Of a stretch of 64,000 nucleotides of DNA, positions 1 through 64,000 are shown piece after piece. Below the pieces are notes generated by a model that saw only the letters and a list, made by a program, of their open reading frames with translations, had not been told where the DNA came from and did no database searches. The position numbers and the translations under genes were made by a program. This DNA comes from Chaetoderma sp. LZ-2023a. Taxonomy: Eukaryota > Mollusca > Caudofoveata > Chaetodermatida > Chaetodermatidae. Each line of letters starts with the position of its first letter. The first letter of the stretch is position 1. The stretch spans positions 135,828,635 through 135,892,634 of the forward strand of contig CM067374.1 in assembly GCA_034401795.1 (NCBI GenBank), read 5' to 3'.

Positions 1-374
1 ATTAGCCAATCAATGTTAGTCTGGTGGTTTATGGCCTTACACCGACTGAAAATTCGCGTTAGTCGGCCGATGAGCGCCGATTAAAAAAATGAATCGGGAG
101 TCGACAAGGTCAGAGATGATCTGGTGGGTTATGGCCTACCCGATCTAACTCAAGTGTCCTGTCTTGATATATATCGTGGCCTAGACTAGAGTCTGGCCAA
201 TTAAATCATCGACGTCCATGCAGATAATTAAGGATTTACAGGTTCTCTCACATGACAACAATCAGTATTTCAAAATGGCGCACATATCTGAATTACACCT
301 ACTTTATTTGACTACCTTGACTATTTTGCATGACGCAGACATGTTTTCGCTCGCGTCAAGTAGCTTTCGTGTAC
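1..374. other. Flank outside the first transposon; no gene seen
   Basis: No open frame or RNA gene can be supported. Two similar short phrases (TCTGGTGGTTTATGGCCT near 20 and CTGGTGGGTTATGGCCTA near 121) suggest an old local duplication. The last seven bases (368-374, CGTGTAC) are the candidate target-site duplication of the neighbouring transposon. Confidence 0.5.
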
Positions 375-396
375 AGTGAAAATCTGAGAACGGTCA
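375..396 (+). repeat. Left terminal inverted repeat of PHD transposon
   Basis: The core GTGAAAATCTGAGAAC is found inverted at 5693-5714. Over 22 bases the ends differ only at the outermost base and at one internal A/G. Beyond the repeat the flanks no longer pair. Confidence 0.8.
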
Positions 397-553
397 GTTT
401 CATGTCAATTGTCAAAGTATGCTTATTTCTTCAGTTAAAATATAGTATTAACACCTAAATTGTTGAAATACATCTATTTAATCATAGGAAACCAATTTTA
501 AAATAAATATAATTAACTTATCAGTTTTAAATAAGTGTTCATTTAAGCAAAAT

Positions 554-1185
554 GTCACTTAAGTTACTGTCCCTAAAGAACTGCTACAAGGTTAGGTCCA
601 ATATTTCAGAGTTTGGTCAAATTTATACATAGCAGCCTGTTAGTATTTTAATATGACATGTTTCTTTAGTATGTACACATGTGTTTTTTGCTAATAAATT
701 AATAAGTGATATTAGTTCGACCATCACTTTGTCGTGTCCCGAGGTTTGGAGTCACTTAAGTTACCGCTGAGTTGTCTGCCCCATAGCGTGAGGGTATGAG
801 TGACTTCCCTTTACCACGTGACTGGCGTAACCTTCAATGCCTTACTAATTGAGAAAGAACAGCATTAGTTTTGAAGAAGCATATATCCACATCTTTTTGT
901 GGAGCGTTTGTAGACATCAGGCAACGTATCTTTAATACAACTCACTTAAGTTACTAATCCTTTTCGTGGCGTTTTTATTTTTTGCGATTGAATTGCATTG
1001 CTTTTTAAATAGCTCATATATTACTTTATATCACACACGGAATTTGTTGGATCTCGTCTATAGTTTGTTTCAGAATATGCAATGTATTACATTTTGTCAC
1101 ATATGTTACGGTCACCTATGTTACTATTTTGTCACATAAGTTACCGTCACCTATGTTACTATGAGTAAATGGTAACGTAAGTGAC
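554..1185. repeat. Left subterminal GTCACNTANGTTAC repeats
   Basis: A 14 bp imperfect palindrome occurs at 554-567, 751-764, 941-954 (first base changed), 1096-1109, 1111-1124, 1131-1144 and 1146-1159, and inverted at 1172-1185. Variants are CACTTAAGTTAC, CACATATGTTAC and CACCTATGTTAC. The same motif recurs near the right end. Subterminal repeats of this kind usually bind the element's transposase; that role here is inferred. Confidence 0.7.
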
Positions 1186-1655
1186 ACAACGCCTCTGTTT
1201 CACGCGCAAATTTAGTACTGACCAATCACACTCGAACAGGAACGAGCAACCAAATAAAGAGGTCGCCTGGTTAAAGGTCAACGGTCAATGTCAAAGCTGT
1301 CGTAGTCGTGACAAAGGCTTTCTGTATGTACCGGTTTAATGGATGTCATGCATCATAAGTAATTAGTAATACTTGCATTCTTGCAACCCAATATATGCAC
1401 TAATACGACTGGTATACTCAAAGGTACACCATTATGCATATACCAATTTATATAGTTTCCTATTCATAAAATAGATTAGTAAAGGCTATTTGACCCACGA
1501 CACAAAATCTACCCGTCTATAAATACAGCGTTTCACTGGTCCTGATGGCAGTTTATCCTAAATATATTTTATTTGATATTTTGGAATTAATATTAATTCC
1601 AAGTTAGTTGCAAAATATCCAATAAATGTATTTAGTACAATAAATAGTATCTTTC

Positions 1656-2552
1656 ATGTACCAAAAGATTAAAGATAGACAAGTATTCTCTAATGCTGTA
1701 AAGCAGGTGCCCTCTGATTCTAAAATATCGCATGTCATTCCTGTTACAGGATTCGTGATGCCCCTAACGGCAGCTGAGAAGCAGAGGAGATATCGCGAAA
1801 AGTTAAATACTGATCCAAAAAGGAGGGAGAAATATCTTAGAAAGATGCGCATGCGGTATGAAGAGCGAAAGCAATGTGGTAAAGAACGCTTAGTTAGTAG
1901 TCTATCAGACAGAGATAAGAGAAATCAAAGGAAGGAATGGCAACGTTTTCGCAAAGCCAAAAAAGACATGTCTATGTCATCATATCAAAGTCCGCCAGAA
2001 ACACCAGATAATGGAAGCATATCTCGTGATCCCGAGCAAAGTGCGTCTGGACTTTCAAATGCACGTGCTTCCTCTTCAGCAAAGGCAAAAGGACAACAGA
2101 AAAGTAGGCGAAAGCATAGTAAAGTATATCGGCAACTCAAAAGTGTAGAACAGAGGTTGAGAAATACTCAGAAAGAATGTGACCGCTATAAGAAACGCTT
2201 TTATAGACTCATAATAAAACTTAATGGGGACACGCCTCTGACACCGAAATCTAAAACAAAACAACAACTTAAGGGTTGCAAGGTCAACCCACACGTTAAA
2301 AAATCACTATTGTTTGGTCATGTATTAGCCACAGAACTGCGAAACAGATATAAAAACAACTCAAACATTAAGCAAAAATGTGCTCTTTCGTGTTTGATTT
2401 CAGGCAAAGTACTAAAGAAGTACAAACTACTAAAACATGCCACGAAGACATTCGGGTTTTCTCAGAGACTATGCAGAGCAAATTTATTACGTCTTAATAA
2501 TATCACAGATGTTCCAGTAACTCAGAGACTAGGCTTCACGGCGAAACCATAA
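1656..2552 (+). pseudogene. Transposase segment 1 (basic N-terminal region)
   Basis: An open segment of 298 codons. An internal Met at about residue 36 starts a highly basic block (motif AAEKQRRYREKLNTDPKRR) seen at the start of many transposase-like proteins of this family. It is followed by Ser/Pro-rich linkers and another Lys/Arg-rich helical stretch (~residues 150-190), probably DNA-contacting. The frame ends in a stop at 2550-2552, but homologous-looking coding continues in the +2 frame from about 2530, so a frameshift lies near 2500-2550. The true start is not certain: the ATG at 1656 or the one at 1758. Confidence 0.7.
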
Positions 2553-3658
2553 ACCTAATCAAACACTTTTTCACTAGAGATGATATCAGCAGACAGACCA
2601 CTGGAAAACGTGATACAATAACGCGGTGTAAAGTAAAAAAACAAAAACGCTTTTTGTGTGGCGATATAAAACACATTCATCAACAGTACAATCGTGACTT
2701 TCCTGAAAATAGTGTGAGTTACCCAACATTTCTGCGATTGCGGCCTTTCTGGGTAGTTTCACCTACTCTGAAGGATCGTGACACGTGTATGTGTAAGCTG
2801 CATGAAAATATTAGTCTGAAGATAATGAAGCTCAAACAGCTAAACATTCTTCCCAGGGGAACTCACATAGATAGCCTACTCAGCAGTTATTGCTGTGATT
2901 TTAGCAGTGATAAGTGCATGTTAGGCGATTGGGACCAATGCAGAAATATGTGCATAGCCAGTCAGGAATTCAATCCCACTACGAAAATCGAATGGCTAGA
3001 ATGGCAGACTCAAACTAACACAGTAGATAAGGAGTCAGAAACTATTCAATTTAGAAAAACTGTGAAATGCAAACGAGCTGGAACAATTAAAGAACTTTTC
3101 GATTTGTTCAACAGTGACATGAAAGCAAAGATATGTCCCCATATCTACAGAATGCGTCATCAATATCAACAAAGTCGCCAGTGTAAAGCAGAATTGACAA
3201 ATCGAGATGCAATTATTCACATAGACTTTGCAGAAAACTATGTATGCAGGTATGCAACGGAAATTCAATCTGTTCACTTCGGTGCTAGTCATAGACAGGC
3301 AACATTGCATACAGGCATGCTTTATACAAAAGATGCTTCACTTCCCTTTTGTACCATATCTGACTCCATGCTACACAACGCTTCCGCTGTTTGGTCCTAC
3401 ATTTCACCCGTTCTAATGATGATAAGGAATGACTTTCCAGATGTAGACACACTGCACATATCCAGCGACGGCCCAACGACACAGTATAAGAATAAGGACA
3501 ATCTGTATTTACTATCAACTGAGCCACAAGATCGGTTTCAGGCAAGCAACATGGAACTTCTCAGAAGCATCGCATGGCAAGGGCGCGCCCGATGGTGTTG
3601 GGGCAGTATTAAAGCGAACTGCAGACAACGCGGTTGCACAGGGCAAGGATATTCCTGA
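2553..3658 (+). pseudogene. Transposase segment 2 (DDE catalytic region)
   Basis: Continues segment 1 in another frame; its first Met is at 2654 but the frame is open upstream. It holds Cys-rich stretches (CMCKLHENI, YCCDFSSDKC) and two acidic motifs typical of an RNase H-like DDE core: IHIDFAENY (about 3217-3243) and ISSDGPTTQYKN (about 3459-3494). The reading frame then drifts into sequence unlike the family. The conserved SEASHGKGAPDG motif with the expected third acidic residue sits in a different frame at about 3564-3600. The second frameshift therefore lies near 3525-3540, between the second D and the E, and separates the catalytic triad. Confidence 0.75.
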
Positions 3659-4316
3659 TGCGACAACCATGTATAATGAACTTTCAAATATTACATCTGT
3701 TAAACTTTTCTTCATCGCAGAGAGTGAAATTAATACTAAGTGTATTCCTGCAAAACTTGCACCAATCCGTGGAACAATGAAAATGCATCAAGTTATAACA
3801 AAAGAAGAACGTGTAATTTGCTATAGAGGTTTATCTTGTTTTTGTTCCAGAAATGGCTGTTCATGTTTCAACGCTAAGCATTACACATTTCCTTCTGAGC
3901 AACTTTCTGCTGTAATACCAACAGTAGACAATTCTTCGGGCAGTGCAGAAAGCACAGTTGGAGCTGAAGCACTCATCGCAGATCCACCCAACCTTCCCGA
4001 TAACTTAACTGTAACATCCTCAGCATCATGTAGTAACCAGCCAAAAATGTCAACTTTGTTGAAGAAACGAATTACAATTAAAAAGGCTATAATCCGCAAA
4101 CCACGTGCTAAGCAAACCATTTGTAATCCTATTAATAAGAAGAAGGTATCAAAACTCTTAAAAGATCAACTGTATAACTGTTTAGTTTGTAACGAGCCTT
4201 ACAATGACCCACCTACAGGGGATTGGATCGAGTGCCATAGCTGTAATTTATGGGCACATGAGCTGTGCACGTCGTATGGTGGAGTTAATCTATACACATG
4301 TGACAAATGCAGTTAA
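3537..4316 (+). pseudogene. Transposase segment 3 with C-terminal PHD finger
   Basis: This frame carries the glutamate motif SEASHGKGAPDG, then a basic stretch, a Cys-rich motif (CYRGLSCFCSRNGCSCF), a Ser-rich linker and a C-terminal zinc finger at about 4175-4313. The finger has CLVC, ECHSC, WAHELC and YTCDKC in the C4HC3 order of a PHD finger, with the usual Trp before the His. PHD fingers often read histone H3 tails, so the domain might guide target choice; that role is an inference. The ORF ends with TAA at 4314-4316. Confidence 0.75.
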
Positions 4317-4464
4317 GCAATTAAGCGATGTATTCACAATTGTTAGTTTTCTGGTGAGACAAATTTGCCTTTTGCAATTTACATTTTGACCTGGTACAAT
4401 TTGATTCTTATGCAACTTGTTAATTTTTTACCCACGTGGCTAGACGAAAGGCTAAAGGCGAGCA

Positions 4465-4613
4465 CGCCATTGTTGTTGTTGTTGTTCTTCTTCTTCTTCT
4501 TCTTCATTCTTCTTCTTCTTCTTGTTCTTCTTCTCCTCCTCCTCCTCCTCCTCCTCCTCCTCCTCCTCCTCCTTCTTCTTCTTCTTCTTCTACTTCTTCA
4601 TAATCTTCTTCTT
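4465..4613. repeat. (TTG/TTC/TCC)n pyrimidine microsatellite
   Basis: A run of trinucleotides passes from GTT to CTT to CTC and back to CTT. It yields a spurious poly-Leu/Phe reading frame. It lies downstream of the transposase inside the element. Confidence 0.9.
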
Positions 4614-4734
4614 GGAAGTTAAGGTATGTGGTCAGAAATAAGTATGCCGAGTTGGGGTTAAAAGATCAAAGTTCAAGGTAACAACGACTTTATAAAAATA
4701 TACAAACTATGCGGATCTTTGTGCAAATTACATG

Positions 4735-4855
4735 TACACTATACGGGTGATGTGTTGGATATTTTGAAAATAGTTTGACTTGAAGCTGTTGCTGACTAAG
4801 GCAGCAACAATGTCCAGTCAAATTAATTTCAAAATGTTCAACAGAATGTGGGGAC
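4735..4855. repeat. MITE-1 hairpin fragment inside the PHD transposon
   Basis: Contains the paired arms found in MITE-1 copies elsewhere in the window (TTTTGAAAATAGTTTGACTT and AGTCAAATTAATTTCAAAAT) around GCTGTTGCTG...CAGCAACA. Only the palindrome and short flanks are present. It shows MITE-1 invading the older transposon. Confidence 0.6.
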
Positions 4856-5138
4856 ACAGCAACAGTTTTCAGCAACATTGTTTTCAAAATGGACACTTTT
4901 AATGATCTAGTTCTACTGTATTGATCTTGACACAACTTGGGTGGATGCTTACCACTGGAGTTCCAGATATGTGGGGCAATTCCGGGGTCAAACGGGCAAA
5001 GGTCGAGGTCACATGCCTGATATTGCAGGGTGGTGAATCTGATTGTGATTTATATGCATAGTTAACCATCTGTGTTTGATGCTTAGTTGACCATTGGCAT
5101 CGAGAGAAGGCGTGAAATACCGTAGTATTAAAATAAAT

Positions 5139-5526
5139 GTCACTTATGTTACCACCTGTCACTTATGTTACCAATTGTCACTTACGTTACTGAAAATATT
5201 TTTTCAATATTTGTCATTTTTCTAAAAATCGAATATCTGTCACTTTTGGGATATTAAATGTTTAACTTTTCTCATTACTATAAGAGGGTGACATCTTGCC
5301 ATTTATGTCTGTATAGGAAGAAACGCAGCATAGTAACATTAGGAATATTCACTTCTTTATTTCATTTAACTAAAATCTTTTTTAATTACACATATGACTG
5401 TTTTATGAAATGTTTTACATTGTTATTTTTGGAGAATCTGTCATTCTGTGAAATAGCCATAACCATAGTTGTGTAGGCAATATGATGTATACATTGTAAT
5501 GTTGACCATGCCGGTAACTTAGGTGA
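5139..5526. repeat. Right subterminal GTCACTTANGTTAC repeats
   Basis: Copies at 5139-5152, 5158-5171 and 5177-5190 in direct orientation and at 5513-5526 inverted, matching the motif near the left end. A fifth, truncated copy (GTCACTTTTGG) is near 5232. Confidence 0.7.
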
Positions 5527-5692
5527 CAACTTTAGAGCGTTATTGACAATGGAAGCTCCATAAATCATTTACAAAATAGTTGTGCTTGTGGCATTTATTA
5601 TAAATTAGTAACCAAGTATTTAATACATGTAAAAATAACAGAAATTATGCGCATGTAGATATAATATATTTTGATTTTTACTTGCTCAAAAT

Positions 5693-5714
5693 TGACTGTT
5701 CTCAGATTTTCACC
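5693..5714 (-). repeat. Right terminal inverted repeat of PHD transposon
   Basis: Reverse complement of 375-396 with two mismatches. It is followed by CGTGTGC, the candidate target duplication partner of 368-374. Confidence 0.8.
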
Positions 5715-5789
5715 CGTGTGCTGTCATACAACTGTGGATGCTGACGCCACGTTTCAACAAATTCCATTTCAATTTCTCTATTGTTCCAG

Positions 5790-5965
5790 TCTAACATAAT
5801 CTGGTCGCTAGGTGCAGATCTTACTGCTAACGACATGGTCGTTTGGTGTATGACCTTCAGTTGGTAGAACAGCCTACTGAGTGCGTGTCTGTCCGACTAC
5901 TGCAGACAGCGGGCAGTTGGGTCTGGTCGAGGACAACCAGTTGATGTATACCCAGCATTACACCA
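5790..5965. repeat. Dispersed repeat, inverted copy at ~25855-26035
   Basis: The stretch with TCGCTAGGTGCAGAT, ACGACATGGTCGTTTGGTGT and GACCAGACCCAACTG (as reverse complement) recurs inverted near 25.9-26.0 kb with small differences. A (TCA)n run follows at 6061-6099. Confidence 0.75.
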
Positions 5966-6060
5966 ACATGCAATTACAGTTATCACCAGATGCTCGTAAC
6001 AAGCTAACAGTACACGCTCAAAATGGTTGTCATCCAATTTTAGGGAAGCTAGTGGCAGCG

Positions 6061-6100
<40 letters not shown>

Positions 6101-6440
6101 TTACGAGGCATAAGCCATAGGCTTGTTATTGCCTCAGTGTCTTTTCAACAAGTTGAAATAGTATGACTTGCTCAGTCAATTTCAAATGTATTTCCTTTGA
6201 AGTAGATGTCTAGTTTGGTCTTCAATATTTCGAACGTTTGTCGCTTAATTACTTCCCGTCTATATTTCAGCGGTATTAAGTTTAAGACGTTAAGTTTAGT
6301 TGGGGAGGTGTTGTGGTGCAGATGCGTGTTTCTCGCATCAGCTGCGGTGCGCCACCTACACTCATGGTTAAACCATGCTGCGCCTAGCATTTGGTTATAT
6401 TGTTGACTTGTGTAGACCGTACTTGGTCTCGTCGCTGTTT

Positions 6441-6600
6441 TAGTCCAGTCAATCTAGGCCAAAAATATTTTAACCCGGAACAAATTGCAACATAATTTTT
6501 TTACCTCGCCCAGTGTATAGGGGGCCATAATGTGCAATATATCAAAAGTCCTCCAAAATTCCAATAGGGGAAAGGGTAAAATTTGCATAATTATTACCAG
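6441..6600. repeat. Left long terminal inverted repeat of the Academ-like element
   Basis: Pairs with 10222-10374. Best matching blocks are TAGTCCAGT, AACAAATTGCAACA and ATATCAAAAGT(C/G)CTCCAAAAT, separated by diverged stretches. Confidence 0.75.
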
Positions 6601-6894
6601 ATTTGGGCCATTTCACCTGAAAAATCCATTTTTCTTTATTTCTTTAAAACCGGTATGTAATATATGTGTGACTGGGTATTTTTGAACTTTTTTAGTAATA
6701 AATGAATACGATTGACATATTCTCCACAAATTAAATGTATTGTGTTATGCCACTTGCATGAATTTACCTAATACCATCATTGATATTGATACAATACATA
6801 TTATATTTTATTATGTCACGGTATTGTGTGTTTCTAAGCTAAGCTAAGATGAAATAGTATGGCATAGGTACCTGGTTTCTACTAATTTCATCTT

Positions 6895-7119
6895 GCATCA
6901 ATTATCCAAGTCATCTTCCTCAATGAGCGTTATTGAATTCGAGCAACTGAGACCCTTACAGTCTTCGCAGGCAGATGTGCAGCTGAGCCCATGTTTTCTA
7001 CAGGTGCATCTCTTTGATTCACAGCCAGTTTTGCAGCTGCATCTAAATGAATACAGTAAATCGTCAGGTGCTGCCAGCATGTCAGTCTTAACAGGCAGCA
7101 TTTGGTGGTTGAGAACTTT
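6895..7119 (-). pseudogene. CXC (tesmin-like) C-terminal segment of the Academ-like gene
   Basis: Directly downstream of an in-frame TGA at 7120-7122 the same frame stays open and encodes a Cys-rich motif with nine cysteines: CSCKTGC, CTCRKHGLSC, ACEDC and GLSC. This spacing is that of CXC/tesmin-like DNA-binding motifs found in MSL2, LIN54 and several transposase families. The frame after the stop begins KVLNHQMLPV. Since the stop is TGA where family members, as I recall them, have Trp (EWGW), a nonsense mutation is the likely cause. The segment ends with an acidic tail. Confidence 0.7.
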
Positions 7120-8199
7120 TCAGCCCCATTCTGTTGGATCCATATCTCCAGCATCTCCTCTCCAAACTTGAATTTGGTAGTACACGCGAAGACTGTGAAA
7201 CTTTGCGGATGCGGGTGTTGGTGGTAAATCTCGTGCTTCAACATACTTGGAACTTTTTGCAACCTTCTCCCTGAATCGCTTGTACCGCAAAGCAACTAGA
7301 CTATCCATTGAAGTGCCATTGTATAGAATAAGCATTGCCTTCTCACCTGCTTTTATCACGTCATCTTTATTCGCATTACTCATTGTAAACACTTCAGCAA
7401 TTTGAGAGAGTTCTTTGCAGCACTGGATTTTGCTAAGGGATGCAGATTTTCCAATTCCATAAAGCCTAGATGTTGAGTCACAGCCAAGGATAGCATGGAT
7501 AAATAACAGCTGTGAGCACAAACAGAACCCGAGTTTTTCCTTTGCCATTTTGATATTCCACAGTCGGGGTTTCTTTGCATTTTGCTTTGGCTCTGGTCTG
7601 AAAAGTAGCTGACAGCCATTCATATCAGTATGGTATAGAAGCAAAACCAGTAGGTCGGTATCGTCTCCAACAAGAGCAGTATTTGTTGACTTTGAAGCCA
7701 AGATAGCCGTGTGCGTAATTAAGACATCAGCATCACCGCTTGCCTTTATCGTTAAGCATCCAGCCTGTTCGAGAGATGAACTTAAGATTGATATGAACCG
7801 ATGTTTGTTCTGCTTGTTACTAAGAAAATCAGGCTTACTCAGAGTTACAACTGTTTGCGGAGTCAGTACAACAGTTGCGCCTGATCCACGAGTTCGCCTC
7901 TTATGTGTTACATCTTTTATCTCTGGGCCTTGGTCATAACCATCAAAAACTACTGTAGCCTTTCGATATTTGCTTATGCAATATTTTACATATCTTTGAC
8001 AAACATTTGCAAATGTCTCTCCACGCTGCCATGGAACACGGTGTAATAGAGCTCCTCCATCAAGCACATAGTGGACAGAATCTGGAAGGACTGCATCTTC
8101 ATTTTGAATTAATTTCCACAATGCATCAGCAAGTGCCGGCTTATTTGCTTCCCATGGAAGAGATGAATTATCAAAGAGTGCGGGCGGATGAGTGCACAA
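7120..8199 (-). pseudogene. XPG/FEN-like nuclease segment of the Academ-like gene
   Basis: A segment of 359 codons. Motifs in order: VVFDGYDQ (~83-90), SGDADVLI (~154-161), ALVGDDTDLLVLL (~175-187) and HAILGCDSTSRLYGIGK (~235-251). The acidic clusters and the GCD...GIGK helix-turn-like motif match the catalytic aspartates and H3TH region of the XPG/FEN1 family. The frame is shifted relative to the upstream segment near 8205-8215 and is ended early by TGA at 7120-7122. All nuclease motifs seem intact, so the decay looks recent. Confidence 0.75.
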
Positions 8200-8206
8200 C
8201 TCATAC

Positions 8207-9901
8207 TCAAAATAAGATGTTATTTGGCTCTAGATCTATCATCGGAAGGAAAATAACAGACGATTTACCTGGATAAACTCCTTGGTGAACAGTTTGCATC
8301 ATGCCAGACCGTGACTGTCTCCTTGAACGCAGAAACAAAGAGAAATCCGAGAGGATGTCAATGTCAGCTGTTGGGTCTGTTTGTTCCATTGCAGTTAACT
8401 CCTTAAAGGTCAATGGGAAGTTCCTGGTATGCTGAGACTCAAAGTTCCTGATACAGATCTTGCCAACTTGCTTGATATCTTCAGATGTTACATTTATCCT
8501 TGGAATAAGTTTGCACGAAAGGTTTCCTGGTGTAACAGATGCAATGATTCCCATTCCATGAAATGTATTATGCCCATCTATTGTGCAAATATTGTGATCC
8601 ACATTGTCGGCAACAAACTGAATGAACTCGCCTGATAATGGCTGTGGTAGATCTCCACCATGAAGTGATGCACTGCGCTCAAACCTCTGTATCTCCGCGT
8701 ATGAACATCCAAATCCGTGCTTGTACAAGGTGTCAACAATAAATCTAGATCCAAATTTATGGTGCATCTCACATGACAGCCCGAACTGCAAAGGTGCCAA
8801 AATAACTCTAGGACTAGTTCCTTGCATAATAGCCTGTCCAACTGATGCCTGTTTCATTTCTGTGTCTTTTCTAGTAAACAAAATCCGCAATAATTCCCGC
8901 AGTGTCTCTGGTAAATAATTCAATGCCTTTACTGGGTCGCTCATTTGCTCCCTTGATGGATAGCTTTCAGATGATGTGCATGAATCAATTAACTTAATAT
9001 CGTGTCTAAGCAGTTTGGCAGCTGTCTGGATGATTAGCATGCTCTCTGATTTGGAATCCTTTCTCTTCTGTTCCTTAGAGAAGTCAGTCAAAATAGTAGA
9101 TGCTTTAGAACGAAAGGTAACAACGTTTGGCTTACCATTCACAGTGCTAATAAATATTTCATCGCCATAATTATCTTTTATTTTATCCTGCATGTATTTT
9201 GTACTGTATGCTTTATTCTCTTTATCATCGAGATACTCTTGCATTTTATTAACGAGGTCGTGCAGGGTCAGCTGCTCATCATCATTATTTTCAAGAAATG
9301 CCATTGTCGCACTAAATGCTCTTACTCTGTCCAAGTCTTCTGGCCTTCCATGTTTTTGGGATGAGCAAGATGAGTGCAGCTGAGGGATATTTTTCATGGT
9401 TCGAAAATTTACGCTGCAGCTTTGATGGTATACTGCATTGACAACGCATAAATCCGGCGTGAAGGCAAGCCGCCCAGCTACACGTTTGCCCCATTCGTCT
9501 TTTCTCTGCTCACAGGCCTCGGCGATACTACATTGAAAGTCATGAGTACTTACTGGATAAATATCATAGCCACGTTTCTTTCCATCTTGAATTTTTGCAG
9601 GGTATCCGCATAGCAAACAATGTTCACTAAAATTGAATGTTGGACTTTCTGAACGGAGTGTTCGCATGGATGGCGGAGATTGTTCAATTTTCTCTGCGTC
9701 ACGGGCAATCCGCTTGGGATCAATGAACTCCCGTCGACATTTTACATGAACCCTCTGTCCTACTTCAGCTATGACATCGCTTTCACGGGCTCTGCTAGCA
9801 TTGTTAATACCGTCACAGCCTTTAACTCGAAGCTTAACAGTTTGTGAGCCATTTTCTAGGCTCTGGTTACAAATAACGCATGTATCTAAATCCATGTCCA
9901 T
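8207..9901 (-). pseudogene. N-terminal segment of the Academ-like gene
   Basis: 564 codons from ATG 9901. Starts with a zinc-binding arrangement CVICN ... KGCDGIN ... VHVKCRREF, then a second set HCLLCGYPAK ... HDFQCSIAEAC ... YHQSC. Further on is VADNVDHNICTIDGHNTFHG, a motif shared by many copies of this invertebrate mobile gene and possibly part of its catalytic core. The frame closes at 8207 just after LEPNN, whereas sensible coding (SYFEYELCTHPP) continues in the next frame. One indel in the TCTTATTTTGAG run near 8210 would explain it. Confidence 0.75.
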
Positions 9902-10221
9902 ATTCTGATTGAATTGTATAGAAATTTATTCAAATTGTGAGATAAAAGTGAAAATTAAAATGCAATTTATTTTAGATAAAATTTTAAAAGCGAAAAACAA
10001 AATTAAACTTACTTTAAATATAATTTTTTTAAATTACCGCGGCCCTGTGCATACAACCATATTTAATCTGTGGTTTGGAGAATTTGTACAAGTGGTTCAA
10101 GGCAATATTGCCAATTGCTTACTGTCTTCCGTGACCATGAAATTCAGAGCTTAGACAACATTTCTACTTCGTTTATTTGCGGAATGAAGCAGGTAAGGGA
10201 AGTTTCATTATTCGGATAATG

Positions 10222-10374
10222 GCGGTAGCTAAATATGCGAATTTACCCACTTTCCCATCGAGGGATTTTGGAGCACTTTTGATATGTGACACCTGGCAGT
10301 CCCATGAATGCCGCAGAAAAGAAATAAATTCTGTTGCAATTTGTTCTAGGTTAATTTGTAGTTTTACTGGACTA
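10222..10374. repeat. Right long terminal inverted repeat of the Academ-like element
   Basis: Reverse complement of 6441-6600 with indels, ending in ACTGGACTA. TTT at 10375-10377 matches TTT at 6438-6440. Confidence 0.75.
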
Positions 10375-10377
10375 TTT

Positions 10378-11164
10378 TCATTTTCTGTGTTTATCGCTAC
10401 TCGAGTCTCCTCTATGCCAGTGTCACTTCATGCAATCCCAAAAATGCGGTCCACTACTCTCTCTCTCTCTCTCTAGCAGACTTGATGGATCATCGTGTTG
10501 GATTGCGAATGTTACAAATTATCCAACACTCCTGCGTTTCCATTCTCAGGAGTTTAGCTAGGCACACAGTCATACTACACATTGCAGCAGAGCTGTGTAG
10601 CTGTTGTATATATATGCATGATAGCCTGCCCCGAGAATGTTGTGATACCGTATTTGAATGGCTTGAAATGTTTCTCTTGCCGTTAAAACATTCAAGAATA
10701 TACTATGGAACTACAACCACAGTAGCATTTGCAATCTATGATACGAATGTTGACGTCAAAGAGTACCGTTGCAAACTGTACCCGGTTGCCTTGTCTGCGT
10801 CAAATCCATTTTAGATTCAGCAGTTGTTACTTGTAATATTCTGGAAAATAAACTTGCTCATTTGGCCTAATGGAATACTGATATGTTTTTGTGTTTACGG
10901 GGTTGTCCTTTGGGATTGATGCGGAGGAATGTATACGGTTGCACTACATGTGATTTCCGCCAACCCTGAGAGATGTATTTCCCGTTTGTTTCACATTTGC
11001 GACGTCGTGTCTTTTATGGTTACGTCATGCTCCTGTCGAGAGAGATATCAATACATTGGATATGTTTGCGAGGATTCGTCACCTTTCTTTAAGCCACCTC
11101 CATGCCACATATGCACTGTATCTGCAACCTGGTTGATATGAGGCATGCCACCATTATGCTAAAC
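10378..11164. other. Intergenic stretch, no feature supported
   Basis: Contains a short (CT)n run at 10457-10474. An open frame of 110 codons at 10482-10814 shows no family motif. Nothing else recognised. Confidence 0.5.
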
Positions 11165-11392
11165 TCAGGACGGTATCGTAAACAAAGTTGCATATTCAGT
11201 TTAGCATTTTAGCAATTATGGCGCTCATTTGCTTTGTGGGTAGCCACGAGGCTTATGCTATTTGACTCATGGTAATTCCACACAATCCCTGTTTAAGAGT
11301 AACATCTGAATTAAAGGTGTGTTCCATGCCATGTCGGGAGAGGTACTATAACATCTTAAATTAATTACTCCCATCTGATAGTGCAATCATAA
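11165..11392. repeat. Dispersed repeat, direct copy at ~25065-25275
   Basis: Shares TCGTAAACAAA, TTAGCAATTATGGC, GGCTTATGCTA, GGTAATTCCAC, GGTGTGT and GAGAGGTACTATAACATCT with 25065-25275 in the same order. The copy here abuts a MITE-1 end at 11391; the other abuts a LINE fragment. Confidence 0.75.
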
Positions 11393-11690
11393 TGGACCTT
11401 TCCAATTTATCCATCCATCATCTGACGTCATATGACGTCACAATCGAGTAAGTGACGTGTAGGATGACGTCATAATCATTACGTCATGAATGACTCGATT
11501 TAGTCCGTCTTAAAAGCTTAATATTCCGACACGTTGTACGAATTATATGTGTTTACTATTTAATAAGCATTCTGTCGAATATTTTGAAACTAATTTGACT
11601 GGGCGCCATCACCCAGTCAAATTAGTTTCAAAATATTCGATAAAATCTACCTGTATGGTTTTCTGGAAAACTACAGATGGCAAGGAATAA
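11391..11690. repeat. MITE-1 copy (3' truncated)
   Basis: Begins with the terminal AATGGACCTTTCCA motif, then three perfect TGACGTCA sites within 75 bp (11424-11500), then the internal hairpin TTGAAACTAATTTGACTGGG...CCCAGTCAAATTAGTTTCAA (~11580-11640). It is cut before the GCTAAGCTCCACCC-type end. Confidence 0.8.
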
Positions 11691-11734
11691 TATAATATTC
11701 TTTTACAAAATAAACATTTTTAAAACAATAATAA

Positions 11735-12470
11735 CAACATCACCTATCGCTATCAAAAATAAATTGAAAGCGCTCAACCTGGATAAATGCAATGGCCCGG
11801 ATGAGAACAAGTGGACATAATAAATGAAGCTGTTGAGGCCTCTTGTGTCAACTTAAACCCTTAATGGTCAAGTTGGTAAAAAAATCGACCTCTGAAGTTA
11901 TCTTGAGAAATATCCATTTGCAGGCTAAAAGAATATTTTTTTTAATTTTACTACCGCAATGACTGGCTCGGTACCCGTGGTAAATTGTCAAAAATACTCT
12001 TCTACTACCGCAATGACTGGCTCGGTACCCGTGGTAAATTGTCAAAAATACTCTTCTTGGTCTGCACTGGCTAATCAGAAGTTTGAATTTTCTTGACCAA
12101 TTACACTTTTTATGAATGTCCACATGAAGGATAACAGAAATGTATTTTTGTAAATATTCGTTATAAATTTACAAAAAAAATACTTTTTTGGCTGCAAAAA
12201 TCAAAATTTTCTTGGAAAGTATTGGCAATGAAATGGTTAATTGAAATAAATAGTATTTTGAGCAGTTTAATGCGCTGTTGACACAAGAGGGGTTAAAGAA
12301 ATCAATGCGGCATTGTTTTACAATTCTCTAGACGAAAGCGTTATTATCTGACATCTGGAAATTGACAAATGCATGCTCTATACAAAAAAGCTCTAAACTA
12401 GTCCAAGCGACTATAATCCAATCAGTCTTACATGTACCTTGTGCAACGTTATAGAGTAATTTATAATGAA
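11735..12470 (+). pseudogene. CR1/L2-like reverse transcriptase relic split by a MITE
   Basis: Before the MITE the + strand encodes IKNKLKALNLDKCNGPDE, the N-terminal RT motif (KxPGPDE type). After it the reading resumes with LFYNSLDE, SDIWKLTNACSI and SDYNPISLTCTLCNVIE, the next conserved RT blocks. All lie in degraded frames with stops. The 452 bp MITE-2 at 11839-12290 sits exactly between the two halves, so it inserted into an existing LINE. Confidence 0.65.
11839..12290. repeat. MITE-2 copy with terminal repeats, inside a LINE relic
   Basis: Ends are CCTCTTGTGTCAAC (11839-11852) and GTTGACACAAGAGG (12277-12290), a perfect 14 bp inverted repeat. The body has the ACTGGCTCGGTACC-type segment common to this family and a 54 bp perfect tandem duplication (11951-12057). 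No coding capacity is evident. Confidence 0.75.
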
Positions 12471-12635
12471 CGGCAACGAAAATATATGGAAACTGGTCTT
12501 CGGAATTCGCATAAAAATGTGTATTCGAATATTCACGAACGAATCACCGAACTATTCAAATGTTTCCGACTAACATAGCCATGAATAACCATAAGAAGTT
12601 TCTGGGCGAAAGGTAATGCCTATGATTCCAGATCT

Positions 12636-15600
12636 TCATCCTCTACATGTGTATTTACAGCTATTGTCATGGTATGCCTGGAAGTATCTGATCGGGGCGT
12701 CATATTTATAGACAATTTCTTGATATTTCCACTGTCTGTCTGGACGCTTTTCAACGGTCTTCAAAGTAGATGCATTCACATCCTCTGGCTGGCAGACTAT
12801 TTCAGGGCTCAGTTGCTCGAATGGTGAAGCTGTTCTGTCGCAATCTAGTCTTCGCTCTCCTCTTGAATACCTTCAAGCTATGGCTTTGTGTGACAGACTC
12901 CGTAAGTGGTATCTCTAGGCTGGTTTCTATGTTGAGTATTTTTAGTATTTCCACCATTCCTCTCCGCAATCTTCGCTAGGCTAATGTAGGGAGCGTCAGT
13001 ATTTCAACCTCTCCGCAATCTTCGCTAGGCTAATGTAGGGAGCGTCAGTATTTCCACCTCTCCGCAATCTTCGCTAGGCTAATGTAGGGAGCGTCAGTAT
13101 TTCCACCTCTCCGCAATCTTCGCTATGCTAATGTAGGGAGCGTCAGTATTTCCACCTCTCCGCAATCTTCGCTAGGCTAATGTAGGGAGCGTCAGTATTT
13201 CCACCTCTCCGCAATCTTCGCTAGGCTAATGTAGGGAGCGTCAGTATTTCCACCATTCCTCTCCGCAATCTTCGCTAGGCTAATGTAGGGAGCGTCAGTA
13301 TTTCCACCATTCCTCTCCGCAATCTTCGCTAGGCTAATGTAGGGAGCGTCAGTATTTCCACCATTCCTCTCCGCAATCTTCGCTAGGCTAATGTAGGGAG
13401 CGTCAGTATTTCCACCATTCCTCTCCGCAATCTTCGCTAGGCTAATGTAGGGAGCGTCAGTATTTCCACCATTCCTCTCCGCAATCTTCGCTAGGCTAAT
13501 GTAGGGAGCGTCAGTATTTCCACCATTCCTCTCCGCAATCTTCGCTAGGCTAATGTAGGGAGCGTCAGTATTTCCACCATTCCTCTCCGCAATCTTCGCT
13601 AGGCTAATGTAGGGAGCGTCAGTATTTCCACCATTCCTCTCCGCAATCTTCGCTAGGCTAATGTAGGGAGCGTCAGTATTTCCACCATTCCTCTCCGCAA
13701 TCTTCGCTAAGCTAATGTAGGGAGCGTCAGTATTTCCACCATTCCTCTCCGCAATCTTCGCTAGGCTAATGTAGGGAGCGTCAGTATTTCCACCATTCCT
13801 CTCCGCAATCTTCGCTAGGCTAATGTAGGGAGCGTCAGTATTTCCACCATTCGTCTCCGCAATCTTCGCTAGGCTAATGTAGGGAGCGTCAGTATTTCCA
13901 CCATTCCTCTCCGCAATCTTCGCTAGGCTAATGTAGGGAGCGTCAGTATTTCCACCATTCCTCTCCGCAATCTTCGCTAGGCTAATGTAGGGAGCGTCAG
14001 TATTTCCACCATTCGTCTCCGCAATCTTCGCTAGGCTAATGTAGGGAGCGTCAGTATTTCCACCATTCCTCTCCGCAATCTTCGCTAGGCTAATGTAGGG
14101 AGCGTCAGTATTTCCACCATTCCTCTCCACAATCTTCGCTAGGCTAATGTAGGGAGCGTCAGTATTTCCACCATTCCTCTCCGCAATCTTCGCTAGGCTA
14201 ATGTAGGGAGCGTCAGTATTTCCACCATTCCTCTCCGCAATCTTCGCTAGGCTAATGTAGGGAGCGTCAGTATTTCCACCATTCGTCCCCGCAATCTTCG
14301 CTAGGCTAATGTAGGGAGCGTCAGTATTTCCACCATTCCTCTCCGCAATCTTCGCTAGGCTAATGTAGGGAGCGTCAGTATTTCCACCATTCGTCTCCGC
14401 AATCTTCGCTAGGCTAATGTAGGGAGCGTCAGTATTTCCACCATTCCTCTCCGCAATCTTCGCTAGGCTAATGTAGGGAGCGTCAGTATTTCCACCATTC
14501 CTCTCCGCAATCTTCGCTAGGCTAATGTAGGGAGCGTCAGTATTTCCACCATTCGTCTCCGCAATCTTCGCTAGGCTAATGTAGGGAGCGTCAGTATTTC
14601 CACCATTCCTCTCCGCAATCTTCGCTAGGCTAATGTAGGGAGCGTCAGTATTTCCACCATTCCTCTCCGCAATGTTCGCTAGGCTAATGTAGAGAGCGTC
14701 AGTATTTCCACCATTCGTCTCCGCAATCTTCGCTAGGCTAATGTAGGGAGCGTCAGTATTTCCACCATTCGTCTCCGCAATCCTCGCTAGGCTAATGTAG
14801 GGAGCGTCAGTATTTCCACCATTCCTCTCCGCAATCTTCGCTAGGCTAATGTAGGGAGCGTCAGTATTTCCACCTCTCCGCAATCTTCGCTAGGCTAATG
14901 TAGGGAGCATCAGTATTTGCACCATTCCTCTCCGCAATCTTCGCTAGGCTAATGTAGGGAGCGTCAGTATTTCCACCATTCCTCTCCGCAATCTTCGCTA
15001 GGCTAATGTAGGGAGCGTCAGTATTTCCACCATTCCTCTCCGCAATCTTCGCTAGGCTAATGTAGGGAGCGTCAGTATTTCCACCATTCCTCTCCGCAAT
15101 CTTCGCTAGGCTAATGTAGGGAGCGTCAGTATTTCCACCATTCCTCTCCGCAATCTTCGCTAGGCTAATGTAGGGAGCGTCAGTATTTCCACCATTCCTC
15201 TCCGCAATCTTCGCTAGGCTAATGTAGGGAGCGTCAGTATTTCCACCATTCGTCTCCGCAATCTTCGCTAGGCTAATGTAGGGAGCGTCAGTATTTCCAC
15301 CATTCCTCTCCGCAATCTTCGCTAGGCTAATGTAGGGAGCGTCAGTATTTCCACCATTCCTCTCCGCAATCTTCGCTAGGCTAATGTAGGGAGCGTCAGT
15401 ATTTCCACCATTCCTCTCCGCAATCTTCGCTAGGCTAATGTAGGGAGCGTCAGTATTTCCACCTCTCCGCAATCTTCGCTAGGCTAATGTAGGGAGCGTC
15501 AGTATTTCCACCATTCGTCTCCGCAATCTTCGCTAGGCTAATGTAGGGAGCGTCAGTATTTCCACCATTCGTCTCCGCAATCTTCGCTAGGCTAATGTAG

Positions 15601-16735
15601 GGAGCGTCAATATTTCCACCATTCCTCTCCGCAATCTTCGCTAGGCTAATGTAGGGAGCGTCAGTATTTCCACCATTCCTCTCCGCAATCTTCGCTAGGC
15701 TAATGTAGGGAGCGTCAGTATTTCCACCATTCCTCTCCGCAATCTTCGCTAGGCTAATGTAGGGAGCGTCAGTATTTCCACCTCTCCGCAATCTTCGCTA
15801 GGCTAATGTAGGGAGCGTCAGTATTTGCAGTCGCTCTTCTTATCATAGGTCTTTAACGCCTGGAACCAGTTTTTTTGCTCTTCTCTAAAGTAGTTACATC
15901 GTTTTTGCGGAGCGGATTCCAGACAGAATTTACATACTCTAAATGAGGTCTAACATGTACCTTGTACAGCCATCTGAATGTGTCTTCGTTAATAAATGTG
16001 AATGGCATTTGGACATCCCCATTTAATTATGTTTCTTTATTCTCCCTTTCGTTTAAATGGTCTTCAAATGAGAATTTGCTGTCAATGTTGACTCCGAAGT
16101 CTTTGAGTTGTTCGCTATTACTCTCTGTCTCCGCCTGAGCAGGAATGCCTTTGTCCACTTGTGTACTCTCTCAGTTATGCCGAATCCGCTAAGCTTTTTC
16201 AGGCGCCTTGTGTGCGGTACTCTAAATAGATCACATGAATATTATCTCCGTCATCAAGGTTATCAGTCCATTTCTTCGTCCTGAGGTTTTAGTAGCTGCA
16301 GTGTCGTCGATCTCCGTGCAATGAACTCACACTGTATGTCGCTAAATAAGTGGTTTCTCTTCATGTGGTCTCTGACCATTGTTTCTAGCTGCTTATATAA
16401 GACGCATTTTAGGTTTACTGTTCTGTAGTTGCTTGCCAATTTTCTGGACCCCTTCCTGAAAATTGCTGTTATTTTAGCTGTTTTCCATTCTTCTGGAATC
16501 TTTCCGCAGTCCAATGATGTATTAAAGATTTTCCAGTGATTTGCTCAAGACGTCTGTCATCTCTTTCAGCACTCTAGGATGGACTTCGTCTGGCCTCGGT
16601 GACGTGTCTATTTTCAGCTTCTTGAATTTCTTAGCCACCACGTCCATGGTTACATGGATACTCTCGAGCGGTTGATCATAGTCCTGTGTTGATACTTCAG
16701 GGCCTCTGCTTAATACTGCTTGATAGAAATTAAAT
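12636..16735 (-). pseudogene. CR1/L2-like LINE ORF2 relic carrying a giant minisatellite
   Basis: On the minus strand, starting near 16735, conserved RT blocks appear in order: VVAKKFKKLKIDTSPRPDEV, GKIPEEWKTAKITAIF, NYRTVNLKCVLYKQLE (16514-16263), then NSEQLKDFGVNIDSKFSFED (~16070) and VRPHLEYVNSVWNPL (~15910). The array at 12945-15826 follows. Coding-like sequence resumes beyond it with GMVEILKIL, HSLKVFKRRAKTRLRQNSFT and WNSLPA-type motifs, ending in TGA at 12636-12638. Frameshifts and stops are frequent. Clade naming rests on motif style and is tentative. Confidence 0.8.
12945..15826. repeat. 54 bp minisatellite, about 53-54 units, derived from LINE coding sequence
   Basis: Near-identical 54 bp units with about nine 49 bp variants that lack five bases (ATTCC on the + strand). 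The 49 bp units cluster at the left end (about 12.96-13.24 kb) and occur singly near 14870, 15465 and 15780. On the minus strand one frame reads the 18-residue repeat GGNTDAPYISLAKIAERN. The ancestral LINE frame reads ILTLPTLA*RRLRRGMVE, a mutated form of the conserved LPTLKYRRLRGDIIE motif that is intact in another LINE tail at ~62800. An E-to-T variant recurs often every third unit (162 bp), giving partial higher-order structure. Confidence 0.95.
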
Positions 16736-17691
16736 CTCGGCGGTGAATGTGTAAAACTGGGAATGTTTTGTTGGGAACACTACGATTGACACATTGACAC
16801 CATAGGGTCGGATGAGTGTTAGACACTTACCAAGTTTTTAGTGATTCAATTAAAAGCTGTACGAAAACACACAGTTTAAATATTGCTATCATATATTTCC
16901 TATGGAAAACACCTTGGGTAAAGAAAAAGAGATTTCTCGGAAACCATTGGAAGATCCATTATAAAATTGATACCTAATCAAGTAAATATAGCACCTAGAA
17001 GTTGTTCAAGTTTCCAGGCGATCTGAGGAAGAAAAGATCGATTCCAACACAGGCAAATTGTGTGTGGAGCTTATCTAGAGATGGGCGTGGCATAAAGCTG
17101 GATTCATCCATTAGTGGATTTCTGTTTGGGCACTAACATGTGCCATACAGTATGTTCTAATATTACCAGTGCTGATAAAGGGGAATTCATTTCTGCTAAA
17201 ATTGAAACCTTGTAACCCTGCTTACTGGGCTGATGCTGGCCCGATATCGGGCCAATACTGAACGTATCGGCCTGGTATCGGCCCAGTAAGCTGCGTTATC
17301 TGGGACGCTTGATATCATACAGGGTGGCCTTGACACTAAGAGATGACCTTTACCATTTAAACCGAAAGTCAACCTTCTTCATTGGGATACAAAAAAATCT
17401 ATGGTCGTCCTCAAAGGAATAACATTGACCCTACAGGGGTGACCTTGGTGTTAACGGGTGCTATCGGATCACTTCTAATATATCCAATGAACCTTTCAGG
17501 TCAATGAGAGCTTGTTACTGGCAAAAACTTTGACCCTAAAGGGTAACCTTGACCTTTTGTTCCAAAATCAACAGACATCTTCTGGAGCCAAGGGAACCAC
17601 CCATCAAACGCATAGTGGTGATCGCATAACGACTTGTAGGTATAGCATCTATACAGCAGATTCCCATACATTCCCTGGATATCGAGAAAAA
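16736..17691. other. No gene; one compact palindrome
   Basis: Apart from the nested palindrome at 17220-17291 and phrases such as GACCTTGACC...TTGACCCTA repeated loosely between 17330 and 17560, no feature is supported. Confidence 0.5.
17220..17291. repeat. Nested palindrome, GGCCCGATATCGGGCC
   Basis: Outer arms GCTTACTGGGC (17220-17230) and GCCCAGTAAGC (17281-17291) pair perfectly. Inside is the perfect 16 bp palindrome GGCCCGATATCGGGCC (17238-17253). It resembles a very short foldback element. Confidence 0.75.
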
Positions 17692-18094
17692 CATTGGATG
17701 GATCCAACTCATGAATCCATTTCCTCAGTCACTCATAAGACGTCATAATCAACTACGTGACGTGTAGGCCGACGTCATAATCATTACGTCATGAATGACT
17801 CGATTTGGGCCGTCTTAAACGCTTAATAGTCCGTCAGGTTGTATGTTGCATGTCTTTACTATTTAATAAATATACTGTTGAATATTTTGAAACTAATTCT
17901 ACTAGGCGCTGTTGCTGCAACAGCACCCAGTTAAATTAGTTTCAAAATATTCCACAGCTTACATGTACGGTTCTCTGGAAATTGATAGTCAGGGAGTTCA
18001 GGGGGTGGATCGATGCCAACACGAGCGAACGTGGGTGGAGCTTAACTAGGGATGGACGTGGCATAGCTAAAACTGCAACCATCCATTGCACCAG
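17692..18094. repeat. MITE-1 copy
   Basis: Contains GACGTCATAATC sites, ACGTCATGAATGACTCGAT, the internal hairpin around GCGCTGTTGCTGCAACAGCACCC, then GATCGATGCCAACACGAGCG and GTGGAGCTTAACTAGGGATGG, ending AAAACTGCAACCATCCATT. Confidence 0.8.
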
Positions 18095-19292
18095 AAAGCC
18101 TAACTGATTGACCGTAACAAACAGTACAATGACGTCTGACCCAACACAGATCACCGATAGGCAAATGGTCCAGAAATAACCAAAGTTCAAAGCTTGAAAA
18201 TGTAGATAATTTTTACCAAATCACCAGCACTATGTTGTATAGTAGATTTAAGCACCATATAAAAATCAACTCTGTACAAGTTTTATTTAAAGTGAATGCG
18301 TCTTTATTGAGTAACTAGGTGGGGTTTTTTTAAACCGTAAAGTGATGCTAATCTCATCTCGAATGTTGTATTGTAACGATAAATTATGGTTTATAGATTC
18401 CATATCATTCACATCCTGTCACATTCCCTGATCTGTATCACAATTATCTGCTTTGTAATATCGCGTAAATGTTGAACAGTGATCGCCACCATTGTGTCTC
18501 CTCAAGCGATAGTGTGTGACGTCATGCAAGTGCCAATGCATTACATTCTTTATTATATAATACTTATCCCGTTGACTATTTTGAAACTAATTTGACCTAT
18601 GGCAGGAACAACTTCCAGTCATATTAGTTTAAAATATTCAACAGCTTACCTGTATGATTGCTTTTATACGAAATTGTCAAACTATGTCTGGCACCTCTAT
18701 GACCAAGCGTATAGGCCTACCAAGGCGGATAAGCTAGGGTTTTTTTCTGATTGGTTGAAAAGTAAATCATGACAGCCATGATAGGGTGTAGAGATGTACC
18801 AACATTTAGATACTAAATCCTGAATATTCTTTACAGGCAGGATAAAATGCTTAAAACTACCTGCATAGTTTATGAGTGGCATGTTAGATCACCTGAATAT
18901 CAATCGAGAGCTGATGTTAGTTGTCCTTTAACGGCAGAATAAACTTGACCCGGATGCAAATAAACACTAGAATAACCAACGTCCTGTCCTAATAAAAATA
19001 TGGGGAAAAATATGTACTGTTTTTGTTTTGGACACGTGTAAACTTATTTATTAGCTGTACTGTAGTAGTATATTTACGATTAACGATATTCTAAATAAAT
19101 ATGCACAAGTAGCTGAAAGGCAAGATTGTCCTACCCTCAAACAATTTATCCCACACACCCATAGGAGAGGTTCCCTGCCATCTCTGCCTGTCGAAACCGA
19201 ACCCCCAATGCTACAATATTGTGAGACCACGCCGTGTTCCCACTAGAGAGCTAAGCCGAAGTAAGTCCATTCGATCACAAAGTTTCGGTTTA

Positions 19293-19297
<5 letters not shown>
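18095..19297. other. Non-coding stretch with a MITE-1 hairpin remnant
   Basis: A degenerate MITE-1 hairpin (TTGAAACTAATTTGACC...AGTCATATTAGTTT) lies at about 18570-18650. The phrase ATCATGACAGCCATGATAGGGTG at 18767 recurs beside the (TA)n at 23010. No gene seen. Confidence 0.5.
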
Positions 19298-19387
<90 letters not shown>

Positions 19388-19394
19388 TATATAT
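19298..19394. repeat. (TA)n microsatellite
   Basis: About 97 bp of nearly pure TA with one AATA interruption near 19380. Poly-(Tyr-Ile) reading frames here are artefacts. Confidence 0.95.
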
Positions 19395-21269
19395 AAGCGT
19401 TCACACGTACACACGTTATAACAAGTAATCGAATATTTGCGTACGACCGGACTTAACCGCAGACCTACTTCGAAATACTCCTCTAGTTTGAACACAACTT
19501 AAAGTTCCACTGGGGGATTTTATGCATCTGACGTAAAGTACTAATTTTCCGCATTAATTTGAGACCAAGAGCACAATTTTATGCCAATAAATAAAAAAGA
19601 TATCCTCAATTTAAATTGCTAAAGTAACCAGTAGATAGAGGCGCCATTTTGGACAAGCAGCTGACGTCACCGACACACCTACTCTGCCTGCCCTATCAAG
19701 GATAGCCGTAACCAGGGGAGGTAAATCTTGCATTTCGTGCATAATTAGCGTACTGGCTAAACAACTGACCCTTTGCCAGTGTTTGGAGGAAATTAAAGTG
19801 CAATTAGTGTCCCGATGATCGCGCCAGTCATTGTAGTGCTAAATTGTCAAAAATTGTTTTCCTATGGGCAATGTCTATTTTTTTAAAACATTGAAGGGTT
19901 ATGCCAGGAACGTGTTTGCGATCAACCAGCTACAACAAATTCTAAAATATGTTAGTTGAATAAATGTTGAATGTAATTTCTCTGAAAGCTGTTGCTATTG
20001 CAACTTCTGCTTCCAGTCAAATTCCAGTTTCAAAATATTCAACAGGCAGTAATTATGGGTCAACATTAAAAAATTTGGGATCAATTAGTTAACCCTTTCA
20101 AGGACAGAAAAGCAGAAAGCTTAAAATTTACCCTGCATAGGCCTATTGTGTGAAACTAATTAGTTTGGAAGCTACTGCAACATAATTCCAGGAAAATTTA
20201 ATTCAGAATATTCAACACTGCATAGTTATTTTAAAATTGGGAGTAAACGTTGTAAATGATTAATAACGGTGGATTTCAATAGTGTGAAAGCACTAAACTA
20301 CTAATTATGTCTAGCGTACAGTTGTCATTATTTACTAGCTGTCACCTACTATCGTCTACGAAGTAAGCCGCTAAGCGGTTGCCTATAATTGACCGACCGG
20401 GCAATCAGCGACATCGTTTCATTTTGGTTGCAAATCCCGTTTTACAATTGATGCAAGCAAATTCGACGTTAATTGTCGAGTTTGATTCTGTTATATTAAA
20501 ATTAAGTACCGCGCCTTTTGTTTTGAAATGCATGACACATTATTTTAAAATTATACAAACTATATGCTCTAAACTTGTGTCTTCCAAATTTAAATGTGGA
20601 AGATATCCATCCAGTGCCGATGTTATGAAGCCATCTTTCAGTTAGCCCCTTTTCATACGGATGCTTCTGTGGATCGGTATCTGAAAATGTGAATTTCCGT
20701 ACCCTTTCCATGATCGTTTCTATTACTGCAAGCCCATGCTTGACATGCGGACATGATGCGATTTAACCATTTCACGCCAGCAATGGCCTCTGCAATCGTC
20801 AAGTTGATGACGCAGGTCAAAAGAAGGCTATTTTGAGAATTTACAACTAAAACGACTGTCTCAGTAACCGAACCAGCCATTCCAGTGGTCAATTTTCTAA
20901 AATAGTCTTCGCTTGGCCTGCAAATGGCCATTCAATAAGGAAATATTATGATTTTCCTGACATAATTTGGTCATTAAAGGGTTAATTAATATTCGGCCGT
21001 CATAACGCGAAGTAAACAGGTAAATCTAAAAGCGCTGGCGATATTTTGCTAGTGTGTCGTTGAAGTCATAATCTCGCGGTTTCTCGCTCTCGTTGCGAGA
21101 AAATGGATGCGCCCAGGAGTCACGTTTTCGAGCGTTTTGGGCATATTCATTTTATTATTTCTCGGCAATGGAACAGTGTATTTTATATTTTTTTGCGGCA
21201 ACTATTTCGGATTATAGTATATTTTTAGTTGACTTATTCCCGATTTTCACTGGAATTTCCCTTTAAGCA
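19395..21269. other. Non-coding stretch with MITE fragments
   Basis: A partial MITE-1 hairpin is at about 19965-20055 (GTTGAATGTAATTTC...CAGTTTCAAAATATTCAAC). A partial MITE-2 core is at about 20830-20935 (GACTGTCTCAGTAACCGAACCAGCCATTCC). No gene is supported. Confidence 0.5.
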
Positions 21270-21840
21270 GGCATTCGTATCTCGCGAGATCTCCTTCGAT
21301 TCGAGATCGAGAAAAGTATCGATTTCGTAGCGTAGCGATTTCCACCAGAATATGGTGGTAGAGAGAATTGAAACTTAAAAGGACAAGAGCGCCACTCGCC
21401 TCATACCAGACAATATTAATTCACGTAAAATGAGATGGTATAAGGCCTATAGTAGTCTGTATGACAAGTAGGTAACAGAAAAATAGTCCCTCTGAATTCG
21501 TCGTAAAATTCAAATCTGTCGCAGGTCTGTCGCACACAAAATGAGGTCAAGAATTTGCTGACGTTGCGTGGATACTGATATCACACGAACCACTGGGTGG
21601 ATCAAGTCAATTTTAAGGCCTGTATTAAGCTAGTGATACAGAGGTTAAGATGATACAGAAATCAACACGATCCATAGTGTTCCTTTTACAGTCCGCTACG
21701 GAGATGGGCTGGGTCCCGATGTCTGGTCGCCGAAGTGGAGTCTGTGTAACAGTCTAGTCATTGTGATGACGTAATAAGATGGCCGGTCAATACATTAGAG
21801 GTGTATTCGCGTAGAAGCCACGCCTCTATTTTTAGATTGC
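21270..21840. repeat. Dispersed repeat, direct copy at ~31680-31950
   Basis: Shares TCTCGCGAGATCTCC/CGATTCGAGATCGAGAAA, CTTTTACAGTC(C/T)GC(T/G)ACGGAGAT, GGTCCC and CATTAGAGGTGTA with 31680-31950. About 270 bp extra is present in this copy. A shorter inverted piece lies near 34275-34345. Confidence 0.7.
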
Positions 21841-22009
21841 CTAAGCAGTGCCGGCTTAAGGCAGTGAGAGGACCGAGGCTGGAGTCCCTAAGGGGAGGAG
21901 CCCGAGAGGGGTGGCCTTCCCTGGAAGAATGTTAAATCTAGGCGCTCTGAGATGCATTCGGAGGCCTAATTTTATTAATCATTAATTGGTCAAGATTTTT
22001 CAAGAGAAT

Positions 22010-22200
22010 TTCAATTTTTTGAAGGTCAAGAGAAGACAAGTATTTGCTCAGCCAATGTCCATCTGCAGGCCAAGAGATAATATTTTCCAAAATTTACGAC
22101 TGGAATGGCTGGCTCGATAATCGAGCCAGTCATTTCAGTAGTAAATTTTCAAAAAATAGTCTTCTGCAAATTAACATTAATCAAGACGACTGCATTACTA
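22010..22200. repeat. MITE-2 copy (core palindrome)
   Basis: The core GGCTGGCTCGATAATCGAGCCAGTCA with flanking AAAATTTACGACTGGAATGG and CATTTCAGTAGTAAATTTTC forms a long imperfect palindrome typical of MITE-2. Confidence 0.7.
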
Positions 22201-22283
22201 TAGTAGTACCGAGTTTGTCTCTTCGTCGCGTTACGTAGCCTATAGAAAAAACCTTTAAAAATGTATGTTTAAAGTGCGAGACC

Positions 22284-22316
22284 ACCCCCCCCCCCCCTCC
22301 CCCCCCCCCACCCCTC
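22284..22316. repeat. Poly-C tract
   Basis: Two C runs separated by one T and followed by ACCCC. Slippage-prone; the length may be inexact in the assembly. Confidence 0.9.
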
Positions 22317-22679
22317 GGGTCCGCAGTGAGGATATACTTGAGTGAGAGGCACTATCATATCAAGCGATATGGGAATGGAGTAGGGAATATCTTACCTAGG
22401 CACATGCTCAATGGAAAGTCGCCTTATTCACAGGCTAATTGCGATTCTGGGTTGTTTTTCGCAACAGATATGTTTATGAGTGGCAACGTCAAAATGAAAC
22501 ACTTGCTGATACCAACGTGATAGAACATGGCTGTTGTTGTGGAAACTCAGTCATCGTGCGGGTGGCATTAGCGCCTATAGCCATACCGGCCTCTACCGCA
22601 TCCAGAATGGGTGTCAGTCGACGTGACGAAGTTCTCCGTCAATTCGCCCGGCCCATAGTTCAATAGGGCCCAACTCAGC

Positions 22680-23013
<334 letters not shown>

Positions 23014-23100
23014 TGACAGCCATGATAGGGTGGCTGGGAATATTCTAACTGGGAATATATAATTATATTATGATAAGTTTGACTGTTAAAGATGTACTTT

Positions 23101-23478
23101 TCAGTGTTTGTATTTTCTGGGTGTACTCCGGCTTTTATGGGGACTTTTACCCCGGTTCCCATCACGTGTTGCTGGTCTGCTACCTCTGCTCTTGCTAACT
23201 TTAGGTGCTTCAGTATTTTTCAGCACGTTTCGCCAGGCCTCGGATCGTTTGGTTTTCCGGTATTCCCATAGCAACATGTCATCATGACGACGAAGTAAGA
23301 ACGTGGTTTTGCCGGCAACTCGTTCCAGCTCTCTCCCAGTGTCCGTATCTTCGCCAATCACAAGCTGCCGACCAGCCAGAAGATTCCGGGACGCCTCCGA
23401 GTCTGTCGTTATTATCCATCTGTTCTCGGCCAGGCCATGTGATGATAAATGTCGCCACACAAACTGAATGGACGTTAT
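23101..23478 (-). CDS. Terminal coding exon of an unrecognised host gene
   Basis: A minus-strand acceptor with polypyrimidine tract (CGTTTTTTACAG) ends at 23479. The exon opens in phase 0 and runs 125 codons to a TGA at 23101-23103. The peptide begins [20 protein letters not shown] and contains [13 protein letters not shown] and [20 protein letters not shown]. It ends in a basic tail of about 30 residues rich in Ser, Arg and Lys. I do not recognise the family. It matches in phase with the exon at 35108-35321, whose donor also leaves phase 0. Codon use and the lack of stops over 378 nt support a real exon. Confidence 0.6.
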
Positions 23479-23724
23479 CTGTAAAAAACGAAAACCAACA
23501 ATATGCTATTTGTGAGGTTTCATGAATATATACTATCATAGAACTTAAGTTATCGAAGAAAAACTTGAAGTTTTATGGTGTTTCACCAGCAGAATGAACG
23601 GATGTATCAACTATGAACAAATGGACGGACTGGCCCAAAAATATGTTGCTTCTTTAACACCACATAATCAATATGGATGCTTTTTAAAGACAACCATTTT
23701 ATTACAATTCACCTTTCCAGAGTA

Positions 23725-23936
23725 TCCATCTATCTATCATCTGGTGGCATATGACGTCATAAGCACCTAAGCGGAGTGTCGGATGACGTCATAATTATTA
23801 CGTCATAAATGGGTCTATTTGGCACGTCTTTAACTCTTAATAGTCCGACACGTTGTACGAATTGTCTGTCTCTACTATTTAATAAACATGCTGTTGAATA
23901 TTTTGAAACTAATTTAACTGGACCAGTCAAATTAGG
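23725..23936. repeat. MITE-1 copy interrupted by a LINE fragment
   Basis: Carries TATCATCTGGTGGCATATGACGTCAT, GATGACGTCATAATTATTACGTCAT, CCGACACGTTGTACGAATTG and the first hairpin arm GTTGAATATTTTGAAACTAA. It stops abruptly at GGACCAGTCAAATTAGG where LINE sequence begins. Confidence 0.75.
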
Positions 23937-25070
23937 TATACTGACGACCCTCTCGTAGTAAAACTGTCAGCAGAACAGAAAGCGTTACGTCTGCGCATCT
24001 ATCAAAGTGGCCAAAGTGAAGATCGCACCAAACTACGCCAGGAACGCAATAACATTCTGCACAAAAATTAGCGAACGCTTAAAAGATCTTGCTATCCAAC
24101 AAGCAGATGCCCTAGCAGATGAAATCACTGCCACGGATGACTGCCACAACATGTTTCGGACAGCCCGAGCCCTGAGAGTTGCTGACTACACACCACCACT
24201 AACTGTACACAACTCTGAAGGACACTATCGGGACTGACCATGGCAAAGATGAGGCAATTCGAGAATGGTTCAAGGAACAGTTCACTGACCACGATGATGA
24301 GCCCTTGCACCCATTCTCAGGAGACCACAGGTCATTACTAACACCAATTAACACAGCAGAGGTTGAGAAGGCACTTAAACCCCGGAAAAATGGACGTGCA
24401 TCTGGACCTGATGGCATAAGCAATGAACTATTCAAATATGCAAGTGACATTCTGTGCCGCATCTGAGACACGATCAATGACTTCACCGGATCATGTCAAA
24501 GTGGCTTCAAACGTAGACGCAGCTGCGCAGACAGTGTATGGGCTCAACGCATGCTTGTGTCAGTAGCCATGTCCAAACACTGGGATTTCTACAAAATGGG
24601 CATTGACATGTCACGAGCCTTCGACACAATTAAATGCTCAAAGATCCTAGACGTACTACGCCAGGCCAGTTGCAATGAAGATGAGCTACGACTAGTGAGA
24701 CTACTGCTTGCAGACACCAATCTGAGAGTACGAGTCAAGTCATTGAAGTCTGTAGAGTTTGAGACATCAATCGGCTCCCCACAGGTTGATGGTCTATCCC
24801 CTGTGCTCTTCACCTGTTACCTGGCTGCTGCATTGAAATCCGTGCGGGGGAACTCCACAAGACCAAACCCCGCCCCCACCCCACCCCCAACCCCGTTGTC
24901 AATACTGGGCATGCCGCTAGAGATGGAATATGTCGACGATGTGGACTTTATAGACCAGGAAAAGAAACCTCTTGACGAACTTATCCCAATAGCTGCATGC
25001 AAACTAAAAATTGAGAATCTCTTTATGAATGAACCCAAAACAGAGTTCACCCACACATGGTGTCGTAAAC
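23937..25070 (+). pseudogene. Non-LTR reverse transcriptase fragment
   Basis: From about 23937 degraded frames give KLSAEQKALRLRIYQS and LAIQQADALADEI. From 24551 an open segment of 226 codons holds RT core motifs: GIDMSRAFDTIKCSKILDVL (palm, FD), SIGSPQVDGLSPVLFT (a form of GxPQGDxLSP with Gly changed to Val) and MEYVDDVDFI (YxDD). Endonuclease and C-terminal parts are missing or scrambled. Catalytic aspartates are visible but the Gly-to-Val change and frameshifts argue for a dead copy. The 3' side is joined to the repeat shared with 11165-11392. Confidence 0.75.
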
Positions 25071-25275
25071 AAAAGTGTATATTGCGTTTAGTTTTTCAGC
25101 AATTATGGCACATGCTATTGGCTTATGCTACTGGACTCGTGGTAATTCCACCCAATTCCTGTTTTTGCTTAACATCTTTACATCATTTGCTTAAAGGTGT
25201 GTCCTATGTTATGTCGCGAGAGGTACTATAACATCTCTGAAGAATTAGCCCTTCTGACAGTACAATCACCTTTGA
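25065..25275. repeat. Dispersed repeat, direct copy of 11165-11392
   Basis: See the partner at 11165-11392: same blocks, same order, about 80% identity by eye. Confidence 0.7.
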
Positions 25276-25539
25276 GAAATTGGAAGCACAACTGCTGCAT
25301 CATTTGCTTATGTGCGTGTGTCTTTCAAATAGTGATAAACCCTGTGCTTTTGTTGTCCTACTTCTGGCACTAGAAATGGCAACATCTTGATGCCTTCCTT
25401 TTTATATAACACTGGTACAATGTCTATTAGGTACTCAATGCAGGATGTACACTTGTTTTGTTTAACACACTAATCCTCAAATGATTTCCACTACAGTCGC
25501 CACATTATTTCAAACACCGTCACAAAGACATTGACATTG

Positions 25540-25542
25540 ACG

Positions 25543-25580
<38 letters not shown>
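25540..25580. repeat. (GTT)n microsatellite
   Basis: About 13 GTT units. Confidence 0.95.
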
Positions 25581-25659
25581 GAGCTTAGATCTTACACTGG
25601 CAATCAATGGAAAATTAATTTGAGGTATACCCTGTTCAAATGACTCAAAGTGATTCACA

Positions 25660-26170
25660 CACGCCTCCTAGCGAGAACATTCCGGTTGACTCAGAGACAT
25701 ATGTCTCTGAGTCAACCGGAATGTCGTCGGCATTACCTCTCATTATTGACGTAATGGGTTCATATAATAGATAGACCTTTACAGTTTATCCATCCATCAT
25801 TTTGACCTTGTAGTGTGTGCTTGTTGCGAGCATCTGGTGGTAACTATAATGGCAGGTTGATGTAATGCTGCGTATACATCAACTGATTATCCTCGACCAG
25901 ACCCAACTGTCCGCTGTCTGCAGTAGTCGGACAGACGTGCACTCAGCAGGGTGATCTGCCAACTGAAGGTCATACACCAAACGACCATGTCGTTGGCAGT
26001 AAGATTTGCACCTAGCGACCAAATTATGAACCACATGCGCCACCTAGCGAGGACATTCCGGTTGACTCAGAGACATGTGCCTCTGAGTCAACCGGAATGT
26101 CCTCGGCATCGTTACCTATCATTATTGACGTAATGGGTTCATTTAACAGACTTTTCCAGTTTATCCATCC
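25660..26170. repeat. Twin hairpin repeats around a shared dispersed segment
   Basis: A perfect 48 bp palindrome sits at 25677-25724 (half-arm ACATTCCGGTTGACTCAGAG). A second version at 26049-26104 has 24 bp arms and an 8 bp loop. Both are followed by CATTATTGACGTAATGGGTTCAT and the MITE-1 terminal motif. The segment between (25830-26035) is the inverted copy of 5790-5965. Confidence 0.8.
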
Positions 26171-26537
26171 ATCACATGACGTCATAATCAACTACGTGAC
26201 GTGTATGACTATGACATAATCATTACGTCATGAATGACTCGATCTAGTCCGTTTTAAACGCTTAATAGTCCAACACGTTGTACGAATTGTATGTCTACTA
26301 TTTAATAAGCATTCAGTTGAATATTTTGAAAATAATTTAACTGGTGATGTTGCTGCCTATGCCCATAGGCAGCAACAGCGCCCAGTCAAATTACTTCCAA
26401 AATATTCAATAGCTAACCTGTATAGTTTTCTGGAAAGTGATAGGTTCCGAGATCGATCGATCCCAATACGAGCGATGTGTGGGTGAAGCTTAGCTAGAGA
26501 TGGACGGGGCATAGATAAAACTGGAACGGTCCATTAT
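26141..26537. repeat. MITE-1, near full-length copy
   Basis: Begins CTTTTCCAGTTTATCCATCC, has GACGTCATAATCAACTACGTGACGTG, an internal hairpin with GATGTTGCTGCCTATGCCCATAGGCAGCAACAG at its tip, GATCGATCGATCCCAATACG and GGTGAAGCTTAGCTAGAGATGG. It ends AAAACTGGAACGGTCCATT, so the two ends form a short inverted repeat. Confidence 0.85.
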
Positions 26538-26969
26538 AAGAACAACCGGATTGGTAACAAGTTATTCTTTCAACTTATAACAACCCTCTCCTAAAATATG
26601 CGTGTGAAGTAGACATATGATTTAAATATTTGCAGTAGAGCTTCAGTTATGGAAAGCTAAATGAAACATTCATTGATTTCCATAGGGCTGGCATGATGAC
26701 ATCTACTAAACTTCCCTATAATGTATAACTTCTACAATAATATTGTCATGTTAGTTGATAATAGAGAAACCGCTTAAAGTGTACTGTATCTGAGTCTAAT
26801 CTTAAGGCACTGTGGTTCGCTTGGTGTGCTTGTCAGCCAGTAAGTATGTGCGAAGTGTTGCCTTGAGGGAGAAATCCCCCTCCCCTACCCCCAACCCCAA
26901 ATGACGCCATTGACATAACAGACTAACAATTTGAAATATATCTAATAGCATTACCAGTTAGGGACATCA

Positions 26970-27315
26970 TTGTACTATTTCACTTTAGGACGTTAAAACA
27001 CAAATTGACAATTGAGAATGCACGATGGATAAAAACCGACCGAAAGGACAGACTATGTACAGTTTGTAATAAACTGGAAGACGAACAACACCTTTACTAT
27101 GACCCCAGCAAATACAATGGCGTAAAAACTAAATATATGCCACAATACTATATCACGAGAACAATTGCAGAAAAAAACAAAGGAGCTTCTAAGAATAGTC
27201 AATGGACCTATCCTTAGAAATTTATGTGAATTGCTTATATCTGCTAAGAGAGTAAGGGCCTATAAAATATACATACGGACTAATATGGTAGATAATCATA
27301 AAATAGAAATCCAAT
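26970..27315 (+). pseudogene. LINE ORF2 C-terminal fragment (zinc-knuckle-like)
   Basis: Encodes LTIENARWIKTDRKDRLC, TVCNKLEDEQHLYYD and KYMPQYY, then after a frameshift KELLRIVNGPILRNLCELLI. This matches the usual C-terminal pattern of invertebrate LINEs, where a short Cys/His motif follows the RT (here CTVC...H, last Cys replaced). Confidence 0.6.
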
Positions 27316-28074
27316 AAGTTAATGTAGTATTCCTGTTTATCAGTCAATCATATGACGTTATAACCAACTACGTGACGTGTAGGATGATGTCATAATCAAT
27401 CACATCATGAATGACGGAGCTAAGTTCTTCACGAACGCTTAATTGATGGCGGGCTAAACGCTGTTGTGCGAATTGTATGCAGTTACTGGTACTATATAAT
27501 AACAAGTACACATATTGATGCAAGGCATCAATGGTAAATAGCGTGCCCGGAGGTTATTATAATTCTGAGAATAAACTCAACTGTTTCATGAAAAAATGAA
27601 GTTATATAAAGGCATACAATAAACACAAAAGAAGGAATATTTCTTGCAAAAAGATATGGGCAGTATTAGCTATGGGCTAGGAAAAGCAGCTTATACTTTT
27701 GGTCAGTCCAACAATTTTTCCATCCATCCTTTTTCTCCAGGCCAAACTCCTTAACAGAGAGGGGAACAGACAAAATTAAGAGCGGCCAGTATCAACAACT
27801 TGTAAAGATAAAGAAATCAACAGAGCTGGCAACCCAGTCAGTAGAAAATCAGCGCAAGACGCAGTACAGACCCTGACACCCATTCAAACATATTAAAGAA
27901 AAACTGTAAAGAATATTTTAAACCTAAATCCTGATACCTTCTTAAACAGACGTGAAGAGCTTATTACCCGAAAATATATTGGTGAAATATACACTGCAAT
28001 GCTAGTGAAATGCACAAAGCAAGTATAATTTTTATGCAATACAGGACCCTGATCTGTACCGACAGATAACCTTT
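27316..28074. other. Non-coding stretch with a degraded MITE-1
   Basis: 27340-27480 resembles the TGACGTCA-bearing half of MITE-1 (ATCATATGACGTTATAACCAACTACGTGACGTG) in degraded form. No gene is supported up to about 28070. Confidence 0.45.
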
Positions 28075-28310
28075 TCAACAAAGTTAAGTGGCCAGGATAG
28101 AACCAATACCCTCAACCTAGTTTTCTCCAACGAAAATGATATAGCAGAAAACATTCTGACTGAAGACCCAGTGGGAAACATCGTGATCTGTTTCATTTAG
28201 CTATCATATCTATGTCACCTATTAATCGATATCTTTACTGGAAACAGTGACAAACTATTAAATCAAATATTTTTGCTAGACAAAAATGGCAAAATTGGCC
28301 TCAACCGTTG
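28075..28310 (+). pseudogene. LINE endonuclease C-terminal fragment
   Basis: Frames give SGQDRTNTLNLVFSNENDIAEN and, after a shift, GKHRDLFHLAIISMSPINRY. This is the pattern of the end of an APE-type endonuclease in CR1/Jockey-like LINEs (NTLDLVFTN...GKSDHD). The SDHD motif is degraded. Confidence 0.5.
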
Positions 28311-28559
28311 CAATGATGACGATCTTGTTGACCATATGTGCAAATGCTAGGGTATTAGCCTGATAAGTCAGGTTCTACCAGTACACGTGGCTAATAATAT
28401 GGGATATATAGAAATATTTTCACATTACTATAATAAATATTTGGTGGTAGAATTATTACAATATTTTGCACATCAAGAGAACATAGTGAGTTCTACATGG
28501 CCTTATGTTAAACAACCCCGGCTACAAGGCATGTAGAGATATTCTGGTACCGAATATAA

Positions 28560-29705
28560 TACATTATTGGAATTTGACAATGGTGTGCCACTACTAAATT
28601 GCATATGACGAAATTACTGTATAGGAAACATTTTTTTAAACCTTTGATACTTTATTAGCGTATTCATATACGTATTTAACCATATGGTTGAACTTCTGTG
28701 GTCGAACCTATTGCAAACAGTGTGGTACAGAAAATCGTTGATCAGACAGAATTTGCGCCAATTTTCGGTATTGAATTGTGTACTATGAAATTACGTTCCT
28801 GTAGAATTTTTTTTAAATTCGGAATACAACTAGCATATTTCCTATAAGTATTTGTGGGTGAAATTCTGGGGTGAACGTATTGCAGTGAAAACCATGAATT
28901 ATCCTAAGTTTGAGCTTATTTACGTTACAAAATTTGTAAATCTCACTACGTCGTAAGCTTATGCCTATGCCTATCTAAACATATGGGTGATATTCTGGGC
29001 CGAACCCATTATGAGCGATATGTCAGGACATATCGACACCTACTGAATGTGGTGAATGTGAACTAACCATATTACAATGGGGCCATATGGCGAATATGTA
29101 ACAACATATTACCAAATTACTTGATGATAGGATCGTGCAAAAGCACAGCTATATGTAAAAAAATTGATTACAAACTGAGATTCTAATACTGAATATAGTA
29201 AATTGTTGGCATTTGACAACTGTCCGTGACTACTAAATTGAATATTACGAAATTACTACGTGGTTAGAAATCTCAAGATTCATTAGCGTATTCATATCCC
29301 TATCTAACCATATGGGTGAAATTATGTAGCCACACATATTGCAGACGGTAGGGTATTGAAAACCACAGATCTGCCAACATTGGAACAAATGTATGCGATG
29401 AAATTGCATACTACGAAAATACTTCACGTTCGAATTCTTTTAAATTCCCAATGTAACTAGCATATTCAAACTCCTATACGTCTATGTGAGCGAAGTTCTG
29501 GAATCGACCATATTACGGAAAGTAGGGCACCGAAAACCACGAATACACCATCACCTAAGCTAAATTTTGCTATTAAAATTACTTCATCTAGAATTTGTTA
29601 GATTCGGAATATAACTAGCTTATTAAAGCTCAAGTCTATGTGGGGTAAATTATGGGGCTGAACATACTACAGACAATAGGGCACTGAAAACTGTGGTGGT
29701 TTATT
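28560..29705. repeat. Satellite-like array of diverged ~170 bp monomers, block 1
   Basis: Roughly six diverged units share the order: TACGAAATTACTxxxTGGTAGAA, TTTTTTAAATTC, ACTAGCATATTCATAT, CTATCTAACCATATGGGTGAAATTCTGG, GAACCTATTGCAGACAGTAGGGCA and GAAAACCACGAAT. Units recur at about 165-180 bp. Block 2 (30455-31480) repeats the same order of units, so the blocks arose by duplication of a larger segment. Confidence 0.7.
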
Positions 29706-29710
29706 AATAC

Positions 29711-30084
29711 AATGAACCTTTCCAGTTTAGCCCATCTCTAGCTAAACTCCACCCATACCACTCTCGAGTTGGGATCGATGGATTTCTGAACTACTAGACG
29801 ATAAATTTCAAGAAAACTATACAGGTAAGCCGTGGAATATTATGACACTAAATTGACTGGGTCCTGTTGCTGCCTATCAAATTATTTTCAAAATATTCAA
29901 CAGCATTTTTATTAAATAACAAAACCATACAATTCGTACAACGTGTCAGATTATTAAACATTTAAGATGAACTAAATCGAGTCAGTCATGACGTCATTAT
30001 TATGACGTTATCCTATGCGTCACTTAATTAATTACGATGTCATATGACGTAATATGATGGATAGATAACCTGAAAAGGCCCATT
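29711..30084. repeat. MITE-1, near full-length copy (reverse orientation)
   Basis: Starts AATGAACCTTTCCAGTTTAG, passes GCTAAACTCCACCC, GGGATCGATGGAT, AACTATACAGGTAAGC, a shortened hairpin, CAATTCGTACAACGTGTCAG, ACGTCATTATTATGACGTTATCC and ends TGAAAAGGCCCATT. Confidence 0.8.
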
Positions 30085-30454
30085 AGCAAGCGGTAGTAAT
30101 TACCCTCGCTCCGTCAGAGGATGAGTGTATTGTATTCGGGTCTATGTGCGTTCGGGATGGCAAGGTTCTACAATCTATGACTGGCCTTGTTAAAATATGT
30201 GACCTATAAATATAACGCATTACCAAGTGGTATTAGCCATGTAATGTTCAATTTGCTCATGACAATTTCAATAGAGAGATCCATTTCTAGGTATGCCACG
30301 CCTATTTCTAGCTAAGCTCCACCACTTTTTGCGTGTTGGAATCGATGTATATATATATATACGCTGAATAATGAATTCCCAGACTTCCAATTTCAAGGTA
30401 ACTATACAGGTAAGATGATGACTATTTAGAAACTAATTTGACTGGGTGCAACGA
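30085..30454. repeat. MITE-linked spacer and partial second MITE-1
   Basis: The spacer TAGCAAGCGGTAGTAATTACC...CAATTTCAATAGAGAGATCCATTTCTAGG and the partial MITE behind it recur together at 33067-33440. The MITE is cut in its hairpin at ACTGGGTGCA, where satellite block 2 begins. Confidence 0.7.
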
Positions 30455-31480
30455 AAACCATGAATCGGCCTAAATTTGAGCCGAAATTATTTCATGGTAG
30501 ATAGTTTTAAATCTCACTACTCCGTAAGCGTATGCTTATACCTATCTAAACATATGGGTGACGTTCTGGGGCCGAACACATTATGAGCGATATGCCAGGA
30601 CATACCGACACCTATCTGAATGTGGTGAATGTGAACCAACCATATTATAATGGGGCCATACGGCGAATATGTAACTACCCACGATGAGATTACTTGATGG
30701 TAGAATTGTGCAAAAGCACTAGCTCATATTGAGTTATATACATCCATATATCAAAAAAATTATTACAAATCGAGAACAGACATTCTGATACCGAATATAG
30801 TAAATTGTTGGCATTTGACAACTGTCCGTGGCTACTAAATTGAATATTCCGAAATTACTACGTGGTAGAAAACTCAAGATTCATTAGCGTGTTCATATCG
30901 CTATCTAACCATATCGGTGAAATTATTTGGCCAAACCTATTGCAGACAGGTAATAGTAGGGCATTGAAAACCTACAGATCTGCCAAAATTGAAACAAATT
31001 TACGCGATGAAATCGTATACTACGATATTACTTCACGGTCAAATATTTTTTAATTCCCAATATAACTATCGTATTCAAATCCCTCTACGTCTATGTGAGC
31101 GAAGTTCTGGAGCTGCCCATATTACATACAGACAGTAGGGCGCCGAAAAGCACGAAACCCCCAACATTTAAGCCAATTTTTGCCTAATAAAATTTTTTCA
31201 TCTAGAATTTGTTAGATTCGGAATATACCCAGTATATTAAGGCTCAAGTCTATGTAGGTGAAATTATGGGGCTAAACATACCACAGACAATAGGCACTGA
31301 AAACTGTGAATCACCGGAGATTTAGCAAATTTTCGGTATGAAATTGTGCACTACGAAATTACTTAATGGTAACATTTTTTTTAACCTCAATCCATTAATT
31401 CACTAGCGTATTCATATACTTATCTAACTATATGGTTGAAATTCTGTGGCCGAATTTCCTGTAGACCTTCTTAACTTAGC
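30455..31480. repeat. Satellite-like array, block 2
   Basis: Same order of diverged units as block 1; for example CATTATGAGCGATATG(T/C)CAGGACAT and AATGTGGTGAATGTGAAC occur once in each block (28.99-29.07 and 30.57-30.64 kb). Confidence 0.7.
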
Positions 31481-31679
31481 ACATGCATAGGCCTACACTT
31501 TCGGTTGATTTCTGTATTCAACAATCTGCTACAATATTATTGACAGTAGTTTTGACTGGAAATTTGGAACATTGGTAGTCTATCAATACTGCTACATAAT
31601 TGCATTGGCCCTACATGGATTTATTCCCACGGATGGATTAAAGACAAAAGGATACTACTGATAATCACACATCCATTAT

Positions 31680-31950
31680 TCATTCCTATCCCGCGAGTTC
31701 TCTTTCGATACGAAATCGAGAAATGTATCTCGTATGTAGGGGCCTATTGAGTAGCCATTGACGTAGCGATTTCACGATCCAGTATTGCTTTTACAGTCTG
31801 CGACGGAGATAGACTGGGTCCCGGTTTGTCTGGTATCCGAAGTTGAGTCTGTCTAACAGTCTAGTCGTTGTGATAACGTAAGAAGATGACCGGTCATTAC
31901 ATTAGAGGTGTAGTTTCGAAGAAACCAAGGCTTTATTTTTAGATGGATCC
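31680..31950. repeat. Dispersed repeat, direct copy of 21270-21840
   Basis: See partner. It lacks the ~270 bp internal segment present there. Confidence 0.65.
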
Positions 31951-32214
31951 ATTATTGTTAGCGAACTCTGTCTACTTTTTCGCCCTCTACAATATTATTA
32001 TGCATGTTTTTCTTTTGAGATTTACCACACACATAGTACGCCTCAAGTCTGTCCGTAACAAGTCTGTAATTTTTACCCTATCTCGAATGCAAGTAATGTG
32101 AATCATACTATGATACAATACGGGAAAGGTTAAACAGACATTGTACATCATCGTCGTCCTCATAATTTATTAACCCTGTATTACCTAAATTGAGTTAAGA
32201 ATATGAAAAAAAAT

Positions 32215-32350
32215 ATTTGGTTATTGAGTGCCTATCTGCAGGCCAATAGACGACTGTTTTGAAGAGTTACTATTGGAATGACTGGCTCAATCATCGAGCC
32301 AGTCATTTTAGTGGTGAATTTTTAAAAACGATATCTTGACCTGCAAATTA
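32215..32350. repeat. MITE-2 core palindrome
   Basis: TTACTATTGGAATGACTGGC and its inverted partner GCCAGTCATTTTAGTGG meet at TCAATCATCGA; flanks TCTGCAGGCCAATAGACGAC and GATATCTTGACCTGCAAATT also pair loosely. Confidence 0.7.
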
Positions 32351-32724
32351 ACATCCTCAAGATCACTGTAGAGGCCGGTTTTGGTGGCCTCCTCATGGAA
32401 GGGGTAAAATACATTAAGAGAAGATGACAGGCTTACATGGGCAGTCGTTGTCGTTGCAATACTTAATACAGGTCTATGATAGCAACAAGTAGGTGGGTAG
32501 GGTGGGTGGGCTACCATTCAAGGTATTAAAAAGATATTCGTATAGTTGTCTTTATCTGAGATATTGAAATTTCGGTGTTAAGCATTCTAAAGGATTTTGT
32601 TAGAAAAACACACAATTCTGCCCAAGTGAAGTAAGTCACATCTTGGTGGCGGTTGCTTGAAATGACTTCCATAGGCCTAACGTTAGTCAATCGGTCACTG
32701 AATCCGGACGGTATATTAACACAT

Positions 32725-33066
32725 TAATACCGCGCTCGTGTTGATATCGATGGATCTCTGAGCTTCTTGACTATCAATTTCCAGAAAACTTTACAGGTAA
32801 GGTGTTGACTATTTTGAAACCAATTTGACTGGGTGCTGTTGCTGCTTGTGGCAGTAACATCGCCCAGTCAAATTAGTTTCAAAATATTCACCAGCATGTT
32901 TTGTAAATAGCAAAGACATACAATTCGTACAACGTGTCGGACTATTAAGCATTTAAGACGGACTAAATTGAGTCAGTCATGACGTCATGATTATGACGTC
33001 ATCCTATACGTCACGTCGTTGATTATGACATCATATGACTTAATATGATCGATAGACTAATGTCCA
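32725..33066. repeat. MITE-1 copy (5' truncated)
   Basis: Runs from CGCTCGTGTTGATATCGATGG through a well-kept hairpin (GGGTGCTGTTGCTGC...GCAGTAACATCGCCC) and GACGTCATGATTATGACGTCATCC to TAATGTCCATT. Confidence 0.8.
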
Positions 33067-33905
33067 TTAGCAAGTGGTATTAATTATCCTCCCTCCGTCA
33101 GAGGACGAGTACATTGTATTCAGGGCAACAATCTATGTTTGGCCTTGTTAAAATGTGACCTATAGATATGGGTGGTCTCTTAATACAAGTGGTCCATATT
33201 GTGTGGGCCACGCATTACCAAGTGGTTTTAGCCATGTAATGCTCAATTTGCTCATGACAATTTCAATAGAGAGATCCATTTCTAGGTATGCCATGCCTAT
33301 TTCTAGCTAAGCTCCACCCCTTTTTGCGTGTTGGAATCGATGTATATATATACGCTGAATAATGAACTCCCAGACTTCCAATTTCAAGGTAACTATACAG
33401 GTAAGCTGATGACTATTTTGAAACTAATTTGACTGGGTGATTTTAAAGGTTTGATGCCTCTGGCCGCAACAACGCCAGGTCAAATTAGTTTCAAAATATT
33501 CAACACGATGTTGATTAAACAGTAGACATACAATTCGTACACTTGCCGGACTATTCAATGTTCATGACTGAGCTCGATACGCCATTCATTTACATATTTT
33601 GGATTGTGACGCCAGCCTGTATATGAAGTAATTGATTATGACATCATCTCCTTCAGTTATAGATCAAACCCAGTCATTATCATAGAAAATGACTGTTGAA
33701 TAAATAGCAGACATACAATTCGAACAGCGTCTAGTTAAATTAGTTTCAAAATATTCAACAGCATGTTGATTAAATAGTAAAGACGTGCAATTCGCATACT
33801 TGACTGGCTATTCAATGTTCCTTGGGGAGCTAGATACGTCATTCATTACACATTTTGATTGTGACGTCCAGCTACATCTGACCTAAATAATTATGACGTC
33901 ATATA
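33067..33905. repeat. Spacer plus stacked MITE-1 fragments
   Basis: 33067-33290 repeats the spacer seen at 30085-30280. A MITE-1 hairpin with GGGTGATTTTAAAGGTTTGATGCC as its tip follows (33410-33500). Then come two partial right halves with CATACAATTCG and GACGTCAT remnants up to about 33905. Confidence 0.65.
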
Positions 33906-33959
33906 CAGAAAAATCCATTATCATATATAATGTCCTATGTCTAATTGTCGTCCAAGAGA

Positions 33960-34105
33960 CCATTGTGGTTTTTCTTTTGCAATTTACTACTGGAATTATA
34001 GGATCGATTATCCAACCAGTCATTCCAGTGGTACACTTTCAAAACAAGTTCTCCGGTGAGTAGCTAATGCAAATGGACATTTCTCACGATCACCGCAAGA
34101 AGCCA
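33960..34105. repeat. MITE-2 core palindrome
   Basis: TTTACTACTGGAATTATAGG and CCAGTCATTCCAGTGGTA pair around ATCGATTATCC. Confidence 0.6.
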
Positions 34106-34429
34106 CTTGTGGTCAGTTTGATAGAGTGCTAAAGTGGACATATAAGTTCCGTTGGCTGTTTATTAAAATAATTAAGCGGTCATCGCCGCGCAAACTCTAT
34201 TACAGTCGGACCAGAACAAATAAGAGAACTCGCCATGAATCACTTGCATGAAGATAATAATTACGAGATATCCAGCAATCTAAAAATAGAGCCGTGTCTT
34301 CGCGCCGAGAACTATTAGATCTCGTATCGATGGAGATCTCGCGAGACACAGCCCCACAATCCCCTGCGCCAAATGTCCGCGCCTATAGGCAATTCTAGCC
34401 AGCAAAAAAATAGAAGCGAATAGAAAAAT

Positions 34430-34612
34430 GTTGCTGAATATTTTGATACTATTTGACTGGGTGCTGTTGCTGCCATAGTTTCAAAATATTCAACAGCTTA
34501 AGCCGAGTTAGACGTACACTTTTCCGGAAATTTATACGCAGGGAGTTCAGGGATCGAACGCAAAGTGTGGGTGTGGAATAAAGATAGACGGCGTGTGATT
34601 CCTTCATTAATG
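34430..34612. repeat. MITE-1 fragment
   Basis: GTTGCTGAATATTTTGATAC, GGGTGCTGTTGCTGCC, ATAGTTTCAAAATATTCAACAG and GTGTGGGTGTGGAATAAAGATAG are present; the second arm is shortened. Confidence 0.65.
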
Positions 34613-34679
34613 CAACTAATGATTTAATTGCAAAATAACAGCATTCTTCATACGTGGCTATTTGAAAGGCCTAGAGAAT

Positions 34680-34976
34680 AGTGTTTTTGAATATTTACCA
34701 CTAGAATGACTGGCTCGGTAACCGAGCCAGTCATTCTAGTGGTAAATTTTCAAAAATACTTCTCTCGGCCTGCAGATAGACACTGGCTATGTAAAAACTT
34801 TAATTTTCTTTACCATAACCCCTTTAATTGTCAAGCCGGTGAACAGAATTCAGTGGTAAATTTACAAAAAACCAGTCTTCTAAAATTCAAATATCTTGAA
34901 AAAATATTGACCATCAAAATGTTTAATTTAATCAAGTAGTATTTTGAGCGCTTTGAGACTCTGTTGACACAAGAGG
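34680..34976. repeat. MITE-2 copy with one intact end
   Basis: The core TTACCACTAGAATGACTGGC and GCCAGTCATTCTAGTGGTAA form a perfect arm pair around TCGGTAACCGA, giving about 51 bp of palindrome. The right end GTTGACACAAGAGG (34963-34976) equals the terminus at 12277-12290. Confidence 0.8.
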
Positions 34977-35107
34977 AGCTACACTTATTGTATTCACAGC
35001 ACACTACAGCCACAATTATTCTGGAAAAGTCTAGTCTCATATGCCCTTGAAAGACCTGGGCGTAATAAAGTAAACGGAAACGAACTATAACTTTAAAATG
35101 TACGTAC

Positions 35108-35321
35108 TTTGACTTCCGGGCAGAATACAAGAACGCTGGCCAGTGCTCTTTCGACATCAGCATGAGATAACACGGTCCCCCGAAGATCGAAGCACACAGC
35201 TCTTGGTTTAAGCGTCGCTGGATCTAGAAATGTGAAGTCAATGAGGATATCTGTGGCGAGAGAGTCTGGCAGTAGAAGACTCTCATCCAAATAATCGGCA
35301 AGGTCCAAAGCGTCATAGACA
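35108..35321 (-). CDS. Internal coding exon of an unrecognised host gene
   Basis: The minus-strand acceptor (ATTATTCTCAG) ends at 35322 and the donor AAA|GTACGTAC begins at 35107. The exon carries one base completing a codon, then 71 codons: DALDLADYLDESLLLPDSLA, DFTFLDPATLKPRAV, GTVLSHADVERALASVLVF. It enters in phase 2 and leaves in phase 0, which fits the exons at 57878-58144 and 23101-23478. An (AAT)n microsatellite lies directly upstream, in the place of the polypyrimidine tract. The family is unknown to me. Confidence 0.6.
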
Positions 35322-35325
35322 CTGA

Positions 35326-35326
<1 letters not shown>

Positions 35327-35371
<45 letters not shown>
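35327..35371. repeat. (AAT)n microsatellite at a splice acceptor
   Basis: About 14 units, (ATT)n on the exon's strand, five bases before the acceptor AG. Confidence 0.95.
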
Positions 35372-35624
35372 TAGAGAACATTTACTGAAGTAACTGTAAA
35401 TCTGCGATGACTGGGCATTAAGGAGTATTATAAGCCCTCTTCTCATATGATCATTAAACATGGCTGATGCTGAGCTGATAAAAAGTCTAAGCGTTGCCGC
35501 AGTTCAAAGAGCCATAGTTTAAATTACCATAGTTTTACACAGGGTATGGAAAAGCTGATTTCTTGAAAACCGATAGCCTTGACCATAAAGTATAAAATAA
35601 TGTGTCCTGATTTGCTGTAGTGGA

Positions 35625-36020
35625 ATTTTTACCAAAATCAAGGAAAATGCCATTAAAATGTCAAATAAAGGAAAAATTATTGAATTAAAAGTAAAGGGAG
35701 GCAATTCATGCAAAAAAACTGACCAACTTTTATTTTTGGCATGCATTACCTCCCTTGACCTGTTCAAGTTGATTGTGTCAGTTCAATATGATGAATTTCG
35801 ATTCTCATGATGGTTTGAAAGTGACCCGTCCAAGGTCAAGGTCAATCAGTGGTAAAAGTGACCATTTTTAGGCATTGGCATGAATTACCTCCCTTTACCT
35901 GTTGGAGTTGATTGAGGCAATTAAATCTGGTGAATTTTGATTGTTTCTGACTACCTGGGCCAAACAGAATTCATTAATTTCTCCTTTATTTAACATTTGA
36001 TGGCATTTTCCTTGATTTTG
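35625..36020. repeat. Inverted repeat with internal direct repeats
   Basis: ACCAAAATCAAGGAAAATGC (35630-) and GCATTTTCCTTGATTTTGGGT (to about 36022) are ends of ~53 bp inverted arms, about 90% identical. Between them two ~80 bp direct repeats share GCAT(G)AATTACCTCCCTT, CCTGTT and GTTGATTG (35738-35820, 35876-35955). Confidence 0.7.
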
Positions 36021-37745
36021 GGTCGGACTACAGATTCCGGAAGGATGTTAAGTTTCAACATGATCTGCAGAAACCTTAAGGGGAGTCGCTATCAGAATAT
36101 TACTCTCATACATTTGCTTTGGGGAATTTTGGGCACGGATAAGCGTATTCCTCGCAAATTATTCACTGGATCCAAAAGAAAGATAAAAACATCCCAGGCC
36201 CTAAGGTGTACTGAAATTGTCTCAAGTTTGGAGGCTTGAAATCGCAAATAATACTCAATGGACCAGGAAGATGTGTGGGTGTCAGATGCGGGTTAACATA
36301 TGCTAGAGGTCTGTTAAGTTTCCCCATGATCTACAAGAAACTATAGGACGAGTTGCTGTCCGAATAGCACTCCCTTACATTTCCAATTGGGCTTTTTGGA
36401 CAAGAAAACGTGGAATTGTCTGGAACCATACGCCAGATCCTATTTCTGTAGATGATCTATACACGCCTGGTACGTACTAGAAATGTACCAAGTTTAGATA
36501 TGATATTTTCAAAACTGGATTAGTTATCATCAAATGAATTTCCAATACATTCCATATTGACATATTTGTCTACGATACAAAAATTTCAATATCTCATGAA
36601 CCGTTCAGGATATCGGAGTTCGGTAAATGGTTTCTGAGAGGCAATTCTGCCCCGGATCAGGTGATCTAAATGCTGAAACAATCGGACCCTAATCCCGTCA
36701 TCTATCAGCAAATCATGGAAATATTGTTTAGTGTGCAGATTTGCAATAATAGAAATGTTAATATGTCCACTAACACAACACCCTAACAGGGGCAGAAGTA
36801 AGAATTCTCATGATGCCAAATAATTGTTTTATTCAGCATTTTCTCAAAAACTGGACACTGAACCGAAAAGATTTTTTTGGCTTAGGTTTCAAGATGATCC
36901 GGAAAAAATCCTAGGCGCAGTCGCTGACCGAATATTGCTCCCATACATTCCCTATGGGACATGTTGGGAACGGAAATGCAGTGTTCTGAAAGGTTAACAT
37001 GTTCACTATCAGTTTTATTTTATTAATCCATAGTAGTATAATGTATCTACGTATATGCCAAATATCAAGCATCTGACCAACCTAGAAATATTAATAATCT
37101 TGATTCAAAAAAATTGGGCTTATGCCAGATTTTCTCAAAAACTTGTCACCGTACCCAAAAAATATTTTGGGTCATCATGTGGGTCAAGACATGCTAGACG
37201 TTTTTCCAGTTTCAAGATGATAGAGGGAAAACTCTGGGAGCAGTTAGTATCCGAATATTGCTCTCATGCATTTCCTATGAGGACATGGGAACACGGAAAT
37301 GTAGAGTTCTAAATGGGTAACATGTTCGCTAACGATTTTATTTCAGTAATCAAGAGTAGTATAATATATCCACGTATATGCCAAATTTCAACCATCTGAC
37401 TGCCCTAGAAATATGAAGTATCTTGATTCCAAAAACTTGGGCTTATGCCAGATTTTCCCCAAATCTGGTCAGCGCACCCAAAAAGATTTTTCGGTGGAGA
37501 TGCAGGGAAACACATGCTAGAAGTCTGTGAAGAGTCAAGATTATTGAGCAAAAACTCTAGGAGTAGTCGATGTCAGAATAATGCTTCCATACCTTTCCCT
37601 TTTGGACTTTTTTCCCACGGAAATGCGGATATCTCTGAAACCATACACCCGATCGAGAAGAAAAGTAATAGCAAACTATATCTCAATGGGTACTACAAGT
37701 TGACCAAGTTTGAAGTTGATAAGACCAAAACTGTAGGAGGAGATA
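35990..37745. repeat. Tandem array with ~320 bp period
   Basis: Recurring blocks: AAGATGATCxxGAAAAAxCTAGGxGCAGTCG, CCGAATATTGCTCxCATACATTxCCTATG, GGGAACGGAAATG, and GGGCTTATGCCAGATTTTC (37116 and 37439, 323 bp apart). About five diverged units run from ~36060 to the (AAT)n/(GAA)n tract at 37767. No coding capacity is conserved. Confidence 0.75.
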
Positions 37746-37764
37746 GTTTGCGAAAATCCTTGAG

Positions 37765-37766
<2 letters not shown>

Positions 37767-37796
<30 letters not shown>

Positions 37797-37799
37797 TAA

Positions 37800-37830
<31 letters not shown>

Positions 37831-37906
37831 AAGAAGAAGAAGAAGAAGAAGAAGGATCCTGAGCAAAAACAATAATCTGCGATAGATCGCAGATTAATAA
37901 TAATAA

Positions 37907-37937
<31 letters not shown>

Positions 37938-37968
37938 AAGAAGAAGAAGAAGAAGAAGAAGAAGAAGA
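37767..37968. repeat. (AAT)n and (GAA)n tracts at the 3' end of the Tx1 LINE
   Basis: (AAT)n then (GAA)n to 37855, a 67 bp interruption containing the inverted repeat AATCTGCGATAGATCGCAGATT, then (AAT)n and (GAA)n to 37968. The LINE starts at 37969. Confidence 0.9.
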
Positions 37969-38279
37969 CTTTTCATGTACTTTATTTTGGATTCGTAAAA
38001 AACGCTTTAATTTAATACATCACTCATGAATTATTTTTCAAAACACGTCATAGACAATATAAATATATTCCTGAATCAGTCTGAGTATCATTTAACTAAA
38101 CATTGTATTTATGAAGAATAACAAATATGTCAATACATCACAGATCTACGTCAATTTAAAAAAAAAAACCAATCCAATCCGTATAAAAAATCAATGGGAA
38201 TCAGTCATCAAAATCACCAGTCATCAGTCATTAAAATGTAAAATGATGAAAGTGGACAAAATAATACTGAAAGGTATAA

Positions 38280-39750
38280 CTAAATACCATTAAATGTTAA
38301 AATACCGTCTTCAGTACTACAGACGAAGTTGTCAATTGCCCAAAATTTTTTACAGTTTTCTAGTGACCCATTTTGCTGGTGGTATTTAAATTCAATAGTC
38401 ACACGAGCTCGCATTCGAGAAATACATTCTCGAAGGGCGTCCGTCTGACCATTGCCATCCATTAGACGCTGCCGCGTTACATAGGTAGCCATTTTAGCGT
38501 TTGCCATGATCCAATTGCATATACGATGTTTAATTTTACGTGCAGATTTAGACGAGCAATGGGGGCATGTAAAGCCTTTGACATAATTCTCAGGCTTAAA
38601 TTCATCAGCCAGTGTTAAAAATAGAACTGCTCGTCTAACAGCACACAAAAGTGGTTGGAGACGTGAACATGTTATAAAAAGATGTGATAAATCTTCACGA
38701 TCGCCACAGTAAACACATTTATCATTAATACAATATCCGGCCTTATATAGAAAAACACCAGTGTTGAGTGCCCCATGGAAAACCTTCCATGACAAATCTC
38801 CTTCGTATTATGTAAACGGATATTCATAAAAACAATTATCTGTAAAATCAATATTTAGAGAAAGTAGATCTCTCCATATGTTACTTTTGGTATTATGTGA
38901 AATCATTGAGTAACATTTTAATAAAGACATCGTGTACAGTTCCTTCTTGCAAAGAGATGGTATCAATACAGTAAAAACCGAGTCATCATTAATATTGCAT
39001 GATAATTCATAATTGTATACTGACCTGGGAATGTCAATAGGTCGATCTAATAGTTCAAACCATGCATTGGGTATGCTATCCCATAGAGTGTTCAAGTTTG
39101 TTTGAAGCAATCGTCGAGACCTGTTTCCAATTTTAAGGAGTAAGACTTCAAGTGCAATTTGTTTATCATTTACCAAAATATCAGCTAGAATGGTAGCATT
39201 CGCACTTATAAAATCTTCGTAGCAAAAAGTAAATCCAGTGGAGATATTCTTGATCAAAGGATTCAGAAACACTCTTATAAAAGATAGGTATATTACGAAT
39301 CATCTGTACATCCAATTGAATAGAGAAAATCTGATAATCGTAATTTAGTTTTTGCATCTGTTTGAGAAAGTAGCTGCTAAAGCTGAAACACGGATGAAAT
39401 GCGAAATAGTTCATAAATGATTGTGCATACTGAATACGGAATGTTCATATCCGAGATTCTAAATGCACGAGTCCTTGCCCACCTTTGTCTAAAGGCAGAA
39501 ACAGTAACTCTTTGGGAAGCCAGTGCTTTCCAGACCAGATGAAGTTAATTAACAGTTGTTGAATAGCATTTAAAATATTACCAGGGACATCGATAACAGC
39601 TAACCTATGCCAAAGCTTAGAAGCAGCAAGCAGATTAGTAATAGTGATCCTACCTCTAAACGATAGAGCTTTTGATAACGGGAGCCAGTTAAGAAGTTGT
39701 GTGCTAATTTCATTTTCAAGATTTTCCCAATTTTGTTTGCAAAAATCCAA
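38280..39750 (-). pseudogene. Tx1 ORF2, thumb and C-terminal region
   Basis: Segments 39750-39445, 39414-39181, 39272-38808 and 38795-38280 lie in at least two frames. Recognisable are NWLPLSKALSFRGRITITNL, INFIWSGKHWLPKELLFLPL and KGGQGLVHLESRI, which follow the RT in Tx1/L1 LINEs. The terminal WKVFHGALNTGVFLYKAGYC and CVYCGDREDLSHLFITC form the C-terminal zinc-binding motif (CxxC...H....C). Confidence 0.8.
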
Positions 39751-39790
39751 AGAATTGCCAATATAAATACCGAGAATCTTTAATCCATTG

Positions 39791-40923
39791 CTATTCCATT
39801 TTTACCCCCAAAGGCTCGTCAATACGCCCTTTCCAGGAACCAACCCAAAAGCCTTCTGACTTCGAGTGGTTAATTTTCGCGTTGAAAGTAGACTCATATA
39901 CATGTATCAAATCTCGCAATTTAATAAAATCATCATTACATGTACACAAGGCAGTTATGTCATCAACATAAGCTGAGCAAGAAACCCTTTCACCCGAGAT
40001 ATCAGGCAGGGCCACCTCCCCCCCACCCCCTCAGTCCGTTATTTGAGCGCATCTTAACTAACAATGGTTCGATACAGATACTGTACAAAGCGCCTGATAG
40101 GGAGCAACCCTGTCTGATACCACGGCTAAAAGAAACAGGCATAGATAACAAATTATTTATTTTCAGTAAACACGAAGTGTCATTGTAAAGAAGCTGAATG
40201 CATTTAACAAAAAAAATCACCAAAGCCAAATGCGCGCAAGGTATTCAATAAATACTGGTGACTTACCCTATCAAACGCCTTCTCCTGATCTAGGGATACA
40301 ACGCCAAGAGGTAACGACATGAAATTTGAATACTCGACGATGTCTGTTATCAACCTAATGTTATTGGAGATCTTACGTCCTGGTACACAATAGCTTTGGT
40401 CTATGTGAATAATTTCTGCGAGTACTGTACGTATATGATTATACAAGGCCTTGGAAAGTATTTTCAAATCTACACATAAAAGTGATACAGGTCTCCAGTT
40501 CTTTAAATTGGTTAAATCACCTTTCTTAGGTAATAATGTCACAACCGCTCGCCTGCATGAAGTAGGTAATAACATGTCTTCAATTGATTCATTAAAAACA
40601 TCAAGAAGATCAGAACCGATAGTTTCCCAAAAGGTTTTGCAAAGTTCCGATGGTAGTCCATCAATTCCAGGAGCTGTGTTGTTATTGAGATGGTTAACAG
40701 CGTCAGTAAGCTCTGGTAAACTCAGGGCCCGATCTAACTCAATTCTGGAAAGCTCACTTAGATTAGGAAGACCTGATAAAAGCAGGTTTTCAGACAATTT
40801 GCATGAGCTTGACTTCGCATATAATTCACCATAGAAATCAGAGGCGTGGATCAGAATATCCGTATCAGAATTAACCATTTCACCGGTTGGGATCTTCAAC
40901 TGTGAAATAGTTTTATTCATCAC
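39791..40923 (-). pseudogene. Tx1 ORF2, reverse transcriptase region
   Basis: 40923-40204 contains LNNNTAPGIDGLPSELCKTF, TLLPKKGDLTNLKNWRPVSL and GVVSLDQEKAFDRVSHQYLL, the early RT blocks with the first catalytic Asp. After a shift, 40229-40002 has SFSRGIRQGCSLSGALYSIC and 40015-39791 has CSAYVDDITAL, the YxDD active site. All key residues seem present; only the frame is broken. Confidence 0.85.
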
Positions 40924-41193
40924 ACGTTTATTCTCAAGATTAAAAAAATATGTAGTAGGTCTATCTGATTCATTTATATGCTGGAATCGCGATCGAATCC
41001 AAGCACCCCTATTTTGCTCTTTGAGGAGAGTTGTTAATTCAGATTGCTTTTGGTTAATTACCTCTAATAATTCATTTGTTTTTGGAATTTTGACCGATAA
41101 CTGATCAATTTCAGCTTGTAAGTCTGATCGTCGCTCACGGAAAAGGACAGCTCGTTCTCGGGAATAACGCTGTGATAAAATACATATATGCTT

Positions 41194-42100
41194 TTAGGCC
41201 AAATCCCACCAATCCTGTAGACAATCAAAATCACATTTTTTTCCTTGCCAACCATGCCAGAAATCATTAATTAAAAGCACATAGTTTCTTTCACTCAACA
41301 CAGCGGTATTCATGCACCAATATGCGCTTTTCCGTTTTACACTTTTAAGCTGAAATATTGCTTTGACATAATCATGGTCAGAATTGGTGCAAGGAATTAT
41401 GGAACAACTGCTTAAAAACTGTCTAAAATTACTATGAATGTAAAAACGATCAAATCTGGATGCAGTCCCATCGGACCTGTGCCAGGTGAAAATTTCAGAT
41501 TGTGGATAGAGGCAGCGATATGCATCAGTAAAACTATTGCTTGTAATTAAAGATTTAAGCGAATCCGCAGCTGTCCGAGGGTGTGGTTCTGTTGCTGATG
41601 TTCTATCTAACTCACAATCAAGTGTAGAGTTAAAATCACCACCTAATATTATATGACATGGTTCGGACAATGTGGAAACATGAGTATCTATATCTATATC
41701 TATGCATTTCAATTTGTCATGAGACTCTGTGGGATTGTAAACATTAATCAAATAAAAATAGGTGCCATGTGACATGTAAGATTCTTCCCTGAGCAACTGT
41801 GATCGTTTCAAAGATATTTACATTTAACTTGGGTTTAAATATTATAGCAACACCAGCTGTATTTGTATTAAAATGTGAAGACAGCTTGACCCCTCCATAT
41901 AAGTCGCCATAGCGAGTCATCCGGCTGAATTGTGCGAGTATCCTGGAGAAACACAATATCGGCAAATAAATCTTTGCGAAGTTCATGAAAAATACGAAAT
42001 CTTTTAAAAGAGTCACGACAACCCCTCGTATTTAGTGTAACAATTGAGAGGGAAGTCATAATTAAAAATAATTGAATAAATCTTAGAAGAAAGATACCCA
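41194..42100 (-). pseudogene. Tx1 ORF2, APE-like endonuclease region
   Basis: Starts near 42060 with SLSIVTLNTRGCRDSFKRF and DIVFLQDT. It continues in another frame with NTNTAGVAIIFKP and then, in the 41811-41194 segment, with LINVYNPTESHDK, ILGGDFNSTLDCELDR, FDRFYIH and NSDHDYVKA. These are the conserved APE endonuclease motifs (N, GDFN, SDH). The protein nicks the target so that RT can prime there. Confidence 0.85.
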
Positions 42101-42167
42101 TAATTGTTTGGTGTAGAAAAGAAACTGTATTCAAGTTCGTTATTAGATTGACCATAGGCGGAAACAA

Positions 42168-43768
42168 TTAATTCCGTACGCTACGGTGTAGCTTAGTGAC
42201 TATTTTGGTGACACGAGACTTGAACGCAGATTCTAAGCCAGATTGTTTCTTCAATCGTATCAGCTGATGTATCAATAATTTTAAGTTGGGTTGAAAGGCT
42301 TTGCATTTATCTATTACCTTTTTACTATATTTTACACTTTCTATAAATAGTTTCACATCTTCAAGAGAGGGCATTACCTCCCTTGAATCAATAAAATCTG
42401 TCATGTCAGAAAGTTCTGAACCAATAGTTCATCAGCGTCGCTGCTGTCCTCGTCCATCAGTTCACCCTGCGATAAAGGCGGCATACCACCTGCTTCTATT
42501 CCAAACCTGTCCGAATCACAAGGGTCATGTCCAGGTTTGAAAACTATAGATGCATTATTAACACTGGTTGCTTTCGCCAATGAGATATTTACATCGAGTT
42601 TACTTAGGATTTCTTGTGTCGACATAACAGTTTTTCAGCTACACAACCCTCGTCAGATAATAGAACAGGGTCGTGTAATTCCGACTCACGGTGAATTTGA
42701 ATGACAGTGACAGCAGAGTCCCCATTGGCCGCCGTGTTGGAATTACCAGGCTCATCTGTGAACAGAGCTGAGTTTTGCTGAGTAGCCTGGCCCATTGAAG
42801 TAGCATCATCTACAACAGTGGAATTATCCGACGGTGCACTGGTAATGTCCGCCTCATTATCGGTTTCAGGATCAGTGACAATTACATCATCGCTCAAGAC
42901 GCCATAACGATTGGAAAACTGAGTCTTACGACGTTTATTCTGAGGTGATTTCTTAGGTGACGATTTACTGGCTTTATCAACTGGTTTATCGTTTCTTTGT
43001 GACAGTGTTTGTGGAGAATTGTTATCATTTAGCACAAGATCGGAAATCGGTATGACGTCACGATTTTCACTGTTGACCGGCTCGTCCGCAACATTGTTGT
43101 TAAAGTTATCATGACCCACCGAATTGTCGTGAATGTCATTCAATGGGCAAAAGCGTTGAAAATGTCCTTTCTGAGCACATTTAAAACAGACAATCTCGTC
43201 CGTACTTATAAATAGTCTATGGGACCTTTCTATGTAAGGGATGTCCACAAACTCGGGTAATGGGGACTTTTCCATTACAATCTGGATCTGCCGTCTAAAA
43301 CTTTTCACATGTCTTAACTCTGGTGACTTGCAGCCTAAAGGTATTGGCCGGCAATTTCCGAGCACCTTTCCTTGGCTTTCCAACGCTTGTTTAATAACAA
43401 AGTTCTGGATGTAGGGTGGGACATTAGACATAATTAATCTCGTCGGCTCATTCTCCAAGGAATACACATATTGGTAGCAGCCACCTACGTTTATACCGTC
43501 AAGACACAGTCTATTGACTTGTTGCTCCGCTTTGACATAAACCGCGATTCCTCCTTTAATTCGTGAAGCAGCTACAATATTCTCCGGCTTTACCACGGCG
43601 GCGGCGCCTTTCACGTAGGCCTCCTACCGCCACACCAGCTAGACTAACAACGCGTACACCGTGTTTCCTATCAATACCCGCGAATGGTTCGTAATCTAAA
43701 GCAGGGGTGGTGACGGGGTCACTTCGAGTCTCTCTCAGGCGCTCCGCATAACTAACCTGTCTGGCCAT
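42168..43768 (-). pseudogene. Tx1 ORF1 (zinc-knuckle nucleic acid binding protein)
   Basis: Begins MARQVSYAERLRETRSDPVT at 43768, shifts frame near 43600 and continues to 42604 with RLIMSNVPPYIQNFVIKQAL (RRM-like), RSHRLFISTDEIVCFKCAQK and the knuckle CFKCAQKGHFQRFC (CX2CX4HX4C). Acidic and basic linkers follow. Two further shifts lead to a helical end, KLFIESVKYSKKVIDKCKAF. It probably coats the LINE RNA. Confidence 0.8.
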
Positions 43769-44050
43769 TGTCCAAACACAATAGCCTAATCAAGCGTCCA
43801 CGTCGGCCAACAGGCCAACTACCCTATGCTAATGGCGCTATAAGTGTTACAAGTATATATAGAGTTACGAAAACCAGAGAAAAACCAAATTATGTATGAA
43901 CACATTAATAAAACACAAAGTTATTAACACAAACATAAGCACGTACGCGTTAGCGCATACAAAAGACAAAAAGTAAACACAACTGACAATTATAAACAGT
44001 CAACAAACGGACTAAACTAAGAGCTCTTCTAAAACACATCTTTTCTCAAA
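43769..44050 (-). other. Tx1 LINE 5' leader
   Basis: Between the (TTC)n border and ORF1, AT-rich with no open frame. It presumably carries the internal promoter; no motif can be named. Confidence 0.5.
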
Positions 44051-44122
44051 GAAGAAGAAGAAGAAGAAGAAGAAGAAGAAGAAGAAGAAGAAGAAGAAGA
44101 AGAAGAAGAAGAAGAAGAAGAA
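44051..44122. repeat. (GAA)n tract at the 5' end of the Tx1 LINE
   Basis: 24 GAA units. The sequence beyond, TAAAGATCCTGATAATA, resembles GGATCCTGAGCAAAAACAAT beyond the inner (GAA)n on the other side (37854), suggesting that both belong to one original host microsatellite. Confidence 0.9.
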
Positions 44123-44697
44123 TAAAGATCCTGATAATAGTAATAATAATCCATTCATCTGCCTAGACATAAGCAGCATCGTTATTATCATTATAGTCTG
44201 GCAGCCATGGGGCTGAACCCAAAATTCCCGGATAAAGGGTTTTCTTTGCTGATTATTTGTTTGGTATGTATATAATGATATCCAGGTGGGTGTAGGACTA
44301 TAATGCTTGAGCAATTGGAGAAATCCAAATTGGCCGCAGTGACATTAGAAAATCAGTGAAAATTGAGAAATTATCATATAAAAAACCCCAGAGAATTTAG
44401 AAACATGAGTTAAATGTCTTTTCTGATATTTTAAGACATGCAGAATTGATTGAAACCACTATTTTATTGCTAAGATGTGCAGGAATTAAGACGAGGCCGT
44501 GTTTATAGCACAAATGGATGTGTTAGGCACCCATTCAGCGTATAAACATTGCTGCCATCTTCATTTCATTACCATTTGGCTCTTATCTCTGAAACTGCAT
44601 ATTATATCTGTTAAACATAAGCACTTATGCTTTGAATGATGCACTTTTATTAATTAACCAACCTATTGTTGTATTCCCAGTGTGCATCATTCTAGAG

Positions 44698-46740
44698 CTA
44701 CTTAGTCCTATTCCTCAATTTCATAATCTGCCTGGTGATTAGTCTGATCGTTAAAGCTTTCTTGCCATCCGAAACTAACTGTACATGCAGGCTTGGAACG
44801 ACAGTAACCACCCCTTTGTGTATCACAGGAGCATTGATCAATTTAAGCAAATCCAATGGAATGATATATAGGGGTATTTTCTGGAATTGTAGTTGGATTA
44901 AGTGATATAGACCGTTCTTGTTGTGACCAGCCATGTGCAGTTCGGTTCAGTTCCTATGGGTGTTATTGCATTGTAGGCTGGCTTACTGAAACCTGAAAGT
45001 CAGCACGGGCCATAGTTTGATCTACGTTCGACCACCACATTTTCTGACGTGCTTCTGTCAGGGAATGACACAGAGGACGCCCATGGCATGCTAATATAGA
45101 TGGTGTGGCTTGAGTATGCTGCTGATTACCTTTCAGCACTTTAAGTGCTACACATTCGCCAATTCCAAAGTATGATGCTGCAGTATAGGCTCCGGCGAGG
45201 CCATGAGTAGCTAATAAGTCTGGAATAAGAGCATTGTGTTTTTCAACAGATAAATTAATATGAATACGTGTACGACCCTGAGCTAAAGAAACTATCATGA
45301 CACGTCAAGAAGTACCACGTCTGTCCCATCTGCCACTACAAGCGAAGAGCGAGCTCCTACACTTGCAACTTGCTGCACAGTAAGAGTATCTCCTTCCTCG
45401 TGAGTTGATGCTATATCCTGTCGACTGATAAGTACACTACAGTTAGTCGCGACTAACATGGGATCCTATCTTGTGGCAATAATCTAATGATTCTAGAATT
45501 CATCCTTATGTTAAGAAATATTATGGCATATGAGGTCAATCAGTTGTCTGTGGTCACAGTCAGGGATATCTTCTGTGCTGGCAAAGAAATAGTATTGCGT
45601 AACGTGTAGACTCTGCTGGCTCCTTTATGTCGGCCATTTCTAGTAGATGCCTTGGTACTTCCCTCATTGTATCAGTTAAACGAACGGTAGACATTACTCG
45701 TCTTCGTATGATGGCAAAGGTAGCCACGCAACCTACAGTCGAGATAGTCCTACACAGTACCGATTGCTGGCCATGGCACCACGCAGTGGACTTCACACTC
45801 ATCTATAAATGTTGCATACTATTTCATTGCCACAAGCCGGCTTGATGATTCAACTTTGAGTACATTCTTCACATTGGACTTTGTTTTTGGTATCACACAT
45901 GTGCCCATTTGCTTCGAACATAGGCGCACGCTAAGGCACTAACTCACGAGCCCAGATTTTCCTTGTATCAGAGCAATGCGAACTAGACTGTAGGCCCATA
46001 ATAACACACACGTAGGTGACTTGTGTGTTCAATATTTTCGCATCAATCACATTTCTGTGCTTACATGATAATGATAATGATAATGCCATGGTGGTCACTC
46101 TCAGGCGTGTTATGAAATCCACCAGGCCAGTCTTTCTCAAATGACTACATTTGTGTTTTCCTGATAGAAAACTAATTGTCAACAGTTACAGACAGGTGAG
46201 GCACACATTTATCAGAATCAATATTAACTAGACCAAACTGGTGTTGAACGGGATCCAGTGGATGAGTGAATCTATAGAAAACTACAATTGAGTCCTGTTC
46301 TGTGCATCTGTCTTGATTCTGGCATCTGTGTACTCTTTGTGACAGGTTTGAGAGGAGGTTGCCCCTTTTTTCTCATCTGATTTAAGTCATACATGGTACT
46401 ACTGCAGGTAATTTGTGTTTGGCTTGAATGTTACACCGAGTATCATGGTACAACAATGGCCAAACATATCTCATGAAGGTTGTCTCAATTGCCATGTCGC
46501 TCCACGTGCCATTGAACAATCCAGCGTTATGGGGCATTGAGAATAGGAAGTACAAGACATATCGTGAATATTGGGTTTGCCCTGCAGTGAAGAAGAAAGG
46601 CGTCATTTTCATACCAGTCTCGAGGTGGAGCACACAGCCTCCTTATCTCTCAGCTCTAATGGATTTCACTATGGCGAACACTGGTCTGATCAGACATCCT
46701 GACCTAAAGCTTTTTGGCCCTGCTATCTTATGAAATAGCA
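44698..46740 (-). pseudogene. Relic of a widespread mobile gene with an XPG/FEN-like region
   Basis: In degraded minus-strand frames: RETGM-type start, TPFFFTAGQTQYSRYVLYFL, NAGLFNGTWSDMAIETTFMR (46633-46480), later STHEEGDTLTVQQVASVG and LVVADGTDVVLLDV (45420-45300), then LIPDLLATHGLAGAYTAASY and FGIGECVALKVLK (45298-45130) and AGHNKNGLYHLIQ (44934). Intact members carry HEEADT, ADDTDV and HALTGCDT...FGIGK, the acidic motifs of an XPG/FEN-like fold. Here two aspartates are lost (ADG; AYT), so the nuclease is inactive. The family is common in invertebrate genomes. Confidence 0.65.
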
Positions 46741-46925
46741 TCCAGGGCATGGTTACAAACTTGCTTAGAAAGTCCATCCATTGAGCATCTGCAGTACAAG
46801 GCATGTCATGCATATTGAGTATGCCCAGTAGCGACTAAGAGAGGCACTATTTTCATAACTATCTCGAGGTGGAGCACTCAGTTTGTTTCTCTCTTAGCTC
46901 GAATATATTTCATTTATTGTGACGC
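46500..46925. repeat. Internal diverged duplication within the mobile gene relic
   Basis: CAGTAGCGACTAAGAGAGGCACTATTTTCATAAC(T)ATCTCGAGGTGGAGCAC near 46830 is a diverged copy of 46585-46635 (GTGAAGAAGAAAGGCGTCATTTTCATACC...CTCGAGGTGGAGCAC). The preceding AGTACAAGxCATxxxxxxATATTGxGT segments match too. The repeat distance is about 240 bp. Confidence 0.65.
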
Positions 46926-48660
46926 GTCAGTCATTCCACACAAAAATGTATACAACTGCCATTTGATGAACTAGCATGGGTTGATCTTGCATGCTCTTTA
47001 AATAATGCTTTTTTAAAAAGAAACCATAATTAAAAAAGAAACCATAAAACTTCTTCTACCAGCATCCTACGACTTCTGACATCCTGTGCAAAGTTTTTAC
47101 CACTGACCATCATTAGCACACCTCAAAATGGGGCACTTAGAATTTCTACTATACCAGTCACAATCATGAGTGGGCCATAAGAAGTGAATGCCACCCAATA
47201 TCAAATGCATGTCAGCGAACGTGTCCAGGTTCTCATAGAGGACCATGTAATGCCACTTGAAATAATTGCTTACATAACTTGTCCTACACTATCCTGATAT
47301 GACTTTGGATTTTAACATTGCTGTTATCATGATTGGCTGTTCCACTGTTGGCTTGTATTTTAGCGGAAGTTAAACAGCCTTGGTTATTTGTTTCAAAGAA
47401 TGGCATTGTTCCTGAGTCCCCTTATCACTACAAAGAATATACATAGAGAATGCAAAATAATATTTGTGTGTGTTGTAATATTTGAGGCGTTTATATGCTA
47501 GTTCCCAATGCTAGGGTCTAGACTCACGCCTGAAAATAATATTTTCAGCTCTCCTTCGTGACACATTCGTGAGTGTTTAGAAATCTACTTGGAGTGGTGA
47601 AGTAGGCTCTTGCGGCATCATTGGATTCGTTTGACTACTGTAGTGTGGAATGGATTGCTGCCTGTCGGTTATCAGCTGAGAGATCTGATCTGTACTGGGT
47701 CATCTTGAGAATATGCTCTTCATAAGAAAGTTGTGTACTTATCATAGAAAGGGGTTGTGTTGATAACTGTCCATTTGCAGAGCTCATCAAAGTTGTCTGT
47801 CATTACCTGAACTAAATCATGCTTTGCATGTGGTATTCCTGATATATCTATTCATCTCCATCCATATTTCTAATATCAACAGCGACTGCTAGTCTGCTAC
47901 TGCCGCTGATAAAAAAGAATAGGAGCTCTTCATAACTACTGGCAGCCCGATAGTCATACATGTGATTAACTCTCACCTTTGTGTCTCTAAGTAACACACC
48001 TAATGCGAATTGACGGTCTCTTGATTGTTTTTCACAACGCTTGTCACGATCTTTCCAATCAATAAGGTTTGCAAGGATTTATTCAATTTTGGTGACATGG
48101 CGGATAACATTATTTCTAATGTGTTTAACACAGAATCTGCAGCTGAGTGTTTATTAATTAATGTGTATGCTGCATTTTGAATTGTCACAGACAATTTCCT
48201 TGCAATCTTTCAAAGATTGCAAGGAAATTGTCTGTGACAAATTATCTTTCAACACCTGTTTAGATACTTTGACAATATTGTCATCACCATCATCTTTTAC
48301 CGATTCAATAAGGTTGCAACTTTATTACGAGATACTAAAAACAACATTTACCTTACTGTGTAATATCCCAACAATTGCTGTCATTTTATGATATAAACAT
48401 TGTCATATCGTGAATTACCTACATTGTAGCAATTAAATAATGTTTCCAATGAATTCTGGATGTCTAAAAACATAGAAAACGGCATTTCAGTTGTGATAAA
48501 GGGACACAAAAATTAGATTTTTGTTATAATTTTGGGGGTCCTTGCATAACTCTAAGTTACATGCACAGATGCCACACACATATACTACAATTCATAAATC
48601 CGTCAATGTGTCTCCAAAAGAAAACACGTTTGGAAACTATGTAAATAATGTTGTTAAATA
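46926..48660. other. Non-coding stretch with one long perfect palindrome
   Basis: No gene or known repeat is supported. 47010-47050 has a short direct repeat AAAAGAAACCATAA. The palindrome at 48182-48240 is listed separately. Confidence 0.5.
48182..48240. repeat. Perfect 59 bp palindrome
   Basis: Arms of 29 bp (TTGTCACAGACAATTTCCTT..., 48182-48210, and its exact complement 48212-48240) flank a single C. Such a structure extrudes as a cruciform or could be a fold-back artefact of assembly. Confidence 0.9.
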
Positions 48661-48899
48661 TTTTGAACATAATTGGATTGCAAGATTTTCGCGATCCTAA
48701 CGGCAGTTCCGGGAATCACGGGTAAAAATTACATAAACTTTGCACAGGACTCACCCCCCCCCCCCCCTGTTCTGGCTCGTAGTTTCCACATGGTTAACTC
48801 CGCCTCTCTGAGCCTAAACTGCATATTGTTTTCAGGTCGTACTGTTCTTGTTATCGTATACTAATCTTGCTAAATAATGCTGTGTCTAATAAGCAGAGG

Positions 48900-49470
48900 C
48901 CACACAGATTTCTACAGTCATTCTTTTTCAAAATCCTGCTGTCCAATTTCTCGCTATGCCTCATCAATTTCTAGCTAAGCCCTGCTCACTTTTTATACGC
49001 ATTGGAAACAATGTTAAACGTTCACACCTGAATTCCCAGAATTTGACATTCAAGGCAAGTATAGAGGTAAGCTTTGGAATATGGAGCTATGGCAGCAACA
49101 TTCCCCCAGTCAAATTAGTTTCAAAATATTCATCAGAATGTTTATTACACTAAATTCATCAAAGACATAAATTGAACCTTTCCATTTTAGTTATGCCCCG
49201 CCTATCTCTAGCTAAGTTCCACCCACACCTAGCTCGTGTTTGGATCGATCGATCTACGAGCTCTCTGACTATTAATTTCCAGAAAACTATACAGGTAAGC
49301 TATTGAGTATTTTGGAACTAATTTGATAGAGACATACAATTCATACGTATCAGACTATTAAGAGTTAAAGAGGGGCCAAACAGAATCATTTATGACAATT
49401 GTCTGCAATCTCTGACTGCTCTTGTTGATTATAACGTCAGATACTTGAGTGACAGATTGGATTTCTCCAT
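48900..49470. repeat. Two MITE-1 fragments
   Basis: 48945-49140 has TATGCCTCATCAATTTCTAG, GGTAAGCTTTGGAATATGG and CCAGTCAAATTAGTTTCAAA. 49170-49470 starts TGAACCTTTCCATTTTAG and carries GCCCCGCCTATCTCTAGC, GGATCGATCGATCTAC and AACTATACAGGTAAGCT, but its hairpin is collapsed. Confidence 0.7.
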
Positions 49471-49579
49471 TTTATTCTTATTCTAACCTTACCTTACAAA
49501 ACTTCTTTACTCTAACCTATTTTACAGCTCGATTTCGGCTATGTACTCTTACTATAGACGACTGGCATTCATCTCACTC

Positions 49580-49815
49580 TGTACTCAATTTCCAGAAAAC
49601 TATGCAAGTAAGCTACTGAATAGTTTGAAACTAATTTGACTGGGTGATGTTGCAACAGCGACCAGTTAAATTAGTTTCAAGATATTCAACAAAATTCGGG
49701 ACTATTAAGTGTTCCTGGCATTCATGACGTAGGCTATTTTAAATGTGACATCAGCCTACGTGCGAAGTAATTGATTATGACGTCATATACTTGATCGACA
49801 CAGATTGGATTCATC
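49580..49815. repeat. MITE-1 fragment
   Basis: TTTCCAGAAAACTATGCAAG, GAAACTAATTTGACTGGGTG, CCAGTTAAATTAGTTTCAAG and GATTATGACGTCATATAC mark a shortened copy. Confidence 0.7.
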
Positions 49816-50455
49816 AATTGTACACGTAGTCCAGTAATCTTTCCGAGCGAATATTTTTTGAATCGCTCGCCATGTTCAAGATTGTCTTTTTAGGGAATGT
49901 CAATGTTTTAAGATAGTGCAATGCATTAAGCTTTATATGACCACGATTCAGCAATTTTTCGGACAAGAAGAGCAGTCGTATGATTTCTGCGTGCTCCATT
50001 TTCCGCTTGGGAATTAGATTTTTGTGATAATCAGTTTCCTAGTCGCAATTTTAATATCTATTTCTAAGACAGCCGGGTTAGATTGTTCCGTTTTCTACGT
50101 CACGCTGTTTACTGCTAGATAAAATAGTTGGCCACTCCCCTGTGTTTCGTGACACTTAGATTAGGAAACCCCTCTACCCAAAAGCTAGATAGTGATAATT
50201 TCCGGAAAGCCTCCACCGGAAAAAGTAATCCTCTGTGAATCCAATGGATGAATCCAATCTGTCGCTCAAGTATATGACGTCATAATCAATTACATCACAT
50301 ATATGCTGACGTTAAAATAATAGTTGACAGAAAGTATTACGTCATGAAGTTGGAATATTCCATCAAGTGTCCTTGATGGATTTCATATTTAACTAGATTG
50401 ATCGGTCGATAACGCGGCATCGCAAATACCCACGTTCACCACTTCGAACTTTTGA
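49816..50455. other. Non-coding stretch with a MITE-1 half
   Basis: 50235-50400 has the TGACGTCA-bearing half (GTATATGACGTCATAATCAA) without hairpin. No gene seen. Confidence 0.45.
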
Positions 50456-50458
50456 CAT

Positions 50459-50517
<59 letters not shown>

Positions 50518-50527
50518 CGAACGCACA
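50459..50527. repeat. (GCAC)n microsatellite
   Basis: About 16 units of GCAC with one GAAC near the end. Confidence 0.95.
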
Positions 50528-50534
50528 CCGGGGG

Positions 50535-50850
50535 AGGAGCCAAATGTAAATGTGCTTTTGCACAATCATATGGGTAACTCACATACCGAATTTCGTTGAA
50601 TTTCGTCCAAATGTGTCAGAGGAGTTGCATTGCAATCAATTTCATGACCTTTTGACCCCATCCCCTTCCCTGGCTCCCAGGTGGCGGAGCCAAATGTAAA
50701 TATCGTCTTACTAAGTGGAATCTTATGGGTAAGACACATGCCAAACAAATTTGGTTGAATTCCACTTACCAGTTTGGGAGGAGAGAGCGTGACGGACGGA
50801 CGGGCAGACAGACGGACAGATGGACAGACGGACATACTGACGGAGGCGAT
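50535..50850. repeat. Duplicated unit ending in (GACG/GACA)n
   Basis: GGAGCCAAATGTAAATGTGC...ATGGGTAACTCACATACC (50537-50590) and GGAGCCAAATGTAAATATCG...ATGGGTAAGACACATGCC (50687-50743) are diverged direct copies. The second is followed by CAAATTTGGTTGAATTCC and a GACGGACGGGCAGACAGACG run. Confidence 0.75.
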
Positions 50851-50879
50851 TACAATATCCCCGACGGTTTTTTTAAATG

Positions 50880-51130
50880 TGCGGATAATAAACATTCTGT
50901 TGAATATTGTGAAACCATAGGCAGCAGCAACAACGCTCAGTCAAATTAATTTCAAAATATTCAAAGCTTACGTGTATAGTTACCTTGAAATTGGGATTCT
51001 AAGAATTCAAGGTTCAAATTATATATAAATCGATCCCAAAATGCGCTAAGCGTAAAACGAGCTTAACTAGAAATGGGCGGGCATAGCTAGAAATGGGCGT
51101 GGCTTAGCTCGAAATGGGCGGGCCATGCGT
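50880..51130. repeat. MITE-1 copy with a tripled end
   Basis: The hairpin is shortened (ATTCTGTTGAATATTGTGAA ... CAGTCAAATTAATTTCAAAA). The far end repeats TAGAAATGGGCG(G/T)G(C)... three times at 51058-51125. Confidence 0.7.
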
Positions 51131-51274
51131 GTATATGTGTTTCTAGGAGACAAGATGGAGGACATTTTAAAAATAAAATGTGGTCTTTCGATCACATGTC
51201 AAAAAGAACAATTCTTATTTGCTCCCTAAAATCCATGCGCTCGCTCTGAAAAGTTGCATTGTCTATAGACCGAT

Positions 51275-51510
51275 CTATTTCTAGCTATGCCACGCCCATT
51301 TTAGCCAATCCTCGTTCATTTCTAGCTACGCCCTTCCCACTTCCAACTAAGCCACGCTCATTTCTAACTAAGACCCGCTCATTTCCAGCTAAGCACCGCC
51401 CGTTTCTAGTTAAGCCCCGCTAATTTCTATGACCCGTTCATTTCCAGCTAAGCCCCGCCCACATCTAGCTAAGCACCACCCATTTCTAGCTAAGACCCGC
51501 TCGATATATG
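51275..51510. repeat. ~22 bp tandem array of a MITE-1 end
   Basis: About ten variants of CATTTCTAGCTAAGCCCCGC in a row, inverted relative to 51058-51125. The unit equals the segment near one end of MITE-1 (CCCATCTCTAGCTAAGCTCC). Confidence 0.8.
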
Positions 51511-51569
51511 TAGTAGCCATATAGATAAACAATAACGAACCCTAGATAAATAAATAAAAATAAAATGTG

Positions 51570-51575
51570 TTTATT
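51570..51575 (-). promoter_or_regulatory. Poly(A) signal AATAAA for the coiled-coil gene
   Basis: AATAAA on the minus strand about 190 bases after the stop codon, in an AT-rich 3' region. A second, weaker AT-rich stretch follows. Confidence 0.5.
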
Positions 51576-51765
51576 TGTTTATATAAAAGTTATTAAGACA
51601 TTTTCCTACGTTATAGATGATATATTGATTTTTACCATTTCACCACAACCTTCCACATACTATAGGTTATGTACCGACACATTTCTCTAAAACGACCAGT
51701 CCATTTTGATGAAATGAAAATTTGATTTAAATGTTAATGTGAAATGAAATTTGATTTTAATTTAA

Positions 51766-54700
51766 TTAGAATGTTTCTAGGAAACTATTCTTAGCTAATG
51801 CACGAGGTGACGATCCACTGGAAAGATAGACAACGTCTGGACCAATTATTGCGTAACTTTGACTGACAGCAACCGGACACAGGTTTGCTTGTACCCTTTT
51901 TAATACCTTCTGCGCGGCAAGATGTCGTCTGTTGATATCCATCTGCATAATTCTGGGCGTATCGATCTGACCAGCGGCTCTCTTGTTCGCGTCGTCAGAG
52001 TTCCACATTTTTGGCGGCATTTTCCCACAGATTGCAGCCCTGTTGCCGACAAGTGTTATGGGCAGATTCATTGAGATAATTTTCTCCTCCACAATTGCCC
52101 CCGAGGTGAGCATTTGCCGACGTTGTCGACGCTGGAGGTCCATCAACCGCCGGCTGGTTATGTGGTTAGGAAGTTCACGTAGTACCGGATGGATAAACTG
52201 AATGCCGGTTTGTAAGAATATTTCATTAAACATGACCCAGAGCTTTTGATAAACACCCTTCTCTTCCGTCTCACAGCTTTGAAAGACGTAGTGCAGCTCG
52301 CACATCTTGTGCCGCAATCTGTCGTCTAGTTTAACCAGAACATCGTGCAACTTATCACGAGAGCTCTCCTCTATGTCGCTTTCTTCATCATGTAACATAT
52401 CCACGATTCTCTCTCTCATTTTCTCTCCTCGCTTCAAGTATATATACTGCATGGCCAATGTCCTTAGTCGCTTCAAAGGGACGTCAGCAGCTTGCACCAA
52501 CAAGTCTTTTACCAGGTTATACTGCCTGCTCGATAACTTATCCTTCTCGAAGTGATGCTTCAACAACATGTAGTTTTTACGACGGTCTGTGCATCCTAAC
52601 TTGAGGTTGAAGCTGCGATTCTTGACTGCTTCCTCTTCGGGTTTCGCTGATTCCTCCAATTCAGTATGTATTTGCTTAACCATAAGATCATCTGTCTCCT
52701 GTTGCTTCTGAGTGATCATGCCCTCAAAATCGAACTGTAATATGTCCATCTCTTTTGTCAGCTTTGAGTACATCTTCCAGACTAGCTGATAACGAGACAT
52801 CAATGCCAGATACTTGCCATCTTTCGTCCGCATCATCTTCTCTTGGAACTCGGTCACATTCGATGAGGGCGAATCACTCTCATCACCAGGTCGTGTGGTG
52901 TCAAGCTTACCTCGCATCTCTTTCAGTTTACTCGCCATCTCTTTGGCCTGCTTCTTGTTTCTATCCATCACATTCATTGTCTGCTGCATATCACTGACAA
53001 CCTTCTGATTTTCCTTTATTTCCGGGTTCTTCCCTTGAACATGAAGAATGAGAAATGCCTGAGCAACAATGGTTTCTAGTTTGTGCAAATACTCTATCAC
53101 ATCACCGCCCATCGAGCTGAGTATGTGTCGTACGTCTGGAGCTAAATGAGTACTTGCTAGATTTTTGATTAGTTCTGATTCTGTTGCCAGGGCTTTCAAA
53201 TTTTGATTGTCCAACAGAGAGACAAGTTTCCCCTTGAAGTGATCAATTGAACGAAATATGCGTACACTTTCACGATATATACTTTGCATTTGACCCAGAT
53301 GTTGTATTTCTAATTTGCGACCTCCCGCATCATTCCTCTGTTTCTCTCGCTTCAAATGTGCCTTCAGTCTCTCCACCTCAGCCTTAAACTCCTTCTTCAT
53401 TCCGTGAATCATTGTTTTGTAGTAACCATCTGTTGCTATTTCTGCATCACCAGCAACGGAAATCTTTGATGCAACTGTCAGTGTCTGCAATGCTCGACCA
53501 GCCATTTCTAATGCCTTGACTTTCTCACATTCAGCTTTCAGTGCAGTTTCTAAAGTTTCAATTTGTTTTTTCTGTTTGGTATTTGACGACTTCATTTCAA
53601 TGACTTCAGCCTTAAGGCGCATAACTGCTGCTGCTGCTTCGGTTTCACCCGCTCTGGATGCCGTTCTACTACGTGGCGTCGTTGATGTTTGTCTTGGAGT
53701 TTGTATGGAATTTTTAGATTCTAAATTCTGCTCGAGATCATCAACCTTGACCTGTAGCTTGCTTGTTTCTTGTTGCAGTGATACAATGCGACCTTCAGAG
53801 AGTTTTATTTCTTGATCTTTGCGCTTTGCCTGCAAATCAACTTCTTTAAGGCGGTCAGACATTTCTTTCACTTTCGCCTGCTTTGCATCGCTTTGTTCAG
53901 CCTTTCCAGCTATCGTGGCCTTCGCCTCGCTGAGCTCAAACCCAAATTTTGTGATAGTCTGTCTATATTCGATACACTCAGCATTAAGTTTGTCTCGCAT
54001 CAACTTTGCAACATCTAGTCTCCGCCCCACGTCTTCAAGTGCAGACTTGTTCTGACCAGCCTCTTTCAATCGTGTATTGACTGCGCTATTGAAATGTTTA
54101 AACTGCCGCATTCCATTCCTAATTGCAAGCTTATATGGAGCCGCTTTCGTCCACCTGATCGCCTCTTCGAATACAGACAATATGGTATTCGCTGCAAACT
54201 CCCATTTATCTCTGTGTGTGAGAAGTGCATTATCTTCGTAAACTATTACTTTATCTGGTAGTTTTTTGTTTTTAGATTTATTAACGCCAAGATTCGGTTT
54301 GGCTTGCATTCCCCATTCATCAACTAGTTTCACGCCAATGAATAGAAGCACTTTTAATCGCGCCTCAAACGTCTCTAGCATTTGGACTGTACTAAGATAG
54401 ATACTATCTTCGACTTGCAAGTATCCGTATAGGTCAGGGTCTCCGATCAGGAGCTTCCCAATACCCCAGTCTTCTCTCAGCCATTCGTCTACATCAAACA
54501 GCAACGAAAAACGATCCTGAGCATTCTCTAAGAATTGTTCCAAAGTTCTGCTTACCTCACGCCGCTGTAACAGAGTCTCTTTTGCTTTTTCTATAAAAGT
54601 AGGTGATGTTACTAGTTGCTGTCTGCTGACGCCACTGCTTTGGACATCAGACGGTTCGTACTGATACTCCACACCAGCCGATTGTAAAGTCCTGCCTATT

Positions 54701-55182
54701 CGTTCGTGGATAGCGTTTATGGCATCTTTTAGCTCTTGCTGAACACGATCTTTCTTATTCTTAGACAGTTTTTGAATTACGGAAAACACATTTCGTGGTA
54801 AAATGTTTGCCCAATCTGCTTGGTACATCGCTTCCATGTCACGAATTGTCCTTCTCCTGCCACCGCGCTCACTAATTTCAAGTCCTGATTTACCAGAGTG
54901 CGTAGGCTTCGACATGTTCCCCCAGGCGCGCGGTTGGCTGCTAGGCCGTGAAGGTGGCTTAGTGGCATTTTGGCGCATCTCCACCTTACCGGCAACATAA
55001 TTATCGTCAGGACTTTTAGCAAATCTGACAGACTTCTTGTTTCTTTGTCTTGGCTTCAACGCCGAACTTTGCGTGTTGTTGTTATTTTGCGAGCTCTTAG
55101 TAAATGTTTTCCCCTCCGTTGACGCCCGGCCTCTTTTCCTTTCACTAGTCTTGGAACGTGCCATTATAAATGTCCTGTTCAC
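51766..55182 (-). CDS. Large single-exon coiled-coil protein, possibly FAM186-like
   Basis: An intact frame of 1138 codons. Met at 55182 or 55164 (MARSKTSERKRGRAS); the second looks the better start. Residues 1-115 are basic and disordered, with KSVRF at 50-54, an RVxF-type PP1-docking match. 118-175 is helical (ADWANILPRNVFSVIQKLSK), 205-400 further helices. Coiled coil is strong at about 400-500 and 530-640 and again at about 745-880, split by a Thr/Ser-Pro-rich hinge (IQTPRQTSTTPRSRTASRAG, ~500-520). The helical N-terminal order resembles what I recall of FAM186, but that is uncertain; no enzyme motif is seen. It has no signal peptide or membrane segment. It is probably a cytoskeletal or ciliary protein. 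It lies inside the presumed intron between the exons at 57878 and 35321. Confidence 0.85.
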   Translation of the reverse strand: MNRTFIMARSKTSERKRGRASTEGKTFTKSSQNNNNTQSSALKPRQRNKKSVRFAKSPDDNYVAGKVEMRQNATKPPSRPSSQPRAWGNMSKPTHSGKSGLEISERGGRRRTIRDMEAMYQADWANILPRNVFSVIQKLSKNKKDRVQQELKDAINAIHERIGRTLQSAGVEYQYEPSDVQSSGVSRQQLVTSPTFIEKAKETLLQRREVSRTLEQFLENAQDRFSLLFDVDEWLREDWGIGKLLIGDPDLYGYLQVEDSIYLSTVQMLETFEARLKVLLFIGVKLVDEWGMQAKPNLGVNKSKNKKLPDKVIVYEDNALLTHRDKWEFAANTILSVFEEAIRWTKAAPYKLAIRNGMRQFKHFNSAVNTRLKEAGQNKSALEDVGRRLDVAKLMRDKLNAECIEYRQTITKFGFELSEAKATIAGKAEQSDAKQAKVKEMSDRLKEVDLQAKRKDQEIKLSEGRIVSLQQETSKLQVKVDDLEQNLESKNSIQTPRQTSTTPRSRTASRAGETEAAAAVMRLKAEVIEMKSSNTKQKKQIETLETALKAECEKVKALEMAGRALQTLTVASKISVAGDAEIATDGYYKTMIHGMKKEFKAEVERLKAHLKREKQRNDAGGRKLEIQHLGQMQSIYRESVRIFRSIDHFKGKLVSLLDNQNLKALATESELIKNLASTHLAPDVRHILSSMGGDVIEYLHKLETIVAQAFLILHVQGKNPEIKENQKVVSDMQQTMNVMDRNKKQAKEMASKLKEMRGKLDTTRPGDESDSPSSNVTEFQEKMMRTKDGKYLALMSRYQLVWKMYSKLTKEMDILQFDFEGMITQKQQETDDLMVKQIHTELEESAKPEEEAVKNRSFNLKLGCTDRRKNYMLLKHHFEKDKLSSRQYNLVKDLLVQAADVPLKRLRTLAMQYIYLKRGEKMRERIVDMLHDEESDIEESSRDKLHDVLVKLDDRLRHKMCELHYVFQSCETEEKGVYQKLWVMFNEIFLQTGIQFIHPVLRELPNHITSRRLMDLQRRQRRQMLTSGAIVEEKIISMNLPITLVGNRAAICGKMPPKMWNSDDANKRAAGQIDTPRIMQMDINRRHLAAQKVLKRVQANLCPVAVSQSYAIIGPDVVYLSSGSSPRALAKNSFLETF

Positions 55183-55337
55183 CGCGGCAACTGATTAATT
55201 ATCATGACAGTTTTCTCATTCTAAGCAAGTTAAATTATTAGTATTACTTCCTCGCGTCATACAGCAATTATACACGCATTTATTTCTGCTTGGTTCTGAT
55301 AAAGATGTAGTTTACTTCTGATAAATTAGCTTATGAA

Positions 55338-55416
55338 TTACGTCATAAACGCATAGCAACACTACGTATGACTAATTGTGGTAATATTATGGAATGACGT
55401 CATAAATATGACGTAA
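55338..55416 (-). promoter_or_regulatory. CRE-like cluster upstream of the coiled-coil gene
   Basis: TTACGTCATAA (55338-55348), the perfect palindrome TGACGTCA (55395-55402) and TGACGTAA (55409-55416) lie 175-255 bases upstream of the start codon. Such sites bind CREB/ATF/CREM factors. No clear TATA box is seen, and no MITE-1 hairpin is attached, though descent from an old MITE-1 cannot be ruled out. Confidence 0.45.
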
Positions 55417-55560
55417 CAATATTAATTGTATTGTCTCGCCAGAAGATTTTGATTTGCACTGCGGTCGGTGCGTTCTATTTACTCATACTTATACTTATCA
55501 TATACTACCTTGATAGGTCACTTTGCCTGTAGGTAGATAATACAGTAAATGCAACGCGCC

Positions 55561-56054
55561 TTATATGTTTCTAAGATAGGCAATGTTTACTACAGAGCAC
55601 CTGTTGTGCATAGGTTCTTGTATATACCAAAAGGTAGTCCAATATATATCTAATTGGTTTTTAAAGCTATTTAAGCTTGGGGAATTTACGACAATTTCAG
55701 GTAACCCATTCCACATGTTGGTGATACGAGTTGAAAAGAAATGGTGTCTTATGGTTTTATTTGCCCGCTTTTTGGATAATTTCAGTCTATGACCACGGGT
55801 GTTGGCGTTGTTATCAAGATACTGGCTTTGAATATTATAAATATTATGTAGATGTTTGTATGATTCAATCATATCCCCCTTGCACGTCGATAGTATAATG
55901 ATTGGAGCTTCAAATGTTTAAGTCTATCAGGATAGCTGCGAGATCTTAAATAAGGCACCATTTTTGTTGCTCTTCTTTGTACAGATTCGCGGGTTTCACA
56001 ATCTTTAATGAACATGCACCATTGCCATATTCCAGGATTGGCCTTACAAGCCAA
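55561..56054 (-). pseudogene. CR1/L2-like LINE ORF2 C-terminal relic
   Basis: Two segments: 56054-55869 with SVQRRATKMVPYLRSRSYPD and RLKHLKLQSLYYRRARGI, and 55872-55561 with MIESYKHLHNIYN, NTRGHRLKLSKKRANK and WNGLPEIVVNSPSLNSFKNQ. Together they are the usual C-terminus of this LINE type, split by one frameshift near 55870. 5' truncated. Confidence 0.75.
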
Positions 56055-56266
56055 TTTATTATTAGTAAGTATTTAATTTACTTCCACAATAATAAAACTA
56101 ACTTGTTATTCATCATGTGTTTAAATATACATATATAACTTTGTCTCATGAGCCGTAAATAAGTTGACTTTATAGACGTTTCTGTGTTGCAATTTAAATA
56201 TGCTGATGTTAATTTCGGACTGTTAACCACATTACGCGGGTGCTCCTATCAATCGGAGGATTATCC

Positions 56267-56330
56267 GCACACCAACAACACCACCACCACCGCCACCACC
56301 ACCACCACCAACAACAACAACAACGGTTTG
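56267..56330. repeat. (CAC/CAA)n microsatellite
   Basis: Runs of ACC and AAC trinucleotides. Confidence 0.9.
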
Positions 56331-56509
56331 CAATGCAACGCGGTACTATAAATATGTCGTCTGAATATCGGCCTACGCACAGGCACTTGTATCAGGGATA
56401 GCTAGCTTAAGGCTAGATTAGAAAACAAACATACGTTTAACGCCGGTTGGGGCACACACCTAACCCGACGCGACACACGCCCTCGGCTCAGAGATATTAA
56501 TTTGCGTTT

Positions 56510-57125
56510 TTATAAGTATTCTCTTGAATATTATGTAACTAATTTGACTTCTCCCGGCCGAATTATTTTTGCATTTTTAACACCGTGTCTGTATAGTTAC
56601 CTTGAAATTTAGATTCTGTGAATTCAGAATTCAAAGTGTTAAAATTGATTTAAAAACCGCGCGCGCTGGTAGGAGCTTTGTGAGAAATTGGCGGGGAATG
56701 GATGGAAATGGATCCGTATCTTTCAAAATGGAGGAATCCGAACTGTCACTCAAATATACGACGTCATAATCAATTATTTCACATGTAGGCTGGCGTCACA
56801 ATCAAAATGCATAATAAATTACGTATCTAGCGCCGTCATGAGCATTTAAAAGTCCGGCAAGTGTGTGCCTGTGATGGATTTACTATTTAATAATCCTTCT
56901 ATTGAATACATTGGAACTAATTTCAACGGCACCCGGTCAAATTATTTTCAATAGGACCTATTATATAGTCAACAGCGTATATGTCTAATTACGCGTATAA
57001 TTACGTGAAAATGGTATTCTGAGCATTCATTGTTCAAATTATTTAAATCGATGCCAACACGTCAAAAGCGTAGGCGGAGCTTAGCAAGAAATGGGCGTGG
57101 CCTAGCTAGAAAATGGATCCCTCAA
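56510..57125. repeat. Two diverged MITE-1 copies in tandem
   Basis: 56510-56710 has a decayed hairpin, TAGTTACCTTGAAATTTAGA and GAAATTGGCGGGGAATGG. 56735-57120 has CGACGTCATAATCAATTA, a poor hairpin, GATGCCAACACGTC and GGCGTGGCCTAGCTAG. Confidence 0.65.
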
Positions 57126-57639
57126 TTAACGCCTCATTCAGACGGCCAATATTTACTTGTAAGCGGATTCTAAGAAAAATGTTTTACTGCGCGTTGAAAA
57201 ATTAACACAAACGAAGATGAGCGCAAATTAAATGAAGCTATCATCATTTTTATTCTCCTGGGTCCATGGGACGTCTATAAACCAAAGATGCTTCCTGCAA
57301 AATTGAATTGAAATCAACTCATGAGAAAAAATTAATCTATACGAAGTTGAGAGATAACGTGCATATGCACAAAAGACGGACGATCGAAAGTCACCAAGAT
57401 AGAAGTCCACTTTACTCTTCGGCCCTCGGGCCAGTAGAGCTAACAAGTTAGACTAAATAAATAATAGCTAACTGATCAGAGGCGTTAACACCCACCCCGC
57501 AACAACAACACCTGGATTGAGGCGGACGCAAACTGCATCGTCTACACCTATGGTCGACGCCACCGTAATTGATGATGCTGCAGATGGGTAAACACACATT
57601 ATTCAATCTTATGTCTCAAAGAAATCCCCAGTACTCTCG

Positions 57640-57770
57640 CATGTACTGACTGACTGACTGACTGACACACACACCCCTCCTCCCCCCCCCCCACCCCCCC
57701 CCCCCCCCCCACCCCCACACACCCCCACCCCCACCCCACCCCCACACACACACGCGCGCGCGCGCCCGCC
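57640..57770. repeat. (CTGA)n and C-rich low-complexity tract just inside an intron
   Basis: CTGACTGACTGA, then CACACACACCCCTCCTCC and long C runs, then CACACACGCGCGCGCGC. On the coding strand of the neighbouring exon it is G-rich, with many runs of four or more G, about 110-240 nt after the splice donor. Confidence 0.9.
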
Positions 57771-57877
57771 CGCACATCCACCCACCGCAACGAACACACT
57801 CACCCATCTGCCAACTAACTAACCAACCAACCCCTCCCTCGTGCACACACGCATGCATGTAATAGGAGCCTACTTAC

Positions 57878-58144
57878 TCTGCTTTTCTCGAACTCAGACC
57901 TGGACGTTTCAAGAAATTTTTAATCTCTTTCAAGCCATCGCCAGGCAACGCCCGGAAGCCTAGACTGTAGAGCCGTTTCCGGGTTTTTGGAGACACTTCC
58001 GTTTTGCGTTCCGCCGCGTCAGAGTCGTTTGTACCGATCGTGGTATCTACTGCGCTGACATCGTCAACTTTTGTGTCAACGATATAGCGAGCATCGTCGC
58101 TTATGTCTGCCTTGGTTGATAGGCCCGTCGCGACCACATCGGAA
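57878..58144 (-). CDS. Internal coding exon of an unrecognised host gene
   Basis: The acceptor TTTTCATCCTCAG ends at 58145 and the donor AGCAGA|GTAAGTA starts at 57877, a textbook consensus. The exon enters in phase 2, holds 88 codons (SDVVATGLSTKADISDDARY, DAAERKTEVSPKTRKRLYSL, GDGLKEIKNFLKRPGLSSRK) and leaves with two bases, phase 2. The next exon candidate at 35321 starts in phase 2, so the two can be spliced. It is hydrophilic, with an Asp-rich then Lys/Arg-rich stretch. The family is unknown to me. Confidence 0.65.
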
Positions 58145-58509
58145 CTGAGGATGAAAAGTCATACATAATAGATTAAGCAATTTTAAGCCATACTATAATA
58201 CTGTTTTTACGCATACCCTAAAGATAACACTAAATCATACTAATATCTCATGCGATATCTTATACGATAATCATATTAATTTACCATTTGTCCATTTCAT
58301 TCCCATTTTCATATGTTATACCCATATACCGTAACCCGGACTCATATCTGTGCACCATACTCATGGCAAAATGAGAAAAAAATTCCTTAAAGAATTTAAT
58401 ATTTGATATTTCAAAGAAATAGCCACCATGGGAAAAATACCTTGTTGCAAAATACTGGCAACCGCGGCGTGTTATAAGATTGTAATTCATGATCCCATTC
58501 CCTCGCCCA

Positions 58510-58745
58510 ATCATATGACGTCATAATTAACTACGCGACGTGTATGCTGACGTCATAATCATGACGTCGTGAATGATTCGATTATGCCCGTCTTTAACTC
58601 TTAATAGTCTATAGGCAGCAACTACACCCAGTCAAATTAGTTTCAAAATATTCAACAGCTTACCTGTAGTTTTCTGGAAATTGATAGTCAGGAAGTTCAG
58701 AGATCGATCGATCCCAACACGAGCGAAGTGTGGGTGGAGCTTAGA
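58510..58745. repeat. MITE-1 copy with the first hairpin arm deleted
   Basis: ATCATATGACGTCATAATTA, GCTGACGTCATAATCATGAC, TATAGGCAGCAACTACACCC, AGTCAAATTAGTTTCAAAAT and GATCGATCGATCCCAACACG are present. Confidence 0.8.
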
Positions 58746-59062
58746 TACATTGTTATTCAAACCTTAGATGAACGTTGTCTGCCTTTCAGGGTATCAAATG
58801 AGGCATTTGGATCATTGCAAAACGGAAATTTCTTGTGATTCTTGTGGCTCAGGTTGACCCATTTTAGAAGGTCATATCTCGAAATATAGGCATGTTGGCA
58901 AAGGTAACCCATCATACGTATCCAATACAGTACATGTGATGAACTCGTTGATCTAATGAGTGGCAAAGTTCGCTTAGCTATTGTGAATGAAATAAATACA
59001 GTTAGGTAAACCGTGTTTCAGTTTATCTGCCAACTCTACACCTGATCGTTCACATATTGGTC

Positions 59063-59457
59063 AATGGACCTTTCTATAGTTAGCTATGCGCCGCTCTTCT
59101 CTAGGTAAACTCCGCCCACACCTCGCTCGTGTTGAGATCGATCGATCTCTTAACTTCCTGACTATACATTTCCAGAAAACTATACAGGTAACCCATTGAA
59201 TATTTTGGAACTAATTTGACTGGCGCTGTTGCTGCCTATGGCAGCAACATCGTCCAGTGAAATTATTTCCTAAATATTCAACAGCATGTTTATTAAATAG
59301 TAGAGACATACAATTCGTACAACGTGTCCGGACTATTAAGAGTTAAAGACGTAATTTTTTACGTAATGATGATTAACACGTCATCCTATACGCCGCTTAG
59401 CTGATTATGATGTCATATGACGTCAGATTAATAGATGGATACTCTAGAAAGGGGAAT
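59063..59457. repeat. MITE-1, near full-length copy (reverse orientation)
   Basis: AATGGACCTTTCTATAGTTA at the start; hairpin tip GGCGCTGTTGCTGCCTATGGCAGCAACATCG; CAATTCGTACAACGTGTCCG; GATGTCATATGACGTCAG; ends CTCTAGAAAGGGG. Confidence 0.85.
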
Positions 59458-60397
59458 TGAGTAGTATACTAAGATGTGTGTCTTCCCATGTCGTAAGCCA
59501 TTTGAACTATTTATAACATTCCTCAATTTGAAAAGCTAAACTGGTGCTGGACTGGTAAATCAAGTACGCCATTATCTGTGCTAAGTTTGCAAACTAGATT
59601 TCTCAAGTACAGAGGCCAGTCTTATGACAATGCTGCCAACATGTCGGGGCGCTAGAAAGAGCAAAATATGCCATATTCATACCATGTGCTGTGTACTTTC
59701 TCAATCCAGTTGGCCTCAGTGCCGCTGATTGTTGTCCAGTGGCAGTGAATTTATTCTCAACGGTCAAGTTACTTTCTACATAATTCTTTGGCTCAATACA
59801 TCGATCGATGTACAGTTCTTAAAATATATTTGGGCAATGAGCGCGTGTTGAAATCTCTGGTACTCGCTGGGAGGCACGCGCAGTAGCAACAAGGGAAATT
59901 CCTGAGTCCTACTTATCAAGGATGGCGAAGTCCTATAAAACATTAGTATGCTACTCATTAAAAACTTTGTTTATTCTTCATATCTTGATTACGTCAGTCA
60001 AACTGCTAAGTCATATTTCTAGAAACGGTTTCCTCCAGCCAAGGGGACTGTTGGCTCGCGGAAACGCAATACACGTAACACTACTCAATCACCAAGGGGA
60101 GTGGGGGGGGGGGGGGAGGGGTGCTATATGAGAGACAGAAAACATTGCAAACAAGATGCAAGAACTTGAGTTTGTATTCATGTGTGCCGCCATGTAGAAT
60201 GATATTTTACAACACATTCATTTCACAAGTCCAGCTCCCAAAGATAAGGAGTTGGATTTTATAACATATGTAGACCTATCAATCATTAGCAGACCACGTA
60301 CACAGTTGGAGAAATGATTTCGAAAGATTCGAAGACATGCAAAGAGATCCTGCCTGATACTGACTATAAATAAGCCCAGTCCGGAAAAGCGAATCCG
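59458..60397. other. Non-coding stretch
   Basis: A poly-G run at 60102-60120 is the only distinct feature. No gene is supported. Confidence 0.5.
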
Positions 60398-60990
60398 GAA
60401 ACAAGAGGCCCAATGGGCCTGTATCACTCACCTGGAATTATTGGCCACAACCGAATAAAACGAGATGACCACTGAAAACATTTACCAGTCTAATTTCTGT
60501 GAAGACGGTTTAGCCAAGTTTTGTTAAAATTGGCCCAGTGGTTAATAAGTAGGGTTTTATGATTTTCTCAGAATCTACAGAAAGTATTACATGTCCGCCA
60601 AAAACGCTAAATTCTGATTGATTCATGGTGGACATGTTTTTTGACGTATCAACTTCCCTTGGACAAATTGTAATGACCTTAGTCCCTAATCGTGCTGTCA
60701 AATTTCGGCCCAATCTGTTTAGTAGTTCTGGAGACGAAGTCGTTTTCGTGAAAACTTAGGTCATCAAAGATGGCCGCCGAACCGTTCGGCCAATCAAGTT
60801 CTCTTGAACAAACTTGGTTCAGCTCTTGCCATAGATCATATTTCATGAGGTTTGCTTCGATCCGCCCATCGGTTTCGGAGAACATTTTTAAAGACGTTTC
60901 TAAAAATCGGCCAAAATCTAAAATGGCCACCCGCCAATTTGGCCGATTGGCTTACTTTGAACAAACTTTGATTCACATTCCCTAAGATAC
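60398..60990. repeat. Dispersed repeat starting AACAAGAGGCCCAATGGGCC
   Basis: The start phrase and the following CTGTATCACTCACCTGG are familiar from high-copy repeats of molluscan genomes. The body has phrases such as AATTTCGGCCCAATCTGTTT and AGTAGTTCTGGAGACGAAGT. The identification is from memory of repeat style. Confidence 0.45.
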
Positions 60991-61013
60991 ATCCTGTCAA
61001 ATATACCTGAAGC

Positions 61014-61383
61014 AATGGATGAATCCAGTTTTAGCTATGTTCCGCCCATCTCTAGCTAAGCTCCACCCACACTTCGTCCGTTTTGGGATCTATCAATCCC
61101 TGCACTCTCTGAATCACAATTTCCAGAAGACAATACAGGTTAGCTGTTGAATATTTTGAAACTAATTTGACTTGGTGCGCCCAGTCAAATTAGTTTCAAA
61201 ATATTCGACAAAATGTATATTAAATAGTAAAAGCGTACAATTCCTACAACGTATCGGACTATTAAGCGTTTAATACAGACTAAATCGAATCATTCATGCT
61301 GTAATTGATTATGACGTCATTCTCTGCGTCACGTAGTTGATTATGACGTCATATGATGGATGGATACACTGGAAAGGTCCATT
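61014..61383. repeat. MITE-1, near full-length copy (reverse orientation)
   Basis: AATGGATGAATCCAGTTTTA at one end, CTGGAAAGGTCCATT at the other. The hairpin here has almost no loop (GACTTGGTGCGCCCAGTC). Perfect TGACGTCA twice (61311-61350). Confidence 0.85.
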
Positions 61384-61550
61384 ACATGTATGCATAATTA
61401 TGACGATCGCATCCCTGAAATTAAGATGAGCAGATGAAAATGGTAGGAGAAGAAGACGTTGAACACTTGAACTTACATTTCCCATGAACATCTTAGGTAA
61501 AGTTTAAAAACTGGTTCCGTCACAGAACCTAATTTGCTGCTGATATGGTA

Positions 61551-61715
61551 GAATGATTATGACTGGATGTGATGTTGTTGGCAGAATGATTATGACTGGA
61601 TTTGATGTTGTTGGCAGAATGATTATGACTGGATGTGATGTTGTTGGCAGAATGATTATGACTGGATGTGATGTTGTTGGCAGAATGAGTATGACTGGAT
61701 GTGATGTTGTTGGTA
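61551..61715. repeat. 33 bp minisatellite, five units
   Basis: AGAATGATTATGACTGGATG plus TGATGTTGTTGGC repeated five times with single-base changes. Confidence 0.9.
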
Positions 61716-61849
61716 AAAGCTGTTGCACCACCATATAGCCAGTGCCAGATTAAGCCTTGCCAGGGCCGGTGGCAAAGAATTTTTATGGAGTGGAAGCGAA
61801 AGGTCAAACAAAAGAGGGTCCGGGTCCTCACACGAAATTTTTTGAAATC

Positions 61850-62095
61850 TATATGCTCGCAGATGGCATCTCGTGCGCTTCCAGAGGTAAATTTGGACCA
61901 TCATTTGGCTATTTAATTTCATTTTTTTATTCACTCAATTTATTTAGGCGTTCAGTTGTGAAAACACAACTGAATAAAAAAACTGAATGAACAAAAAAAT
62001 GAAATCAAATAGCCAAAAATAGAATAATTTAACAGCCAACTGAAGAGCCATATTTACCTCTGGAAGCGCAAGTGAGAGCATCTAGAAGATAAAAA
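61850..62095. repeat. Foldback element of ~245 bp
   Basis: Outer arms GCGCTTCCAGAGGTAAAT and ATTTACCTCTGGAAGCGC, middle arms TTTGGCTATTTAATTTCATT and ATGAAATCAAATAGCCAAA, and a tip TTCAGTTGTG-AAAA-CACAACTGAA (61951-61974) pair in register. No coding capacity. Confidence 0.75.
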
Positions 62096-62234
62096 CCTTT
62101 ATTAATCTGTAATACAATAATGAACCATCTGACTCCTAAAACATCAGAAAAGTCTCAAAACAAATAAAACCAAAACACTCTTTAATAAGAATAATACGGA
62201 AACAATATCTGATGGACAAATAAGACAATAAGAC

Positions 62235-62350
62235 CCCTCCCCCCCCCCACACACACACACTCACCCCTACACATGCGCGCGCACGCACGCACGCACACAC
62301 ACCCCCCACCCCACCACTACCCCACCCACAGACACGCCCCACCCCACCCC
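62235..62350. repeat. C-rich and (CA)n low-complexity tract
   Basis: CCCCTCCCCCCCCC, (AC)n, GCGCGCACGCACGC and CCCCACCC motifs; similar in style to 57640-57770. Confidence 0.9.
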
Positions 62351-62614
62351 ACCCTACCATGGTTTCAACACCGCCTTAAAACACGCAAAGTGCTACTAAT
62401 TTTTAATAACCGCATACTAAATATTAACTTTTTGTACTTCGTTAATGTCCATTTACAGATCAAGAGAAGGCCATTTTGTAAAATTATCACTGGAATTTAC
62501 GAAAAGAGCATTTTGATGTCATTCAACTGGATATTTCTCGTGATCACTGTAGATGATGTTTAGCCTGGCTCATTAAAACGAACATGAAAATCCTACTTTT
62601 ACTTGATAAGGGTC

Positions 62615-63125
62615 CATACGCCAAGCGAAAAATATTTTTACGGCACTTGTGAGATCTCAAGTTGAATATGCAGCGAGTGTGTGGTCACCATATAAGAAAA
62701 GTGGCATAGCTACTGTGGAAAAGGTTCGGAGAAGGGCCACAAAGTGTGTACCATCACTAAGAGAGTTGAGCTACACAGAGAGACTGAAGCGGCTACAACT
62801 ACCAACCCTAAAGTACAGACGGCTTCGAGGGGACATCATTGAAACATACAAGATAATAAATGGGATTTATGACAGACGCGTTACTGAAAATTTCTTCACA
62901 CACAACAATGCGGACACAAGAGGGCACAATTATAAAATTTATAAGAACCACAATAGACTTGGCATTAGGAAGTACTCATTCGAGAACCGTGTCATCGATA
63001 TATGGAATAATCTTCCTTACGATGTGGTAAACGCACCGAGCCTACATTGTTTTCAAGGTAGACTTGATCGGTACTGGAAAGATCAGGAAATGAAATATGA
63101 TTTCAATGCAGATTACAATTTCTAA
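62615..63125 (+). pseudogene. CR1/L2-like LINE ORF2 C-terminal part, open frame
   Basis: An open frame enters near 62620 with AKNIFTALVRSQVEYAASVW and runs to TAA at 63123-63125. It includes KVRRRATKCVPSLRELSYTE, LQLPTLKYRRLRGDIIETYK, NADTRGHNYKIYKNHNRLGI and VIDIWNNLPYDVVNAPSLHC. The copy is 5' truncated but its remaining frame is intact, so the insertion is fairly young. It gives the reference for the motif that seeded the 12.9-15.8 kb minisatellite. Confidence 0.85.
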
Positions 63126-63464
63126 TCAAGCGCAAGAGCAATATGACATGTTGATTGAGTATTCAAAGCTGATGACGGATTGGGTGTGGTACATTATGTA
63201 AGCCGCGCCAATCATTCAATTACTGTATTTCATTTGAAATGTATTGTAATAGGCAACAATTAATTAAATGTAATGTAGATACTGCTGCTGGACCAAGTGG
63301 ATTTTGCATGAAATCACGCCAGTCCACATTGGGATAGCGAAGTGGCAAGGATTGGGCGTGGTACCTGCGCCAGCCTATCGTTAATAGTTGTGTATATTTT
63401 TAATAGAAGTAGCCTAATGTAATCAAGGTTTTTCAAGTTTTAAGAGAAATGTCTATATATTATA
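63126..63464 (+). other. Probable 3' untranslated region of the LINE
   Basis: Follows the LINE stop codon. Contains GTGTGGTACATTATGTAAGCCGCGCCAATC and, 175 bases later, GGCGTGGTACCTGCGCCAGCCTATCG, a diverged duplicate. The pentanucleotide repeat next to it may be the tail or its target. Confidence 0.4.
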
Positions 63465-63543
63465 TGCACCGCACCGCACCGCACGGCACGGCACGGCACC
63501 GCACCGCACCGCACCGCACCGCACCGCACCGCACCGCACCGCA
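63465..63543. repeat. (GCACC)n pentanucleotide repeat
   Basis: About 16 units of GCACC with three GCACGG-type variants. CTATATATTATATGCACC leads in and GCATATATAATCTACATA leads out, so the flanks are themselves inverted. Confidence 0.95.
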
Positions 63544-63784
63544 TATATAATCTACATACTGTAGTCACATATTGTTTGCTTGATTAAAGGTGAGATTTGA
63601 TTTGTATGTATAATTGTATATATGTATATATATAGATAGGGAAACAGTTAGAGGAATGCTAACATAAAACATTCCGGAATCTGAACTACTTAATGATATT
63701 TTAAAATAAATTAACAAATATCAGATACAATGCAGGAGCAGAACATAAAGGCATGTATGCCTACGTTCTGACGTCTGCTTAACC

Positions 63785-63960
63785 TAACTTAACTTAAATG
63801 ACTTGCTCGGTTACCGAGCCACACATCGCATTGGTAAATTTACAAAACTAATCTTCTCTTTGCTTGCAAATTGAAATTCAGAGACCATCGCAGAGGTCGC
63901 TTTGGGCGGCCTGGCCATAATAGGGTTAATTTGACACAAAGCGTGTGCAACTTGTTTACC
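63785..63960. repeat. MITE-2 fragment
   Basis: GACTTGCTCGGTTACCGAGCCACAC, TGGTAAATTTACAAAACTAATCTTCT and AGGGTTAATTTGACACAAAG match the core and one end of MITE-2 in degraded form. Confidence 0.6.
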
Positions 63961-64000
63961 GACTTTCCCACAAAATTCCGTCTGGGACAGATCAACGGCA

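Follow-up and report, generated by a model that had tools for sequence, protein, structure and literature searches.

The array and the LINE copy that carries it

The window (the whole stretch of 64,000 nucleotides analysed here) contains a minisatellite array that lies on the minus strand inside a decayed copy of a LINE (Table 1). TRF detected a single array at positions 12944-15826, with a period of 54, 54.1 copies and 97% matches, and cutting it at the start of the repeat accounts for its full length (46x54 + 8x49 + 7 = 2883 bp). The units are arranged head to tail and, at 54 or 49 bp, fall within the range of about 10-100 bp by which minisatellites are recognised; in LINE orientation they begin AAATA(C/T)TGA(C/T)G. 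A preliminary description of this DNA had given each unit as 54 bp, which is correct for 46 of the 54 but not for the remaining eight, which lack five bases and in which the LINE frame is shifted. Two variants are common to several units, namely this 5-bp deletion (units 1, 7, 18 and 49-53) and a G-to-C change (10 units), and their scattered distribution is compatible with block copying or conversion. Private substitutions are few (11 in 54 units, or 2876 bp, each confined to one unit), and the mean difference among the 46 long units is 1.3%. Examination of the order of unit types at lags 1-12 gave nothing convincing in the way of a higher-order arrangement (lowest p 0.05, at lag 1, uncorrected). 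About 900 bp from the array, at 11949-12057, there is a perfect tandem duplication (54 bp x 2) of other sequence, whose equal period is perhaps due to chance.

The host LINE copy extends over about 12567-16718 according to blastn comparison with its relatives, and about 350 bp present in other copies are missing from it near 16104. When the 5' flank (15827-16760, minus strand) was searched against the 2.44-Gb assembly, other places matched it at 65-88% identity (40 of 142 first-look candidates scored), and the corresponding range for the 3' flank (12700-12944) was 67-89% (40 of 75 scored). LINE homology on either side thus bears out the earlier view that the array sits within a LINE copy, and the flanking protein sequence reads as had been claimed, with GVKDL, two stops and EERLQ before the array and EILKIL...LEIPLTESVT after it. 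A reverse transcriptase domain (RVT_1, E 5e-09) was recognised at 1476-2069 of the relative L075; this result belongs to that relative and not to the broken frames of the window copy. Two C-terminal LINE pieces of L075 gave no Pfam match at E 0.001. A motif of this family resembles that of CR1/L2-type LINEs, to which the family may belong, the clade name being that of the preliminary description. The related motif which had been pointed out near 62800 is indeed present in another LINE fragment of the window, but other copies in the genome are nearer in sequence to the array-bearing copy.

Elsewhere in the window, RVT_1 matches mark two further reverse-transcriptase fragments, at 24467-25231 (plus strand) and 40204-41193 (minus strand). 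An open frame of 1142 aa at 51766-55194 (minus strand) has a Pfam match to FAM186A-B_C that lies below the cutoff (27.9 bits versus 37). Long open frames also occur nearby at 7120-9925 (minus strand) and 1644-4316 (plus strand), and no Pfam match at E 0.001 was obtained for the neighbouring ORFs 7120-8229, 8207-9925 and 2501-3658.

Table 1. Positions of the array, its host LINE copy and related features in the window
Feature	Position	Strand	Evidence
LINE-oriented minisatellite array of 54 units in all, 46 being 54 bp and 8 being 49 bp long, with a further 7 bp	12944..15826	-	TRF; unit cutting and variants
Upstream (5') part of the LINE body, as far as homology was found	15827..16718	-	Genome search with 15827-16760; blastn against relatives
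Downstream (3') part of the LINE body, as far as homology was found	12567..12943	-	Genome search with 12700-12944; blastn against relatives
First (5') copy of AAATACT, the 7-bp direct repeat bounding the unit; context CTGC-AAATACT-GACG	15820..15826	-	Sequence
Second (3') copy of AAATACT, with which the last partial unit begins; context GGTGG-AAATACT-AAAAATACTC	12944..12950	-	Sequence
Other LINE fragment outside the array, with the related motif LPTLKYRRLRGDIIETYKI	62610..63125	+	ORF list; no Pfam match at E 0.001

The repeat unit and its single-copy relatives

Comparison of the unit with the consensus of ten single-copy relatives shows identity at 47 of 54 bases and a score of 40, whereas 1000 dinucleotide shuffles reached a mean of 9.7 (sd 1.6) and a maximum of 17; the likeness between unit and LINE is not a matter of chance. 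This consensus was drawn from the 15 single-copy rows described below, with C8b, C4, C12b, C17b and C11d excluded as gapped, short or duplicated nearby. The state of the segment was recorded in 18 family copies, namely the window copy, L021 and 16 copies hand-picked among the loci of the 5' and 3' flank searches (L074, whose match stops at the segment start, was left out). The segment is single in 15 of them, one copy (C13) has a 29-bp duplication, and two (the window copy and that on C1) have long arrays. Among the 15, the first ten or so bases of the segment lie outside the LINE match in C8a and C4, and part of the segment is deleted in C17b. Seven further loci with some tblastn match were not counted: L043 and L048 show a single segment in their tblastn rows, and L051, L066, L068, L070 and L071 match mainly outside it. 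Because 15 of the 18 copies hold the segment once and the other three carry tandem forms, a single copy is likely to be the ancestral state, with expansion in place, as the preliminary description had proposed. It had also looked to LINE copies devoid of the segment as the observation that would speak against this order of events, and no such copies appeared among the 18. The only match to a dimer of the unit outside the window array is a single copy on C17 (85% over 62 bp), in which the Tyr codon is intact. A protein search with a 105-residue query yielded 14286 first-look places, of which 150 were scored; the matches listed span at most 330 bp and none has a long internal insert, although such a search is weak on inserts in that a match could end at an array.

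The tandem junction, searched with up to three mismatches through all of the 2.44-Gb assembly other than stretches reading N, has 54 matching places, comprising 53 junctions and the start of the array (the latter with three mismatches), and every one of them lies within the window array. Within this search, then, the array occupies one locus, unlike a multi-locus satellite, and no array devoid of LINE flanks was found, the other observation that had been named as contrary to an origin within the LINE. A unit homologous to a segment of a transposable element (TE), in an array that stands in place inside a copy of that TE, identifies it as a TE-derived minisatellite. The Tyr codon found in most relatives has become TAG in 54 of 54 units, as had been noted. 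It is likely that this change preceded the amplification, as also suggested earlier, but that order is not forced because homogenisation could have spread TAG among the units.

The unit is bounded by a 7-bp direct repeat (Table 1), which fits a start by slippage or unequal exchange. At the 3' place of this repeat, most relatives read AAATGTATAA, and the ten-relative consensus has AAATACTAAAG at the segment start and AAATGTATAAA just after the segment end, 54 bp apart. Only 6 of 11 sites agree between these two places, with AAAT as the exact match, and the source element therefore probably lacked the perfect 7-bp repeat; either conversion from the unit start or a set of separate small changes may have produced it. 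In the 3' partial unit the sequence is still AAATACTAAA, which is the unit start of the family, so that the two substitutions that turned CTAAAG into CTGACG at the start of the units seem to have spread after the first duplication.

Tandem duplications elsewhere in the LINE family and alternative explanations

Inside the source segment of the window array, the copy on C1 (L065, 769-1435) carries an array of 29 bp x 23 with 87% matches, so that the window array is not alone in having arisen within this family. On C13 (L061/L077) there is a 29 bp x 2 duplication whose junction is the same as that on C1, with 86% matches between its two units. With up to three mismatches, the 29-bp junction has 22 matches in the assembly, 21 on C1 and one on C13, and none elsewhere, and the two duplications may represent one event. 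No repeat bounds them, so that microhomology is unnecessary for such duplications in this LINE family. A survey of 35 hand-picked, non-overlapping loci with 34667 bp of LINE-like sequence revealed tandem duplications in other parts of the LINE as well, including 79 bp x 2 with a 100% match in L060 (C11, 1393-1550), and 64 bp x 2.1 at 95% in L041 (C9, 1779-1915); shorter duplications occur in L073, L038 and L040. In these loci and the window taken together (about 199 kb, selected for the presence of LINE copies), nine arrays have a period of at least 12 and at least four copies, including those of the window and C1 (a 22 bp x 43 array in L054 lies outside this set), and minisatellites are therefore common in this LINE-centred sample. 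Large arrays were also seen near other LINE copies in L054 (2-942, 22 bp), L063 (1-792, 43 bp), L060 (164-1158, 31 bp) and L072 (3276-4362, 20 bp). A gapped search for paired GACATGGTGG, tried as a hotspot test, was uninformative (274 pairs versus 1311 for the reversed control); among the matches listed, the C1 array is the only LINE array present.

The 54 bp x 54 array of the window, the 29 bp x 23 array on C1 and the 29 bp x 2 duplication on C13 all overlap in one stretch of 54 bp, and a common end can be drawn for them. The segment might be particularly prone to tandem duplication in this LINE family, a special hotspot whose 3' breakpoint at GGTGG would be shared. We consider this doubtful. 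Because the 54-bp unit can be cut at any point of its 7-bp repeat, the common end is one of eight placements, and further duplications occur elsewhere in the LINE; for these two reasons, the hotspot is only a suggestion. The possible single origin of the C1 and C13 duplications and the abundance of minisatellites around LINE copies also weigh against it, as do predicted DNA hairpins, which are no better than those of shuffles whether the 29-bp unit (z 0.69), the 54-bp unit (z 0.53) or a single-copy segment (z 0.19) is folded. Somewhat less probable still is that the segment has been a recurrent birthplace of minisatellites, in which case at least two arrays (the 54-bp array and the 29-bp array on C1), both of which can be drawn to GGTGG, would be independent and the sequence might set the breakpoint.

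The 29-bp junction shared by C1 and C13 is compatible with a common source, and the window array could likewise have come from a LINE that was already duplicated when it spread by retrotransposition. We regard this as improbable, given that the 54-bp junction is present at no other locus within three mismatches (an older, more diverged junction could escape such a search) and that the C13 duplication, with its 86% between units, is old compared with the nearly identical units of the window. Insertion of a satellite from elsewhere into the LINE can be set aside with little hesitation: nothing found in the analysis supports it, the unit is homologous to exactly the segment that relatives carry between both flanks, and its junction was seen nowhere else in the assembly under the search conditions given above. 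Equally far-fetched is the retention of the array as coding sequence in a frame that stays open for long stretches and encodes a GNTDAPYISLAKIAERNG repeat (565 and 205 aa), since the frames in question (13192-14889 and 14861-15478, minus strand) differ from the LINE frame and are shifted by the 49-bp units, and a random frame of 18 codons is free of stops about four times in ten ((61/64)^18), so that one open frame of six is not unusual.

Proposed history and comparison with known systems

There is strong confidence that the array is a 54-bp LINE segment that was tandemly amplified in place to 54 units after the LINE had inserted and decayed. According to this history, a LINE copy of an old family would have inserted at the locus and then decayed, and a segment of its formerly coding part behind the reverse-transcriptase domain, lying between the partly similar AAATACTAAAG and AAATGTATAAA, would have undergone a first tandem duplication, whether by slippage during replication or by unequal exchange, through misaligned pairing of the two similar places. 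The 3' place would have been converted to the unit-start sequence, with later changes of the unit start spreading across the array, and from two copies, more slippage, unequal exchange and gene conversion could have led to 54 units and kept them alike. Divergence from the consensus amounts to 7 of 72 aligned sites in the 5' LINE flank and 11 of 130 in the 3' flank, or about 9% (gaps and unaligned ends uncounted). Set against this divergence, the few private changes in the array suggest that today's units are young, or well homogenised, relative to the LINE insertion; strong homogenisation would make the apparent age of the array lower than its true age. To date the duplications, a tree was built from 18 LINE rows, leaving aside the C1 copy as too short; none of its 15 inner branches was supported, and it groups the window copy with no other. 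Most likely, the array is a by-product of DNA instability, with no evident function.

Ahmed and Liang (2012) attributed no fewer than 7,276 tandem repeats of the human genome, amounting to 23% of minisatellites and satellites, to TEs and noted that certain TE regions can be hotspots (PMC3389668). One of their minisatellites, an AluJo-derived array of 17 units each 52 bp long, resembles the window array in its birth inside a single TE copy and its growth in place. Direct repeats of 5-20 bp flank 300 of the 7,276, the majority being of 7 bp, which is also the length in the window array. Unlike it, the human cases described there involve another host and other TE families, and most of those left unexplained there consist of two units only, as opposed to 54 (PMC3389668). 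As summarised in the same source, the model of Haber and Louis holds that a minisatellite unit is bounded by a short direct repeat and starts by slippage, conversion or unequal crossing over (PMC3389668); the AAATACT at either end of the window unit agrees with this, but the consensus of the LINE family has an imperfect version of the bounding repeat. Satellites carrying LINE ORF2 sequence include chicken HinfI/SCR1 (from CR1) and Phodopus PROsat and Phoca Pvc 20 (both from LINE-1), and the unit of the window is likewise derived from a LINE; in contrast to these satellites as they are listed, it comes from one 54-bp segment, was found at one locus and still has its LINE flanks in place (PMC9659126). 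The passage from TE to minisatellite or satellite, LINE ORF2 included, is thus already published, and the window array is new only as a further case.

The parent segment, its single-copy relatives, a bounding repeat, changes common to all units and, in another copy with units of another length, a stage of two units are all visible in one genome. The value of the array lies not in a new type of system but in a clear record of the birth of a minisatellite, from which models of the origin of tandem repeats would gain a worked example.
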